The notes beneath the pieces were generated by a model. That model was given only the letters and a program-made list of their open reading frames with translations. It did not search any database and was not told where the DNA came from. From Calvatia gigantea (lineage: Eukaryota > Basidiomycota > Agaricomycetes > Agaricales > Lycoperdaceae), in contig JACAAK010000002.1 in assembly GCA_025093985.1 (NCBI GenBank), positions 2,232,001 to 2,296,000 on the forward strand: a stretch of DNA of 64,000 nucleotides, given 5' to 3'. Position numbers and translations under genes: made by a program. Shown piece by piece: positions 1-64,000 of the stretch (position 1 is its first letter; the number at the start of each line of letters is the position of its first letter).

Positions 1-1270
1 GCGCTTTAGGTGCAACTCGTTCTTCTCGATGCTTTTGCCTTCGAGTTGATCTTTCACGTCACCTAACTCCTTCTGCGTGTCCTGAAGGGACCGCATTTCC
101 TTCTCTATCATGCTCAGTTGCTCGATGCAGCTTCTGACGTCCTTATCCAAAAATCAGCAGCAGCTTTGCCGACGACAACGATACACCTTACTTTCTCGAT
201 CACGAGGAGCGCATTTACCTTGGACTGCAGGTCTCTTGCTTTCGCCTCATGGGTAACGATGGTCCTTTTGTCATCAGTAGCGTCTAGAGTCATCTGAGAA
301 ATATGCTTCTTGATGCGATCGGGGGACTGGACCACTCGTCCTTGTGTCCGCTGGACTGATTCATTGGTATTTGCTATCTCGTCGGCCATAGTTTCCTACA
401 ACAGCAGCAAGTTTTCATCAAGGAAGGCAAATACACTGGAAGAGACTCACTCTTTGTCGAACAAGTGCGTCCTTTTCAGTTTTTAGTTTTTCCAACTCAC
501 TGACTGCCGCAGCTTGGGAGTTCTTAATCTCGAACATGGTTGCTCTCAAGACCTCGTTTGCCTGGCGAAGGCGCTCGCACTGGGGTTCATCCTCCGCCAA
601 TTTGACCCTATGCTCAGGTGTGAGCATTCAGTGTAACAACATTAGCTGAACTGCACACTTGATTGTGTCAATTTGGTGTTGCGATTTGTCGAGTTCCTCA
701 ACGACTTCTTCTCGTTCCACCAAAATTTTCTCGGAGTGTTCACGCAGATTCTTTACGAACTCGTCGCAAAATTGCTCCGTAAACTTGACGAAGTTGATGA
801 AGGCAGATAGTAGAATTAAGGTTCGCGCTTTTTCAGGTGCGTACAAGTCTTTGGTACTGAAGTCCTCGACTTGTGCGGCTTTTGAAAAACGAGTTCTGGT
901 CGTACGTCAACACACGACAACAGGGGCACAAGGCTGAAGACGCACAAGTGGTATAAAATGAGGTTGTTGGAGAATGCAGAAGTATAGAGATCCTGTGATG
1001 CCACATATTCCCTCTAATCAAAATCAATTTGTCGTAGATGTGAAGGCTAACCTCGTTTTCGGGGGCCAAAGAAGATATTGAATTGGTCACTGGATCCCGT
1101 AGCGAATCATAGGTGAGCCCTGTTACTTGCTGCAGACAGGCACAATAGACTCCTTCGACGAAATCGGCCGTTGGATGAGTGAGTTGGTCGGTACTCACAG
1201 ATAAACCCCATCCGCCTAAAGCAGTAATAATATCTGGAATATTCATGTGGGGAAAGATGCCTTTTGGCAT
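1..1270 (-). CDS. NUF2: NUF2 kinetochore protein (Ndc80 complex), 3' end beyond window
   Basis: Nuf2 pairs with Ndc80 and links centromeres to spindle microtubules. I read six exons on the minus strand: 1270-1052, 1013-946, 895-659, 607-451, 395-192 and 141-<1. The introns are GT-AG and 38, 50, 51, 55 and 50 bp long; the exon phases agree and give 342 codons before the edge. Residues 1-73 (FPHMNIPDIITALGGWG) are the N-terminal calponin-homology part. DFSTKDLYAPEKARTL followed by SAFINFVKF (about residues 105-132) is the conserved Nuf2 signature. From about residue 140 the chain is charged, heptad-like coiled coil, as expected. The C-terminal coiled coil is outside the window. The start is the first ATG of exon 1; it faces the RecQ gene across 128 bp. 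No stop or frame break is seen. Family assignment is by motif recognition; the 38 bp first intron is the least certain junction. Confidence 0.88.
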
Positions 1271-1398
1271 TGTAATAACTTAGATGATGGTGGAAAGGGT
1301 GAACTTAAGAAGGCGCATCAACAACCTCGTTCACGGCGCGGTCATGTGACGTTGGATGGAATGGTCAGACGCGTTGCTTAACTTAGATCGTGGCGTTG
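1271..1398. promoter_or_regulatory. Divergent promoter NUF2 / RecQ with MluI cell-cycle box
   Basis: The 128 bp between the two opposed start codons must hold both promoters. It contains ACGCGT at 1369-1374, the MCB site bound by the G1/S regulator MBF in fungi, a GC-rich ACGGCGCG stretch at about 1333-1340, and a TGACGT half-CRE at about 1347-1352. No clear TATA box is seen. Joint control of a kinetochore gene and a replication-repair helicase is an inference. Confidence 0.6.
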
Positions 1399-4300
1399 AT
1401 GGCTCAACCCGCCAACATGTCTGTCCCGAAAAACAATCTCGCTGACCTACTCAAACGCAAGGCAAATAATCCTCTTAATTCAGCTCAATCATACACGCCA
1501 TCTCCTCGATCCAACTTAGGGGTAAGGATGTATCCCAAATTACCTTTATTCCTGATGTCACCTTTCAGTTTCAGAAGCCCAGATTCAAGCCTGCAACATC
1601 TACACCATCGGGCAATAGCATACGTGAGTGTGGCAACGCTTTTGGGCAAAATGCCACTGAAGGGCACCTGTTAGCCAAGGTTACCAACACTCTCCCATTG
1701 CTTTCAACTCTGGACTTCAGGCCGACAAAGCCACCCGCAATTCAAACAAGCGTGTTGCAGAATTCGGGGAAAGCGGAGCTCATTGAAATCTCGGACCACT
1801 CCAATCCCACTACTCCAAACCCACTCAAGAGGTCCTCATCTGATTCAAATATCCTCCAAGATCCCTCTCCCAAGGCGTGCAAACGAGCGAAGAACACGAA
1901 CATCCTAAATTCAAACAAAGAAAATCTCTTGGCCATGGAACCAAGGCCTGGCTCAGCGGGTGGCTCCTCTCTAGCATCTCAATTTAGCAGAGTTATCGCC
2001 TCGCCTATTCCTGTTTTGCCAAACGGAGATCCTCCAAGCTTTGAGCGGATGGGAGCGCATTCGGATTTAGTAGATGTGAGTGACGTGCTACTCACAAAGT
2101 CGTCCCAATGACTCGCCTCCGTACAAGTTACCTTCACAGACTCTCGAGAGCTTCAGGAACAAACATCATGAGCTATTGACGCATGTCATGCAACTTCTTC
2201 TCGATGGCATGAGCTCAAAGGGGACGGTAGATACGAAGGTTCTCCAAAATTTCAAGTTCGTAAGACTCTCCCTTTACCCGATTCCAGCTGTTGATGAACT
2301 GATAGGAAGGAACTTGAAGAACGAATCGAAGCCATCAAACGGGTGGAGGCACAGAAACTAGGGGAGCAACAATGTGCTAGGATGTCACCCCCAACCCTTT
2401 CTTCGAACCATTCGTCCGGCTCCGAAACGGTGGTGAACCTGCCCAAAAACCTGTCTTCAAGGACGAGTGATCCTCCACTTGAACTGCCATCCCAAAATGT
2501 CGCACCATCTGTATCTTCTGCCATGACAGACACTCTCCCTATAATTGTCGATGTTGGTCAGACACTCGGATCCCAAAGTCATGCTCGGCCATCGGACGAC
2601 GACGACGAACTGTGGGATAGCTTTGGTCATATGCACCCGCACGTTTTAGATGCAATCACGAGAACGCCCGCTCGTCCTCCTCATCCTGACAACCTTCAGA
2701 GCCCTTATTATGATGAGCTTCGGCGTCTCTTGAAAGACATCTTCGGTCTCACAGACTTTAGAACTAATCAACTCGAAGCCATGACTGCCACTATGGCTGG
2801 GAGGGATGTCTTCGTCTTGATGCCTACTGGTGGGGGGAAAAGTCTGTGTTATCAGCTCCCTGCCGTCTGCACAGCCTGGACAAACAAGCGGAGTCACGAT
2901 CGTTATCTCTCCTCTTACCGCTTTAATGGAGGATCAAGTCAGTGCATTGACTTTGAAGGGCGTTGATGCTTTTTTCTGGAACGCAGACTCCCTCCAACAT
3001 GAAGTGAATGCTAAGTTATGGGGTGGGGAGAAGAAACCATCGCTGCTTTACATTACTCCAGAAAAGCTCAAGGCCAGTCCGGCATGCAGGAATCTGTTGA
3101 ACAAGCTCTATCGCGAGAAACAGCTTGCTCGGTTCGCCATAGATGAGGCACATTGCATTTCCACTTGGGGGCAGGATTTTCGCAATGCGGTAAATCGCTC
3201 CATTATCCAGATTGAGGTTATAATCTGATTTAAGTCAACTAGTATCAAGGGTTAGGCCAGCTTCGACAGGACTATCCCGACGTCCCTATCATTGCCCTGA
3301 CGGCGACGGCGAACCAACGCACACGGGAAGATATAGTTAACCAGCTACAGCTTCGAAATCATGCCCTATTCACTCAGTCCTTTAACCGACCTAACCTGAA
3401 ATACGTTATCAAGAGCAAGAAAAACATACTGGTTGACATTGTCGACTTCATCAACAGGGAACACCAGGACCATTCCGGAGTGATCTACTGCCTTGCTCGA
3501 AGATCTTGCGAACAAGTTGCAGAACAACTCAGAGAGAAAGGCGTTGCGGCCGAGTTCTTTCATGCGGGATTGAGTAAGGAGGAAAAGAACCGTCTTCTGG
3601 AAAATTGGAAAGCAGATAAGTTTCATATTATTGTCGCGACGGTGGGGAACGGTCCTTGCTATGTCTTCCTTAACTGATAAAGCTTTAGATCGCATTTGGA
3701 ATGGGCATCGATAAAGCAGATGGTAACCTTCTTGACAACCGCTAGGATATCTCTTTAATCTTTAAAATTATTTTCAGTGCGCTTTGTCATCCACTATGAC
3801 TTACCCAAATCATTATCTGGGTGGGTGGCATATTTGGCGACATATTCCTTGAGCCAATATTTCTATAGTTATTACCAAGAAACGGGAAGGGCAGGCCGTG
3901 ATGGGAAACCAGCAGACTGTGTTTTATGTGCGTATTTTGTGCTAACCCAGGGAGATGCCGAATTGGGAACCCCTTCCGTCATCTAGACTACAGCTTCAAG
4001 GACTTTAAGACAATTTGCCGAATGATTGAAAATAACAAGGACCGTGAAGAGCCGCTTACGCCCGAGGCCATCGAAAGGCAAAAAGACGCCGCACGCGAAG
4101 TCGTGAAATACTGTGCCAACATTTCTGAATGCCGGAGGGTCCAAATCCTTCGTCACTTTGGACAAGATTTCCACGAACGCGATTGCCAGCGTGGTTGTGA
4201 CAACTGTTTGGATGATCGGCAGTCAGTCCTCGAGGACGTGACGGCTGTGGTCAACGGCGCCGTTGACATCGTCCAAACTGCTTCGGATTTAGGAGACAAA

Positions 4301-5268
4301 ATCACGCTACCCCAGCTCACCAGCGTACTTCGGGGCTCAAATATATCAGATATCCGGAAACGCGGATTTGGTGATTTTGCAGGATTCGGCGCTTGTAAAA
4401 GCCTGTCCAAGGAACTAGTAGAGCTGGCTCTGGACAAACTCCTGTTATCCGACATTCTCATAAGTAGTATGCACAAGCAGAAGTCGGGCTATCTTGTTGA
4501 TTATATTGAGGTTCGTTCTTGAATTCGATAACAATCAACATGCTAACATTATCTAGGTCGGCCCTGCTGCAATGACTTTCAGGGCGAAGGGGGAACCCTT
4601 GCATATTATCTGGAGGCCACCACCAGCCAAGAAAACAAATAAACCGATTGAAAAGAACCAAAACCGTTACACGAAAGGCAAACAGCGTACTCGGGACTTA
4701 AACAGCGACCCAATTGAGCCGTTCCCAGATGAAGGTCGTTTGTTCGATGAAGTTGGTTCGTCCATCCAATTGCCACGAAGCTCGACAAGTAAGGAATCCT
4801 TCCCAAACTCGATGTTGGAGTTATATGCCAAGTTAGATGCATTCCGCTGTCAGGTAGGATAATGAACCTCCCTGCTTTTCACTAAAACTGACATTGCCTC
4901 AAGATAATGAACAGGGAGGGGCTGGTGAACAAAACTGCATTCATGAGTGAGGCACTGCTTCAATCATTATGCTTTGCTTGTCCACGAGGTGAGTTTGGTT
5001 TCAGATAGTGTTTTCCATTTCCTCATTAGCAATGTGAGATTATCTTGAATTCAATCAAATTGTGGGTGAGGTGGCCCATGACTCTCCAGCAACTTTTGAG
5101 AAATACTACAGTGAACTACTGCAGATATGCATACAGCATCATTTAGGGTGTGTAATTTATTTCTCACTTATTCTATTTTTGAACATATTTGTCAGATCCA
5201 TAACAAAGACACCCCAACTTAGTATTAGTGAGATGCACCAGCAGTTCTCATATCATGTAGCATCTTAG
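1399..5268 (+). CDS. SGS1: RecQ-family DNA helicase (BLM/Sgs1/Rqh1 type), one apparent frameshift
   Basis: ATP-dependent 3'-5' helicase of homologous recombination and stalled-fork repair. Exons: 1399-1521, 1569(or 1575)-2075, 2128-2259, 2310-3189, 3243-3641, 3689-3722, 3778-3820, 3869-3927, 3987-4510, 4557-4853, 4904-4988, 5039-5147, 5196-5268; introns are 46-59 bp and phases agree. The product is about 1087 aa. A roughly 380-residue polar N-terminal extension is followed by the Q-motif (FRTNQ), Walker A (MPTGGGKS, about residue 425), DEAHCIS (about 532), [29 protein letters not shown], a four-Cys zinc module ([16 protein letters not shown]) and a C-terminal HRDC-like segment ending near LLQICIQHH. 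Exon 4 holds one base too many: frame is lost between LCYQLPAVC and [13 protein letters not shown] (about 2870-2880), and no intron can repair it. This is a sequencing error, a real lesion or a null allele. The three-residue-range choice for the exon 2 start and the last two exons are less certain than the helicase core. Confidence 0.85.
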
Positions 5269-5971
5269 TTGATTTGCATGAGGTCAATCTATACCTCTAA
5301 ACATATCTTAATTAGTGGATATTTTCTGATAATAGATTGGTCTGCTATGCCAAATGTCCATTCACTGGCAAATTATTCATTTACAATCATGTCACTTGGG
5401 CTTTTTATCTATAACACTAGTATTGTTTAACTGAATTCAATAGTGTTTAGTGTGATATCTCAGGACAGAAAGACCCAAAAAATATTATACAGTATTACAT
5501 TATATTGCATTGTAACACCTCAGTTGATTGCAAGAGTTAAAATATATTACAATATTGTATTAGTCTATCACAATCTCCATAACTGCTGTCACCCTCAATA
5601 TTTCAATAGTTAGCACCAACTATTGAAACATTATTGAAATATTACTCAAACATTACTTAAACTTTAAACATTACTGAATATTACTCAAATTTTATTTCAG
5701 TAATGTTTTAATAGTTAGTATGAACTATTGAAATAAATATAACAGTAATGTTTCAGTAATATTTTAATAGTTAGCATTATTGAAAATTTGAGGTTGTGTA
5801 TTACAATACCAAATTTGGCATTGAAATTGAGTAATTTCACTGTAACTCTGTTATAACAAGTGTTGTGAATTTTATTGACCTCAACATGTTCAATGTATTC
5901 ATTGATACAATTATTATTGGTATAATAGATGTGGAGGAAGACAGTGAATTAGATAGGATAGCTGGAGAGAT
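5269..5971. other. AT-rich intergenic DNA between RecQ and the transposon zone
   Basis: No coding frame is supported here. Base composition drops sharply in CpG right after the helicase gene, marking the edge of the repeat-rich compartment. The only structured part is the foldback at 5590-5796, listed separately. Confidence 0.6.
5590..5796. repeat. AT-rich foldback / MITE-like element
   Basis: The left end (ACCCTCAATATTTCAATA) and the reverse complement of the right end (AACCTCAAATTTTCAATA) match over about 18 bp with few differences. Inside are two further hairpins built from AATAGTTAG and its near complement AACTATTGAAA, plus repeated ATTACTCAAA and CAGTAATGTT strings. The size of about 207 bp and lack of coding fit a miniature inverted-repeat element. 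No clear target duplication is visible, so the class is unproved. Confidence 0.45.
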
Positions 5972-7909
5972 TGTTACAAACTTAACCACAGATTAACTCC
6001 TTCTCTAATGTATTAACCTTTTTTTCTTTCTATTTCCTTTCATTTCCCATATACCCTGGTCCAAGCTTTGTTTATTTATCACATGTACTTCTAGTTCACC
6101 TTCTTATGACTCATTCCAAGTCATGTTTCTGTTTATATCTCATACTTCCTACTAATAGACTTCTATCTACTTGTCTCTGTCTTCTTGTGACTTGTATTGC
6201 TTCTCTTCTTATTCATTACTTATTCCCTATGACTCCTTAGATTACCAATTAACCTGTTAAAGAGGCAGAAATAGAATAACTAGTGTGATAGGGAATGTAC
6301 TGCTTAGATTAAGCTGATGGAATAGATATTTAAAGATTTCTGCACAATACAAGTTTGTGGGAAGGCAATCTGACAATATGAGGGGCAATTCCACAAAATA
6401 ACATGAGACAATGATATGTAAAGAACACTAGAATAGCTAACTACCTTTGCTAAGAAGAGTAAGCCAAGTTACACTGTAAAGAGTGCAACTTGTGTCCCTT
6501 ATCTAAGAAGTTAACAAGACACAGAACCTCAGGTACTCCCTAAGATTCACCCTTATCAAGTCAATGACCAGAAGCACACTGTCCTACACTTGTGATACTC
6601 TAAGTACTAGGGTGTAGCAATGCAATACACTCTTAATCTAAGCTCACTTCACAAGTAAGCCCGAGGTCTTCTTCTTAGATTACAAAGGTCTCAACCTTAG
6701 CTCAAGTCACTTAATCCAGTTAATCTCAAAAGAACTTATTACTTTGCTTTGCTCAGGCACAATAGATTGCTTTTCATTGTACTTTGAAGGCTGGGCAATG
6801 GCTGGTAGGTTCCTTGCCATGTCCAACACCTCAGAGGGGGTTTATATATTATTTGGGTGCTCATTATGACAAGATAATGATTATACAACTAGGAACATAT
6901 TATCAAGCAAGGTACAAACCAGTAGATTAGATCACATGCCAAAAGAGCCACAACCTATTAAATTAGTGACACATTGGAAATACATGAAGATTCTGGGTAT
7001 CTGTTCATTCTGGGCTGTGTCCTAGCCCATTCTCTGGCTCTGTATTCTTCTCTAAATATGTAGAACATCTGAGATTTCAGACATCACATGAATTGTCCTC
7101 CTACATGTCTCCATGGATTGTATGTGAACACATCCATATGTGTCATTAGTGCTGAGTGAGCTTGTTAATCTAACAACAGTGGCATTTCCTTGTGAACATG
7201 CTGATCATCCTTTTAGATTAAGCATGTTGGACTTATTTCTTAAGTCTAAACTCATTGGAGGGGTCCCATAGCTCTGTATAGATGCATTGGAATGGTTTTA
7301 CTGCCTGGTCCAGCTGGAATCATGACTGGTCATATGGTACACTGTTAGAATTGCTTTTAGCTAAGTACAGTGGTCACCCTGTAGCCACTGTTATTCATCA
7401 TCAATGGCCATAGTGTTCTACAGTGATTGAGTACTCTTTTATTATACTGTTGGGCTCTTAGATTAGGTCATACTACTATAGGAAGGTTTGATGTAATTGT
7501 TAGATTAGACTTGTATGCCTTAGATTAGTGATTTTCAAGTGTGAAAACAGCTTTTCCATTACACCGTAGTACCCTCCCATTAACTCATACCCTCTTACTA
7601 CATAATTACTCATCTCTTATGCATAGCTAGTATATAAACCTTAAGTAGTACACTTATATTATCCAAGGTTATTCTAGTAACAAGCTTCCTTATTTTCACT
7701 TATCTGCTACAAGGTTAACAACCTTGGGGACTGCAGTGACACTTAACTCAGACTTCTCAGACAAGTGCAAGCTTCTACTTGAGGGAGTGATCTGAAGTCT
7801 GCACAGAAGTCATTGAGACTTGTTGAATACTCCTAAGCTATAGTGTTAAACCTCTCCCTGAGTGAAGACAATCCAGGCCCAGTTGTGAAGTAAGGTAATA
7901 CATATAATA
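5972..7909 (+). repeat. LTR-like repeat Z, copy 1, interrupted by repeat W
   Basis: Starts TGTTACAAACTTAACC and ends GGTAATACATATAATA; the element proper is 5972-6254 plus 7564-7909. Uninterrupted copies occur in reverse at 11984-12607, 20557-21183 and 24559-25185 (about 625 bp), and comparison with them shows that W sits inside this copy. Z has TG..CA termini and a TATA-like TATATAAACC (about 7631). About 22 nt after its right end TGGTATTAGAG resembles the TGGTATCAGAG primer site used by many Copia-type elements; whether it is one is uncertain. Confidence 0.55.
6255..7563 (+). repeat. LTR-like repeat W, copy 1, with TTAGATTA array
   Basis: About 1.3 kb, beginning TGTTAAAGAGGCAG and ending CCATTACA. 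It is the same repeat, in the same orientation, as 54720-56030; reverse fragments lie at 16164, 19881 and 23704. It carries eight exact TTAGATTA motifs counting both strands (for example 6304, 6675, 7213, 7521). It is long for an LTR and no internal genes can be assigned to it. Confidence 0.55.
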
Positions 7910-8478
7910 GAGATAGTATTAGAACTTTACCAGTGGTATTAGAGATAGTGTCATGTATGTTCATTCTATACTCCTTTAGTATACTTGGCTATTTCCTAAT
8001 AAGATAGTTATGATAAGATAAACCTTAAGTACAGTACACATTTAAATTCCATACACTTAAGATTTGAGAGCAAGTTAAAAGCAAAGGAAAGTATCCAACC
8101 TACATTAGCTATATAGCTAGATGTAAGCTATCTTTAAGATTAGACTTGAGATCTAATCTTCACTATCTAGAGTCATTATATATATAGAAATCTAGTACAA
8201 AAATAACTAAGAGAATAGGTCCTTTAGGAGACAAATCTCTATTAAAACTTAAGGAATAATCCAGACAGAAAGAATTATGATACTAAAAGGGATGAAAAGG
8301 AGCTTTGTTTCTGAAGAGCTAAGAGAAGTCCATATCTCTTAATCACTTTACAGTTTATTTAGACCTATTAGTTCTTATTGTCCTTATTTCTTTCTTGCTT
8401 TATATTCCACTCAAAAGGTCCTTTCTTATTCAGAAGTCTATTTGCCTATCCTTCACTTCAGTTATTCTAATCCATAGT
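7910..8478. other. Noncoding stretch after Z copy 1
   Basis: AT-rich and without a supported reading frame. Apart from the possible primer site near 7934 nothing recognisable is present; it could be the decayed leader of the Z element. It is repeated at 10413-10981. Confidence 0.4.
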
Positions 8479-9114
8479 TGTAAGGGCAACCAGCAGAGAT
8501 TAGGTGGCTGAGTCAGATGTACAGCAAGTCTCATAGAGAGTAGCTGTAGAGCAGACTAGGTAGCTAAGAGACTACAGGGAAATTCTTAGTATTGGTTATT
8601 ATTACAACAGTTTGTATACTACTTACCTACAAGGAAATCCTTAGAGAATAGGATAAGGATTTCCTGCAGGCATTAACTACATATATATAAGTCCATGCCT
8701 ATTGTCCATGAATACATTGTCCATGTTACATATGTAAGTCTATTGTCCTTTGGGCTTACTAGTATTAGAGTAATCAGACTTATAGTAGATAATGATCCAT
8801 TATCACATAATTCAACACTCATTCCTTGTTTCATGCTTTCCTCATCCTCAGTCTCATTATATGTTGACTGAGGGTAAGTCAATACACAATTCTCTATAAT
8901 CCTATACTAATTATAACCTGTAGTCTGTTCTAGGTATTTACACCAATATAGTCTTGTTACACATCAACTGAGGTCTATTCTAGCCACTGCATGCTCCTCA
9001 CATTCTTTTAACCAGTGTAGGTCTGTATCTGCTGTGAGCCAGAGCAAATGAGTAGTAGGTAAGCAGCTTGGAGTCAAGGGTCTTGGAAGGGCTAGAATAG
9101 GGATTTTCCTTATA
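8479..9114 (-). repeat. LTR of chromovirus G5, copy A
   Basis: On the minus strand it begins TATAAGGAAAATCC (TGTAAGG with one CpG-type change) and ends GGTTGCCCTTACA. It sits directly after the polypurine tract and chromodomain end of G5, so it is a 3' LTR. The terminal motif resembles the G3 LTR ends, and G5 is probably a relative of G3. About 636 bp. Confidence 0.65.
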
Positions 9115-9479
9115 TCCACTCCCCCTTCAAAAATGCAGTGTCTTGATGCATTGGATGTAATGATCTGGAATGAGATAGTGCCAAAGGTAAGTGTGCAAAT
9201 GAGTCTTGGAGCACCCAGGTTTTTGTAGTAGAATTTATTGATGAGTTCCAAGGCTTTGACATTGTTAGCTTTCTTCCAAGAGTTGTATTCTGTACTAAAA
9301 CCTTTCTACTTGATAAGATACTGCAGACATTGGTAGTGTGTTATGAACTATACATTTTCTTATCTTACCTTAGTAGATAAAGTAACATACTCTATGACTA
9401 CAATGATTAGTAACTATCTTACTAATTATTCAAAGTCATACTACCTTTCTGTAGTACTTATCTATAATTGTGCAGTACT
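9115..9479 (-). pseudogene. G5 Pol C-terminus with chromodomain, copy A
   Basis: Minus-strand translation gives YLIK(stop)KGFSTEYNSWKKA then LELINKFYYKN, the C-terminal half of a chromodomain in which the second aromatic Trp codon is now a stop. The next residues and the polypurine tract (reverse complement of CCACTCCCCCTTC) lead into the LTR. In G3a the same position reads ELVQEFYCKQPGAPHLICT, so the two elements are related. Targeting of heterochromatin is the usual role of this domain; the copy is dead and truncated on its 5' side by repeat Z. Confidence 0.6.
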
Positions 9480-9560
9480 TGTTACATGTGTTACCTTACT
9501 TTGCAACCAGGCCCAGATTGTCTCCACTCAGGGAGAGGTTCAACACTATAGCCCAGGAGC
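9480..9560 (-). repeat. Repeat Z fragment, reversed
   Basis: Begins TGTTACATGTGTTACC like the full reversed copy at 11984 and runs to CCCAGGAG, where the Tc1-like remnant takes over. Confidence 0.55.
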
Positions 9561-9834
9561 AGTTTTACAGGCCAAGGGAGCTTATACCAGGTACTAGAAT
9601 ACCCATTTTGTATATAAATTTCAAGAGGGACAAAACTGTTCCAATGCACTTAAAATATTAATTAATTAATAACTCCCCTAAAACAAAGGATTACATAATC
9701 ATACTTTGCATATGATTAGATAAGATACTGGACTATCTACAATTAAATTAGGAAGTGCACAGCCACAGTAGTCCTTGAGATATGAGCTGATCTTCTGAGA
9801 AGTTCAAAACATTGGAACGGTTTTGTCCCTTACT
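9561..9834 (+). mobile_element. 3' remnant of a Tc1/mariner element
   Basis: Contains the last transposase codons (VLQAKGAYTRY stop, ending 9597; the element at 50342 ends VLQAKGGYTKY) and then a complete right inverted repeat: inner site GGGACAAAACTGTTCC and outer end GGTTTTGTCCCTTACTG followed by TA. The joined target is the TA in repeat W (CA-TA-TGGTACAC), so a full element once sat in W. All upstream transposase sequence is missing. Confidence 0.8.
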
Positions 9835-10981
9835 GTATGGTACACTGTTAGAATTGCTTTTAGCTAAGTACAGTGGTCACCCTGTAGCCACTGTTATTCA
9901 TCATCAATGGCCATAGTGTTCTATAGTGATTGAGTACTCTTTTATTATACTGTTGGGCTCTTAGATTAGGTCATACTACTATAGGAAGGTTTGATGTAAT
10001 TGTTAGATTAGACTTGTATGCCTTAGATTAGTGATTTTCAAGTGTGAAAACAGCTTTTCCATTACACCGTAGTACCCTCCCATTAACTCATACCCTCTTA
10101 CTACATAATTACTCATCTCTTATGCATAGCTAGTATATAAACCTTAAGTAGTACACTTATATTATCCAAGGTTATTCTAGTAACAAGCTTCCTTATTTTC
10201 ACTTATCTGCTACAAGGTTAACAACCTTGGGGACTGCAGTGACACTTAACTCAGACTTCTCAGACAAGTGCAAGCTTCTACTTGAGGGAGTGATCTGAAG
10301 TCTGCACAGAAGTCATTGAGACTTGTTGAATACTCCTAAGCTATAGTGTTAAACCTCTCCCTGAGTGAAGACAATCCAGGCCCAGTTGCGAAGTAAGGTA
10401 ATGCATATAACAGAGATAGTATTAGAACTTTACCAGTGGTATTAGAGATAGTGTCATGTATGTTCATTCTATACTCCTTTAGTATACTTGGCTATTTCCT
10501 AATAAGATAGTTATGATAAGATAAACCTTAAGTACAGTACACATTTAAATTCCATACACTTAAGATTTGAGAGCAAGTTAAAAGCAAAGGAAAGTATCCA
10601 ACCTACATTAGCTATATAGCTAGATGTAAGCTATCTTTAAGATTAGACTTGAGATCTAATCTTCACTATCTAGAGTCATTATATATATAGAAATCTAGTA
10701 CAAAAATAACTAAGAGAATAGGTCCTTTAGGAGACAAATCTCTATTAAAACTTAAGGAATAATCCAGACAGAAAGAATTATGATACTAAAAGGGATGAAA
10801 AGGAGCTTTGTTTCTGAAGAGCTAAGAGAAGTCCATATCTCTTAATCACTTTACAGTTTATTTAGATCTATTAGTTCTTATTGTCCTTATTTCTTTCTTG
10901 CTTTATATTCCACTCAAAAGGTCCTTTCTTATTCAGAAGTCTATTTGCCTATCCTTCACTTCAGTTATTCTAATCCATAGT

Positions 10982-11618
10982 TGTAAGGGCAACCAGCAGA
11001 GATTAGGTGGCTGAGTCAGATGTACAGCAAGTCTCATAGAAAGTAGCTGTAGAGCAGACTAGGTAGCTAAGAGACTACAGGGAAATTCTTAGTATTGGTT
11101 ATTATTACAACAGTTTGTATACTACTTACCTACAAGGAAATCCTTAGAGAATAGGATAAGGATTTCCTGCAGGCATTAACTACATATATATAAGTCCATG
11201 CCTATTGTCCATGAATACATTGTCCATGTTACATATGTAAGTCTATTGTCCTTTGGGCTTACTAGTATTAGAGTAATCAGACTTATAGTAGATAATGATC
11301 CATTATCACATAATTCAACACTCATTCCTTGTTTCATGCTTTCCTCATCCTCAGTCTCATTATATGTTGACTGAGGGTAAGTCAATACACAATTCTCTAT
11401 ATATCCTATACTAATTATAACCTGTAGTCTGTTCTAGGTATTTACACCAATATAGTCTTGTTACACATCAACTGAGGTCTATTCTAGCCACTGCATGCTC
11501 CTCACATTCTTTTAACCAGTGTAGGTCTGTATCTGCTGTGAGCCAGAGCAAATGAGTAGTAGGTAAGCAGCTTGGAGTCAAGGGTCTTGGAAGGGCTAGA
11601 ATAGGGATTTTCCTTATA
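10982..11618 (-). repeat. LTR of chromovirus G5, copy B
   Basis: Duplicate of 8479-9114 with the same ends. Confidence 0.65.
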
Positions 11619-11983
11619 TCCACTCCCCCTTCAAAAATGCAGTGTCTTGATGCATTGGATGTAATGATCTGGAATGAGATAGTGCCAAAGGTAAGTGTGC
11701 AAATGAGTCTTGGAGCACCCAGGTTTTTGTAGTAGAATTTATTGATGAGTTCCAAGGCTTTGACATTGTTAGCTTTCTTCCAAGAGTTGTATTCTGTACT
11801 AAAACCTTTCTACTTGATAAGATACTGCAGACATTGGTAGTGTGTTATGAACTATACATTTTCTTATCTTACCTTAGTAGATAAAGTAACATACTCTATG
11901 ACTACAATGATTAGTAACTATCTTACTAATTATTCAAAGTCATACTACCTTTCTGTAGTACTTATCTATAATTGTGCAGTACT
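11619..11983 (-). pseudogene. G5 Pol C-terminus with chromodomain, copy B
   Basis: Duplicate of 9115-9479, with the same stop in place of the chromodomain Trp; no independent information. Confidence 0.55.
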
Positions 11984-12607
11984 TGTTACATGTGTTACCT
12001 TACTTTGCAACCAGGCCTGGATCATTCTCTACTCAGAGAGGAGGTTCAATGCTATAGCTCAGGAGAATTGGCAAGTTTCAATGACTTCTGTGCAAACTTC
12101 AGATCACTCCTTCAATAAGGGCTTGTGCTTGTCTGAGAAGTCAAAGTTAAATGCCTCTACAGTCCCCAAGGTTGTTAACCTTGTAGGAGACAAGTGAAGA
12201 TAAGAAAGCTTGTTACTAAAATAACCTAAGGTAATACAAAAGGTACTACTGAGGTTTATATACTAGTTCCAAATAGAAATGGGTAACTACATAGTAAATG
12301 ATATGAGTTAATGAGATAGTTACTATGGGTTAATTGGTAATCTATAGAGTTATAGGGAATGAGTAATAAATGGATAGAAGTCTGATATGAGTCAGAGGAA
12401 GCTGGAGACAAGTAAATAGAAGCCCAACAGTGGGAATATGAGGTATAAACAGAAACACAACTCAGAACAAGTCATAAGAAGTTGAAACAAAACTACATAT
12501 GTTAATAAATAAAAATAGAAAAGAAATAAGTCCAAAGAGGAAGGTAATTTGTTACAAAACATGGTTAATTTGCTAATAGAGTCCAGGAAGGAGGTAAGTT
12601 TGTAACA
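11984..12607 (-). repeat. LTR-like repeat Z, copy 2, complete, reversed
   Basis: Runs from TGTTACATGTGTTACC to GGTAAGTTTGTAACA (624 bp, TG..CA). It lies 32 bp beyond the minus-strand Cys-rich ORF of G4 and so could be the G4 3' LTR, but no convincing polypurine tract separates them and no target duplication is visible. Confidence 0.6.
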
Positions 12608-12639
12608 TTAGCCTGTCTCTAGGTAAATTACTCTGAAAT

Positions 12640-12993
12640 TTATGCTGATAGAACAGAGTAATCAAGAGATACTCCATTATTATAGTATTCATCATTGAAG
12701 GTGTCACAGGGGTTTTCATAGACTTGTTCTTGGAATTGCTGTTTCATTTCTTCTACAGCTTGAACATGGTTGACATATTTCAGGCAGTCTTCCAGCTTGT
12801 GTTTCAGATTGAGGGTTTTACAAAGTTGGCAGAAGTACTGGGGACAAGTCCAGCAGTAATGTCTAGGTTTAGTTTGTTGGCATATGGGACAAGTGGTATA
12901 GGCACAGTTACTTGTCCAGTGACCTATGGTAGGGAGGTGGAGTTTAGTGCATTTGTCACAAAAGGCCTTCAGGTTGAAATTTGGATTATTCAT
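12640..12993 (-). CDS. Cys-rich zinc-binding ORF at the 3' end of chromovirus G4
   Basis: 117 residues, intact. It shows FCDKCTKLH, GHWTSNC, TTCPICQQTK, HYCWTCPQYFCQLC and KLEDC: about a dozen Cys/His in CxxC pairs, which suggests two or more zinc sites, the first resembling a stretched retroviral CCHC knuckle. It overlaps the preceding ORF by 4 nt (ATGA type) and would be translated by reinitiation. Position: same strand as the G4 Pol end, downstream of it and just before repeat Z. It may be a nucleic-acid-binding accessory protein or the 3' part of a second Gag. I do not recognise a named family. Confidence 0.5.
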   Translation of the reverse strand: MNNPNFNLKAFCDKCTKLHLPTIGHWTSNCAYTTCPICQQTKPRHYCWTCPQYFCQLCKTLNLKHKLEDCLKYVNHVQAVEEMKQQFQEQVYENPCDTFNDEYYNNGVSLDYSVLSA

Positions 12994-13403
12994 GGCTCAG
13001 GGTTGGGTTGGGGTTTGTCCTCATCCTGGGTTGGGTTTGAGGAGTTTTCTACCATGCTCTGGAACATTAGAAGTTGGTCTAGGTGGCCCATGAGGTTGTG
13101 GATGGCTGTTTCAAGCCATTTGGGGGGAATTTGTTTGTCTAGAAATGCCAGGCAGAGCCAGGGTAGATAGGTGTTGCTGGGGAGGAGGATTTGTCTTAGA
13201 GGAATGGGCTGGTTGGTGTAGTCTAACCAGAGTTTGGCCAGTTTGTTCATTGGGTGTGATAGGCATAACCTGATGTTCCTGGAGGTATCTGGCATAAGCC
13301 TGAGATAGTCCAAGGCTTCATAATACCTGGATAAATAATGCTGCTTGATTGGTAGTATTGTTATAATCCTGAGAAAGATACTTGAGTTGTAATATGGTGT
13401 CAC
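12990..13403 (-). CDS. Gag-like ORF of G4, N-terminus cut by a solo LTR
   Basis: 137 residues from the first Met after the solo LTR: YYEALDYLRLMPDTS, WLDYTNQPIPLRQ, LPWLCLAFLDKQIPPKWLETAIHNL, then a Pro/Gln/Asp-rich tail. Compact hydrophobic helices followed by a polar tail and a Cys-rich ORF resemble a capsid plus nucleocapsid layout, but no Gag signature can be named. The frame remains open upstream to about 13440 (SELNIYLIPINKFTG) and then enters the LTR insertion. Together with 14007-14633 it was probably one protein before the insertion. Confidence 0.4.
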   Translation of the reverse strand: MTPYYNSSIFLRIITILPIKQHYLSRYYEALDYLRLMPDTSRNIRLCLSHPMNKLAKLWLDYTNQPIPLRQILLPSNTYLPWLCLAFLDKQIPPKWLETAIHNLMGHLDQLLMFQSMVENSSNPTQDEDKPQPNPEP

Positions 13404-13503
13404 AGATAGTGCACCAGTAAATTTGTTGATTGGAATTAGGTAGATATTCAGTTCTGAACTGAGTTCAATTATCTCTCCTGAGGACTATTGTGTAGAGGGA
13501 TCC

Positions 13504-13810
13504 TGTTATGACCTTAGTCTGAGTAAACCTCAGGTTGCAACTTAGGCTAAGACTTGAGGGCGAGTAAGGGGAGGAGAACAGAAGTGGTTAAGCGTACCGA
13601 ATACAATGAGTGTATATACACTTAAATACAAGGAATCATCCAGTTGAATAGATGGGGTAACTATGATGAAATGTCCAGTAAGGCAGGCATAGTAGTTAGT
13701 ATGAGTCATAACCGGAGATCACTTGACAGGAATAGGTGAAATGGATGTACTAGTAATGTAGGAATGCAGACAAGGATGGAGCACGATGTGATCGGTAAAA
13801 AACCATAACA
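13504..13810 (-). mobile_element. Solo LTR of the G2' family, TSD GATCC
   Basis: 307 bp, TGTTATGACC..CCATAACA, flanked by GATCC at 13499-13503 and 13811-13815. The sequence is the reverse of the G2' LTR at 25327-25634 and keeps GGTTAAGCGTACC, the complement of the predicted mRNA 5' end. The internal region was lost by LTR-LTR recombination. It interrupts the gag-like region of G4. Confidence 0.88.
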
Positions 13811-14006
13811 GATCCCTTAGATGAGAAATCAGTTTGAGCTCATAGCTTCATGGGCAAAGGTCCATCATTTATAGTGGGCTCTGGGCTGAACCAGAATCAA
13901 CTGCTAGGGTCTCTGTCAGTGGGGTTGGCTGTGATTCAGGCAAGGTCAGCTATAGTGGTGATGGGGTTGGAGGGTCCTGTAGGGAAAAGTTCCTCCCTAT
14001 GAGATT

Positions 14007-14633
14007 TCAGGATCCTAGCTTGCTCTGAGGGGAGTGCTGGGGCAGGGTAGTTATTACAGATGGGGTATATGTACTCTGGCTTAGGGGACCAGAGAATTTG
14101 CTGGGGGTTAGTCTTTGTATTGTAGGAAGGGGTATAGGAAGTGGTTCTAGAGATAACCTTGGCAAAAGTTGCCAGAGGGTCTTGGGATTTGGGGTTGAGG
14201 GGTAGGTTTGGTACATCTGTTCACTAAAAATAAAGTTTGGGTACAGTAGAGCTGCTCCCATTCTGACAAGGTAGGTGAGGCTCTCCCAGGAAGAGTGGTT
14301 GGTTAATTCATTGGACAGGGGAATGTAGACACACTCAGCACTGGTAAAGATATTGACCCAGAAGTGTTTGTTCTGGTCCATGATTTGTTGGAGCTCATCT
14401 TTAGTAAAGACAGCATTTGGCAGGGTGAGGATTGGTTACTCTAGTAGTTTATTTATCTGTATTTTGGATAGGATGGAGGTAGAGGCTTCATTGTCCACAG
14501 GTGTGATGGTGGGTGTGTGGGATATGGGAATATGAGGAGAGGAGGAAAGGGATTGGGTTTTTCTAGCTGGAGAGTTATTTTTAGTAGAGAGGGAAGAGAT
14601 GGAGGAAAGGGAAGGAGAGGGGGGTGAGGCCAC
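14007..14633 (-). pseudogene. N-terminal part of the G4 post-Pol ORF
   Basis: Begins MASPPSPSLSSIS with a Ser/Pro/Thr-rich stretch to KIQINKLLE, then an in-frame TAA (14436-14438), then continues in the same frame as PILTLPNAVFTKDELQQ, ..NKHFWVNIFTSAECVYIP, ..SWESLTYLVRMGAALLYPNF to LGS. After the TAA removal the frame spans about 208 codons. It starts roughly 100 bp after the chromodomain of G4 on the same strand. It is therefore an extra ORF between pol and the 3' end, or the gag of a second element joined there. No family recognised. Confidence 0.4.
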
Positions 14634-14639
14634 AATAGT

Positions 14640-15417
14640 GGCTTTCTTTCCCTTCTTATAGTTCTTCTAGGTAGGTGCCATTGATGATGTAACTCAAAAT
14701 GCTGTTGAGGAATGATGGGGGGAGTCAGAAGATTTTCTGGCTATTTATATCCTTTTTGTCATTTGGGTGGAGTAGGGTTTAACCAGTATTCTTGTTGGTA
14801 TTTTCATAATAGTTCTTGAGCATATGGTAACAGTTGTGCTTTGTTTTCCCAAGAGTTTTCTTCATAATTGTAACCCTTCTATTTGATATAGTATTTCCTT
14901 TGTCCTTTCTTGGTCCTGTGATTCAGGATGCCTTCAATTTCATATTCTTCTTTTTCTTCTATTATATTAGGGAGAGGTGGTTTTGGGTTCAGCCTGTGGA
15001 GTCATTTTTGGTGTATTTAGAGAGAAGGGTAGTGTGGAATATATTATGAATCTTCCATATTTCAGGTAGATTAAGTTAGTAGGAGAGTGGTGATAGGACT
15101 TCTTTTATTGTAAATGGTCTGATGTTTCAGTGCTATCTTGTTTGATTTGAATGGGAGTTTCAGGTTTCTCTATTCAAGCCATACTTGTTGTCCTAGGGTA
15201 AAGGGTTTGAATTTTAATTTAATTCATTGTTCCATGTATTCCATAGCTAATTTATGGGCAGTGATAGCTTCTTTCCTGGTGTGGTCCAGTAATTCTATTC
15301 TTTCTTTAGTGGTAGTAAAGTTTAATTCTTCAAGGATTGTAGGTATTCCATGAGGTTTTATCCCATATATGAGTTCAAAAGGTGTTTGTTTTCAATCAGA
15401 GTATGTTCTTGAGTTAT
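14640..15417 (-). pseudogene. G4 chromovirus Pol C-terminus (integrase tail and chromodomain)
   Basis: Reading the minus strand from 15417: GIKPHGIPTILEELNF, KEAITAHKLAMEYMEQ, FKPFTLGQQVWLE, KIHNIFHTTLLSKY, then the chromodomain EYEIEGILNHRTKKGQRKYYIK(stop)KGYNYEENSWE. This is the usual order of a Ty3/Gypsy integrase C-terminus: GPY/F-type motif, then chromodomain. The second aromatic cage Trp is a TAG stop, as in G5. More stops follow. The catalytic core is missing because G3c is inserted at 15418. Confidence 0.65.
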
Positions 15418-15756
15418 TGTCAGTGCAACCTCTAATGGTCCCCCCAGACTGTCCCACAACCCCACACCCTTACCTGCTCTTAGCTATATGGATATGAACA
15501 ACAACTGGAGATCCTGAAGGACAATGATGGACTTACATACATAATGAAACAATAAGGACAATAGACAGTAAAGTAGTATATATTAATCTGTACATCTGCA
15601 GGGGACTCTTATCCAATTCTCTAAGGATTCCCCTGTAGATATGTAGTCTGTACACACATTTGTAACATAATTAAGGATTCCCCCACAGTTACCTGCTTGC
15701 CTACCTCATGAGAGCCTCACATCCTCAAGCCACTCAGACTGCAGGTTGCCCTTACA
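15418..15756 (+). repeat. 5' LTR of chromovirus G3c, copy A
   Basis: 339 bp, TGTCAGTGCAACC..GGTTGCCCTTACA, matching the 339 bp G3a LTR at 47286-47624 in reverse. The ends form a 12 bp imperfect inverted repeat. A TATATATTAA string lies near 15577. It sits in the plus orientation inside G4 and is followed by G3 gag. Confidence 0.75.
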
Positions 15757-16163
15757 GAAAAATCAGATCTCATGAGAGACCTGGTTGTCCACTGGGAACA
15801 ACTCAGAGAAGTCCCCCTCAAATACCCTCTACTAGCCAATCCTATCTCTACCTGCCTGACATACCCTCCATGTTGGACTAGCCCTAGCTGCAACAGTAGC
15901 AGGGGCAACCACAGCAGGTTCAACTACAGCCAGTGCAGAACATGTCTCTCTTGGAACAAATACTTGTACAGCTGCAGAACAGCCTACAGGAGGTGATAAA
16001 TTGTCAGGCAGCATCTGAACTAAGAGTATATGAAATACTCTCATCCTTACAAGGTCAGATCAGTACAATGGCTGCTGCAAATGCCCCTGCTCCCCACATG
16101 CCACAACCCTCCACCAACCATACTTCCACTCCTATACCTTGGCCATACTCCACATCCACCTGG
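15757..16163 (+). pseudogene. G3c leader and Gag N-terminus, truncated
   Basis: Contains LLEQILVQLQNSLQEVIN, AASELRVYEILSSLQGQIST and APHMPQPSTNHTSTPIP, the same protein as the G3a Gag start (EQILTQLQNSLQEVIN on the minus strand near 54220). The frame is cut at 16163 by a reversed W repeat. Coiled-coil-like N-terminus; only about 90 residues remain. Confidence 0.6.
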
Positions 16164-16515
16164 TATAATGGCAAAGCTATTTTCACACTTGAAAATCACT
16201 AATCTAAGGCATACAAGCCTAATCTAACAATTACATTAAACCTTCCTGTAGTAGTATGACCTAATCTAAAAGCCCAACAGTATAATAAAAGAGTACTCAA
16301 TCACTGTAGAACACTATGGCCATTGATGATGGATAGCAGTGGCTATAGGATGACTACTGTGCTTAAACTAAAAGCAACTCTAACAGTGCACTATATGACC
16401 AGTCATGATTCCAGCTGGACTAGGCAGTAAAACCATTCCAATGCATCTATACAGAGCTACAGGACCCCTCCAATGAGTTTAGACTCAAGAAATAAGTCTG
16501 ACACACTTAATCTAA
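16164..16515 (-). repeat. Repeat W fragment, reversed
   Basis: Begins TATAATGGCAAAGC, the reversed W terminus with one CpG-type change, and stops at 16515 where the D2 copy B unit begins inside Z-type sequence. Confidence 0.6.
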
Positions 16516-16688
16516 GAACAAGTCATAAGAAGTTTGAAACAAAACTACATATGTTAATAAATAAAATAGAAAAGAAATAAGTCAAAGAGGAAGGTAATTT
16601 GTTACAAAACATGGTTAATTGCTAATAGAGTCCAGGAAGGAGGTAAGTTTGTAACATTAGCCTGTCTCTAGGTAAATTACTCTGAAAT

Positions 16689-17042
16689 TTATGCTGATAG
16701 AACAGAGTAATCAAGAGATACTCCATTATTATAGTATTCATCATTGAAGGTGTCACAGGGGTTTTCATAGACTTGTTCTTGGAATTGCTGTTTCATTTCT
16801 TCTACAGCTTGAACATGGTTGACATATTTCAGGCAGTCTTCCAGCTTGTGTTTCAGATTGAGGGTTTTACAAAGTTGGCAGAAGTACTGGGGACAAGTCC
16901 AGCAGTAATGTCTAGGTTTAGTTTGTTGGCATATGGGACAAGTGGTATAGGCACAGTTACTTGTCCAGTGACCTATGGTAGGGAGGTGGAGTTTAGTGCA
17001 TTTGTCACAAAAGGCCTTCAGGTTGAAATTTGGATTATTCAT
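16689..17042 (-). CDS. Cys-rich zinc-binding ORF of G4, duplicate
   Basis: Same 117-residue product as 12640-12993 and the same 4 nt overlap with the next ORF. Confidence 0.5.
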   Translation of the reverse strand: MNNPNFNLKAFCDKCTKLHLPTIGHWTSNCAYTTCPICQQTKPRHYCWTCPQYFCQLCKTLNLKHKLEDCLKYVNHVQAVEEMKQQFQEQVYENPCDTFNDEYYNNGVSLDYSVLSA

Positions 17043-17452
17043 GGCTCAGGGTTGGGTTGGGGTTTGTCCTCATCCTGGGTTGGGTTTGAGGAGTTTTCTA
17101 CCATGCTCTGGAACATTAGAAGTTGGTCTAGGTGGTCCACGAGGTTGTGGATGGCTGTTTCAAGCCATTTGGGGGGAATTTGTTTGTCTAGAAATGCCAG
17201 GCAGAGCCAGGGTAGATAGGTGTTGCTGGGGAGGAGGGTTTGTCTTAGAGGAATGAGCTGGTTGGTGTAGTCTAACCAGAGTTTGGCCAGTTTGTTCATT
17301 GGGTGTGATAGGCATAACCTGATGTTCCTGGAGGTATCTGGCATAAGCCTGAGATAGTCCAAGGCTTCATAATACCTGGATAAATAATGCTGCTTGATTG
17401 GTAGTATTGTTATAATCCTGAGAAAGATACTTGAGTTGTAATATGGTGTCAC
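17039..17452 (-). CDS. Gag-like ORF of G4, duplicate
   Basis: Duplicate of 12990-13403 with a few substitutions (for example P to L in the NQPIPLRQ motif and M to V, G to D near the C-terminus). Confidence 0.4.
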   Translation of the reverse strand: MTPYYNSSIFLRIITILPIKQHYLSRYYEALDYLRLMPDTSRNIRLCLSHPMNKLAKLWLDYTNQLIPLRQTLLPSNTYLPWLCLAFLDKQIPPKWLETAIHNLVDHLDQLLMFQSMVENSSNPTQDEDKPQPNPEP

Positions 17453-17552
17453 AGATAGTGCACCAGTAAATTTGTTGATTGGAATTAGGTAGATATTCAG
17501 TTCTGAACTGAGTTCAATTATCTCTCCTGAGGACTATTGTGTAGAGGGATCC

Positions 17553-17859
17553 TGTTATGACCTTAGTCTGAGTAAACCTCAGGTTGCAACTTAGGCTAAG
17601 ACTTGAGGGCGAGTAAGGGGAGGAGAACAGAAGTGGTTAAGCATACCGAATACAATGAGTGTATATACGCTTAAATACAAGGAATCATCCAGTTGAATGG
17701 ATGGGGTAACTATGATGAAATGTCCAGTAAGGCAGGCGTAGTAGTTAGTACAAGTCATAACCGGAGATCGCTTGACAGGAATAGGTGAAATGGATGTACT
17801 AGTAATGTAGGAATGCAGACAAGGATGGAGCACGATGTGATCGGTAAAAAACCATAACA
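17553..17859 (-). mobile_element. Solo LTR of the G2' family, duplicate, TSD GATCC
   Basis: Same insertion as 13504-13810 with GATCC at 17548-17552 and 17860-17864; carried along by duplication D2, not an independent insertion. Confidence 0.85.
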
Positions 17860-18055
17860 GATCCCTTAGATGAGAAATCAGTTTGAGCTCATAGCTTCAT
17901 GGGCAAAGGTCCATCATTTATAGTGGGCTCTGGGCTGAACCAGAATCAACTGCTAGGGTCTCTATCAGTGGGGTTGGCTGTGATTCAGGCAAGGTCAGCT
18001 ATAGTGGTGATGGGGTTGGAGGGTCCTGTAGGGAAAAGTTCCTTCCTATGAGATT

Positions 18056-18682
18056 TCAGGATCCTAGCTTGCTCTGAGGGGAGTGCTGGGGCAGGGTGGT
18101 TATTACAGATGGGGTATATGTACTCTGGCTTAGGGGACCAGAGAATTTGCTGGGGGTTAGTCTTTGTATTGTAGGAAGGGGTATAGGAAGTGGTTCTAGA
18201 GATAACCTTGGCAAAAGTTGCCAGAGGGTCTTGGGATTTGGGGTTGAGGGGTGGGTTTGGTACATCTGTTCACTAAAAATAAAGTTTGGGTACAGTAGAG
18301 CTGCTCCCATTCTGACAAGGTAGGTGAGGCTCTCCCAGGAAGAGTGGTTGGTTAATTCATTGGACAGGGGAATGTAGACACACTCAGCACTGGTAAAGAT
18401 ATTGACCCAGAAGTGTTTGTTCTGGTCCATGATTTGTTGGAGCTCATCTTTAGTAAAGACAGCATTTGGCAGGGTGAGGATTGGTTACTCTAGTAGTTTA
18501 TTTATCTGTATTTTGGATAGGATGGAGGTAGAGGCTTCATTGTCCACAGGTGTGATGGTGGGTGTGTGGGATATGGGAATATGAGGAGAGGAGGAAAGGG
18601 ATTGGGTTTTTCTAGCTGGAGAGTTATTTTTAGTAGAGAGGGAAGAGATGGAGGAAAGGGAAGGAGAGGGGGATGAGGCCAC
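18056..18682 (-). pseudogene. N-terminal part of the G4 post-Pol ORF, duplicate
   Basis: Duplicate of 14007-14633 with the same in-frame TAA; it differs by single residues (MASSPSPS instead of MASPPSPS, YQTHP instead of YQTYP). Confidence 0.4.
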
Positions 18683-18688
18683 AATAGT

Positions 18689-19459
18689 GGCTTTCTTTCC
18701 CTTCTTATAGTTCTTCTAGATAGGTGCCATTGATGATGTAACTCAAAATGCTGTTGAGGAATGATGGGGGGAGTCAGAAGATTTTCTGGCTATTTATATC
18801 CTTTTTGTCATTTGGGTGGAGTAGGGTTTAACCAGTATTCTTGTTGGTATTTTCATAATAGTTCTTGAGCATATGGTAACAGTTGTGCTTTGTTTTCCCA
18901 AGAGTTTTCTTCATAATTGTAACCCTTCTATTTGATATAGTATTTCCTTTGTCCTTTCTTGGTCCTGTGATTCAGGATGCCTTCAATTTCATATTCTTCT
19001 TTTTCTTCTATTATATTAGGGAGAGGTGGTTTTGGGTTCAGCCTGTGGAGTCATTTTTGGTGTATTTAGAGAGAAGGGTAGTGTGGAATATATTATGAAT
19101 CTTCCATATTTCAGGTAGATTAAGGAGAGTGGTGATAGGACTTCTTTTATTGTAAATGGTCTGATGTTTCAGTGCTATCTTGTTTGATTTGAATGGGAGT
19201 TTCAGGTTTCTCTATTCAAGCCATACTTGTTGTCCTAGGGTAAAGGGTTTGAATTTTAATTTAATTCATTGTTCCATGTATTCCATAGCTAATTTATGGG
19301 CAGTGATAGCTTCTTTCCTGGTGTGGTCCAGTAATTCTATTCTTTCTTTAGTGGTAGTAAAGTTTAATTCTTCAAGGATTGTAGGTATTCCATGAGGTTT
19401 TATCCCATATATGAGTTCAAAAGGTGTTTGTTTTCAATCAGAGTATGTTCTTGAGTTAT
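18689..19459 (-). pseudogene. G4 Pol C-terminus and chromodomain, duplicate
   Basis: Duplicate of 14640-15417, 7 bp shorter near 19118. Confidence 0.6.
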
Positions 19460-19798
19460 TGTCAGTGCAACCTCTAATGGTCCCCCCAGACTGTCCCACA
19501 ACCCCACACCCTTACCTGCTCTTAGCTATATGGATATGAACAACAACTGGAGATCCTGAAGGACAATGATGGACTTACATACATAATAAAACAATAAGGA
19601 CAATAGACAGTAAAGTAGTATATATTAATCTGTACATCTGCAGGGGACTCTTATCCAATTCTCTAAGGATTCCCCTGTAGATATGTAGTCTGTACACACA
19701 TTTGTAACATAATTAAGGATTCCCCCACAGTTACCTGCTTGCCTACCTCATGAGAGCCTCACATCCTCAAGCCACTCAGACTGCAGGTTGCCCTTACA
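19460..19798 (+). repeat. 5' LTR of G3c, duplicate
   Basis: 339 bp copy of 15418-15756; the G3c leader then continues only to 19880. Confidence 0.75.
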
Positions 19799-19880
19799 GA
19801 AAAATCAGATCTCATGAGAGACCTGGTTGTCCACTGGGAACAACTCAGAGAAGTCCCCCTCAAATACCCTCTACTAGCCA

Positions 19881-20556
19881 AAATAGGATGACTACTGTGC
19901 TTAAACTAAAAGCAACTCTAACAGTGCACTATATGACCAGTCATGATTCCAGCTGGACTAGGCAGTAAAACCATTCCAATGCATCTATACAGAGCTACAG
20001 GACCCCTCCAATGAGTTTAGACTCAAGAAATAAGTCTGACACACTTAATCTAAAAGGATGATTAGTGTGTTCACAAGGAAATGCCACTGTTGTTTAGATT
20101 AATGAACATCACTCAGCACTAATAATGCATATGGACATATTCACATACAATCTATGGGGACACATAGGAGGACAATTCACATGACATCTGAAATCTCAGA
20201 TGCTCTACATACTTAGAGAAGAATACAGAACCAGAGAATGGGCTAAAACACAGCCTGGAACAAACAGATACCCAAAATCCTTATGTATTTCCAATGTTTC
20301 ACTAATCTAATAGGTTGTGGCTCTCTTGTGTGTGATCTATCTACTGGTTTGTACCTTGCTTGATAATACATTCCTAGTCATGTAATCACTATCTTGTCAT
20401 AACAAGCACCCAAATAATATATAGACCCCCTCTGAGGTGTTAGATGTGGCAAAGAACCTACTAGCCATTGCCTAGCCTTTAGAGTGCAGTGAAAAGTGAT
20501 CTATTGTGCCTGAGCAAAGCAAAGTAATAAATTCTTTTGAGATTAACTGAATTAAG
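19881..20556 (-). repeat. Repeat W fragment, reversed
   Basis: Internal W sequence in reverse, joined on the left to G3 leader (deletion of the Gag start and the W terminus that 23296-23800 retains) and ending where Z begins. Confidence 0.6.
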
Positions 20557-21183
20557 TGTTATGTGCATTACCTTACTTTACAACTGGGCCTGGATCATCT
20601 CCACTTAGGGAGAGGTTCAACACTATAGCCCAGGAGTATTCAACAAGTCTCAATGACTTCTGTGCAGACTTCAGATTGCTCCCTCAAGTAGAAGCTCATA
20701 CTTGTCTGAGAAGTCCAAGTTAAATGTCACTGCAGTCCCCAAGGTTGTTAATCTTGTAGCAGACAAGCAAAGATAAGGAAGCTTGTTACTAGAATAACCT
20801 AAGGTAATACAAGTGTACTACTTAAGGTTTATATACTAGCTACACATAAGAGATGAGTAATTATGTAGTAAGAGGGTATAAGTCAATGGGAGACTACTAC
20901 AGGTTAATTGGTAATCTAAGGAGTCATAGAGAATAGTTAATGAATAAGAAAAGAAGCAATACAAGTCACAAGAAGACAGAGATGAGTAGATAGAAGTCTG
21001 TTAGTAGGAAGTATGAGATATAAACAGAAACATGACTCAGAATGAGTCATAAGAAGATAAACTAGAAGTACATGTGATAAATAAATAAAAATTGGACTGG
21101 GGTATATGGAAAAGAAAAGGAAAAGTCTAAAGAGAAGGTTAATATGTTAATGAAGGAGTTAGTCCATGGTTAAGTTCATAACA
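20557..21183 (-). repeat. LTR-like repeat Z, copy 3, reversed
   Basis: TGTTATGTGCATTACC..AAGTTCATAACA, 627 bp. Immediately right of it GGTAATGCACATAACA (21187-21202) is the exact reverse complement of its first 16 bases, so the repeat is framed by a perfect 16 bp inverted repeat. Confidence 0.6.
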
Positions 21184-21202
21184 TAGGGTAATGCACATAA
21201 CA

Positions 21203-21245
21203 CCCAGCAACCCAGTGGCAAGGGCAGAATCCCAACACATTGCCA
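21203..21245. other. Short unassigned junction
   Basis: About 40 bp between repeat Z and the G3b fragment that match nothing else in the window. Confidence 0.3.
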
Positions 21246-22191
21246 AAGCTAAATGCCAGGAAGGCAACTTAGCAGGACAAGATAGTAGCAGGTCATGTCA
21301 TCTTTCACCTTAATCAGTGCAGATTTTGCTTCTTCTAGTGTCAATGTTATGATTGGGTTATGCAGGATATCAGCTGAAGGTTAGCTGCCAGAGGATGTTG
21401 GGTGAGAATATATAGAGCAGGCAAGTTTGGACAAGTATGAGATTTGGACTCAGTGGCTTCAACATATGTGTTGCACCTTTCTGCTGTCATTGAAGTCTGT
21501 ATTTCAGGAGGGAGTAGGGTCAGAGGGTCAGAGGAACAGAGATAGAGAGGAACAGGATCAGAGGACATAATCATGGTTGATAATCAGACTAAGGAATTAC
21601 AAGCATGGGGACTAGGTTTATATACTAGTCTAAAAAGTGGGAAGTATGAAAGTAATGGTGAATGAAGAATGGATGGCCACTAAGGGCAGCTGTCTAACAA
21701 GACACCAGGATCAAGTTCTAACTATAAGGTGATAGTGGAGGAGTTGAAGAAGATAGAGATTAATATGGAAAACAAGATATTGGACCAACTGACAGAAAGA
21801 GTAAAGAGCACCCCAATGCAGCTGGACTAAGGTAACAATGACTATGAGTGGGGGAAGTAGGTGAGAGTGGGTGAACATGTGTGGGTCATGACAGTCAACT
21901 CCATTCACTTTGTAAACTCATTAACTGATTTGATCTTCAAGGGTGGCTGACATGGCTCAAATCCCATGTACAGGTAACATCCAGTGTCTAAGAGGAAGGG
22001 AGAGTGTTAGGTGGAAGTGTGGACATAGTTGTTGTATTGGAATTCCATGAGTGGAAGGAGGTTGTGCCAGTTGTTCTATCACTTGTTTATGAAGAGGCAG
22101 AGGTACTGATCAAGGTCCTGGTTCACCTGTTCTGTCTACCCATCAGTCTGTGGGTGCCAGGTGGTTGAGGTGGCCATCTTGATCCCTAAGA
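21246..22191 (-). pseudogene. G3b Pol fragment (post-integrase part) with a solo LTR inside
   Basis: Reversed sequence matching G3a at about 48170-48535, split by the solo LTR at 21345-21893. On the right it ends CCCTAAGA, the target site of the G2 LTR. The same segment recurs at 27470-28415 (duplication D5, offset about 6224 bp). Confidence 0.6.
21345..21893. mobile_element. Solo LTR H, TSD GTCAA
   Basis: 549 bp from TGTTATGATTGGG to GGGTCATGACA, flanked by GTCAA at 21340-21344 and 21894-21898. G3a has the uninterrupted target at about 48230. A TATATAAACC on the minus strand (about 21620) suggests minus orientation. The parent element is not in the window. Confidence 0.8.
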
Positions 22192-22495
22192 TGTTGTGAA
22201 CTTTTGTCTATTTATGTTCACTCTGTGCCTATCTTCATTCTGATATATCTGATATCCATTTCATCTATTCCAGTACCAGCGATCTCCAAGTATTGACTCA
22301 TAAGACTACTACGCTATTATCATTGGATGTTTCATGTAGTTACCTCCATCCGTTCAACCGGATGTCTACTGTATTTAAGTGTACATACATACTCCTGTAT
22401 TCGGTACACTTAACCACCTAGTTCTCTCCCCTTACTTGCCCTCAAGTCTTAGCCTAAGTTGCAACCTGAGGTTTACTCAGACTAAGGTCATAACA
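22192..22495 (+). repeat. G2 5' LTR, partial duplicate
   Basis: 304 bp TGTTGTGAAC..GTCATAACA, inserted at the same TAAGA site as the LTR at 28416; a product of duplication D5 rather than an independent insertion. Confidence 0.8.
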
Positions 22496-22574
22496 TTTGG
22501 TTAAGTGTCTCCACCTCACCTTGCAAGGAGTAGGCTGAAACAGGCCTAAACAAAGACAACCCAGGAGCTAGTAT

Positions 22575-22678
22575 ATGAGCTTGAACCCAGACGAATATAG
22601 AGAGCCAAATCTCGAAGTCACTGATAATGAATCCAAAACATCAGACAAAGAAGAAACAGGAAACACTGAGTACCTACT
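22575..22678 (+). pseudogene. G2 Gag N-terminus, fused to G4 sequence
   Basis: MSLNPDEYREPNLEV.. for about 33 codons, then an abrupt join at about 22674-22679 to the reversed G4 integrase tail. The downstream open frame is chimeric and not a gene. Confidence 0.6.
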
Positions 22679-22956
22679 GTTTGATTTGAATGGGAGTTTC
22701 AGGTTTCTCTATTCAAGCCATACTTGTTGTCCTAGGGTAAAGGGTTTGAATTTTAATTTAATTCATTGTTCCATGTATTCCATAGCTAATTTATGGGCAG
22801 TGATAGCTTCTTTCCTGGTGTGGTCCAGTAATTCTATTCTTTCTTTAGTGGTAGTAAAGTTTAATTCTTCAAGGATTGTAGGTATTCCATGAGGTTTTAT
22901 CCCATATATGAGTTCAAAAGGTGTTTGTTTTCAATCAGAGTATGTTCTTGAGTTAT

Positions 22957-23295
22957 TGTCAGTGCAACCTCTAATGGTCCCCCCAGACTGTCCCACAACC
23001 CCACACCCTTACCTGCTCTTAGCTATATGGATATGAACAACAACTGGAGATCCTGAAGGACAATGATGGACTTACATACATAATAAAACAATAAGGACAA
23101 TAGACAGTAAAGTAGTATATATTAATCTGTACATCTGCAGGGGACTCTTATCCAATTCTCTAAGGATTCCCCTGTAGATATGTAGTCTGTACACACATTT
23201 GTAACATAATTAAGGATTCCCCCACAGTTACCTGCTTGCCTACCTCATGAGAGCCTCACATCCTCAAGCCACTCAGACTGCAGGTTGCCCTTACA
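22957..23295 (+). repeat. 5' LTR of G3c, third copy
   Basis: 339 bp, same ends as 15418-15756. Confidence 0.75.
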
Positions 23296-23703
23296 GAAAA
23301 ATCAGATCTCATGAGAGACCTGGTTGTCCACTGGGAACAACTCAGAGAAGTCCCCCTCAAATACCCTCTACTAGCCAATCCTATCTCTACCTGCCTGACA
23401 TACCCTCCATGTTGGACTAGCCCTAGCTGCAACAGTAGCAGGGGCAACCACAGCAGGTTCAACTACAGCCAGTGCAGAACATGTCTTCTCTTGGAACAAA
23501 TACTTGTACAGCTGCAGAACAGCCTACAGGAGGTGATAAATTGTCAGGCAGCATCTGAACTAAGAGTATATGAAATACTCTCATCCTTACAAGGTCAGAT
23601 CAGTACAGTGGCTGCTGCAAATGCCCCTGCTCCCCACATGCCACAACCCTCCACCAACCATACTTCCACTCCTATACCTTGGCCATACTCCACATCCACC
23701 TGG
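23296..23703 (+). pseudogene. G3c Gag N-terminus, third copy
   Basis: Same truncated Gag start as 15757-16163, with one extra T near 23486 that merges two frames; cut by W at 23704. Confidence 0.55.
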
Positions 23704-25185
23704 TATAATGGCAAAGCTATTTTCACACTTGAAAATCACTAATCTAAGGCATACAAGCCTAATCTAACAATTACATTAAACCTTCCTGTAGTAGTATGAC
23801 CTAATCTAAAAGCCCAACAGTATAATAAAAGAGTACTCAATCACTGTAGAACACTATGGCCATTGATGATGGATAGCAGTGGCTATAGGATGACTACTGT
23901 GCTTAAACTAAAAGCAACTCTAACAGTGCACTATATGACCAGTCATGATTCCGGCTGGACTAGGCAGTAAAACCATTCCAATGCATCTATACAGAGCTAC
24001 AGGACCCCTCCAATGAGTTTAGACTCAAGAAATAAGTCTGACACACTTAATCTAAAAGAATGATTAGTGTGTTCACAAGGAAATGCCACTGTTGTTAGAT
24101 TAATGAACATCACTCAGCACTAATAATGCATATGGACATATTCACATACAATCTATGGGGACACATAGGAGGACAATTCACATGACATCTGAAATCTCAG
24201 ATGCTCTACATACTTAGAGAAGAATACAGAACCAGAGAATGGGCTAAAACACAGCCTGGAACAAACAGATACCCAAAATCCTTATGTATTTCCAATGTTT
24301 CACTAATCTAATAGGTTGTGGCTCTCTTGGTGTGTGATCTAATCTACTGGTTTGTACCTTGCTTGATAATACATTCCTAGTCATGTAATCACTATCTTGT
24401 CATAACAAGCACCCAAATAATATATAACCCCCTCTGAGGTGTTAGATGTGGCAAAGAACCTACTAGCCATTGCCTAGCCTTTAGAGTGCAGTGAAAAGTG
24501 ATCTATTGTGCCTGAGCAAAGCAAAGTAATAAATTCTTTTGAGATTAACTGAATTAAGTGTTATGTGCATTACCTTACTTTACAACTGGGCCTGGATCAT
24601 CTCCACTTAGGGAGAGGTTCAACACTATAGCCCAGGAGTATTCAACAAGTCTCAATAACTTCTGTGCAGACTTCAGATTGCTCCCTCAAGTAGAAGCTCA
24701 TACTTGTCTGAGAAGTCCAAGTTAAATGTCACTGCAGTCCCCAAGGTTGTTAATCTTGTAGCAGACAAGCAAAGATAAGGAAGCTTGTTACTAGAATAAC
24801 CTAAGGTAATACAAGTGTACTACTTAAGGTTTATATACTAGCTACACATAAGAGATGAGTAATTATGTAGTAAGAGGGTATAAGTCAATGGGAGACTACT
24901 ACAGGTTAATTGGTAATCTAAGGAGTCATAGAGAATAGTTAATGAATAAGAAAAGAAGCAATACAAGTCACAAGAAGACAGAGATGAGTAGATAGAAGTC
25001 TGTTAGTAGGAAGTATGAGATATAAACAGAAACATGACTCAGAATGAGTCATAAGAAGATAAACTAGAAGTACATGTGATAAATAAATAAAAATTGGACT
25101 GGGGTATATGGAAAAGAAAAGGAAAAGTCTAAAGAGAAGGTTAATATGTTAATGAAGGAGTTAGTCCATGGTTAAGTACCACGAA

Positions 25186-25326
25186 ACAGAATTAGAAACA
25201 CAACTCAGATATGACTGACAATGCAGTAGTACCTGCAACAGCACCCAGTGGGAAAGGCTTAGTGCCAGACCCAGGATTTTTCAACAGCACCCGCACCAAA
25301 TTTGATGATTGGTGAAGAGCTATGAT
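25186..25326 (+). pseudogene. G2 Gag fragment
   Basis: Encodes SDMTDNAVVPATAPSGKG.. and FDDW followed by TGA, identical in layout to 29070-29180, and is interrupted at ATGAT by the G2' LTR. The left edge is a rearrangement junction with repeat Z. Confidence 0.6.
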
Positions 25327-25634
25327 TGTTATGAGTTTCCACCGATCATAACGAGTTCCATGCTATTCTACATTCCTAACTATCTGTGTACCTGTTTCAG
25401 TTATTCTAGTCCAGCGTTCTCCGAAGATATGACTCGTACCAACTACCACGCCTTGACCAGACGTTTCATGTAGTTACTCCATCCATTCAACTGGATAGCT
25501 CTAGACGTATTTAAGCGTACATACACCCTGTTGTATTTGGTACGCTTAACCACCTTTTGTTCTCTTTCCCTTACTCGCCCTCAAGACTTAGCCAGAGCTG
25601 CAACCTGAGGTCTAAACCGACTAAGGTCGTAACA
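25327..25634 (+). repeat. G2' 5' LTR
   Basis: 308 bp, TGTTATGAGT..GTCGTAACA. TATTTAAG at about 25509 lies 34 nt before ACGCTTAACCA (25542-25552), the predicted transcript start. Two nt after the LTR, TGGTTAAGCGT (25637-25647) is its exact complement, so this is a self-priming primer site. No right-hand LTR exists, because the element is cut at about 27470. Confidence 0.8.
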
Positions 25635-25715
25635 TTTGGTTAAGCGTCATCACCTCACCTTGCAGGAAACAGAGTTGAAAAAGACTCGAACCACGACGAA
25701 CCCAGGAGCCATTAC

Positions 25716-26864
25716 ATGAGCTCGAACCCTGATGAATACAGAGAACCACAGCTTGAAGTTACAGACGACGAACTTGAAACAGACAGCGAAACCGAGTCAT
25801 CAGACGAAGAAGCAGAGAATCCCAAAGTACCTGCACCAGAAACGGTTGTAACAAGCAACGAACCCGGAGAAACCACACAAGGAGTAAACCCAACAGGAGT
25901 AGAAGCAGTTATATCAGAACTCTTCGACGAACTCGACATAGCAGAAGAACAGTTAGAACAACAGGAGAACCAAGACACCGAAATAGAATCAGAATCAGGA
26001 GACTCAGAAATGACAGACAATACTGCACCTACCACAGCACCTAGCACAAAGGGACTTGTGCCCGACCCAGGGTTCTTCGATGGAACACGAACCAAATTCG
26101 ATGACTGGTGGAGAGCCATGACACTCTTCATGAAATTCAACAAAGTCAGCACGGCAGATGATAAAGCCATAGCAGTCTTGGCCAGACTGAGGGGAGGAAC
26201 AGCAGGAGCATATGCAGCAATGAAAGCACCACAAATCCTGGAAGGAGAAGACTCTGTAGACTGGAAGGTCTTTGCAGAAGAATTCAAACGAACCTTCTCA
26301 GACAATGCCATGAACGCAAAGGCGGAATGGCAGATCGAAAAATTCAAACAGGGGAATAGGAACACGGCCGACTACCTCATCGAATTTGAGGTACTGAAAA
26401 ACAAGGCAAAAACTGACAACCGACACGCCATGTTCCTATTGTGAAAAAACACCCGACAAGATATTATCCACACCATCACAGGCTATCCTCCAGCCACGCG
26501 ACCCGATACGTACCCAGAATGGAAGGAGGCCATACTAGCAGTTGGACAAGGATACGAAGCATCCAAATACCGAGGGGATAAGAAAACTAACTCGGGAACT
26601 ACTTATGGAGGAATGGGAGAACCCATGGAGATAGGAAGCAGGCGACATGTGTTCAATGCAAAAGGGGAACCCAAATGCTACAACTGTGGGATATTCGGAC
26701 ACATGTCCAAAGACTGCAAGAAACCCAAAGGGTTAACATGCTACAACTGCGGCAAAATCAGACACATAGCCAAAGCATGCACCGCACCAAAGAAAGTACA
26801 GATCCGAGCAATGGATGAAGCAAAACCAGAGGAACACCAGGATTTTTCCAGAGACTCCGAGTAG
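25716..26864 (+). pseudogene. G2' Gag (one stop codon)
   Basis: One frame of 382 codons with a single TGA at 26442-26444. Order: acidic N-terminal region rich in Glu/Asp (residues 1-105), capsid-like part FFDGTRTKFDDWWRAM, ..WQIEKFKQGNRNTADYLIEFE, and two CCHC knuckles, CYNCGIFGHMSKDC and CYNCGKIRHIAKAC. This is the best-preserved Gag of the G2 group and shows that the stops in G2 were once Trp or Arg codons. It keeps many CpG sites, unlike G2. Role: RNA packaging and particle assembly in the cytoplasm. Confidence 0.8.
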
Positions 26865-26881
26865 GCACTACCTCGAGAGTC

Positions 26882-27470
26882 AAGAAACTTGTATCTAGGA
26901 TATCAGAAGAATATTACACGATTCCTCAGAAACGAAAGCGCGAACTAAACCTAAAAGGGAAAATCCAAACCCTGACAAAAAGAATAACAGTAAACACTAT
27001 AGTCGACTCGGGATGCACCACCAGCAGCATCAGCAAAAGACTGGTAGATGAAGAAAAAATCCCCACAGAAAAATTAGGACAAGAAATCATGGTACTTAAC
27101 GCGGACGGCACGGCAAACCAAGGAGGAAAGGTCACGGAAAAGGCAACTATACAAATGGAAATTGAAGGACACAAAGAAACAATCGAAGCGTTGGTCGTAC
27201 AACTCCAAGACAGAGCAGAAGTATTCCTAGGACACGACTGGCTCATCAAACACAACCCGGAAGTAAACTGGTGAACAGGAGAAATAAAGTTCAATCAATG
27301 CCCAAAGGACTGCAAAGTCCCACACCAAAGCATCCAGGTAACAGACAAAATCCGAAGCATGACCACCACCGAGGATATATGGGAAGAGGAAGAAGAGCCC
27401 GACCCCACCGAACCATCAGACCTGCCAGACTACGTACGACCATTCACACATTTATTCAACAAAACTACAA
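26882..27470 (+). pseudogene. G2' protease and start of RT, truncated
   Basis: Aspartic protease with NTIVDSGCTTSSIS (active-site DSG), then EVFLGHDWLIKHNPEVNW, the standard retropepsin C-terminal flank, followed by TGA where Arg is expected, and DIWEEEEEPDPTEPSD..DYVRPFTHLFNK, the linker to RT. It is cut at about 27470 by the D5 duplication boundary. This protease region is deleted from both G2 copies in the window. Confidence 0.7.
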
Positions 27471-28415
27471 GCTAAATGCCAGGAAGGCAACTTAGCAGGA
27501 AAAGATAGTAGGCACGGTCATGTCATCTTTCAACCTTAATCAGTGCAGATTTTGCTTCTTCTAGTGTCAATGTTATGAGTGGGTTATGCAGGATATCAGC
27601 TGAAGGTTAGCTGCCAGAGGATTTGGGTGAGAATATATATAGCAGGCAAGTTGGACAAGTATGAGATTTGGACTCAGTGGCTTCAACATATGTGTTGCAC
27701 CTTTCTGCTGTCATTGAAGTCTGTATTTCAGGAGGGAGTAGGGTCAGAGGGTCAGAGGAACAGAGATAGAGAGGAACAGGATCAGAGGACATAATCATGG
27801 TTGATAATCAGACTAAGGAATTACAAGCATGGGGACTAGGTTTATATACTAGTCTAAAAAGTGGGAAGTATGAAAGTAATGGTGAATGAAGAATGGATGG
27901 CCACTAAGGGCAGCTGTCTAACAAAACACCAGGATCAAGTTCTAACTATAAGGTGATAGTGGAGGAGTTGAAGGAGATAGAGATTAATATGGAAAACAAG
28001 ATATTGGACCAACTGACAGAAAGAATAAAGAGCACCCCAATGCAGCTGGACTAAGGTAACAATGACTATGAGTGGGGGAAGTAGGTGAGAGTGGGTGAAC
28101 ATGTGTGGGTCATGACAGTCAACTCCATTCACTTTGTAAACTCATTAACTGATTTGATCTTCAAGGGTGGCTGACATGGCTCAAATCCCATGTACAGGTA
28201 ACATCCAGTGTCTAAGAGGAAGGGAGAGTGTTAGGTGGAAGTGTGGACATAGTTGTTGTATTGGAATTCCATGAGTGGAAGGAGGTTGTGCCAGTTGTTC
28301 TATCACTTGTTTATGAAGAGGCAGAGGTACTGATCAAGGTCCTGGTTCACCTGTTCTGTCTACCCATCAGTCTGTGGGTGCCAGGTGGTTGAGGTGGCCA
28401 TCTTGATCCCTAAGA
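27470..28415 (-). pseudogene. G3b Pol fragment with solo LTR H, second copy
   Basis: Equivalent to 21246-22191; the solo LTR lies at 27571-28117 between GTCAA repeats (27566-27570 and 28118-28122). Here the G3b sequence can be followed across the G2 insertion: TAAGA (28411-28415) resumes at 46387. Confidence 0.65.
27571..28117. mobile_element. Solo LTR H, duplicate, TSD GTCAA
   Basis: 547 bp copy of 21345-21893 at the same target. Confidence 0.78.
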
Positions 28416-28719
28416 TGTTGTGAACTTTTGTCTATTTATGTTCACTCTGTGCCTATCTTCATTCTGATATATCTGATATCCATTTCATCTATTCCAGTAC
28501 CAGTGATCTCCAAGTATTGACTCATAAGACTACTACGCCATTATCATTGGATGTTTCATATAGTTACCTTCATCCATTCAACCAGATGTCTACTGTATTT
28601 AAGTGTACATACATACTCCTGTATTCGGTACACTTAACCACCTAGTTCTCTCCCCTTACTTGCCCTCAAGTCTTAGCCTAAGTTGCAACCTGAGGTTTAC
28701 TCAGACTAAGGTCGTAACA
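28416..28719 (+). repeat. G2 5' LTR (unit 1)
   Basis: TATTTAA at 28596-28602, predicted transcript start ACACTTAACCA at 28630-28640, LTR end GTCGTAACA. The primer site TGGTTAAGTGT (28722-28732) follows after 2 nt. Confidence 0.85.
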
Positions 28720-28798
28720 TTTGGTTAAGTGTCTCCACCTCACCTTGCAAGGAGTAGGCTGAAACAGGCCTAAACAAAGACAACCCAGGAGCTAGTAT

Positions 28799-29660
28799 AT
28801 GAGCTTGAACCCAGATGAATATAGAGAGCCAAATCTCGAAGTCACTGATGATGAATCCAAAACATCAGACAAAGAAGAAACAGGAAACACTGAAGTACCT
28901 GAAGAACCAACCAGAGAAACACACAACAAACTTGGAGCAAACCCAGCAGAAGAAAAAGTACTATCAGAACTTCTAAATGAACTCGACCTAGCAGAGGAAG
29001 AGCTAATTCATCAGGAGAAATCAGACGAATCAAGCTCAGATGAAACAGAATTAGAAACCAACTCAGATATGACTGACAATGCAGTAGTACCTGCAACAGC
29101 ACCCAGTGGGAAAGGCTTAGTGCCAGACCCAGGATTTTTCGACAGCACCCGCACCAAATTTGATGATTGGTGAAGAGCTATGATGCTCTTTATGAAATTC
29201 AACAAGATTGCCTCAGCCGATGACTGAGTTATAGCAGTCCTAGCCAGACTACAAGGAGGAACTGTGGAAGCATATGCGGCTATGAAAGCACCAACCATCC
29301 TAGAGTCTGAAGACTCAGTAGACTGGAAGGTGTTCTCCAAGGACTTTAGAAGAACCTTCTCAGACGATACCTCAAACAGTAAAACAGAATGGCAGATCGA
29401 AAAATTCAAACAAGGAAATTGAAACACTGCCGACTATCTAATCAAATTCGAAGTCTTGAAAAGCAAAGCCAAGACTGATAGCAAGCATGCTATGTTCCTA
29501 CTTAGGAAAAACACCTGACAGGATATCATACACATGATCACCAGTTATCCACCTTCAGCTAGACTAGACACATATGTGGAATGGAAGGAAGCCATACTCT
29601 CCATCAGACAAGGGTATGAAGCATCTGAGAAGATCTATGGGAAGAAGAAGATAAACCAGA
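28799..29660 (+). pseudogene. G2 Gag (unit 1), CpG-decayed and deleted
   Basis: MSLNPDEYREPNLEVTDDES.. through the capsid-like part. In-frame TGA stops occur at FDDW(stop)RAM (29171-29173, Trp in G2'), at ADD(stop)VIAV (29224-29226), at KQGN(stop)NTADY (29419-29421, CGN-type Arg in G2') and at KNT(stop)QD (29516-29518, CGA in G2'). The frame otherwise matches G2' without indels up to GYEASE near 29620, after which about 0.75 kb is deleted. Confidence 0.7.
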
Positions 29661-31946
29661 CCTGACCAAGCCGGAAGACCTACCAGACTATGTACAACTG
29701 TTCACACACCTATTCAACAAGACAATGTTCAACAAGCTTCCAGAACGAACCAAATGGGACCACAAGATAATCCTAACCGAGGATGCCCCAAAAGAAATAA
29801 GTGCGGGGACATATAACATGATGGTTAAAGAACAGGATGAACTCAAGACATTCATCAAAGAAAACCTAGAATTAGGATGAATACAACCATTGAAGTCCCT
29901 ATACACAGCTCTAACATTCTTTATTCCAAAGAAAGATGGGTCCAAGAGACTAATTCAAGACTACAGACAATTGAACAATGTGGTGGTCAAAGATAAAATG
30001 CCACTACCAAGAATCAGCGAGGTAATCGACAAACTCAGAAAAGCAAAATATTTCAACAAACTCGACATCATCTGGGGATACAACAACGTCAGGATCAAAG
30101 AAGGAGACAAATGGAAGGCAGCTTTCCTTACTAACGAAAGACTTTTTGAACCAACAGTCATGTGTTTTGGCCTAAGTAACTCACTAGGAACTTTCTCCAG
30201 AATGATGACAAGCATCTTCTGAGACCTACTGCAAAATGGAGATATTGTGAACTATATGGATGACTTTGCTATCCCAGGCAACACCAAAGAACAGCTGAAG
30301 AAACGAACAGTACAGTTCCTGGAATGAGCTGCCCATATAACCTATACTTCAAACAGACTAAATGTATCTTTGATGCAGAAGAAATTCCAATGCTAGGAGT
30401 TAAAGTGGAGCATGGGCGAATTGAGATGGAAGAAGAAAAAGTGAAATCAGTATGGGAATGGCCTGAGCCAAAAAATACCAAAGGAGTAGAAAGATTCCTG
30501 GGTTTCGCCAACTACTACTGACACTTTATCAAGGACTTCAGCAAAATTGCAGGACCACTAAACAAGCTCAGAGGGGTAGCTACATGGGAATGGACCAACA
30601 AACATCAGACTGTCTTCGACCAACTCAAGAAATGTATCACTGAAGAACCCATCCTGACACTACCACAAAGACAAGGTCAATTCAGGGTAGAAGTCAATGT
30701 GTCAGATTATGCACTAGGAGGTGTACTATCACAACAGCAAGAAGACAAATGGTACCCCATCGCCTTCACCTCACAAATGTTATCGCCAGCTGAATGAAAC
30801 TATGAAATATATGACAAAGAATTACTAGCGATCATTCATGCCTTGAAAGAATGGAAACATTATCTCCTCAATGCTGAAGAAAAGTTTGAAATCTGGACCA
30901 ATCATGAAAATCTGAAATACTATTGGGAACTACAGAAACTGAATGGATGACAAGCATGATGGTATCTGTGACTACAAGACTACGATTTCATACTATGACA
31001 TGTACCTGGAAAAATGAACACAAAAGCCAACCTACTATCCTGAATCCATCAAATACTGGAAGGACAGGAGGATAAATTAGTCACCATGATCCGGGAAAGC
31101 TGGCTACAGACCAACAGCATGGACAGCACAATACTCCTACAAGCAGAACTGTTCATCAAGCCAGACCTCCTAGAGAAAATTTGAAGCCAAACCCAACGAG
31201 AGACAATGGTCCTGACTGAACTGAAAAAACAAGATTTCCAACTCATTGAACACCACAAAGTAGTCTACAAACAAAACAGCACATACATTCCACCTGACCA
31301 AAGGTTACAAGAAGAAATCCTAACACAATATCACAATATCCCAGACACAGGACACCCGGGCCAGCACAGAATGATGGAACAAATCAGCCATGATTACTGG
31401 TGGCCAACAATATGGAAAGATGTGAAAAGATACATCCGAGGATGCCAAGCCTGCCAGAGGAACAAAACAAGGACAACACCACTCAAATCACCACTACACC
31501 CCCTCCCAGTCCCAAATGGACCTTGGGAAGAAATTAGCATTGATATGATCAGACCACTACCAGAGTCTGAAGGAAAAGACACAATACTGGTCATTGTAGA
31601 TCACTTCACAAAAATGATACAGCTTACAGTGACTACCATGGACATTTCATCCAAAGGTATCACAAAGATATATTGAAATGAGATATGGAAGCTACATGGA
31701 CTACCGAGGAAAGTACTCAGCAACCGAGGACCTCAGTTCACATCAGAATTCACCAAAGAACTATTCAAAGGACTTGGCATAGAATGAAACCTATCTATGG
31801 CATACTACCCACAAACAGATGGACAAATAGAATGCATCAACAGAGAAGTAGAAATGTATATCTACTTATACTGCAATTACAACCAGGACAACTGGGCAGA
31901 ATGGCTCCCCATCGCAGAATTTCAGTATAACGACAAACAACATGGA
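29660..31946 (+). pseudogene. G2 Pol: RT, RNase H and integrase N-terminal half (unit 1)
   Basis: LTEDAPKEISAGTYN, FFIPKKDGSKRLIQDYRQLNN, and NYMDDFAIPG (RT active site YMDD); 1 bp is missing near 30332 relative to unit 2. RNase H shows EVNVSDYALGG (catalytic Asp changed to Asn) and YDKELLAIIHALKEWKHYL. Integrase has GHPGQHRMM, CQACQRN (HHCC zinc site), ISIDMIRPL and LSNRGPQFTSEF, the second catalytic Asp also being Asn. There are about ten in-frame TGA stops at Arg positions. It is cut by G1 at FQYNDKQH (31946). Confidence 0.75.
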
Positions 31947-32647
31947 TGTCACAACCCGTACACGCGCTCACCCACTTCACCCGCTCTTACCCGGACTATA
32001 CTTTATATTTTATTTATCATTCGCTCTCACCCGCTCTCCCCCGTCTCCCCCGCTCTCCATTCTTACTATTATGTCTGACGTTAATTTCCAATTATCCTCC
32101 TTGTACATTTCTCCGGTTGTCCATACCTACTCCCGTTTCCCTTGCAATCCCTTTTACCGTTCATATCGTTCCTGTTTCACCTTATTCCTTTTAGCTAGCT
32201 GCATTCCCGGTGTTTTTATCTAGTGGCCATACCTGGCCCGCACCTGAAGTCGTAGTAGTTTCCTTTTGTAGAACCACACTTCCTCGCGTATATAAACTGT
32301 AGCTACTTCGCCTGTAATCCTCAGTCTGAAATCTACTTAGCGACACGCTACTTCTATCTTACCTCTGTCTCTGTCTCTGTCTCCGCCTCTGACTCTGCCC
32401 TCGTCCCTTATTCTGAAGTTAGGACTACCCGTCGGCAGGAGGGTGCAACACATACGTTGAAGCCACGGTCCTCCCAAGTTCGCCCGCTTTGTCCACCTTC
32501 GTCCGCATCCACGCATCATTCCGGGCGTCTAGACTCCGGTCGTCTCACCTGTGTGACCTGCGCTTAACAGTATTTCAGACTCCCAACTCCTGCTGTCGAT
32601 TTCTATTCCTTCACTTACTATGGCTACATTTGTTAGAACTAAGACTG
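31947..32647 (+). repeat. G1 5' LTR and leader, partial copy within unit 1
   Basis: 623 bp LTR (31947-32569) plus the primer site and the first 11 codons of G1 gag, then the D6 junction. Same ATGGA target as the complete G1, so it is part of the tandem duplication. Confidence 0.85.
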
Positions 32648-32782
32648 GGAGGTTGTGCCAGTTGTTCTATCACTTGTTTATGAAGAGGCAGAGGTACTGA
32701 TCAAGGTCCTGGTTCACCTGTTCTGTCTACCCATCAGTCTGTGGGTGCCAGGTGGTTGAGGTGGCCATCTTGATCCCTAAGA

Positions 32783-33086
32783 TGTTGTGAACTTTTGTCT
32801 ATTTATGTTCACTCTGTGCCTATCTTCATTCTGATATATCTGATATCCATTTCATCTATTCCAGTACCAGTGATCTCCAAGTATTGACTCATAAGACTAC
32901 TACGCCATTATCATTGGATGTTTCATATAGTTACCTTCATCCATTCAACCAGATGTCTACTGTATTTAAGTGTACATACATACTCCTGTATTCGGTACAC
33001 TTAACCACCTAGTTCTCTCCCCTTACTTGCCCTCAAGTCTTAGCCTAAGTTGCAACCTGAGGTTTACTCAGACTAAGGTCGTAACA
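32783..33086 (+). repeat. G2 5' LTR (unit 2)
   Basis: Copy of 28416-28719, preceded by the same TAAGA (32778-32782). Confidence 0.85.
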
Positions 33087-33165
33087 TTTGGTTAAGTGTC
33101 TCCACCTCACCTTGCAAGGAGTAGGCTGAAACAGGCCTAAACAAAGACAACCCAGGAGCTAGTAT

Positions 33166-34027
33166 ATGAGCTTGAACCCAGATGAATATAGAGAGCCAAA
33201 TCTCGAAGTCACTGATGATGAATCCAAAACATCAGACAAAGAAGAAACAGGAAACACTGAAGTACCTGAAGAACCAACCAGAGAAACACACAACAAACTT
33301 GGAGCAAACCCAGCAGAAGAAAAAGTACTATCAGAACTTCTAAATGAACTCGACCTAGCAGAGGAAGAGCTAATTCATCAGGAGAAATCAGACGAATCAA
33401 GCTCAGATGAAACAGAATTAGAAACCAACTCAGATATGACTGACAATGCAGTAGTACCTGCAACAGCACCCAGTGGGAAAGGCTTAGTGCCAGACCCAGG
33501 ATTTTTCGACAGCACCCGCACCAAATTTGATGATTGGTGAAGAGCTATGATGCTCTTTATGAAATTCAACAAGATTGCCTCAGCCGATGACTGAGTTATA
33601 GCAGTCCTAGCCAGACTACAAGGAGGAACTGTGGAAGCATATGCGGCTATGAAAGCACCAACCATCCTAGAGTCTGAAGACTCAGTAGACTGGAAGGTGT
33701 TCTCCAAGGACTTTAGAAGAACCTTCTCAGACGATACCTCAAACAGTAAAACAGAATGGCAGATCGAAAAATTCAAACAAGGAAATTGAAACACTGCCGA
33801 CTATCTAATCAAATTCGAAGTCTTGAAAAGCAAAGCCAAGACTGATAGCAAGCATGCTATGTTCCTACTTAGGAAAAACACCTGACAGGATATCATACAC
33901 ATGATCACCAGTTATCCACCTTCAGCTAGACTAGACACATATGTGGAATGGAAGGAAGCCATACTCTCCATCAGACAAGGGTATGAAGCATCTGAGAAGA
34001 TCTATGGGAAGAAGAAGATAAACCAGA
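33166..34027 (+). pseudogene. G2 Gag (unit 2)
   Basis: Copy of 28799-29660 with the same TGA stops and deletion. Confidence 0.7.
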
Positions 34028-36314
34028 CCTGACCAAGCCGGAAGACCTACCAGACTATGTACAACTGTTCACACACCTATTCAACAAGACAATGTTCAAC
34101 AAGCTTCCAGAACGAACCAAATGGGACCACAAGATAATCCTAACCGAGGATGCCCCAAAAGAAATAAGTGCGGGGACATATAACATGATGGTTAAAGAAC
34201 AGGATGAACTCAAGACATTCATCAAAGAAAACCTAGAATTAGGATGAATACAACCATCGAAGTCCCTATACACAGCTCTGACATTCTTTATTCCAAAGAA
34301 AGATGGGTCCAAGAGACTAATTCAAGACTACAGACAATTGAACAATGTGGTGGTCAAAGATAAAATGCCACTACCAAGAATCAGCGAGGTAATCGACAAA
34401 CTCAGAAAAGCAAAATATTTCAACAAACTCGACATCATCTGGGGATACAACAACGTCAGGATCAAAGAAGGAGACAAATGGAAGGCAGCTTTCCTTACTA
34501 ACGAAAGACTTTTTGAACCAACAGTCATGTGTTTTGGCCTAAGTAACTCACTAGGAACTTTCTCCAGAATGATGACAAGCATCTTCTGAGACCTACTGCA
34601 AAATGGAGATATTGTGAACTATATGGATGACTTTGCTATCCCAGGCAACACCAAAGAACAGCTGAAGAAACGAACAGTACAGTTCCTGGAATGAGCTGCC
34701 CAATATAACCTATACTTCAAACAGACTAAATGTATCTTTGATGCAGAAGAAATTCCAATGCTAGGAGTTAAAGTGGAGCATGGGCGAATTGAGATGGAAG
34801 AAGAAAAAGTGAAATCAGTATGGGAATGGCCTGAGCCAAAAAATACCAAAGGAGTAGAAAGATTCCTGGGTTTCACCAACTACTACTGACACTTTATCAA
34901 GGACTTCAGCAAAATTGCAGGACCACTAAACAAGCTCAGAGGGGTAGCTACATGGGAATGGACCAACAAACATCAGACTGTCTTCGACCAACTCAAGAAA
35001 TGTATCACTGAAGAACCCATCCTGACACTACCACAAAGACAAGGTCAATTCAGGGTAGAAGTCAATGTGTCAGATTATGCACTAGGAGGTGTACTATCAC
35101 AACAGCAAGAAGACAAATGGTACCCCATCGCCTTCACCTCACAAATGTTATCGCCAGCTGAATGAAACTATGAAATATATGACAAAGAATTACTAGCGAT
35201 CATTCATGCCTTGAAAGAATGGAAACATTATCTCCTCAATGCTGAAGAAAAGTTTGAAATCTGGACCAATCATGAAAATCTGAAATACTATTGGGAACTA
35301 CAGAAACTGAATGGATGACAAGCATGATGGTATCTGTGACTACAAGACTACGATTTCATACTATGACATGTACCTGGAAAAATGAACACAAAAGCCAACC
35401 TACTATCCTGAATCCATCAAATACTGGAAGGACAGGAGGATAAATTAGTCACCATGATCCGGGAAAGCTGGCTACAGACCAACAGCATGGACAGCACAAT
35501 ACTCCTACAAGCAGAACTGTTCATCAAGCCAGACCTCCTAGAGAAAATTTGAAGCCAAACCCAACGAGAGACAATGGTCCTGACTGAACTGAAAAAACAA
35601 GATTCCCAACTCGTTGAACACCACAAAGTAGTCTACAAACAAAACAGCACATACATTCTACCTGACCAAAGGTTACAAGAAGAAATCCTAACACAATATC
35701 ACAATATCCCAGACACAGGACACCCGGGCCAGCACAGAATGATGGAACAAATCAGCCATGATTACTGGTGGCCAACAATATGGAAAGATGTGAAAAGATA
35801 CATCCGAGGATGCCAAGCCTGCCAGAGGAACAAAACAAGGACAACACCACTCAAATCACCACTACACCCCCTCCCAGTCCCAAATGGACCTTGGGAAGAA
35901 ATTAGCATTGATATGATCAGACCACTACCAGAGTCTGAAGGAAAAGACACAATACTGGTCATTGTAGATCACTTCACAAAAATGATACAGCTTACAGTGA
36001 CTACCATGGACATTTCATCCAAAGGTATCACAAAGATATATTGAAATGAGATATGGAAGCTACATGGACTACCGAGGAAAGTACTCAGCAACCGAGGACC
36101 TCAGTTCACATCAGAATTCACCAAAGAACTATTCAAAGGACTTGGCATAGAATGAAACCTATCTATGGCATACTACCCACAAACAGATGGACAAATAGAA
36201 TGCATCAACAGAGAAGTAGAAATGTATATCTACTTATACTGCAATTACAACCAGGACAACTGGGCAGAATGGCTCCCCATCGCAGAATTTCAGTATAACG
36301 ACAAACAACATGGA
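34027..36314 (+). pseudogene. G2 Pol N-terminal part (unit 2)
   Basis: Copy of 29660-31946 but keeping the base lost in unit 1 (AAQYNLYFKQTKC reads through), so this unit is closer to the ancestral reading frame. Same Asp-to-Asn changes (integrase 36090-36092). It joins across G1 to 44373: ..NDKQH-GGTQVTLFF... Confidence 0.75.
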
Positions 36315-36936
36315 TGTCACAACCCGTACACGCGCTCACCCACTTCACCCGCTCTTACCCGGACTATACTTTATATTTTATTTATCATTCGCTCTCACCC
36401 GCTCTCCCCCGTCTCCCCCGCTCTCCATTCTTACTATTATGTCTGACGTTAATTTCCAATTATCCTCCTTGTACATTTCTCCGGTTGTCATACCTACTCC
36501 CGTTTCCCTTGCAATCCCTTTTACCGTTCATATCGTTCCTGTTTCACCTTATTCCTTTTAGCTAGCTGCATTCCCGGTGTTTTTATCTAGTGGCCATACC
36601 TGGCCCGCACCTGAAGTCGTAGTAGTTTCCTTTTGTAGAACCACACTTCCTCGCGTATATAAACTGTAGCTACTTCGCCTGTAATCCTCAGTCTGAAATC
36701 TACTTAGCGACACGCTACTTCTATCTTACCTCTGTCTCTGTCTCTGTCTCCGCCTCTGACTCTGCCCTCGTCCCTTATTCTGAAGTTAGGACTACCCGTC
36801 GGCAGGAGGGTGCAACACATACGTTGAAGCCACGGTCCTCCCAAGTTCGCCCGCTTTGTCCACCTTCGTCCGCATCCACGCATCATTCCGGGCGTCTAGA
36901 CTCCGGTCGTCTCACCTGTGTGACCTGCGCTTAACA
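36315..36936 (+). repeat. G1 5' LTR
   Basis: TGTCACAACCCG..CGCTTAACA. TATATAAA at 36656-36663 lies 34 nt before AGTCTGAAAT (36690-36699), which is complementary to the primer site. Confidence 0.92.
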
Positions 36937-36938
36937 GT

Positions 36939-36948
36939 ATTTCAGACT
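36939..36948 (+). promoter_or_regulatory. G1 self-priming primer-binding site
   Basis: ATTTCAGACT begins 2 nt after the 5' LTR and is the exact reverse complement of AGTCTGAAAT at the predicted mRNA 5' end (36690-36699). No tRNA 3'-end complement beginning TGG is present. Known from Tf1 and related chromoviruses: the cleaved mRNA 5' end primes minus-strand DNA. G1 copy 2 conserves both halves. Confidence 0.75.
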
Positions 36949-36986
36949 CCCAACTCCTGCTGTCGATTTCTATTCCTTCACTTACT

Positions 36987-38564
36987 ATGGCTACATTTGT
37001 TAGAACTAAGACTGGCGCAACCATTTGTCGGTCCCTTCGCAACAATCCCAAATGAACCCCTTCATCAACCCAATCCACCCCCAGAACTCAGAGATCGAAA
37101 CGGTCCCACCTATCCGTTCCAGGCGACTTCCCGCAAAACTCCCCTAACCCCTTCGCAGAGCTGATCTGGGAGGAACTTCCCAAACATAGCTCCGGCCCAC
37201 ATCGGGGCCTGAATAGTGGAAACAGCGTAGGCGGCACAGTTCCACCTGGAGATCCTGGCTACCCTGGTGGTGGTGACTATGGTATTAATGATGAAGACAA
37301 CTATGGCGATGACCAGAACGATGGTCTAGAATATGCCGATTACCCTTACCCCAATCCTGATGATGGTGGAGGCGATGGGCCTGGAGGCGATGACGAACCC
37401 GAGGAACCATCGGACGATGATGACGATGGTGATAATGAAACAAGCACTAGTGAGCCGCACGGCCGTCGGGGACTTGATCGCCCTCTGGCCCGCACTATTA
37501 GATCCCTCGCTAACGCCATAGACGATCGTGCCCGCTCTCAGCCGCCCCAGCCTCCTCGACCTCCCCGTACTAAGGCCCGCGAACCCGAACCATTCAGCGG
37601 TGCCAACCCCGATGACCTTCCTCGCTTCCTTTTCCAATGTCGACTCTACTTCCGCGCCAACCCTACACAATTCACATCTGATACCACCAAGGTCAACTTT
37701 GCCCTCACCTTCCTCACTGACGTCGCTCTTCGCTGGTTTGAAACTGGCATCAACCAGGAAGAGACTCAAGGCATATCCCATGCCTGGTCCACCGACTGGG
37801 ATGAGTTCACCACTGAGCTCAAGACCAACTTCGGTGTAGCCAACCTGAAGGGCGAATTGGCCGAACTCCTGGAGAATCTGAAGATGAAGCACGGTGAGAA
37901 GATCACCACCTATAACGTCGAATTCATGCGGCTCTCATCCCGACTTCGATGGGGCGATGACGTCCTCTGCTACCGCTACTACAAAGGCCTCCCTGATCGT
38001 CTCCAAGACGCCCTCTCTTCTCGCCCCAATGGCAAGCCCACCTCGTTCAACGAAATGCGTGAAGCAGCCATCATCCTCGATAATCGCTATTGGGAACGTC
38101 AACGCGAGAAGACCCGTGCGAAGGAAGCGGCCGAATCGGCATCCGCTTCTCTCAACAGGAAGTCGGGTAACAACCCTGGACCTTCCTCGAACAAGGCCAG
38201 CAGCAACAACAACAACAGCAACAACAGCAACAGCAACAACAACAACAGCAACAGCAACAAGCCCAACCACAGCAGCAGCAAGGGCAACACCTCGAACAAA
38301 CCCACCAACACTACCCCATCCTCCTCCACACCCGCCAAATCGTCCTCCCCCGCTAAACCCGACTTATCCGACAAACTCGGCAAGGACGGCAAGCTGACTA
38401 CCGAAGAACGCAAGCGCCGCCTCGACAACAACCTCTGCCTGTTCTGTGGCAACGCCGGCCACAAGGTTAGCGAGTGTAGGAAGAAAGCCGCTTCGACTGC
38501 AAAGGCTGTCGCCCGCAAGGCCGAAGTGGTTGGGGAGAGCTCTGAAAAGAGCTCGGAAAAATGA
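36987..38564 (+). CDS. G1 Gag, one TGA stop
   Basis: 525 codons from MATFVRTKTGA to SEKSSEK. A TGA interrupts it at 37053-37055, where copy 2 has CAA; both can derive from CGA. Order: basic N-terminus, Gly/Asp-rich acidic linker (residues 75-150), capsid domain with PDDLPRFLFQCRLYF, FALTFLTDVALRWFE, ..FGVANLKGELAELLENLKMKHGEKITTYNVEFMRL, a pure Asn/Ser tract encoded by AAC/AGC repeats (about 38206-38263), and one zinc knuckle CLFCGNAGHKVSEC. This is the DUF4939/retrotransposon Gag type of fungal chromoviruses. The stop codon overlaps the Pol start as ATGA, which suggests reinitiation. Cytoplasmic particle protein. Confidence 0.85.
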
Positions 38565-41500
38565 GTGGCGGTCCTCAGGACTCTGCACAGGCTGAGGACC
38601 GCGTTGAACTCACCTGTGCCACAGAGTGTTTTCGACTCAACGCTTCCGCTCTTTCTAACCCCAATTCCCTGCAGCTCTATCTCACTTCCCCTTCTGTTTC
38701 TTCATCCGCTTCATCCGATCTCGTCCGCTTCAAGGCTCTTGTTGATAGTGGGTCTACCCATTGCTTCGTGGACTCTGACTTTGTACATTCGTATGATCTC
38801 CCGACCACGCCCATTCCTCCTATTGAACTTCGTCTCTTTGATGGCTCGTCTAATGCGTACATTACTGAACTAGTGAAGCTTCCTGTTACCTTTGACTGTG
38901 GTGAATCTATGACTCTGGACTTTTACATCACCCGGCTTGACTCTTCTTGCTCTGTGGTTCTTGGATATAACTGGCTCAACCGCTACAATCCGTCGATTGA
39001 CTGGGTTCTGGGCCATATCACTTTCCAACCGCTTCAGCCTGAACTTCCTGCCACTTCTGCTCGCAGTGTGTCCATTCCAGTCGCACCTGCATCCTCTGCG
39101 GCGTCTGCTTCAGCCGCCCCATCTGTCACCTCACAGTCTTCACCATCTGCTTCTTCTGCCACTTCTGTTACAGGCACGGTTGACGCGGCTCGTCCGCACG
39201 TCTCACTGGTTAACGCCACCGCCTTCCTGCGTGCCTCTCGCCTCCCTAGTTCAGTTCAGTATAGCCTCAATCTCAACGACCCATCTATAACAGCTTCCTC
39301 CGCCTCTGTTGAGGAGCCTCAGGACGACTGGTCCTATATTCCGGAAGAGTACCGCGATTTTGCTGACGTCTTCAGTAAAATGAAGGCTGACAAGCTTGCC
39401 CCGCATCGGCCGTACGACCTTCAGATCAATCTCGAAGAAAGTGGCCAACCACCAGTTGGTACCATCTATTCCCTATCTCAGGTTGAACTAGAGGCTCTAC
39501 GCGAATTCATTGACGAAAACCTTGCTATCGGATTCATCCGCCCCTCCAACTCCCCTCACGGAGCCCCTGTCCTCTTTGTCAAGAAAAAGGATGGTTCGCT
39601 CCGTTTATGTGTCGATTTCCGAGGTCTCAACCGCATTACCAAGAAGGATCGCTACCCCCTTCCTCTCATATCCAACCTACTCGATTCGCCCCGCAAAGCC
39701 TGCATCTATACCAAGATTGACCTATGCCACGCTTATCACCTCGTCCGCATTGCAGAAGGTGACGAATGGAAAACGGCCTTCCGAACCCGCTACGGATCAT
39801 TCGAGTGGCTCGTTATGCCTTTCGGCCTTACCAATGCACCTGCCACCTTCCAGTGGTTCATGAACGACATCTTCAAAGATCTCTTAGATGTCTGCGTTAC
39901 GGTCTATCTTGACGACATACTCATCTATTCCGACGACATCAGCGTACACCGCAAGCAAGTCCACGAGGTTCTCAAGCGGCTTAGGCAGAACGGTCTCTAC
40001 GCCCGCGCGGATAAGTGTGAATTCGAGTCTGACACGGTTGAATATCTTGGTTACGTTCTTTCCCCTGATGGTCTCAAGATGTCTGAGGACAAGGTCAAGA
40101 TTATCCAAGACTGGCCAGAACCGAAGAAGATCAAGGACATACAGTCCTTCTTAGGTTTTGCCAATTTCTATCGTCGCTTCATTTATAACTACTCTGACAT
40201 TGTAGTTCCTCTCACCCGCCTTACCCGCAAGGGTATTCCTTGGAACTTCAATGATAAATGTCAAGAGGCTTTCCAATCATTGAAGGATGCTTTCACCTCT
40301 GCTCCTATCCTGACCCACTGGATCCCTGATGCTCAAATCATCGTCGAGACAGACGCATCTGACTACGCGCTAGCCGCCATCCTCTCTATCGTCACTGAGG
40401 ATGGTGAAGTTCACCCCATGGCTTTCCATTCCCGCACATTCACTTCGGCCGAGTCGAACTACGACACACATGACAAGGAACTACTGGCTATCTTTGAAGC
40501 CTTTAGGATCTGGCAGCATTATCTTGAAGGTGCTCCCCTTCCCATTGACGTGGTCACTGATCATAAGAATCTGGAATACTTCTGCACCACTAAAATCCTC
40601 ACCCGCCGTCAAGCTCGCTGGTCCGAATTCTTGTCACAGTTCAATCTCACCATCCGCTTTCGCCCCGGCCGACTTGGTACGAAGCCCGACGCTTTAACTA
40701 GACGATGGGACGTCTACCCTAAAGGGGGGAATAATGGCTACGCTACGGTCAATCCTCACAACTTCCGTCCAGTCTTTACTCATGAACAACTCGCAGCCTC
40801 CGTCCGCGCTACTTATCTTTATACCCCTTCCCTTCGCGCAGCCACGATCATTGACCTTGATCAGCTGCATTCCGACATCCTTTCATCTCTTCCGCAAGAC
40901 CCGACTGCGGCTCAACACCTAGCCAAACCCGAAGGACGCTGGATTGTAGATTCATCCGGTTTTCTCCGCCTTGACGACAGGATCTACGTTCCCAATGTTG
41001 ACAATCTTCGACTTCGTGTTCTACAGTACAAGCACGATCACATCCTTTCTGGACACTTCGGTCAGAACAAGACTCTGGAGTTAGTCCGATGTGATTACAC
41101 TTGGCCCAAAATCTGCACGACAGTCAAAGATTTCTGCAAATCCTGCGTCACCTGCATGCGCTCTAAGCCACAATGACACCGACCTTATGGAAACCTCAAG
41201 CAGCTCCCCATTCCTGAACGGCCATGGAACTCTATCTCTATGGACTTCATTGAGAAACTTCCCACATCTTCTGGCTACGACACTATCCTTGTTATCGTTG
41301 ATCGCCTTACCAAGCAATCTTTGTTCATTCCCACTCATGACACCATCACCTCGGCCGAACTCGCCCGCCTATTCGTCATTCATGTATTCTCGAAACATGG
41401 CGTTCCCGAACATGTTACGTCCAATCGCGGCTCCGAATTCGTTTCGCACTTCTTCCACTCGCTTGGACAAGCACTGGACATGAAGTTACACTTCACCTCC

Positions 41501-42319
41501 GGGTATCACCCTGAGGGTGACGGACAAACCGAACAGACTAACCAGACTCTCGAGCAATACCTCCGCGTCTACTGCAACTACCAGCAGGACAACTGGGCTG
41601 AGTTACTGCCACTAGCTGAGTTTGCCTATAACAATGCTCCTAGTGCCACTACTGGTGTCTCCCCATTCTTCGCTAATAAAGGCTATCATCCCAACATCAC
41701 AGTCTACCCGGAACGCGACTTGGTGTCCGCACGCGCACATCAATTCGTCGTCGACCTCGATGAACTCCACACAGTACTCAAATCCGAGATCAAGCAAGCT
41801 CAAGAACGGTACCAGTCATCCGCTGATACCCGCTGGACACCCGCACCTAACTTCACAGTTGGGCAAAAGGTCTTCGTTAAGGCGCAGTTCTTCCGCATGA
41901 CTCGACCGTCGAAGAAACTCTCGGAAAAGTATTTGGGTCCTTATGAGATTATTGCTCAACCCGGTTCCGTTTCTTATACTCTACGCTTACCTGACTCAAT
42001 GCATGCCGTTCACCCAGTATTCCACGTTTTGATGCTTGAACCTGCCACACCTAACCCATTTGACGGCCGCTCTGACCCGCCTCCTCCGCCCGTTGAAGTC
42101 GAAGGCGAGCCGGAGTACGAAATTGCCCACATTGTTGACTCGAAGATCGACCGTCGACGTGCCTGCAAGTTATTATACAAGGTCATTTGGTTGGGTTATG
42201 AGGATACTGAAGAAGAGTCTTCTTGGCTGCCTGCTACTGAATTAGAGCATGCAGCTGAACTTGTGGCAGATTTCCATACAGCTTATCCTGCTAAGCCTGG
42301 TCCCTTGCGTTCTTTGTAA
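38561..42319 (+). CDS. G1 Pol: protease, RT, RNase H, integrase, chromodomain; one TGA stop
   Basis: 1252 codons in one frame. Protease: FKALVDSGSTHCFVDS (DSG) and VVLGYNWLNRYNPSIDW. RT: PHGAPVLFVKKKDGSLRLCVDFRGLN.. and VYLDDILIYSDD (YLDD active site). RNase H: ETDASDYALAA, THDKELLAIFEAF, DVVTDHKNLEYF. Integrase: HILSGHFGQNKTLELV..CKSCVTCMRSKPQ (HHCC), a TGA at 41174-41176 where CGA (Arg) is expected, MDFIEKLP (first Asp), TSNRGSEFVSHF (second Asp is Asn, codon AAT 41423-41425), GQTEQTNQTLEQYL (Glu). The chromodomain near the C-terminus reads PEYEIAHIVDSKIDRR, LYKVIWLGYEDTEEESSWLPA. The lost integrase Asp and the stop predict an inactive enzyme. Confidence 0.9.
40721..40730 (+). promoter_or_regulatory. 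Possible central polypurine tract in G1 pol
   Basis: AAAGGGGGGA in the context CCTAAAGGGGGGAATAATGG closely repeats the 3' tract (CCTAAGGGGGGAATACTG). It lies at the RNase H-integrase junction, where lentiviral central tracts sit, and is unchanged in copy 2 (61937-61946). It also encodes PKGGN, so protein constraint is an alternative. Confidence 0.4.
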
Positions 42320-42446
42320 CACTTAATGGACTTATTTTCACTCTTATTCATGGACAGACCTTTTTTTATTATTATTATTGGACATGCAACTTTATTAAAC
42401 ATCAAAATCACGAGGAGCGAGGAAAGCCGCGTTCACCCGCACACCC

Positions 42447-43609
42447 TCAATCCTCATGCTGGCCCCCTTCCACACCCTCTTCCGCACCGTCTTCTTTTTC
42501 TCCGCTCTCCTCCGCACTTTCTTCACTTCCTTCCTCTCCACTACTACCGTTTCCCTTCTCTTCCTCATCCAAGTCCATCTGCTCACCCCCTTGTCGCACC
42601 GGTCGCGACGGCCCCTCACCCCGGTCCTCGATGTCGATGTCACCCGCCTCATCCACATGCCGTCGGATATCCGCACCAGGCAGCCATTCTGCAATCTGTC
42701 CTGGACGTTCAGTCCTTCCTGTGTGCTGAGGATCCTGTTGACTCACCACCAGGCCGAGGGCGCGGAACTCCTCTCCATTTGCAATGGTCTCCCTCAAGAT
42801 CGCGGCCGAATTGCGGGTATCGTGTTCTCGGTATCGGGACTCGTGTGCCATCCACGCGTTCTGCTGGCGCAATAAAACGATGATTTCGTTGAGGCATAGG
42901 GTGTTCTCTTCAAGTGCGGTCGCGAATCGGTCGAGATGTCGCGCGAGGACGTGGGGATTCGAGACCTTGGCACTTCCACCCGGCGGCTCACACTTTCGCT
43001 TGCCCTTGACGCAAGTCGCGCATTTGGTGGTAACCCGGCTAAGGACTTCTCAGCTTAATATTCAACAGGAAGAGGCCGCACTTACTTGGAGCGGGTCTGT
43101 CCGGGTTGACACCTGATACCCATGTCGATGCAGCGCTTGCAGGGGTTGTCCCCACCCATGGGAACGCGCACCTGCAGCTGAACCTCCTCCTCTTCCTCCT
43201 CGTCCAACGACCCCGGCGCATCGTTCTCTTCGTCCGAATCCTCCACCCTCGGCCGTTTCCTCAATCGGCTGGGACCCGCTACCGGTTCCTCCCGGGCCTT
43301 CCCCTTCCTACGTCGTCGTTCCTCCGCGTTCTCCTCCTCTTGCTCCTCCCTTTTCTTACGTGCCGCCTCCTCAAGCCGCTTCTTCCGCTTGTCACGTTTC
43401 TTCGCCTCCTCTCGTTTCCTCTCCTCATCGCGCCTCTTCCTCTCCTCCTCTTCGCGCTTCTCCCTATCCGCTCTTTCTTTGGCTTCAGCGGCAGCGAGGT
43501 CCACAATCAACCTGTGCTCGTCCTCTTCCTCCTGCTCGCGCTGAAGTCTGGCGCGTTCACGTTTCTCCTCGAGTTCGGCTTGTAGTTGGGCAGCGGTCTT
43601 GGGAGGCAT
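42447..43609 (-). CDS. Antisense two-exon gene of G1: Zn2Cys6-like protein with acidic tail
   Basis: Exons 43609-43086 and 43038-42447 with a 47 bp GTAAGT..TTAG intron; phases fit and 371 codons are open. Residues 1-130 (MPPKTAAQLQAELEEKRERA..) are a very charged Arg/Glu/Lys helix, likely coiled coil. There follows an acidic patch and two C-x2-C-x6-C groups across the splice site, CKRCIDMGIRC and CATCVKGKRKC, 13 residues apart: the pattern of a fungal Zn(II)2Cys6 binuclear cluster. Then ALEENTLCLNEIIVLLRQQNAW, a helical part, and an acidic Glu/Ser/Gly-rich C-terminus. This suggests a nuclear DNA-binding regulator with an activation-like tail. It converges with pol (127 bp gap) and would be driven from 43610-43745. 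It is the only ORF of G1 copy 1 without a lesion. Function is inferred from pattern only. Confidence 0.7.
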
Positions 43610-43732
43610 AGTGGTAGTAGGAGGTCAAGAGGCAAGCAAAGGAAAATTTTCAAAAGTGTGGATCTTATACCCGCATCAAATTTTTCAACTCCGTTTCCCA
43701 CGACACCTTCATGGCCTCGAGGGCTCGGCCCT

Positions 43733-43742
43733 AAGGGGGGAA
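43733..43742 (+). promoter_or_regulatory. G1 3' polypurine tract
   Basis: AAGGGGGGAA three bases before the 3' LTR start (43746), the expected plus-strand primer. Confidence 0.85.
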
Positions 43743-43745
43743 TAC

Positions 43746-44367
43746 TGTCACAACCCGTACACGTGCTCACCCACTTCACCCGCTCTTACCCGGACTATAC
43801 TTTATATTTTATTTATCATTCGCTCTCACCCGCTCTCCCCCGTCTCCCCCGCTCTCCATTCTTACTATTATGTCTGACGTTAATTTCCAATTATCCTCCT
43901 TGTACATTTCTCCGGTCGTCATACCTACTCCCATTTCCCTTGCAATCCCTTTTACCGTTCATATCGTTTCTGTTTCACCTTATTCCTTTTAGCTAGCTGC
44001 ATTCCCGGTGTTTTTATCTAGCGGCCATACCTGGCCCGCACCTGAAGTCGTAGTAGTTTCCTTTTGTAGAACCACACTTCCTCGCGTATATAAACCGTAG
44101 CTACTTCGCCTGTAATCCTCAGTCTGAAATCTACTTAGCGACACGCTACTTCTATCTTACCTCTGTCTCTGTCTCTGTTTCCGCCTCTGACTCTGCCCTC
44201 GTCCCTTATTCTGAAGTTAGGACCACCCGTCGGCAGGAGGGCGCAACACATACGTTGAAGCCACGGTCCTCCCAAGTTTGCCCGCTTCGTCCACCTTCGT
44301 CCGCATCCACGCATCATTCCGGGCGTCTAGACTCCGGTCGTCTCACCTGCGTGACCTGCGCTTAACA
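43746..44367 (+). repeat. G1 3' LTR
   Basis: 622 bp, the partner of 36315-36936, followed by ATGGA. The two LTRs differ by roughly a dozen substitutions, many of them CpG transitions (for example ACACGCGC against ACACGTGC near the start). Confidence 0.92.
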
Positions 44368-44372
44368 ATGGA

Positions 44373-45068
44373 GGAACACAGGTGACACTGTTCTTCTTAA
44401 ACTATGGAAGAAACCCATGGAAAGGAAAAAATGGACTAACAACAAACAACCTGGTGGCCACAGACTTCCTAAAGGAACTTCAGACTGCCTGAGACAACGC
44501 CTCATCAGCACTATGTACATACCAAGAAAAGATGAAATAGCAATATGACTGCAACAAGACCCACACCAAAATGTACCAAATAGGTGATGTAGTGTGGCTG
44601 GAGAACACAAACATCCATACCAATCAAACATCAAAAAAGCTAGGCCAAAAACAGTATGGGCCTTTCCTCATCAAGGAAAAGATAGGAGAAGCGGCATATC
44701 AGCTAGCACTACCAGACGGATGGACCATCCATAATGTGTTCAATGAACAACTCCTGACACCAGTATGTCAGGCTGAATTCTCAAGTCAAAAACAGTCACT
44801 GGCACCTGCCCCAGTGATCATCAACAATGAAGAAGAGTACAAAGTAGAAGAAATCCACAGACAAAGGAAATGGGGAAGGAGATATCAATTCCTAGTCCAC
44901 TGGAAGGGATATAGCAATGAAGAAGATACATGGACAGCAGAGGCCAATTTGGAAAATGTAAGAGATGCCATACGAGACTACCTAAAAAGGCATCCAGAGG
45001 ATATCCATAAAAGAGGGGGCAGAAAACACAAAAAAGCATCAAACAGACAACCTGGACAAAAAAACTAA
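44373..45068 (+). pseudogene. G2 Pol C-terminus with chromodomain
   Basis: Continues the G2 integrase after the G1 insertion: GTQVTLFFLNYGRNPWKG, then KMYQIGDVVWLENTNI, LGQKQYGPFLIKEKIGEAAYQLALP (GPY/F module) and the chromodomain EEEYKVEEIHRQRKWGRRYQ, FLVHWKGYSNEEDTWTAEANL. The chromodomain keeps its aromatic cage and is uninterrupted from 44571 to the TAA at 45066-45068. There is an in-frame TGA near 44546 and a frame change around 44430-44580. Confidence 0.75.
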
Positions 45069-45074
45069 ACAAAC

Positions 45075-46064
45075 ATGCCTGCCTCCCAACCCAACTGTAT
45101 CGCTATTGACTCCCTTGTACACCCCACCCCTACCAGAATCTCATCCCTACCATTCCCAGAACCAGGCAGCAGCAGAGCACTGGCTCCCCAAGGAACTCGC
45201 TTCAACCTCACCAAAATACCATCCCTAGCACAAGGCCTCCTTGAAGCCCTACTCAAGGACATCAACAAGGCAACCAACAGTGAAATTGAGAACATCACCA
45301 CCCAAAACAGATGACTAGTGGTGAACTGATACATTACCCTCACCACTGCCTATATTACCTTTGCTGACATGTACACTGGATTCACCAATGCATCCTCTTC
45401 CACCAACCAACACATTCCTGCCATCTTCCGAGCATTAGACCAGTCCACCCTCACCCCTAGTGAACAAGATCATGTCCAGGGACTCCAAAGCTAAATTGAC
45501 CTGGGCCTTGAAGTCTTCAACCACCTCAACATCACTAACATATTCCTCGAGCTCACTGACATAGCCATGAAGCTACTTGGGAGAGACAAGTCAAATGAGG
45601 ACCCTGACATCAACACCCTAGTTGACAGGATTCATATCACCCTCTCCGAATTGCATGACATAGTCAATCCTACACTACCACCCCACACCAACACCCCCAT
45701 GGATGAAGGAACCACCATCTCTATAAAAGAGGAAGTCAATGCCCTCTGTTGCTTTATAAAAACCATCACACCGCCACAGCTCATATCAGTTTTTCTTCTG
45801 CCTGCAAGATTCCATACTGTGCTACCAGGACAAGAAAAGGACTAACACTATTGGAACTCGATAGTCAAGAACTACTGGGACAGCTCCACCACCACTGACT
45901 TCCCATTCAATGGCATCCCAGTCCCTATCCAACAAGACAGATAAAGCCACTCACCCATCTTCTTAGTACAATCCAATGATGGAAAATTCCTCATTGCTGC
46001 CACCAAGAAAGCACTCACAGCCACTGTAGTGAATGGAGACTTCGATGAGCTTCCTGAGGCATGA
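45075..46064 (+). pseudogene. G2 third ORF, between pol and the 3' LTR
   Basis: A single frame of 329 codons beginning MPASQPNCIAIDSLVHP, 6 bp after the pol stop, with no indel but internal stops at 45312 and 45327 (TGA), about 45492, 45843 and 45939 (TAA). Content: Pro/Ser-rich start, helical middle (LAQGLLEALLKDINKATN, LEVFNHLNITNIFLELTDIAMKLLGRDKSNED) and a C-terminal VQSNDGKFLIAATKKAL. No signal peptide, membrane span or Cys cluster is visible, so it is not an envelope. It is probably a non-structural or second Gag-like accessory protein; no family recognised. Confidence 0.5.
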
Positions 46065-46082
46065 AGCCTAACTGGGGGGTAT

Positions 46083-46386
46083 TGTTGTGAACTTTCGTCT
46101 ATTCATGTTCACTCCATGCCTATCTTCATTCTGATATATCTGATATCTGTTTTATCTATTCCAGTACCAGTGATCTCCAAGTATTGACTCATAAGACTAC
46201 TATGCCATTATCATCAAACATTTCATGTAGTTACCTCCATCTGTTCAACTGGATGTCTACCATATTTAAGTGTACATACATACTCCTGTATTCAGTACAC
46301 TTAACCACCTAGTTCTCTCCCCTTACTTGCCCTTAAGTCTTAGCCTAAGTTGCAACCTGAGGTTTACTCAGACTAAGGTCGTAACA
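46083..46386 (+). repeat. G2 3' LTR
   Basis: 304 bp, TGTTGTGAAC..GTCGTAACA, followed by TAAGA, which restores the G3b sequence GAGTTGGTAAAGCTC. Confidence 0.9.
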
Positions 46387-47285
46387 TAAGAGTTGGTAAA
46401 GCTCTTTTGTGAATATAGTGATGAACTGTAGTCCACAGTCTGAAACAATGGTATTGGGGAGTCCATAGAGTTTCTAGACATTGTAAAGGAAGAGCTGCAC
46501 TGTGCCTTCAGCTGAGACAGTAGTGTGGGTTGGAATGAAGTGGGCTCATTTAGAGACAGAGTCCACCACTGTCATGATGGCATTGTAGCCTGCAGATTCT
46601 AGGAGTTTAACTATGAAATCTACACTAAGCATGTCCCAGCAGGCTTTAGGAATGGGGAGCAGATGGAGTTCTTTTTGCAGTGGCTGGCAGATGGGCTTAG
46701 TGCACATGCAGAGGTTGCAGGTGGAGACATACTGACCAATGTATCAAGCCATCTGGAGCCACCAGTAGTTATAGGAGACAAGTTCTAGCATTTTCCATCA
46801 TCCAGCATGTCCTGCAATCTTTGTGTTGTGGTGGAGAGCCACTATCCTTCACCTAAGATCAGAGCCTGTTGAAATGTAGATCTTTCCTCAGAACAGGAGT
46901 AGACCATCCTGCTCTGCCCATTCTGCACTCCTCATGGTCTTGGTTGATGACTCCTTGAGTTTCCATGCAGCTTTAGCAACTGCTTCCTCTTGTTCACCTG
47001 CATGGTTTCCAGTGTAGATATTCTTCAATAGGAGTTGTTCCTCTCCTTCCATTGAAATCCCTTCAAGTGTGTGAATGGCAAAGAGGCCATCAGGAAGGAG
47101 GGTGATGTTCTCATTGTCATGGGCTTCTGTTCCATGGTTAGCTCTGTGGGACAGTATATTGGGTTTGTCCATAGTTTGGCTGGGACAGTGGTATAAGTGG
47201 AAATCAAAGCAGGAGAGTATGAGAGACCAGCAGGCTTGGTAATGGTTGAGTTTCTTGGTAGATATGAAGTACTCTAGATTCTTGT
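46387..47285 (-). pseudogene. G3b RNase H end and integrase part
   Basis: Minus strand: NKNLEYFISTKKLNHYQACWSL, the RNase H C-terminus, then KPNILSHRANHG, ILPDGLF-type linker and the integrase zinc region. It is cut on the 5' side at 47285 by G3a and on the 3' side by G2, and continues at 28415. It aligns throughout with G3a 48531-49420 at clearly lower identity than the segmental duplicates, so it is an independent older copy. Confidence 0.65.
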
Positions 47286-47624
47286 TGTAAGGGCAACCCA
47301 CAGTCTGAGTGGCTTGAGGATGCAAAGCTCTTATGAGGCAGGCAAGTGGGCAACTGCAGGGGAATTCTTAGTTGTATTACAAGCAGCTGTGTAGACTACA
47401 TACTTGTGGGGGAATCCTTAGAGAATCAGATAAGGGTCCCCTGCAGGTGTACAGGTTAATATATACTGCATTACTGTCCATTGTCCTATTGTTTCATTAT
47501 GTACATAAGTCTGTCATTGTCCTTCAGGGTCTCCAGTTGTTACTTATGTCCATGCAGCTGAGAGCAGGTGAGAGTATAGAGTTGTGGAATGGTCCAGGGG
47601 GGACTGTCAGAAGTTGCCCTGACA
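47286..47624 (-). repeat. G3a 3' LTR
   Basis: On the minus strand TGTCAGGGCAACTT..GTTGCCCTTACA; preceded by the purine tract AAAGGGGGGGTGGA (47625-47640). Confidence 0.8.
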
Positions 47625-47640
47625 TCCACCCCCCCTTTAA

Positions 47641-49300
47641 AATCACAGTGTCTTGACGTGTGGTGTTGGATTGATTGGAAGGGAAGTGAGCCAAAAGTAA
47701 ATGTGCAGATGAGGTGGGGGGCACCAGGCTGTTTGCAGTAGAACTCCTGGACTAGTTCTGGGGTGTGGATTCCATCAGCTGGCTCCTATGAGTTGTGTTC
47801 CATTCCAAAGCCTTTCCACTTAATGAGATATTGAAGTCATCTTCAGTGGACACAGCTGTTAAGGACTTCTTCAACTTCCCATTCCTCTTCCTTGTTGACA
47901 ATGATGGGATTTGATGGGGGTTTCATGTGGCAGTTCTCAATCAGATTGGGTAGTGCAGGTGTAAGTTTAATGATATTGAAAACTAGGTGGAGGTGTTGCA
48001 TGGAGTGGAGAAGGTGAAGACAGTAGGCATTAGCATTGACCTGCTTGTCTATGATGTATGGTCCAAGGCATTAGTGAGAAAGTTTTCTTGATGGGTGGGT
48101 GGTCTGGATGTTATCTGCTTCAAGGTAAATTTTGTCACCTGGCTTGTATGTGGGTGTGGGTGTATATCATTGGTTGTAGTAGCAGGTCATATTGTCTTTT
48201 ACCTTGACCAGTGTGGATTTCACTTCCTCTAGTGTCAACTCCATTTGCTTTGTGAACTTGTTGACCAATTTGATCTTTGAGGGCAGCTGATGTGGCTCAA
48301 ATCCTATGTGCAGGTGATGTCCAGTATCTAAGAGGAAGGGGAAGTATTGGGTAGAAGCATGGACATGGTTGTTGTATTGGAATTCTGCAAGTGGGAGGAG
48401 GTTGTGCCAGTCGTTCTATTGCTCATTTATGAAGAGGTGGAGATACTGATCAAGTTCTTGGTTCACCTGCTCTGTCTGCCCATTGGTCTGTGGGTGCTAG
48501 GCAGTTGAGACAGCCATCTTGATCCCTAAGAGTTGGTAAAGCTCTTTTGTGAATACAGTAACGAACTGTGGTCTACAGTCCAAAACAATAGCATTAGGGA
48601 GTTCATGGAGCTTCCAGACATTGTGGAGAAAGAGCCATGCTGTGTCTTTGGCCAAGACAATGGTATGGGTTGGGATAAAGTGGGTTCATTTAGAGACAAA
48701 GTCCACTACTGTCATGATGGTGTCATAGCCTGCAGATTCCAGGAGTTTGACCACAAAATCTACATTGAGCATGTCCCAGTGGGCTTCAGGGATGGGGAGC
48801 AGATGGAGTTCTCCTTGTGATGGATGGCAGATGGGCTTGGTGTGCATGCAGAGGTCACAGGTGGAGATGTACTGACCAATGTATCAAGCCATCTGGGGCT
48901 ACCAGTAGTTGCGGGAGATGAGTTCTAGCATTTTCCATTGCCCAGTATGTCCTGCAATCTTTGTGTCATAGTGAAGAGCTACTATCCTCTACCTAAGATC
49001 AGAGCCTGTTGGGACATAGATCTTTCCTCAGAACAGGAGTAAACCATTCTGCTCTGTCTATTCTACACTTCTCATGGTCTTGGTTGACAACTGCTTGAGT
49101 TCTTGTGTGGCTTTAGTGACTGTCTCCTCTTGTTCACCCACACAGTTTCCAGCATGGATATCCTTCACCAGAAGCTGCTCCTCTCCTTCCATTGAAATTC
49201 CTTTGAGTGTACAAATAACAAAGAGTCTGTCAGGGAGAAGGGTGATGTTCTCATTGTCATGGGCTCCTGTGCTGTGGTCAGCTCTATAGGACAGTGTGTC
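47641..49300 (-). pseudogene. G3a integrase and chromodomain region, heavily decayed
   Basis: Readable minus-strand pieces include the tail ELVQEFYC..GAPHLICTFTFG (about 47650-47760) and an integrase end equivalent to the G3b pieces. Stops and frame changes prevent a continuous translation. CpG is almost absent. Confidence 0.5.
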
Positions 49301-50340
49301 AGGTTTCCCTATGGTTCAGCCAGAACAGTGGTGCAAGCAGAAATCAAAGCAGAAGAGTATGAGAGACCAGCAAGCTTGGTGGTGGTTGAGTTTCTTGACA
49401 GACATGAAGTACTCTAGATTTTTGTGGTCCATCCAGATCTCAACTTGGTGGCGTACACCTTCAAGGAAGTGCCTCCACTCCTCTAGTGTGCAGATGATTG
49501 CCAGCATTTCCTTGTCATGGATCTCATAGTTCTGTTTGACTGCTAAGAGGGATTTCAAGTAGAATGCTACCAGATGCCATTGGTCTAAGTCCACTACTTT
49601 CTGAGAGAGGACTGCACCTGTCACAAAGTCTGAGCTGTCTGCTTCAACATGGAAGGGAGCAGAGTTGTTGAGTGAGAGGAGAATGGAGGAGGAGGTGACT
49701 ACATCCTTGAGTGCTTGGAAAGCTGTTTCTTCTGTGGTGCCCCATTTCCACTTAGTATCCACCTTGGTGAGGTTGAAGAGGGGGCAGGCTATGTGGGAGA
49801 AGTCATGGACAAAGTGGCAGTAGAAGTTAACAAACTCCAGGAACACTTGTATTTCCCCCATATTGGCCAGAGCAGGCCAGTTTCATATCCCTGCAACCTT
49901 GACCGGATCCATCTCCACACTGTTCTCCAATATGATGAGGCCAAGGTATTCAACACGGGTCTTCTCAAACTTGTACTTTTCAGGTTTAAGGAAAAGCTGG
50001 TGCTGTTCAAGAATTTGCAGGACCTGGCAGGTGACCTCTCAGTACTCTTCAACAGTTTTCATGAAGATCAGTATATCATCCATATATACCATGACAATGC
50101 CCTCCATGATAAGCTCATGGAAGATGTCATTCATCATAGTTTGGAAGGTGGCAGGGCTGTTGGTATGGCCAAAGAACATGACAAGTGGCTCAAATAACCT
50201 ACAATTCATCTGGAATGCAGCCTTCTACTTGTCACCTGGCTTAATCCACACATTGTTGAATCCCCAGTGAACATCCAGCTTGGTGAAGTACTTGGCTCCA
50301 TGAAGTTGTGTGATGAGTTTGGATATGAGAAGGAAAGGGT
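49301..50340 (-). pseudogene. G3a RT C-terminal half and RNase H
   Basis: Minus strand: FLLISKLITQLHGAKYFTKLDV, AAFQMNCRLFEPLVMFFG, MVYMDDILIFMKTVEE (YMDD), FFHVEADSSDF-type RNase H start, NYEIHDKEMLAIICTLEEWRHFLEG and HKNLEYFMSVKKLNHHQ. One stop at about 49862 follows VKVAGI. It joins across the Tc1 element to 51949. Confidence 0.7.
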
Positions 50341-50341
50341 A

Positions 50342-51946
50342 CAGTAAGGGACAAAACCCTTCCAATGATTTTGACTTTTTCATGAAATCCCAAATAACTC
50401 AGCAACCACTAAGCCAATTCATTTCAAATTTTAAATGAAGGTAGTCATGCTTCTTATCTACAAATATGTTTAAGCATTTAATATTATACTTTGTTTCTAT
50501 GGAGATATGAATTATTGAATATTATGAGTGCATTGAAAGGGTTTTGTCCCTCATCTTCTCCAGGCACATAACTCTGTTTACTGCTCTCAAACAAATTCAA
50601 ATAAAATCATATGATGAGAGTAGATTGTGTATAAAGATGAAAGCTTACTTCTCCAGGCCAAAGTAACCCAATAACTTATCTTCTGTTGACATGAAACCTC
50701 TCTCTTCTTCTCAGATTGATCATATCCTCTTTCTCCTTGACAAAGGACATACTGCTACCCAAATTGCTTCCACTACTGGTTATTCCCTCAGTACTATCTC
50801 TAGAGTTCACTCTAAACATAGGCCAACAATTTCCAAATCCACTGGTGGCTGTCCAAGCAAGCTTTCCCCCTCTGATACCAAATATGCCATTCGACTTCTC
50901 ACCTCTTGCAAGGCTGATAATGCCTCTCAGGTCACAAAGGCCCTCCAAAATGTTACCAACCAACCTGTTTCATCCAAAACAATTTGAAGGACACTCAAAA
51001 GGGCAGGGATGAAGGCTGTAGTGAAGAGAAAACAGCCTTTACTCACTAGGGTTCACAAGCAGAAGAGGCTGGTGTTTGCAAAAACATATGCAAACTGGAC
51101 TGTGGAGGACTGGAAGCAGGTAGTTTGGACAGATGAGACTAAAATCAATTGGATAGGGTCAGATGGAAGGCATTGGGTGTGGAAAACAGCAGGAGAGGGG
51201 CTTAGTGACAGGCTGGTGAATGGAACTGTCAAGTTTGGAGGAGGTTCTTGCATGATATGGGGGTGCATGCTATGGCAGGGGCCTGGCCATATACACCACA
51301 TTGAAGGTACCATGGATGGTGACCTTTATGTTCACATTTTGGATGACAAACTTTACCAAAGTCTCAAGAAATACAGGAAGAAGAAGTGGCAAGTCCTTTT
51401 CCAACAGGACAATGACCCCAAACACACAAGCAAAAAAGCAAAAATGTGGCTTGAAAACAGTGGTTTAAAGGTTATGGAGTGGCCACCACAGTCCCCAGAC
51501 CTTAATCCCATTGAACAGCTCTGGACTTATGTCAAAAACAGGCTAGAAGAGTATGAAAACTACCCTTCCAGCATAACTGAACTCAGAGAAAGGGTGGATA
51601 TAGAATGGGGCAAAATTCCTGCATCAGTGTGTCAGAATTTGATAGAGAGTATGCCTAGGAGGGTTCAGGCTGTTTTACAGGCCAAAGGGGGCTATACAAA
51701 GTACTAGAGAACTGATTTTGTGTAGTTTCAGACAGAGGGACAAAACCCTTCCAATGGACTCATAATGTTGATTAATTCATATCACCACAGGAACTTAATA
51801 TTACATAATGCTGTTTATACCTATTTGTAGATAAGATACAAGACTACCTACATTTAAATTCTGAAGTGGATACCTTTACTGGTTGCTGAGTTATTTGAGA
51901 TTTCATGAAAAAGTCAAAATCATTGGAAGGGTTTTGTCCCTTACTG
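50342..51946 (+). mobile_element. Tc1/mariner transposon, TA duplication, long inverted repeats
   Basis: 1605 bp from CAGTAAGGGAC to GTCCCTTACTG, flanked by TA (50340-50341, 51947-51948). The outer 66 bp of the two ends match with one mismatch. Imperfect similarity extends to about 213 bp (50342-50555 and 51734-51946), each ending in an inner, oppositely oriented copy of the GGGACAAAACCCTT site. Excising it restores the G3a RT frame (VKNKY-PFLLISKL). Confidence 0.93.
50691..51707 (+). CDS. Tc1-family DD34E transposase, one TGA stop
   Basis: 338 codons, MKPLSSSQIDHI to AKGGYTKY. The N-terminal paired-like HTH region includes TQIASTTGYSLSTISRVHSKH and a GRPSKLS-type hook now GCPSKLS. Catalytic triad: D148 (VWTDETK), D240 (FQQDNDPKHTS) and E275 (PDLNPIEQLW), with 34 residues between the last two. 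The only lesion is TGA at 50985-50987 (KTI-stop-RTLKRAG), best explained as CGA to TGA; the R to C hook change is also a CpG transition. Enzyme role: nuclear cut-and-paste at TA. Confidence 0.88.
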
Positions 51947-51948
51947 TA

Positions 51949-52850
51949 CTTGTTCTTCACTGTGAGGGTATTGAAAGTGCAGTAGTCCTGAATGAGGTAG
52001 AGGGATCCATCCTTCTTTTTGATAAAGAAGACAGGTGAAGCCATGAGAGATTTAGAGGGGTGGATGTGGCCAGACAAGAGGTTCTCCTGGATGAACTCAT
52101 CCAACTATGACTGCTCAGCAGATGAGAGTGGGTATACCTTGCAGCCCTTCAGGTCAGCACCTGGGATAAGCTCAATCATGTGGTTCCATGGTCAATGCTC
52201 AGATAGTATGTTGAAGAACTCCTTAGCAAACACAGCTTCAAACTTGTAGAGATAGGAGAGGATGATTTCTCTAAACCCAGTGGGTGAGTTAGATGACTGG
52301 GAGTTGTGGTGGAAGGCTTCAGCTAGCCATTGGGATGTGGTATCCATTGCATGAATCTTTTCCAGACAGAGAAGGAGATTGATGGCAAAGATGCAGTTGT
52401 CATCCTTATAGAGATTTATGGGAGCAGGTGGCAGGGCAGATGGCTTGTCCTCTTCTTCCACTTTTTCTACCAAGGCAGGAAAGAAGCCTAGGGTACAGGC
52501 ACAGATACAGTGGGTCTAGAGGTGTTGGGCACAGGCCTCAGCTTTAGCTTTAACTTTGCATTCTTCATACTTGGATGGACAGTGGAACATTTTGACTTTG
52601 TCCATCTGCCAATTGATGTCAGGGTTATGTTGTTTGAGCCAAGTGTATCCAAGAAGCAAGTCTTGGCAGCCAAGTCCTATGACTGCAAGCAGGAAGTGTT
52701 CTGAGTGGTTGTGGTAGTGAAGGATGATGTCTATGACCTCCATTATCTGACCTGCCTCATTTTCTGAGTCATCGACATTGTAGACTGTGAGTGGGCAGAA
52801 GAGCATGTGGATATTGAGTTTGTTGGTCTACATGTAATCTCAGTCAATGA
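51949..52850 (-). pseudogene. G3a protease and RT N-terminal half
   Basis: Minus strand from 52806: MLFCPLTVYNVDDSEN, LLGYTWLKQHNPDINW (protease C-terminal flank), then an RT start MDEFIQENLLSGHIHPSKS, VFFIKKKDGSLYLIQDY (expected RLIQDYR). The DSG of the protease lies in the damaged part upstream. Confidence 0.65.
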
Positions 52851-54440
52851 AAAAGCTAGTTGTTGCTATCCACAAGAGTACATACTCCATGGTGTTCTGC
52901 TGTGTCTGTAGTTTCCAATTCTACTTGCAGCATGAGTGAAGTCCTGTGCTGGTTCAGAGTAGCTATGACAGGTTTGGGTAGGAGACACTTTTCCCACTTA
53001 GGACAGCAAGGTGTTGAAGGGGTTTTTTGTAGTATAGCTTTCAGTTCAGGTGTGGATAGGGACGAATGGTCGTCTATTTGGTCTATGGGTAGCACACTGA
53101 ACCTATTTACACTCTGCAGTGAGGGCACACTCTCCACTCACTGCTCTACAGAAAATCCACTTCTTTAGCTGCTTGAGCTGCATCTGCTGCTTCTCTCACA
53201 TCTTTCTTGGCCAGGAGTCTCATAAGGAGGTCATCTTTCTCCTCTGCAGTCAAGTGGCATATATCATATCTGAGTAGACATTCAGCCTTGACATGCCCAA
53301 TCTTCTTGTAACAATAGCAGATAGGGGGGAGTGGAGCAGTTTTGTGAGAGGCATCTACCTCCATAGGTGCAGGGGCACTGAGAGACAGTGTAGGCTGAAT
53401 GGGTGGAGGTGGGACAGTGACCAGTGGGAATGGAAGAGAACAGAGGGGTTTGGGTTTTGGAAGTGGTGAGTCAGAGCGGGTGGTGGCTTGGAAGGTGTCA
53501 TTGGCAGCCCTTACCTAGTCAATGCATTGGGCCACAGCATACCAACCTTCTATGTTGTTGTCCTAAGGGCATCCTGAAACCATGGTGGCTACTGCATTCT
53601 GGATCATTGGCCAAAGTCCATACCAGAATTTCATAACTACCACCTTCAGGTCAGTGTACCCTGAGTCCATAATGAGGTTGCAGAAGTCGTCAAGGTAGTC
53701 ATTGACATTCTGGTTACTCTGGTAGTGCCCTGTGCCCTCTAGAATATTGACTGCAGCAGCTTCTGTGTCTATGGGGAAGAAATGCATATAGAACTTGGTG
53801 GAGAAATCTTCTCAACCAAGGAAGCAGGTTTGCCCTGGGTGTTGCTCTTCTCAATGCATTACATTCTCAGCCCACTTAGCCACATAGCCACTCTTCATGT
53901 ATAACAATGCCCACAGGATCTGGGCATCTTTGTCCTTGAAGTAATCCTTGTACAACTAAAGGTGAATGTAGCAGGAGTTAAGAAATGTGTGACCTCTGGA
54001 GTGATTTATGTCAAAGTCAGATGGGGTGGCTACCTTGGCCTGGGTGGATGTGAAGTGTGGCTAAGGTGCGGGAGTATAGTTGGTGGAAGGTTGTGGAGCA
54101 TGGGGAATGGAGGCATTTGCAATGGCCACTGTACTGATCTGACCTTGTAAGAATGAGAGTGTTTCATATACTCTTAGTTCAGATGCTGCCTAATGATTTA
54201 TCACCTCCTGTAGGCTGTTCTGCAGCTGTGTGAGTATTTGTTCCAAGGGAGACATGCTCTGTGCTGGCTGTAGTTGATCCTGCTGTAGTTGCTCCTGCTG
54301 CTGTTGCAGCTGGGGCTGGTCTAACATGAAGGGCAGGTCAGATGGGTAGAGATGGGGTTAGCTAGTGGGAGGTGATCAAGGGGAACTCTTCAGAGTTGTT
54401 CCCAGTGGGCGACCAGGTCTCTCATGAGATCTGATTCTTC
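52851..54440 (-). pseudogene. G3a Gag
   Basis: Minus strand: Gln-rich start near 54300, SPLEQILTQLQNSLQEVIN, YVAKWAENV, FFPIDTEAAAVNILEGTGHYQS, NVNDYLDDFCNLIMDSGYTD, PMEVDAS, and a damaged zinc knuckle CYCYKKIGHVKAEC. The order matches a chromovirus Gag; the knuckle Cys spacing is altered. Several stops; about 480 codons in total. Confidence 0.65.
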
Positions 54441-54719
54441 TATAAGGGCAACCTACAGTCTGAGCAGCTTGGGGATGTAAAGCTCTCACAAAGCAGATGA
54501 GCGGACAACTGCAGGGAAATCCTTAGTTGTATTACAAGCAGCTGTGTAGACTACATACCTGCAGGGAAATCCCCAAAGAATCAGATAAGGGTCCCCTGCA
54601 GGTGTACAGGTTAATATATACTACATTACTGTCCATTGTCCTATTGTTTCATTATATATGTAAGTCCATTATTGTCCTTTGGGGTCTCCAGTTGTTACTC
54701 ATGTCTGCACAGCTGAGAG
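54441..54719 (-). repeat. G3a 5' LTR, truncated
   Basis: Starts (plus view) TATAAGGGCAACC and follows the 3' LTR to CTGAGAG, where W begins; the last 60 bp are missing. Confidence 0.7.
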
Positions 54720-56030
54720 TGGTAACAAGGCAGAAATAGAATACTAGTGTATAATAGGGATGTGCTGCTTAGATTAAGCTGACAGAATAGATATTTAAAG
54801 ATTTCTGCACAATGCAAGTTTGTGGGAAGGCAATCTGACAATATGAGGGACAATTCCACAAAATAATATGAAACAACAACATGTAGAGAACACTAGAATA
54901 GCTAACCACCTTTGCTAAGAAGAGTAAAGCCAAGTTACACTATAAAGAGTGTAACTTGCATTCCTTATTTAAGAAGTTAACAAGACACAGAACCTCAGGT
55001 ACTTCCTAAGATTCACCCTTATCAAGTCAACAACCAGAAGTGCACTGTCCTATACTTGTGATACTCCAAGTACCAGGGTGCAGTAATGCAATATGCTCTT
55101 AATCTAAGCTCACTTTGCAAGTAAGCCTGAGGTCTTCTTCTTAGATTACAAAGGTCTCAACCTTAGCTCAAGTCACTTAATCCAATTAATCTCAAAAGAA
55201 CTTATTACTTTGCTTCAATCAGGCACAATAAATCACTTTTCACTGTGTTCTGAAGGCTGGGCAATGGCTGGTAGGTTCCTTGCCATGTCCAACACCTCAG
55301 AGGGGGTTTATATATTATTTGGATGCTTGTTATGACAAGATAATGATTACACAACTAGAAACATATTATCAAACAAGGTACAAACCAGTAGATTAGATTA
55401 CATGCCAAGAGAGCCACAACCCATTAGATTAGTGAAACATTGGAAATACAGGCAGATTCTGGGTATCTGTTTGTTCTGGGCTATGTTTTAGCCTGTTCTC
55501 TGGATCTGTATTCTTCTCTAAATATGTAGAACATCTAAGATTTCAGACATCACATGAACTGTTCTCCTACATGTCCCCATGGATTGTACATGCATGCATC
55601 CATATGCATCATTAGTGCTGAGTGATGTTCATTAATCTAATAATGGTGGCATTTCCTTGTGAACATGCTGATCATCCTTTTAGATTAAGCACATCAGACT
55701 TATTTCTTGAGTCTAGGCTCATTGGAGGGGTCCTGTAGCTCTGTATAGATGCATTGGAATGGTTTTACTGCCTGGTCCAGCTGGAATCATGACTGGTCAT
55801 ATGGTACACTGTTAGAATTGCTTTTAGTTAAGCACAGTGGTCATTTCATAGCCACCACTATCTGTCATCAATGGCCATAGTGTTCTACAGTGATTGAGTA
55901 CTCTTTTATTATATTGTTGGGCTCTTAGATTAGGTTGTACTACTACAGGAAGGTTCAATGTAATTGTTAGATTAGGCTTGTATGCCTTAGATTAGTGATT
56001 TTCAAGTGTGAAAACAGCTTTGCCATTACA
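54720..56030 (+). repeat. LTR-like repeat W, copy 2
   Basis: TGGTAACAAGGCAG..GCCATTACA, 1.31 kb, in the same orientation as 6255-7563. It contains ten exact TTAGATTA motifs on either strand. Confidence 0.6.
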
Positions 56031-56546
56031 TCTCCCCCTCACTATAGATGACTGCCCTCAGTCCTCTGTTAAGTCTGACATGATCACTAAGTAGCAACTT
56101 TGCTTTCTCTCTATTTGCTGATCTTTAAGCATGCACAGAAGCACCTAGTTCAATCAACTAGAAATATTTTTATGCTTCCCAGTGAAGTCTTCAAGGGGTG
56201 ATCTGATTTCACCCTCTTTGACATCAAGTTCCCCTTTTGGTAACCCTATCACTGTTAGCAGCTAATACTTCTCATAGCTGATATCCGCTATTGCTATCTA
56301 AAGTCTTTCATGGCTGCCTGTTATTCTAAACATTTTTATATGTTTTGTGTGTATCTTAGATACATTCCTTTTGCTAAGTATGATCCCGGGTTGTAGAACC
56401 TCACTCATCCATTTTGGACCATGAGATTAAGAACCCAGCTTCATCACATTGCATTAGCTTAACCTTTCCTCAATCGTACTGTATATAAGAATAGCACTTG
56501 GAGTTTTACATATTTCTCTTCATAATCTCATACCTCCTTCATCATT
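56031..56546 (+). promoter_or_regulatory. Putative promoter of the spliced gene at 56547
   Basis: Single-copy in this window. TATATAAG at 56482-56489 lies 58 nt before the first plausible ATG, with pyrimidine-rich DNA between, as in fungal core promoters. Nothing else is recognised. Confidence 0.4.
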
Positions 56547-57530
56547 ATGTCCACTCCACACAACTCCAATGTGAATCTGGTCACTCTGGCCTCAATTCAC
56601 AACAGCCTGGTGGCTTGTGGTCTAGAAGGAGAGGAATTGGAGAACCAAGTGGCCAAAATAGTGGACATACTGTGTCCAGGGTGGACAGGTATGCCCCTCT
56701 TTTTCTTCTCTGGCACTTAGTGTGCTAATCCTCACCTCTAATCTCAGGCAGACCACTCTGAGCACCCATGCCACTTATTTGGCCAGTACTTACATTTATC
56801 ACACCAGCCCCTACTATTGGTCTCCTGCCAAATGAAATGTTTACATTCTCTCCCATTCAGACCTCCTTTAATGCTCCCAGGCCTTCAATTAGGCCACAGC
56901 CCATTATCTATCACCTAGGAACTGGTGCCCATATTCCTCCAGGCATGCAGGCTGTGATACTACTGCCAGTACCTATTGGTGCTCTTCTTTTTACTCTATT
57001 TTGTTATTCCTGAACTGACTCATGATCTTAGCTATATGTCAGTCATTGCCATCCTCTTCTAAGCCAAAAAAGTCCTGGAAGCACACTGAGAAGGCATGTC
57101 ATTTGTCTATTCTAACTGTATTTCTTATTTGACCACTTATTTAACAGGACTTCAATGTCCTGACCCTAACTCTGGCAGTCCTATCTGCCTCTACTAACCC
57201 CTTAATGTCTTCCATAGCAATGGGAGGACCTATTGCAACTAGCCAGCCTTCTTGCATGGCTGCTCCCAAGACTCCTGGTGCCCTCATTGATGTAAGTTAT
57301 TTGGTTTATGACTATTTTTATCTTAATCTAATTTCATTCATCTAGCCTGTGGCTGCTCAGCTTGCTTGTGCTGTAGGCTGCTCAAGCTAAGGCAGAGGCC
57401 TAGACTTGTCAACAAGCTACAAATATGTCACCAGATGATGCCCCACCCAAGAAACATACTTGTAAGGCCATCACCTCAGCCAAGAAGACCTTTACCACTC
57501 CTGCCCTCTCTGTATCATTGTCTGTCTCTA
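56547..57530 (+). pseudogene. Unidentified spliced gene, 3' part displaced by G1 copy 2
   Basis: First exon from ATG 56547: MSTPHNSNVNLVTLASIHN.., with LEGEELENQVAKIVDILCPGW, ending at a GTATGC donor near 56684. Later open segments carry FNAPRPSIRPQPIIYHLGTG (about 56850-56925) and SMAAPKTPGALID, which ends at a clean GTAAGT..CTAG intron (about 57292-57345), and finally DDAPPKKHTCKAITSAKK before the LTR at 57531. I could not find a join set that keeps one frame throughout, and a TAG appears near 57400. Family not recognised; it may be a host gene fragment or a transposon gene. Confidence 0.35.
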
Positions 57531-58152
57531 TGTCACAACCTGTACATGCGCTCACCCGCTTCACCCGCTCTTACCCGGACTATACTTTATATTTTATTTA
57601 CCATTTGCTCTCATCTGCTCTCCCCCATCTCCCCTGCTCTCCATTCTTACTATTATGTCTGACGTTAATTTCTGATTATCCTCCTTGTACATTTCTCCAG
57701 TCATCATACCTACTCCCGTTTCCCTTGCAATCCCTTTTACCATTCATATCGTTCCTGTTTCACCTTATTCCTTTTAGCTAGTTGCATTCCTGGTGTTTTT
57801 ATCTAGTGGCCATACCTGGCCCGCACCTGAAGTCGTAGTAGTTTCCTTTTGTAGAACCACACTTCCTCGCGTATATAAACTGTAGCTACTTCGCCTGTAA
57901 TCCTCAGTCTGAAATCTACTTAGCGACACACTACTTCTATTCTACCTCTGTCTCTGTCTCTGTCTCTGCCTCTGACTCTGCCCTCGTCCCTTATTCTGAA
58001 GTTAGGACCACTTGTCGGCAGGAGGGCACAACACATACGTTGAAGCCACAGTCCTCCCAAGTTCGCCTGCTTCATCCATCTTTGTCCGCATCCACGCATC
58101 ATTCCGGGTGTCTAGACTCTGGTCGTCTCACCTGCGTGACCCACGCTTAACA
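57531..58152 (+). repeat. G1 copy 2 5' LTR
   Basis: 622 bp; TGTCACAACCTG..CGCTTAACA, with the AGTCTGAAAT start site and the downstream ATTTCAGACT primer site both intact. Confidence 0.9.
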
Positions 58153-58202
58153 GTATTTCAGACTCCCAACTCCTGCTGTTGATTTCTATTCCTTCACTTA
58201 CT

Positions 58203-59780
58203 ATGGCTACATTTGTCAGAACTAAGACTGGCGCAACTGTTCGTTGGTCCCTTCGCAACAATCCCAAACAAACCCCTTCATCAACCCAATCCACCCCCAG
58301 AACTCAGAGATCGAAACGGTCCCACCTATCTGTTCCAGGCGACTTCCCACAAAACTCCCCTAACCCCTTCGCAGAGCTGATCTGGGAGGAACTTCCCAAA
58401 CATAGCTCCGGCCCACATCGGGGCCTGAATAGTGGAAACAGCATAGGTGGCACAGTCCCACCTGGAGATCCTGGCTACCCTGGTGGTGGTGACTATGGTA
58501 TTAATGATGAAGACAACTATGGCGATGACCAGAACGATGGTCTAGAATATGCTGATTACCCTTACCCCAATCCTGATGATGGTGGAGGCAATGGGCCTGG
58601 AGGCAATGACGAACCCGAGGAACCATCGGATGATGATGACGATGGTGATAATGAAACAAGCACTAGTGAGCTGCATGGCCGTCGGGGACTTGATCGCCCT
58701 CTAGCCCACACTATTAGATCCCTTGCTAACGCCATAGACGATTGTGCCCGCTCTCAGCCACCCCAGCCTCCTCGACCTCCCCATACTAAGGCCTGCAAAC
58801 CCGAACCATTCAGCAGTGCCAACCCCAATGACCTTCCTCGCTTCTTTTTCCAATGTCAACTCTACTTCCACACCAACCCTACACAATTCACATCTGATAC
58901 CACCAAGGTCAACTTTGCCCTCACCTTCCTCACTGACATCGCTCTTTGCTGGTTTGAAACTGGTATCGACCAGGAAGAGACTCAAGGCATATCCCATGCC
59001 TGGTCCACCGACTGGGATGAGTTCACCACTGAGCTCAAGACCAACTTCGGTGTAGCCAACCTGAAGGGCGAATTGGCCGAACTCCTGGAGAATCTGAAGA
59101 TGAAGCATGGTGAGAAGATCACCACCTATAACGTCGAATTCATGCGGCTCTCATCCTGACTTCGATGGGGCGATGACATCCTCTGCTACTGCTACTACAA
59201 AGGCCTCCCTGATCGTCTCCAAGATGCCCTCTCTTCTCGCCCCAATGGCAAGCCCACCTCGTTCAACGAAATGCATGAAGCAGCCATCATCCTCAATAAT
59301 CGCTATTGGGAACATCAACATGAGAAGACCCGTGCGAAGGAAGCGGCTGAATCAGCATCCGCTTCTCTCAACAGGAAGTCGGGTAACAACCCTGGACCTT
59401 CCTCAAACAAGGCCAGCAGCAGCAACAACAACAGCAACAACAGCAACAGCAACAACAACAACAGCAACAGTAACAAGCCCAACCACAGCAGCAGCAAGGG
59501 CAACACCTCAAACAAACCCACCAACACTACTCCATCCTCCTCTACACCCGCCAAATCGTCCTCCCCTGCTAAACCCGACTTATCCAACAAACTCGGCAAG
59601 GACGGCAAGCTGACTACCGAAGAATGCAAGTGCTGCCTCGACAACAACCTCTGCCTGTTCTGTGGCAATGCTGGCCACAAGGTTAGCGAGTGTAGGAAGA
59701 AAGCCGCTTTGACTGCAAAGGCTGTCGCCTGCAAGGCCAAAGTGGTTGGGGAGAGCTCTGAAAAGAGCTCAGAAAAATGA
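58203..59780 (+). pseudogene. G1 copy 2 Gag, one TGA stop
   Basis: 525 codons in register with copy 1. The single stop is TGA at 59157-59159, where copy 1 has CGA (37941-37943). Many Arg codons have become His, Gln or Cys (for example ERKRRLD to ECKCCLD). The zinc knuckle CLFCGNAGHKVSEC and the Asn/Ser tract are kept. Confidence 0.85.
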
Positions 59781-62700
59781 GTGGCGGCCCTCAGGACTCT
59801 GCACAGGCTGAGGACCGCGTTGAACTCACCTGTGCCACAGAGTGTTTTTGACTCAATGCTTCCGCTCTTTCTAACCCCAATTCCCTGCAGCTCTATCTCA
59901 CTTCCCCTTCTGTTTCTTCATCCGCTTCATCCGATCTCATCTGCTTCAAGGCTCTTGTTGATAGTGGGTCTACCCATTGCTTTGTGGACTCTGACTTTGT
60001 ACATTCATATGATCTTCCAACCACGCCCATTCCTCCTATTGAACTTTGTCTCTTTGATGGCTTGTCTAATGCATACATTACTGAACTAGTGAAGCTTCCT
60101 GTTACCTTTGACTGTGGTGAATCTATGACTCTGGACTTTTACGTCACCCGGCTTGACTCTTCTTGCTCTGTGGTTCTTGGATATAACTGGCTCACCCGCT
60201 ACAATCCGTTGATTGACTGGGTTCTGGGCCATATCACTTTCCAACCGCTTCAGCCTGAACTTCCTGCCACTTCTGCTCGCAGTGTGTCCATTCCAGTCGC
60301 ACCTGCATCCTCTGCGGCGTCCGCTTCAGCTGTCCCACCTGTCACCTCACAGTCTTCACCATCTGCTTCTTCTGCCACTTCTGTTATGGGCATGGTTGAT
60401 GCGGCTCATCTGCACATCTCACTGGTTAACGCCACCACCTTCCTCCATGCCTCTTGCCTCCCTGGTTCAGTTCAGTATAGCCTCAATTTCAACGACCCAT
60501 CTATAACAGCTTCCTCCGCCTCTGTTGAGGAGCCTCAGGACGACTGGTCCCATATTCCGGAAGAGTACCACAATTTTGCTGACATCTTCAGTAAAATGAA
60601 GGCTGACAAGCTTGCCCTGCATCGGCCATACGACCTCCAGATCAATCTCAAAGAAGGTGGCCAACCACCAGTTGGTACCATCTATTCCCTATCTCAGGTT
60701 GAACTAGAGGCTCTATGCAAATTCATTGACGAAAACCTTGCTATCGGATTCATCCACCCCTCCAACTCCCCTCACGGAGCCCCTGTCCTCTTTGTCAAGA
60801 AAAAGGATGGTTCACTCCATTTATGCATCGATTTCCGATGTCTCAACTGCATTACCAAGAAGGATCGCTACCCCCTTCCTCTTATATCTGACCTACTCGA
60901 TTCGCCCCGCAAAGCCTGCATCTATACCAAGATTGACCTATGCCACGCTTATCACCTCGTCCACATCGCAGAAGGTGACGAATGGAAAATGGCCTTCCGA
61001 ACCCGCTACGGATCGTTTGAGTGGCTCGTTATGCCTTTCGGCCTTACCAATGCACCTGCTGCCTTCCAGCAGTTCATGAATGACATCTTCAAAGATCTCT
61101 TAGATGTCTGTGTTACAGTCTATCTTGACGACATACTCATCTATTCGGACAACATCAGCGTACACCGCAAGCAAGTCTGCAAGGTTCTCAAGTGGCTTAG
61201 GCAGAATGGTCTCTACACCCGTGCAGATAAGTGTGAATTCAAGTCTGACATGGTTGAATATCTTGGTTACGTTCTTTCCCCTGATGGTCTCAAGATGTCT
61301 GAGGACAAGGTCAAGATTATCCAGGACTGGCCAGAACCGAAGAAGATCAAGGACATACAGTTCTTCTTAGGTTTCGCCAATTTCTATCATCGCTTCATTT
61401 ATAACTACTCTGACATTGTAGTTCCTCTCACCCACCTTACCCGCAAGGGTATTCCTTGGAACTTCAATGATAAATGTCAAGAGGCTTTCCAATCATTGAA
61501 GGATGCTTTCACCTCTGCTCCTATCCTGACCCACTGGATCCCTGATGCTCAAATCATTGTCAAGACAGATGTATCTGACTATGCACTAGCCGCCATCCTC
61601 TCTATCGTCACTGAGGATGGTGAAGTTCACCCCATGGCTTTCTATTCCCGCACATTCACTTTGGCCAAGTCGAACTATGACACACATGACAAGGAACTAC
61701 TGGCTATCTTTGAAGCCTTTAGGATCTGGCAGCATTATCTTGAAGGTGCTTCCCTTCCCATTGACGTGGTCACTGATCATAAGAATCTGGAATACTTCTG
61801 CACCACTAAAATCCTTACCCGCTGTCAAGCTCACTGGTCCGAATTCTTGTCACAGTTCAATCTCACCATCTGCTTTCACCCCAGCCGACTTGGTATGAAG
61901 CCCGATGCTTTAACTAGACGATGGGACATCTACCCTAAAGGGGGGAATAATGGCTATGCTACAGTCAATCCTCACAACTTCTGTCCAGTCTTTACTCATG
62001 AACAACTTGCAGCCTCCATCCGTGCTACTTATCTTTATACCCCTTCCCTTCACACAGCCACGATCATTGACCTCGATCAGCTGCATTCCGATATCCTTTC
62101 ATCTCTTCCGCAAGACCTGACTGTGGCTCAACACCTAGCCAAACCCGAAGGACGCTGGACTGTAGATTCATCCGGTTTTCTCCGCCTTGATGACAGGATC
62201 TACGTTCCCAATGTTGACAATCTTCAACTTTGCGTTCTACAGTACAAGCACGATCACATCCTTTCTGGACACTTCGGTCAGAACAAGACTCTGGAGTTAG
62301 TCCGATGTGATTACACTTGGCCCAAAATCTGCACGACAGTCAAAGATTTCTGCAAATCCTGCATCACCTGCATGCGCTCTAAGCCACAATGACACTGACC
62401 TTATGGAAACCTCAAGCAGCTCCCCATTCCTGAATGGCCATGGAACTCTATCTCTATGGACTTCATCGAGAAACTTCCCACATCTTCCAACTACAACACT
62501 ATCCTTGTTATCGTTGATCGCCTTACCAAGCAATCTTTGTTCATTCCCACTCATGACACCATCACCTCGGCCGAACTTGCCCACCTATTCGTCATTCATG
62601 TATTCTCGAAACATGGCGTTCCAAAACATGTTATGTCTGATCGCGGCTCCGAATTCGTTTCGCACTTCTTCTACTCGCTTGGACAAGCACTGGACATGAA

Positions 62701-63535
62701 GTTACACTTTACCTCCAGGTATCACCCTGAGAGCGATGGACAAACCGAACAGACTAACCAGACTCTCGAGCAATACCTCCGCATCTACTGCAACTACCAG
62801 CAGGACAACTGGGCTGAGTTACTGCCACTAGCTGAGTTTGCCTATAACAACGCTCCTAGTGCCACTACTGGTGTCTCCCCATTCTTCGCTAATAAAGGCT
62901 ATCATCCCAACATCACAGTCTACCTGGAACGCGACTTGGCATCTGCACATGCACGTCAATTCATCGTCGACCTCGATGAACTCCACACAGTACTCAAATC
63001 TGAGATCAAGCAAGCTCAAGAACGGTACCAGTCATCCGCTGATACCCGCTGGACACCCGCACCTAACTTCACAGTTGGGCAAAAGGTCTTTGTTAAGGCG
63101 CAGTTCTTCCGCACGACTTGACCGTCGAAGAAACTCTCGGAAAAGTATTTGGGTCCTTATGAGATTATCGCTCAACCTGGTTCCATTTCTTATACTCTAT
63201 GCTTACCTGACTCAATGTGTGCCGTTCACCCAGTATTCCACATTTTGATGCTTGAATCTGCCACACCTAACCCATTTGACAGCTGCTCTAACCCGCCTCC
63301 TCCACCCGTTGAAGTTGAAGGCGAGCCAGAGTACGAAATCGCCCGCATTGTTGACTCGAAGATCGACCATCGACGTGCCTGCAAGTTATTATACAAGGTC
63401 ATTTGGTTGGGTTATGAGGATACTGAAGAAGAGTCTTCTTGGCTGCCTGCTACTGAATTAGAGCATGCAGCTGAACTTGTGGCAGATTTCCATACAGCTT
63501 ATCCTGCTAAGCCTGGTCCCTTGCGTTCTTTGTAA
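59777..63535 (+). pseudogene. G1 copy 2 Pol, four TGA stops
   Basis: Same 1252-codon frame as copy 1, with TGA at 59849, 62390, 62396 and 63119; copy 1 has CGA at the first, third and fourth, and shares the second. RT keeps VYLDDILIYS, but FRGLNR has become FRCLNC. RNase H has KTDVSDYA in place of ETDASDYA. The integrase keeps the second catalytic Asp (SDRGSEF, GAT at 62639-62641) that copy 1 has lost. Chromodomain readable to the end. Confidence 0.88.
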
Positions 63536-63662
63536 CACTTAATGGACTTATTTTCACTCTTATTCATGGACAGACTTTTTTTTTATTGGACATTCAACTT
63601 TATTAAACATCAAAATCACGAGGAGCGAGGAAAGCCATGTTCACCTGCACACCCTCAATCCT

Positions 63663-64000
63663 CATGCTGGCCCCCTTCCACACCCTCTTCCGCACTATCT
63701 TCTTTTTCTCCACTCTCCTCTGCACTTTCTTCACTTCCTTCCTCTCCACTACTACCGTTTCCCTTCTCTTCCTCATCCAAGTCCATCTGCTCACCCCCTT
63801 CTCGCACCAGTCGTGACGGCCCCTCACCCCAGTCCTTGATGTCGATGTCACCCGCCTCATCCACATGCCATCGGATATCCACACCAGGCAGCCATTCTGC
63901 AATCTGTCCTGGACATTCAGTCCTTCCTGTGTGCTGAGGATCCTGTTGACTCACCACCAGGCCGAGGGCGCGGAACTCCTCTCCATTTGCAATGGTCTCC
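63663..64000 (-). pseudogene. G1 copy 2 antisense gene, 3' exon, partial
   Basis: Minus-strand frame running in from the right edge: ..LGLVVSQQDPQHTG, IAEWLPGVDIRWHVDEAGDIDI and the acidic Glu/Ser tail, as in copy 1. Open as far as visible; Arg-to-Trp/Cys changes match CpG decay. The zinc-cluster exon is outside the window. Confidence 0.6.

Follow-up and report, generated by a model that had tools for sequence, protein, structure and literature searches.

A predicted spliced antisense gene encoding paired cysteine groups is maintained in two Gypsy retrotransposon families of Calvatia gigantea

Within a 64,000-nucleotide stretch of Calvatia gigantea DNA (the window), the LTR retrotransposon G1 carries, on the strand opposite to gag and pol, a two-exon reading frame whose product contains two CX2CX6C groups. 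On the evidence of the sequences, we take this to be a real accessory gene of the element, of spliced type, that is present both in G1 and in a second Gypsy family, since selection acts on the spliced frame in two diverged families that have the same plan. What antisense accessory ORFs do in LTR retrotransposons has long been puzzling, and the reviews consulted assign them no tested function. The antisense gene of G1 has a clear evolutionary signature, i.e., selection in both exons and a conserved intron in two diverged families within one genome. Transformation and RNA-seq are practical in the group of organisms to which the host belongs; with such a signature, the role of antisense retrotransposon genes therefore becomes directly testable.

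Results

G1 and its antisense gene

G1 is a chromodomain Ty3/Gypsy LTR element, as judged from its gag, the order PR-RT-RH-IN, the chromodomain, the LTRs and a target-site duplication, the last of these being a 5-bp direct repeat (ATGGA) on both flanks. The 5' and 3' LTRs are 98.1% identical, with 12 mismatches. The rve domain of pol scored just under its cut-off (31.6 vs 32.6 bits), and each of the remaining pol domains was recognized by at least one model over its cut-off. When G1 pol was compared with the protein database, its best relative among the 120 matches listed was from Leucocoprinus (85%), with Agaricus at 78%. The features of the element are as follows.

36315..36936, + strand: 5' LTR of G1, 622 bp
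36987..38564, + strand: gag of G1, with Retrotrans_gag and Ty3_capsid; zinc knuckle below cut-off
38546..42319, + strand: pol of G1, with protease, RT, RNase H, integrase H2C2, rve, SH3_Tf2-1 and chromodomain
42391..42396, - strand: AATAAA, possible poly(A) signal (function inferred), 51 nt after the antisense stop codon
43038-42447, - strand: exon 2 of the antisense gene, with the second CX2CX6C, a helical stretch (by reading), an acidic tail and TGA
43085-43039, - strand: intron of the antisense gene, 47 nt, GTAAGT...TTAG
43609-43086, - strand: exon 1 of the antisense gene, with the ATG at 43609, a charged coiled-coil-like stretch (by reading) and the first CX2CX6C
43664..43669, - strand: TATAAG, possible TATA box (function inferred), ending 55 nt before the antisense ATG
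43746..44367, + strand: 3' LTR of G1, with a polypurine tract before it

An earlier, sequence-only reading of the window had placed a two-exon minus-strand gene between pol and the 3' LTR; its coordinates were exact, and the predicted product is 371 aa long. The same reading had called this gene the sole lesion-free ORF of the copy. We came to the same result, as gag and pol each contain one premature in-frame stop (near the start of gag, and at 41174-41176 in pol) and the antisense gene contains none. The charged N-terminal stretch of the protein holds 39 K/R and 36 D/E in 115 residues. It is followed by the CX2CX6C groups at residues 157-167 and 181-191, one per exon with 13 residues between them, and the acidic tail has 27 D/E in 72 residues. 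A distance of 136 bp separates the antisense ATG from the 3' LTR. In 30 full-length copies of the element (see below), the possible TATA box reads TATAAG in 19 and CATAAG in 11, and AATAAA is present in 23, comprising all 23 inner copies and none of the seven outer ones.

When the 1163-bp stretch was shuffled 1000 times with its dinucleotides preserved, an opening of the size of exon 1 arose 14 times and one of the size of exon 2 six times (in any of three frames), with both arising together once. A spliceable pair of CX2CX6C groups occurs once in the window, i.e., in the antisense gene, vs none in 20 dinucleotide shuffles of the whole window.

Other open frames accompany G1 in the window. Adjoining its 3' LTR, an SH3_Tf2-1 place is listed at 44541-45068 (+), an open frame that we take to be the integrase/chromodomain end of another Gypsy element. 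A 239-aa open frame at 50988-51707 (+) is presumably a Tc1/mariner-type transposase. The open frames at 1479-4522 (+), which we assume to encode a RecQ-type DNA helicase, perhaps represent a host gene bordering a transposon-rich stretch.

Copies in the genome and retention of the intron

A search of the genome (46 Mb, 77 contigs) returned at least 42 places matching the antisense gene. Thirty-nine G1-family loci were taken, 30 of which span the whole stretch; the nine incomplete loci were dropped before the counts were made. The donor GT, the acceptor AG and the stop codon are in place in 30/30 of the full-length copies and the ATG in 29/30, and the intron measures 47 nt in 29 copies and 48 nt in one. 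Each Cys codon of the two CX2CX6C groups is kept in 24-30 of the 30 copies, and the antisense frame is uninterrupted in only three. The gene sits in the interval from pol to the 3' LTR and runs opposite to gag-pol, which is the position that defines an antisense accessory ORF of the aORF-3R kind. It apparently occurs in the majority of the family's copies and is conserved to a degree similar to that of the element's other proteins. Its nucleotide divergence from G1 nevertheless exceeds that of pol, e.g., 16.7% vs 9.2% in the copy L033/L052. The sequence-only reading had also described the gene as recurring in a second copy of the element (L020). The gene is indeed there with its splice sites kept, but it contains three in-frame stops. 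By genome position it would run from 63655 to 64817, mostly past the edge of the window.

A sense genomic RNA is expected to be unable to splice an antisense intron, and the intron had accordingly been proposed to survive retrotransposition through its orientation. This proposal agrees well with the retention of the intron in every copy that can be judged, no loss being found in 34/34 G1-family or 13/13 second-family copies that span it. In the G1 family, the intron is spanned with its flanks in 34 of the 39 loci, each with at most one gap position; the other five loci have no span over the intron, and three of these are broken inside the intron stretch.

The pol end of one further locus, L057 (G000:C10:315900-318400), is 98% identical to G1 and stops at the antisense-gene end. 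An inverted G1 LTR (94.6%) lies about 30 bp beyond this pol end, and the antisense gene is missing. The loci L042 (G000:C12:318679-319311) and L046 (333457-333990) match query bases 1-633 and 630-1163, respectively, as though the antisense-gene intron of a single G1 copy had taken up an insert of about 14 kb; the two matches overlap by 4 bp.

Selection on the antisense frame in the G1 family

To characterize the mutations, we used the stretch equivalent to 42300-43760 in the full-length copies among L009-L043. Among 1418 terminal changes, C>T and G>A accounted for 1124, of which 632 fell at CpG and 274 at CpA; per site, C>T decay was 2.8 at CpG, 1.7 at CpA and 0.35 at CpT. Such C>T decay at CpG and, less strongly, at CpA is a signature of methylation or a RIP-like process. 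Codon positions compared between internal and terminal branches of a parsimony tree gave no significant result (p=0.14 and 0.59), because the cytosine-decay mutations swamp the signal. This test was therefore replaced by spectrum-matched N:S tests with a singleton control. Here, omega relates the observed N:S to the ratio expected under the mutation spectrum of those same changes, and singletons of the 23 inner copies, being post-insertion mutations, serve as the neutral control. All p values assume that sites are independent, and they are single-test values.

Singletons of the antisense gene in the 23 inner copies were neutral, i.e., 69N:36S vs 67.8:35.3 expected (omega 1.00), and the pol singleton controls gave omega values of 0.79 for PR-RT-RH (p=0.067) and 0.97 for IN. 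Fixed differences between the 23 inner and five outer copies amounted to 10N:17S plus one stop (omega 0.30, p=0.0019), with an omega of 0.34 for the fixed differences in pol PR-RT-RH. For differences found in at least two of six outer copies, we obtained 55N:52S (omega 0.56, p=0.002), pol PR-RT-RH giving 0.61. With C>T changes at CpG/CpA left out, the same set yielded 16N:34S and an omega of 0.23 (p=3.8e-7), vs 0.17 for pol PR-RT-RH and 0.08 for IN; split by exon, omega was 0.12 in exon 1 and 0.31 in exon 2. Purifying selection on the antisense ORF across copies, which had been put forward as a check on the gene, was thereby detected, and it was also detected in the second family described below. 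The copy L043, which is 76% identical to G1, displayed 82N:89S (omega 0.46) and, without the CpG/CpA C>T changes, 52N:76S (omega 0.32, p=1.5e-10).

In the sets without CpG/CpA C>T changes, the other frames had omega values above 1, apart from the sense frame that has wobble columns in common with the antisense frame. A constrained sense frame (omega 0.26 and 0.40) was considered and rejected on account of these common columns and the presence of stops, the sense frame of three intact copies having three stops over exon 1 and two to three over exon 2.

Local tests were also performed. Counting differences in any of the seven outer copies, residues 177-241 showed 13N:16S (omega 0.40, p=0.012). 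Nearly all of this segment precedes the first Met of exon 2, which is residue 238, so that its translation needs splicing or an equivalent join. The same residues were not significant with shared sites only (3N:3S, p=0.26), nor was the zinc segment, residues 150-200, significant alone (12N:12S, p=0.12; shared sites only, 0N:4S, p=0.08). Fixed differences over residues 140-285 were 6N:2S plus a stop. Differences in at least four inner copies looked neutral (109N:58S, omega 0.99), and this we would attribute to parallel C>T hits.

Indels in the antisense CDS that are common to several copies are 21 nt (five copies) and 12 nt (six copies) long. Those that break the frame are confined to single copies, in which two further indels of 3 nt and one of 21 nt were also found. 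In the flanks, only one of the 13 indels present in at least two copies is a multiple of three, most of them lying in one simple repeat or at an alignment end. The antisense frame was thus kept by selection while the elements multiplied, with neutral decay after insertion.

A second Gypsy family with the same plan

Of 937 candidate integrase-end places, the best 150 were scored and five (L057-L061) were examined. L058, L059 and L061 constitute a second Gypsy family that is 79-80% identical to G1 over the pol end, and L060, from another Gypsy family, has no such antisense gene in the 2.5 kb examined. The antisense DNA of the second family gave no alignment to that of G1. At the protein level, the G1 product matches the first Cys segment of L058, L059 and L061 at E values of 1.5e-4 to 0.002. 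The order of elements in the second-family product is an MSS..KKTA coiled coil, CX2CX6C, the intron, CX2CX6C, a helix-like stretch and an acidic tail. Its 47-nt intron (GTAAGT..TTCTAG) is in the same place as in G1, and the spacer between the Cys groups is exactly 13 residues in both. Comparison of the protein cores of G1 and the second family scored 43.5 bits vs a maximum of 21.9 in 200 shuffles; whole-protein BLASTP matched only 20 residues, at E=0.014. By these sequence comparisons, the two antisense proteins are related. From the common intron place and spacer, the gene was probably already present before the two families diverged.

The genome contains 47 pieces matching exon 2 of the second family. 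Thirteen copies were analyzed, namely L058, L059 and L061 together with ten chosen for diversity. All 13 have the GTAAGT donor, the AG acceptor and the 47-nt intron, 11 have the ATG, and only three are without an in-frame stop. Relative to L058, and with C>T changes at CpG/CpA left out, omega was 0.48 for differences in at least two copies (p=9e-6) and 0.43 for those in at least four (p=3e-6); with these changes included, the values were 0.69 and 0.54, respectively. Singletons gave omega values of 1.05 and 1.29.

The zinc-cluster label

The earlier description of the protein as Zn2Cys6-like holds for the CX2CX6C spacing of each half and fails at the level of the Pfam model, the protein scoring below the Zn_clus (PF00172) cut-off. 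Against this cut-off of 21 bits, the 371-aa protein scored 10.2, its 128-aa core 13.6 and a 49-aa piece of it 17.6, with the second-family core at 17.5. The first Cys group of the G1 protein aligns to the second half of the Zn_clus profile, and an order-swapped (permuted) cluster was also considered. The swapped peptide reached 21.2 bits vs 20.2 for a hand-scrambled control, the gain being mostly due to Cys spacing, and the single halves, with one Cys group each, had no Zn_clus match in Pfam; a permuted cluster gains no clear support from these scores. The antisense protein is formally not a Zn2Cys6 protein. Like the Gal4-type proteins (PF00172), it arranges its six cysteines in two CX2CX6C groups with a helical stretch after them. 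It differs from them in its below-cut-off score in native order and apparently also in its linker of 13 residues and in the mid-protein position of its Cys groups. The TRP28 domain (PF04195) had no match in the G1 or second-family proteins up to E=10.

Homologues and origin

In a database of 5.8 billion proteins, the Cys core retrieved 59 candidates, none at E<=0.01, and exon 2 retrieved 219, none at E<=10. A pol query of the same database returned 7979 proteins at E<=1e-30 among 7983 scored. The database includes mushroom proteins, but spliced transposon genes may be absent from it. Viral contigs contained no match, bacterial genome contigs provided a single weak match and a pol relative (39%, on a contig of 3.6 kb), and a PDB search produced nothing useful. 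Whole-genome protein searches with the Cys cores of both families found only copies of these two families, as far as the places of the matches show, and the genome has at least 19 PF00172 Zn_clus places over the cut-off, all of them elsewhere than the antisense-gene copies. On these grounds, together with the database results, no host donor of the antisense gene is visible.

Discussion

Possible function and alternative explanations

We see about an even chance that the antisense gene is an accessory gene of the two Gypsy families whose product regulates the element's own expression or integration. Its charged N-terminal stretch, paired Cys groups, helix-like stretch and acidic tail would fit a nuclear regulator. 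Under this reading, transcription would start from a promoter in the 3' LTR or in the 136-bp spacer, and the transcript would be spliced and would end near the 3' end of pol. The protein would dimerise through its coiled coils and enter the nucleus, where the paired CX2CX6C groups may bind nucleic acid and the acidic tail may contact host transcription or chromatin proteins. It could then regulate the expression or integration of the element by analogy with HBZ for HTLV-1, and as has been proposed for plant antisense ORFs. A more specific form of this proposal, which we offer tentatively, is that a mushroom chromodomain retrotransposon lineage makes a zinc-cluster-like regulator from a spliced antisense mRNA, with the half-sites on separate exons, for autoregulation of the LTR. 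If this is true, the complete domain would come only from spliced, nuclear-made mRNA while the genomic RNA keeps the intron for ever, and the element would in this way separate production of the regulator from production of its genome.

The same gene structure and the same evidence of selection would be expected of a real accessory protein that acts not as a transcription regulator but in the particle or pre-integration complex, as a nucleic-acid chaperone or in nuclear import or integration-site choice. A highly charged exon 1 and a pair of short Cys groups would fit a chaperone too, and chromatin targeting belongs to the life cycle of the element, which carries a chromodomain. However, the acidic tail and the CX2CX6C pair are nearer to a zinc cluster than to a CCHC knuckle, and a separate antisense transcript would suit regulation better than a stoichiometric role. 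We regard this alternative as unlikely, though a serious competitor. It is improbable that the antisense RNA itself is what is useful, through double-stranded RNA or transcriptional interference, and that the ORF is incidental. PMC7264820 discusses roles of this sort in plant and animal elements, but RNA alone predicts neither the synonymous excess in the spliced frame of both families nor the frame-keeping of the shared indels. An antisense-RNA role may nevertheless coexist with a role of the protein.

Two further explanations concern where the frame came from. With paired Cys groups in the protein and at least 19 places in the genome that exceed the Zn_clus cut-off, one might suspect a recently captured host Zn2Cys6 transcription factor gene that still does its host job. 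Against this, the genome searches with the Cys cores gave only element copies as far as their places show, the 19 PF00172 places lie elsewhere, the search of 5.8 billion proteins gave no homologue and the copies decay neutrally after insertion, all of which makes capture very improbable. On its antisense strand, exon 1 is repetitive and rich in purines, a composition that can favour long openings, and the sequence-only reading had itself listed a chance product of compositional bias as an outcome that would count against the gene. The shuffles, the frame-specific selection and the common structure in two families refute this, leaving a chance opening with negligible probability.

Comparison with known antisense genes

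The sequence-only reading had singled out the gene as a candidate for an undescribed system, which was an overstatement, since plant Gypsy elements and the fungal element Boty are known to carry antisense ORFs in the same interval, from pol to the 3' LTR. The available part of PMC7264820 reviews such ORFs in plants, includes Boty of Botrytis and calls for a search for antisense and spliced transcripts. It also describes maize Grande gene23 as having its own promoter and a peptide that localises in the nucleus. For Retand of Silene, antisense ORFs with TRP28 are reported in PMC11963269, in the available text of which the word "intron" is absent and "splic" occurs only in reference titles. The plant aORF-3R, as far as these sources describe them (Grande gene23, rice RIRE2 and Retand TRP28), are like the G1 gene in position, antisense orientation, presence in most copies and a presumed nuclear or DNA-related role. 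They differ from it in possessing TRP28 and SMC-like domains, whereas the G1 gene combines a conserved intron with paired CX2CX6C groups and belongs to a fungal chromodomain element.

Among fungal elements, brtn, the antisense gene of the Boty-like elements of Botrytis cinerea, was reportedly described by Zhao et al. 2011. It is also treated in PMC8365987, as judged from the part available. Boty with brtn is, like G1, a fungal LTR element with an additional antisense gene, an ORF that PMC7264820, in its available part, places between pol and the 3' LTR. Botrytis, unlike the host of G1, is an ascomycete, and the likeness is one of position and orientation. Among the best matches listed from the open-licence literature, none described a fungal retrotransposon with a spliced antisense gene for a Cys-rich protein.

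The hbz gene of HTLV-1 is expressed as a spliced antisense transcript from the 3' LTR and encodes a nuclear bZIP regulator, according to the available part of PMC10186651. It is, like the G1 gene, an antisense gene of a retroelement, splicing of the latter being predicted. In contrast to G1, HTLV-1 is a retrovirus and its protein has a bZIP instead of Cys groups; we claim no sequence relation between the two. As far as that source describes it, splicing in hbz changes the N terminus, whereas in the G1 gene it would join the two Cys groups. What sets the G1 gene apart from the known antisense ORFs is that its intron is conserved, its Cys groups are paired and its frame bears evidence of selection, and the kinds known from plants and ascomycetes are widened to a spliced-type, Cys-rich protein in an agaric chromodomain element.
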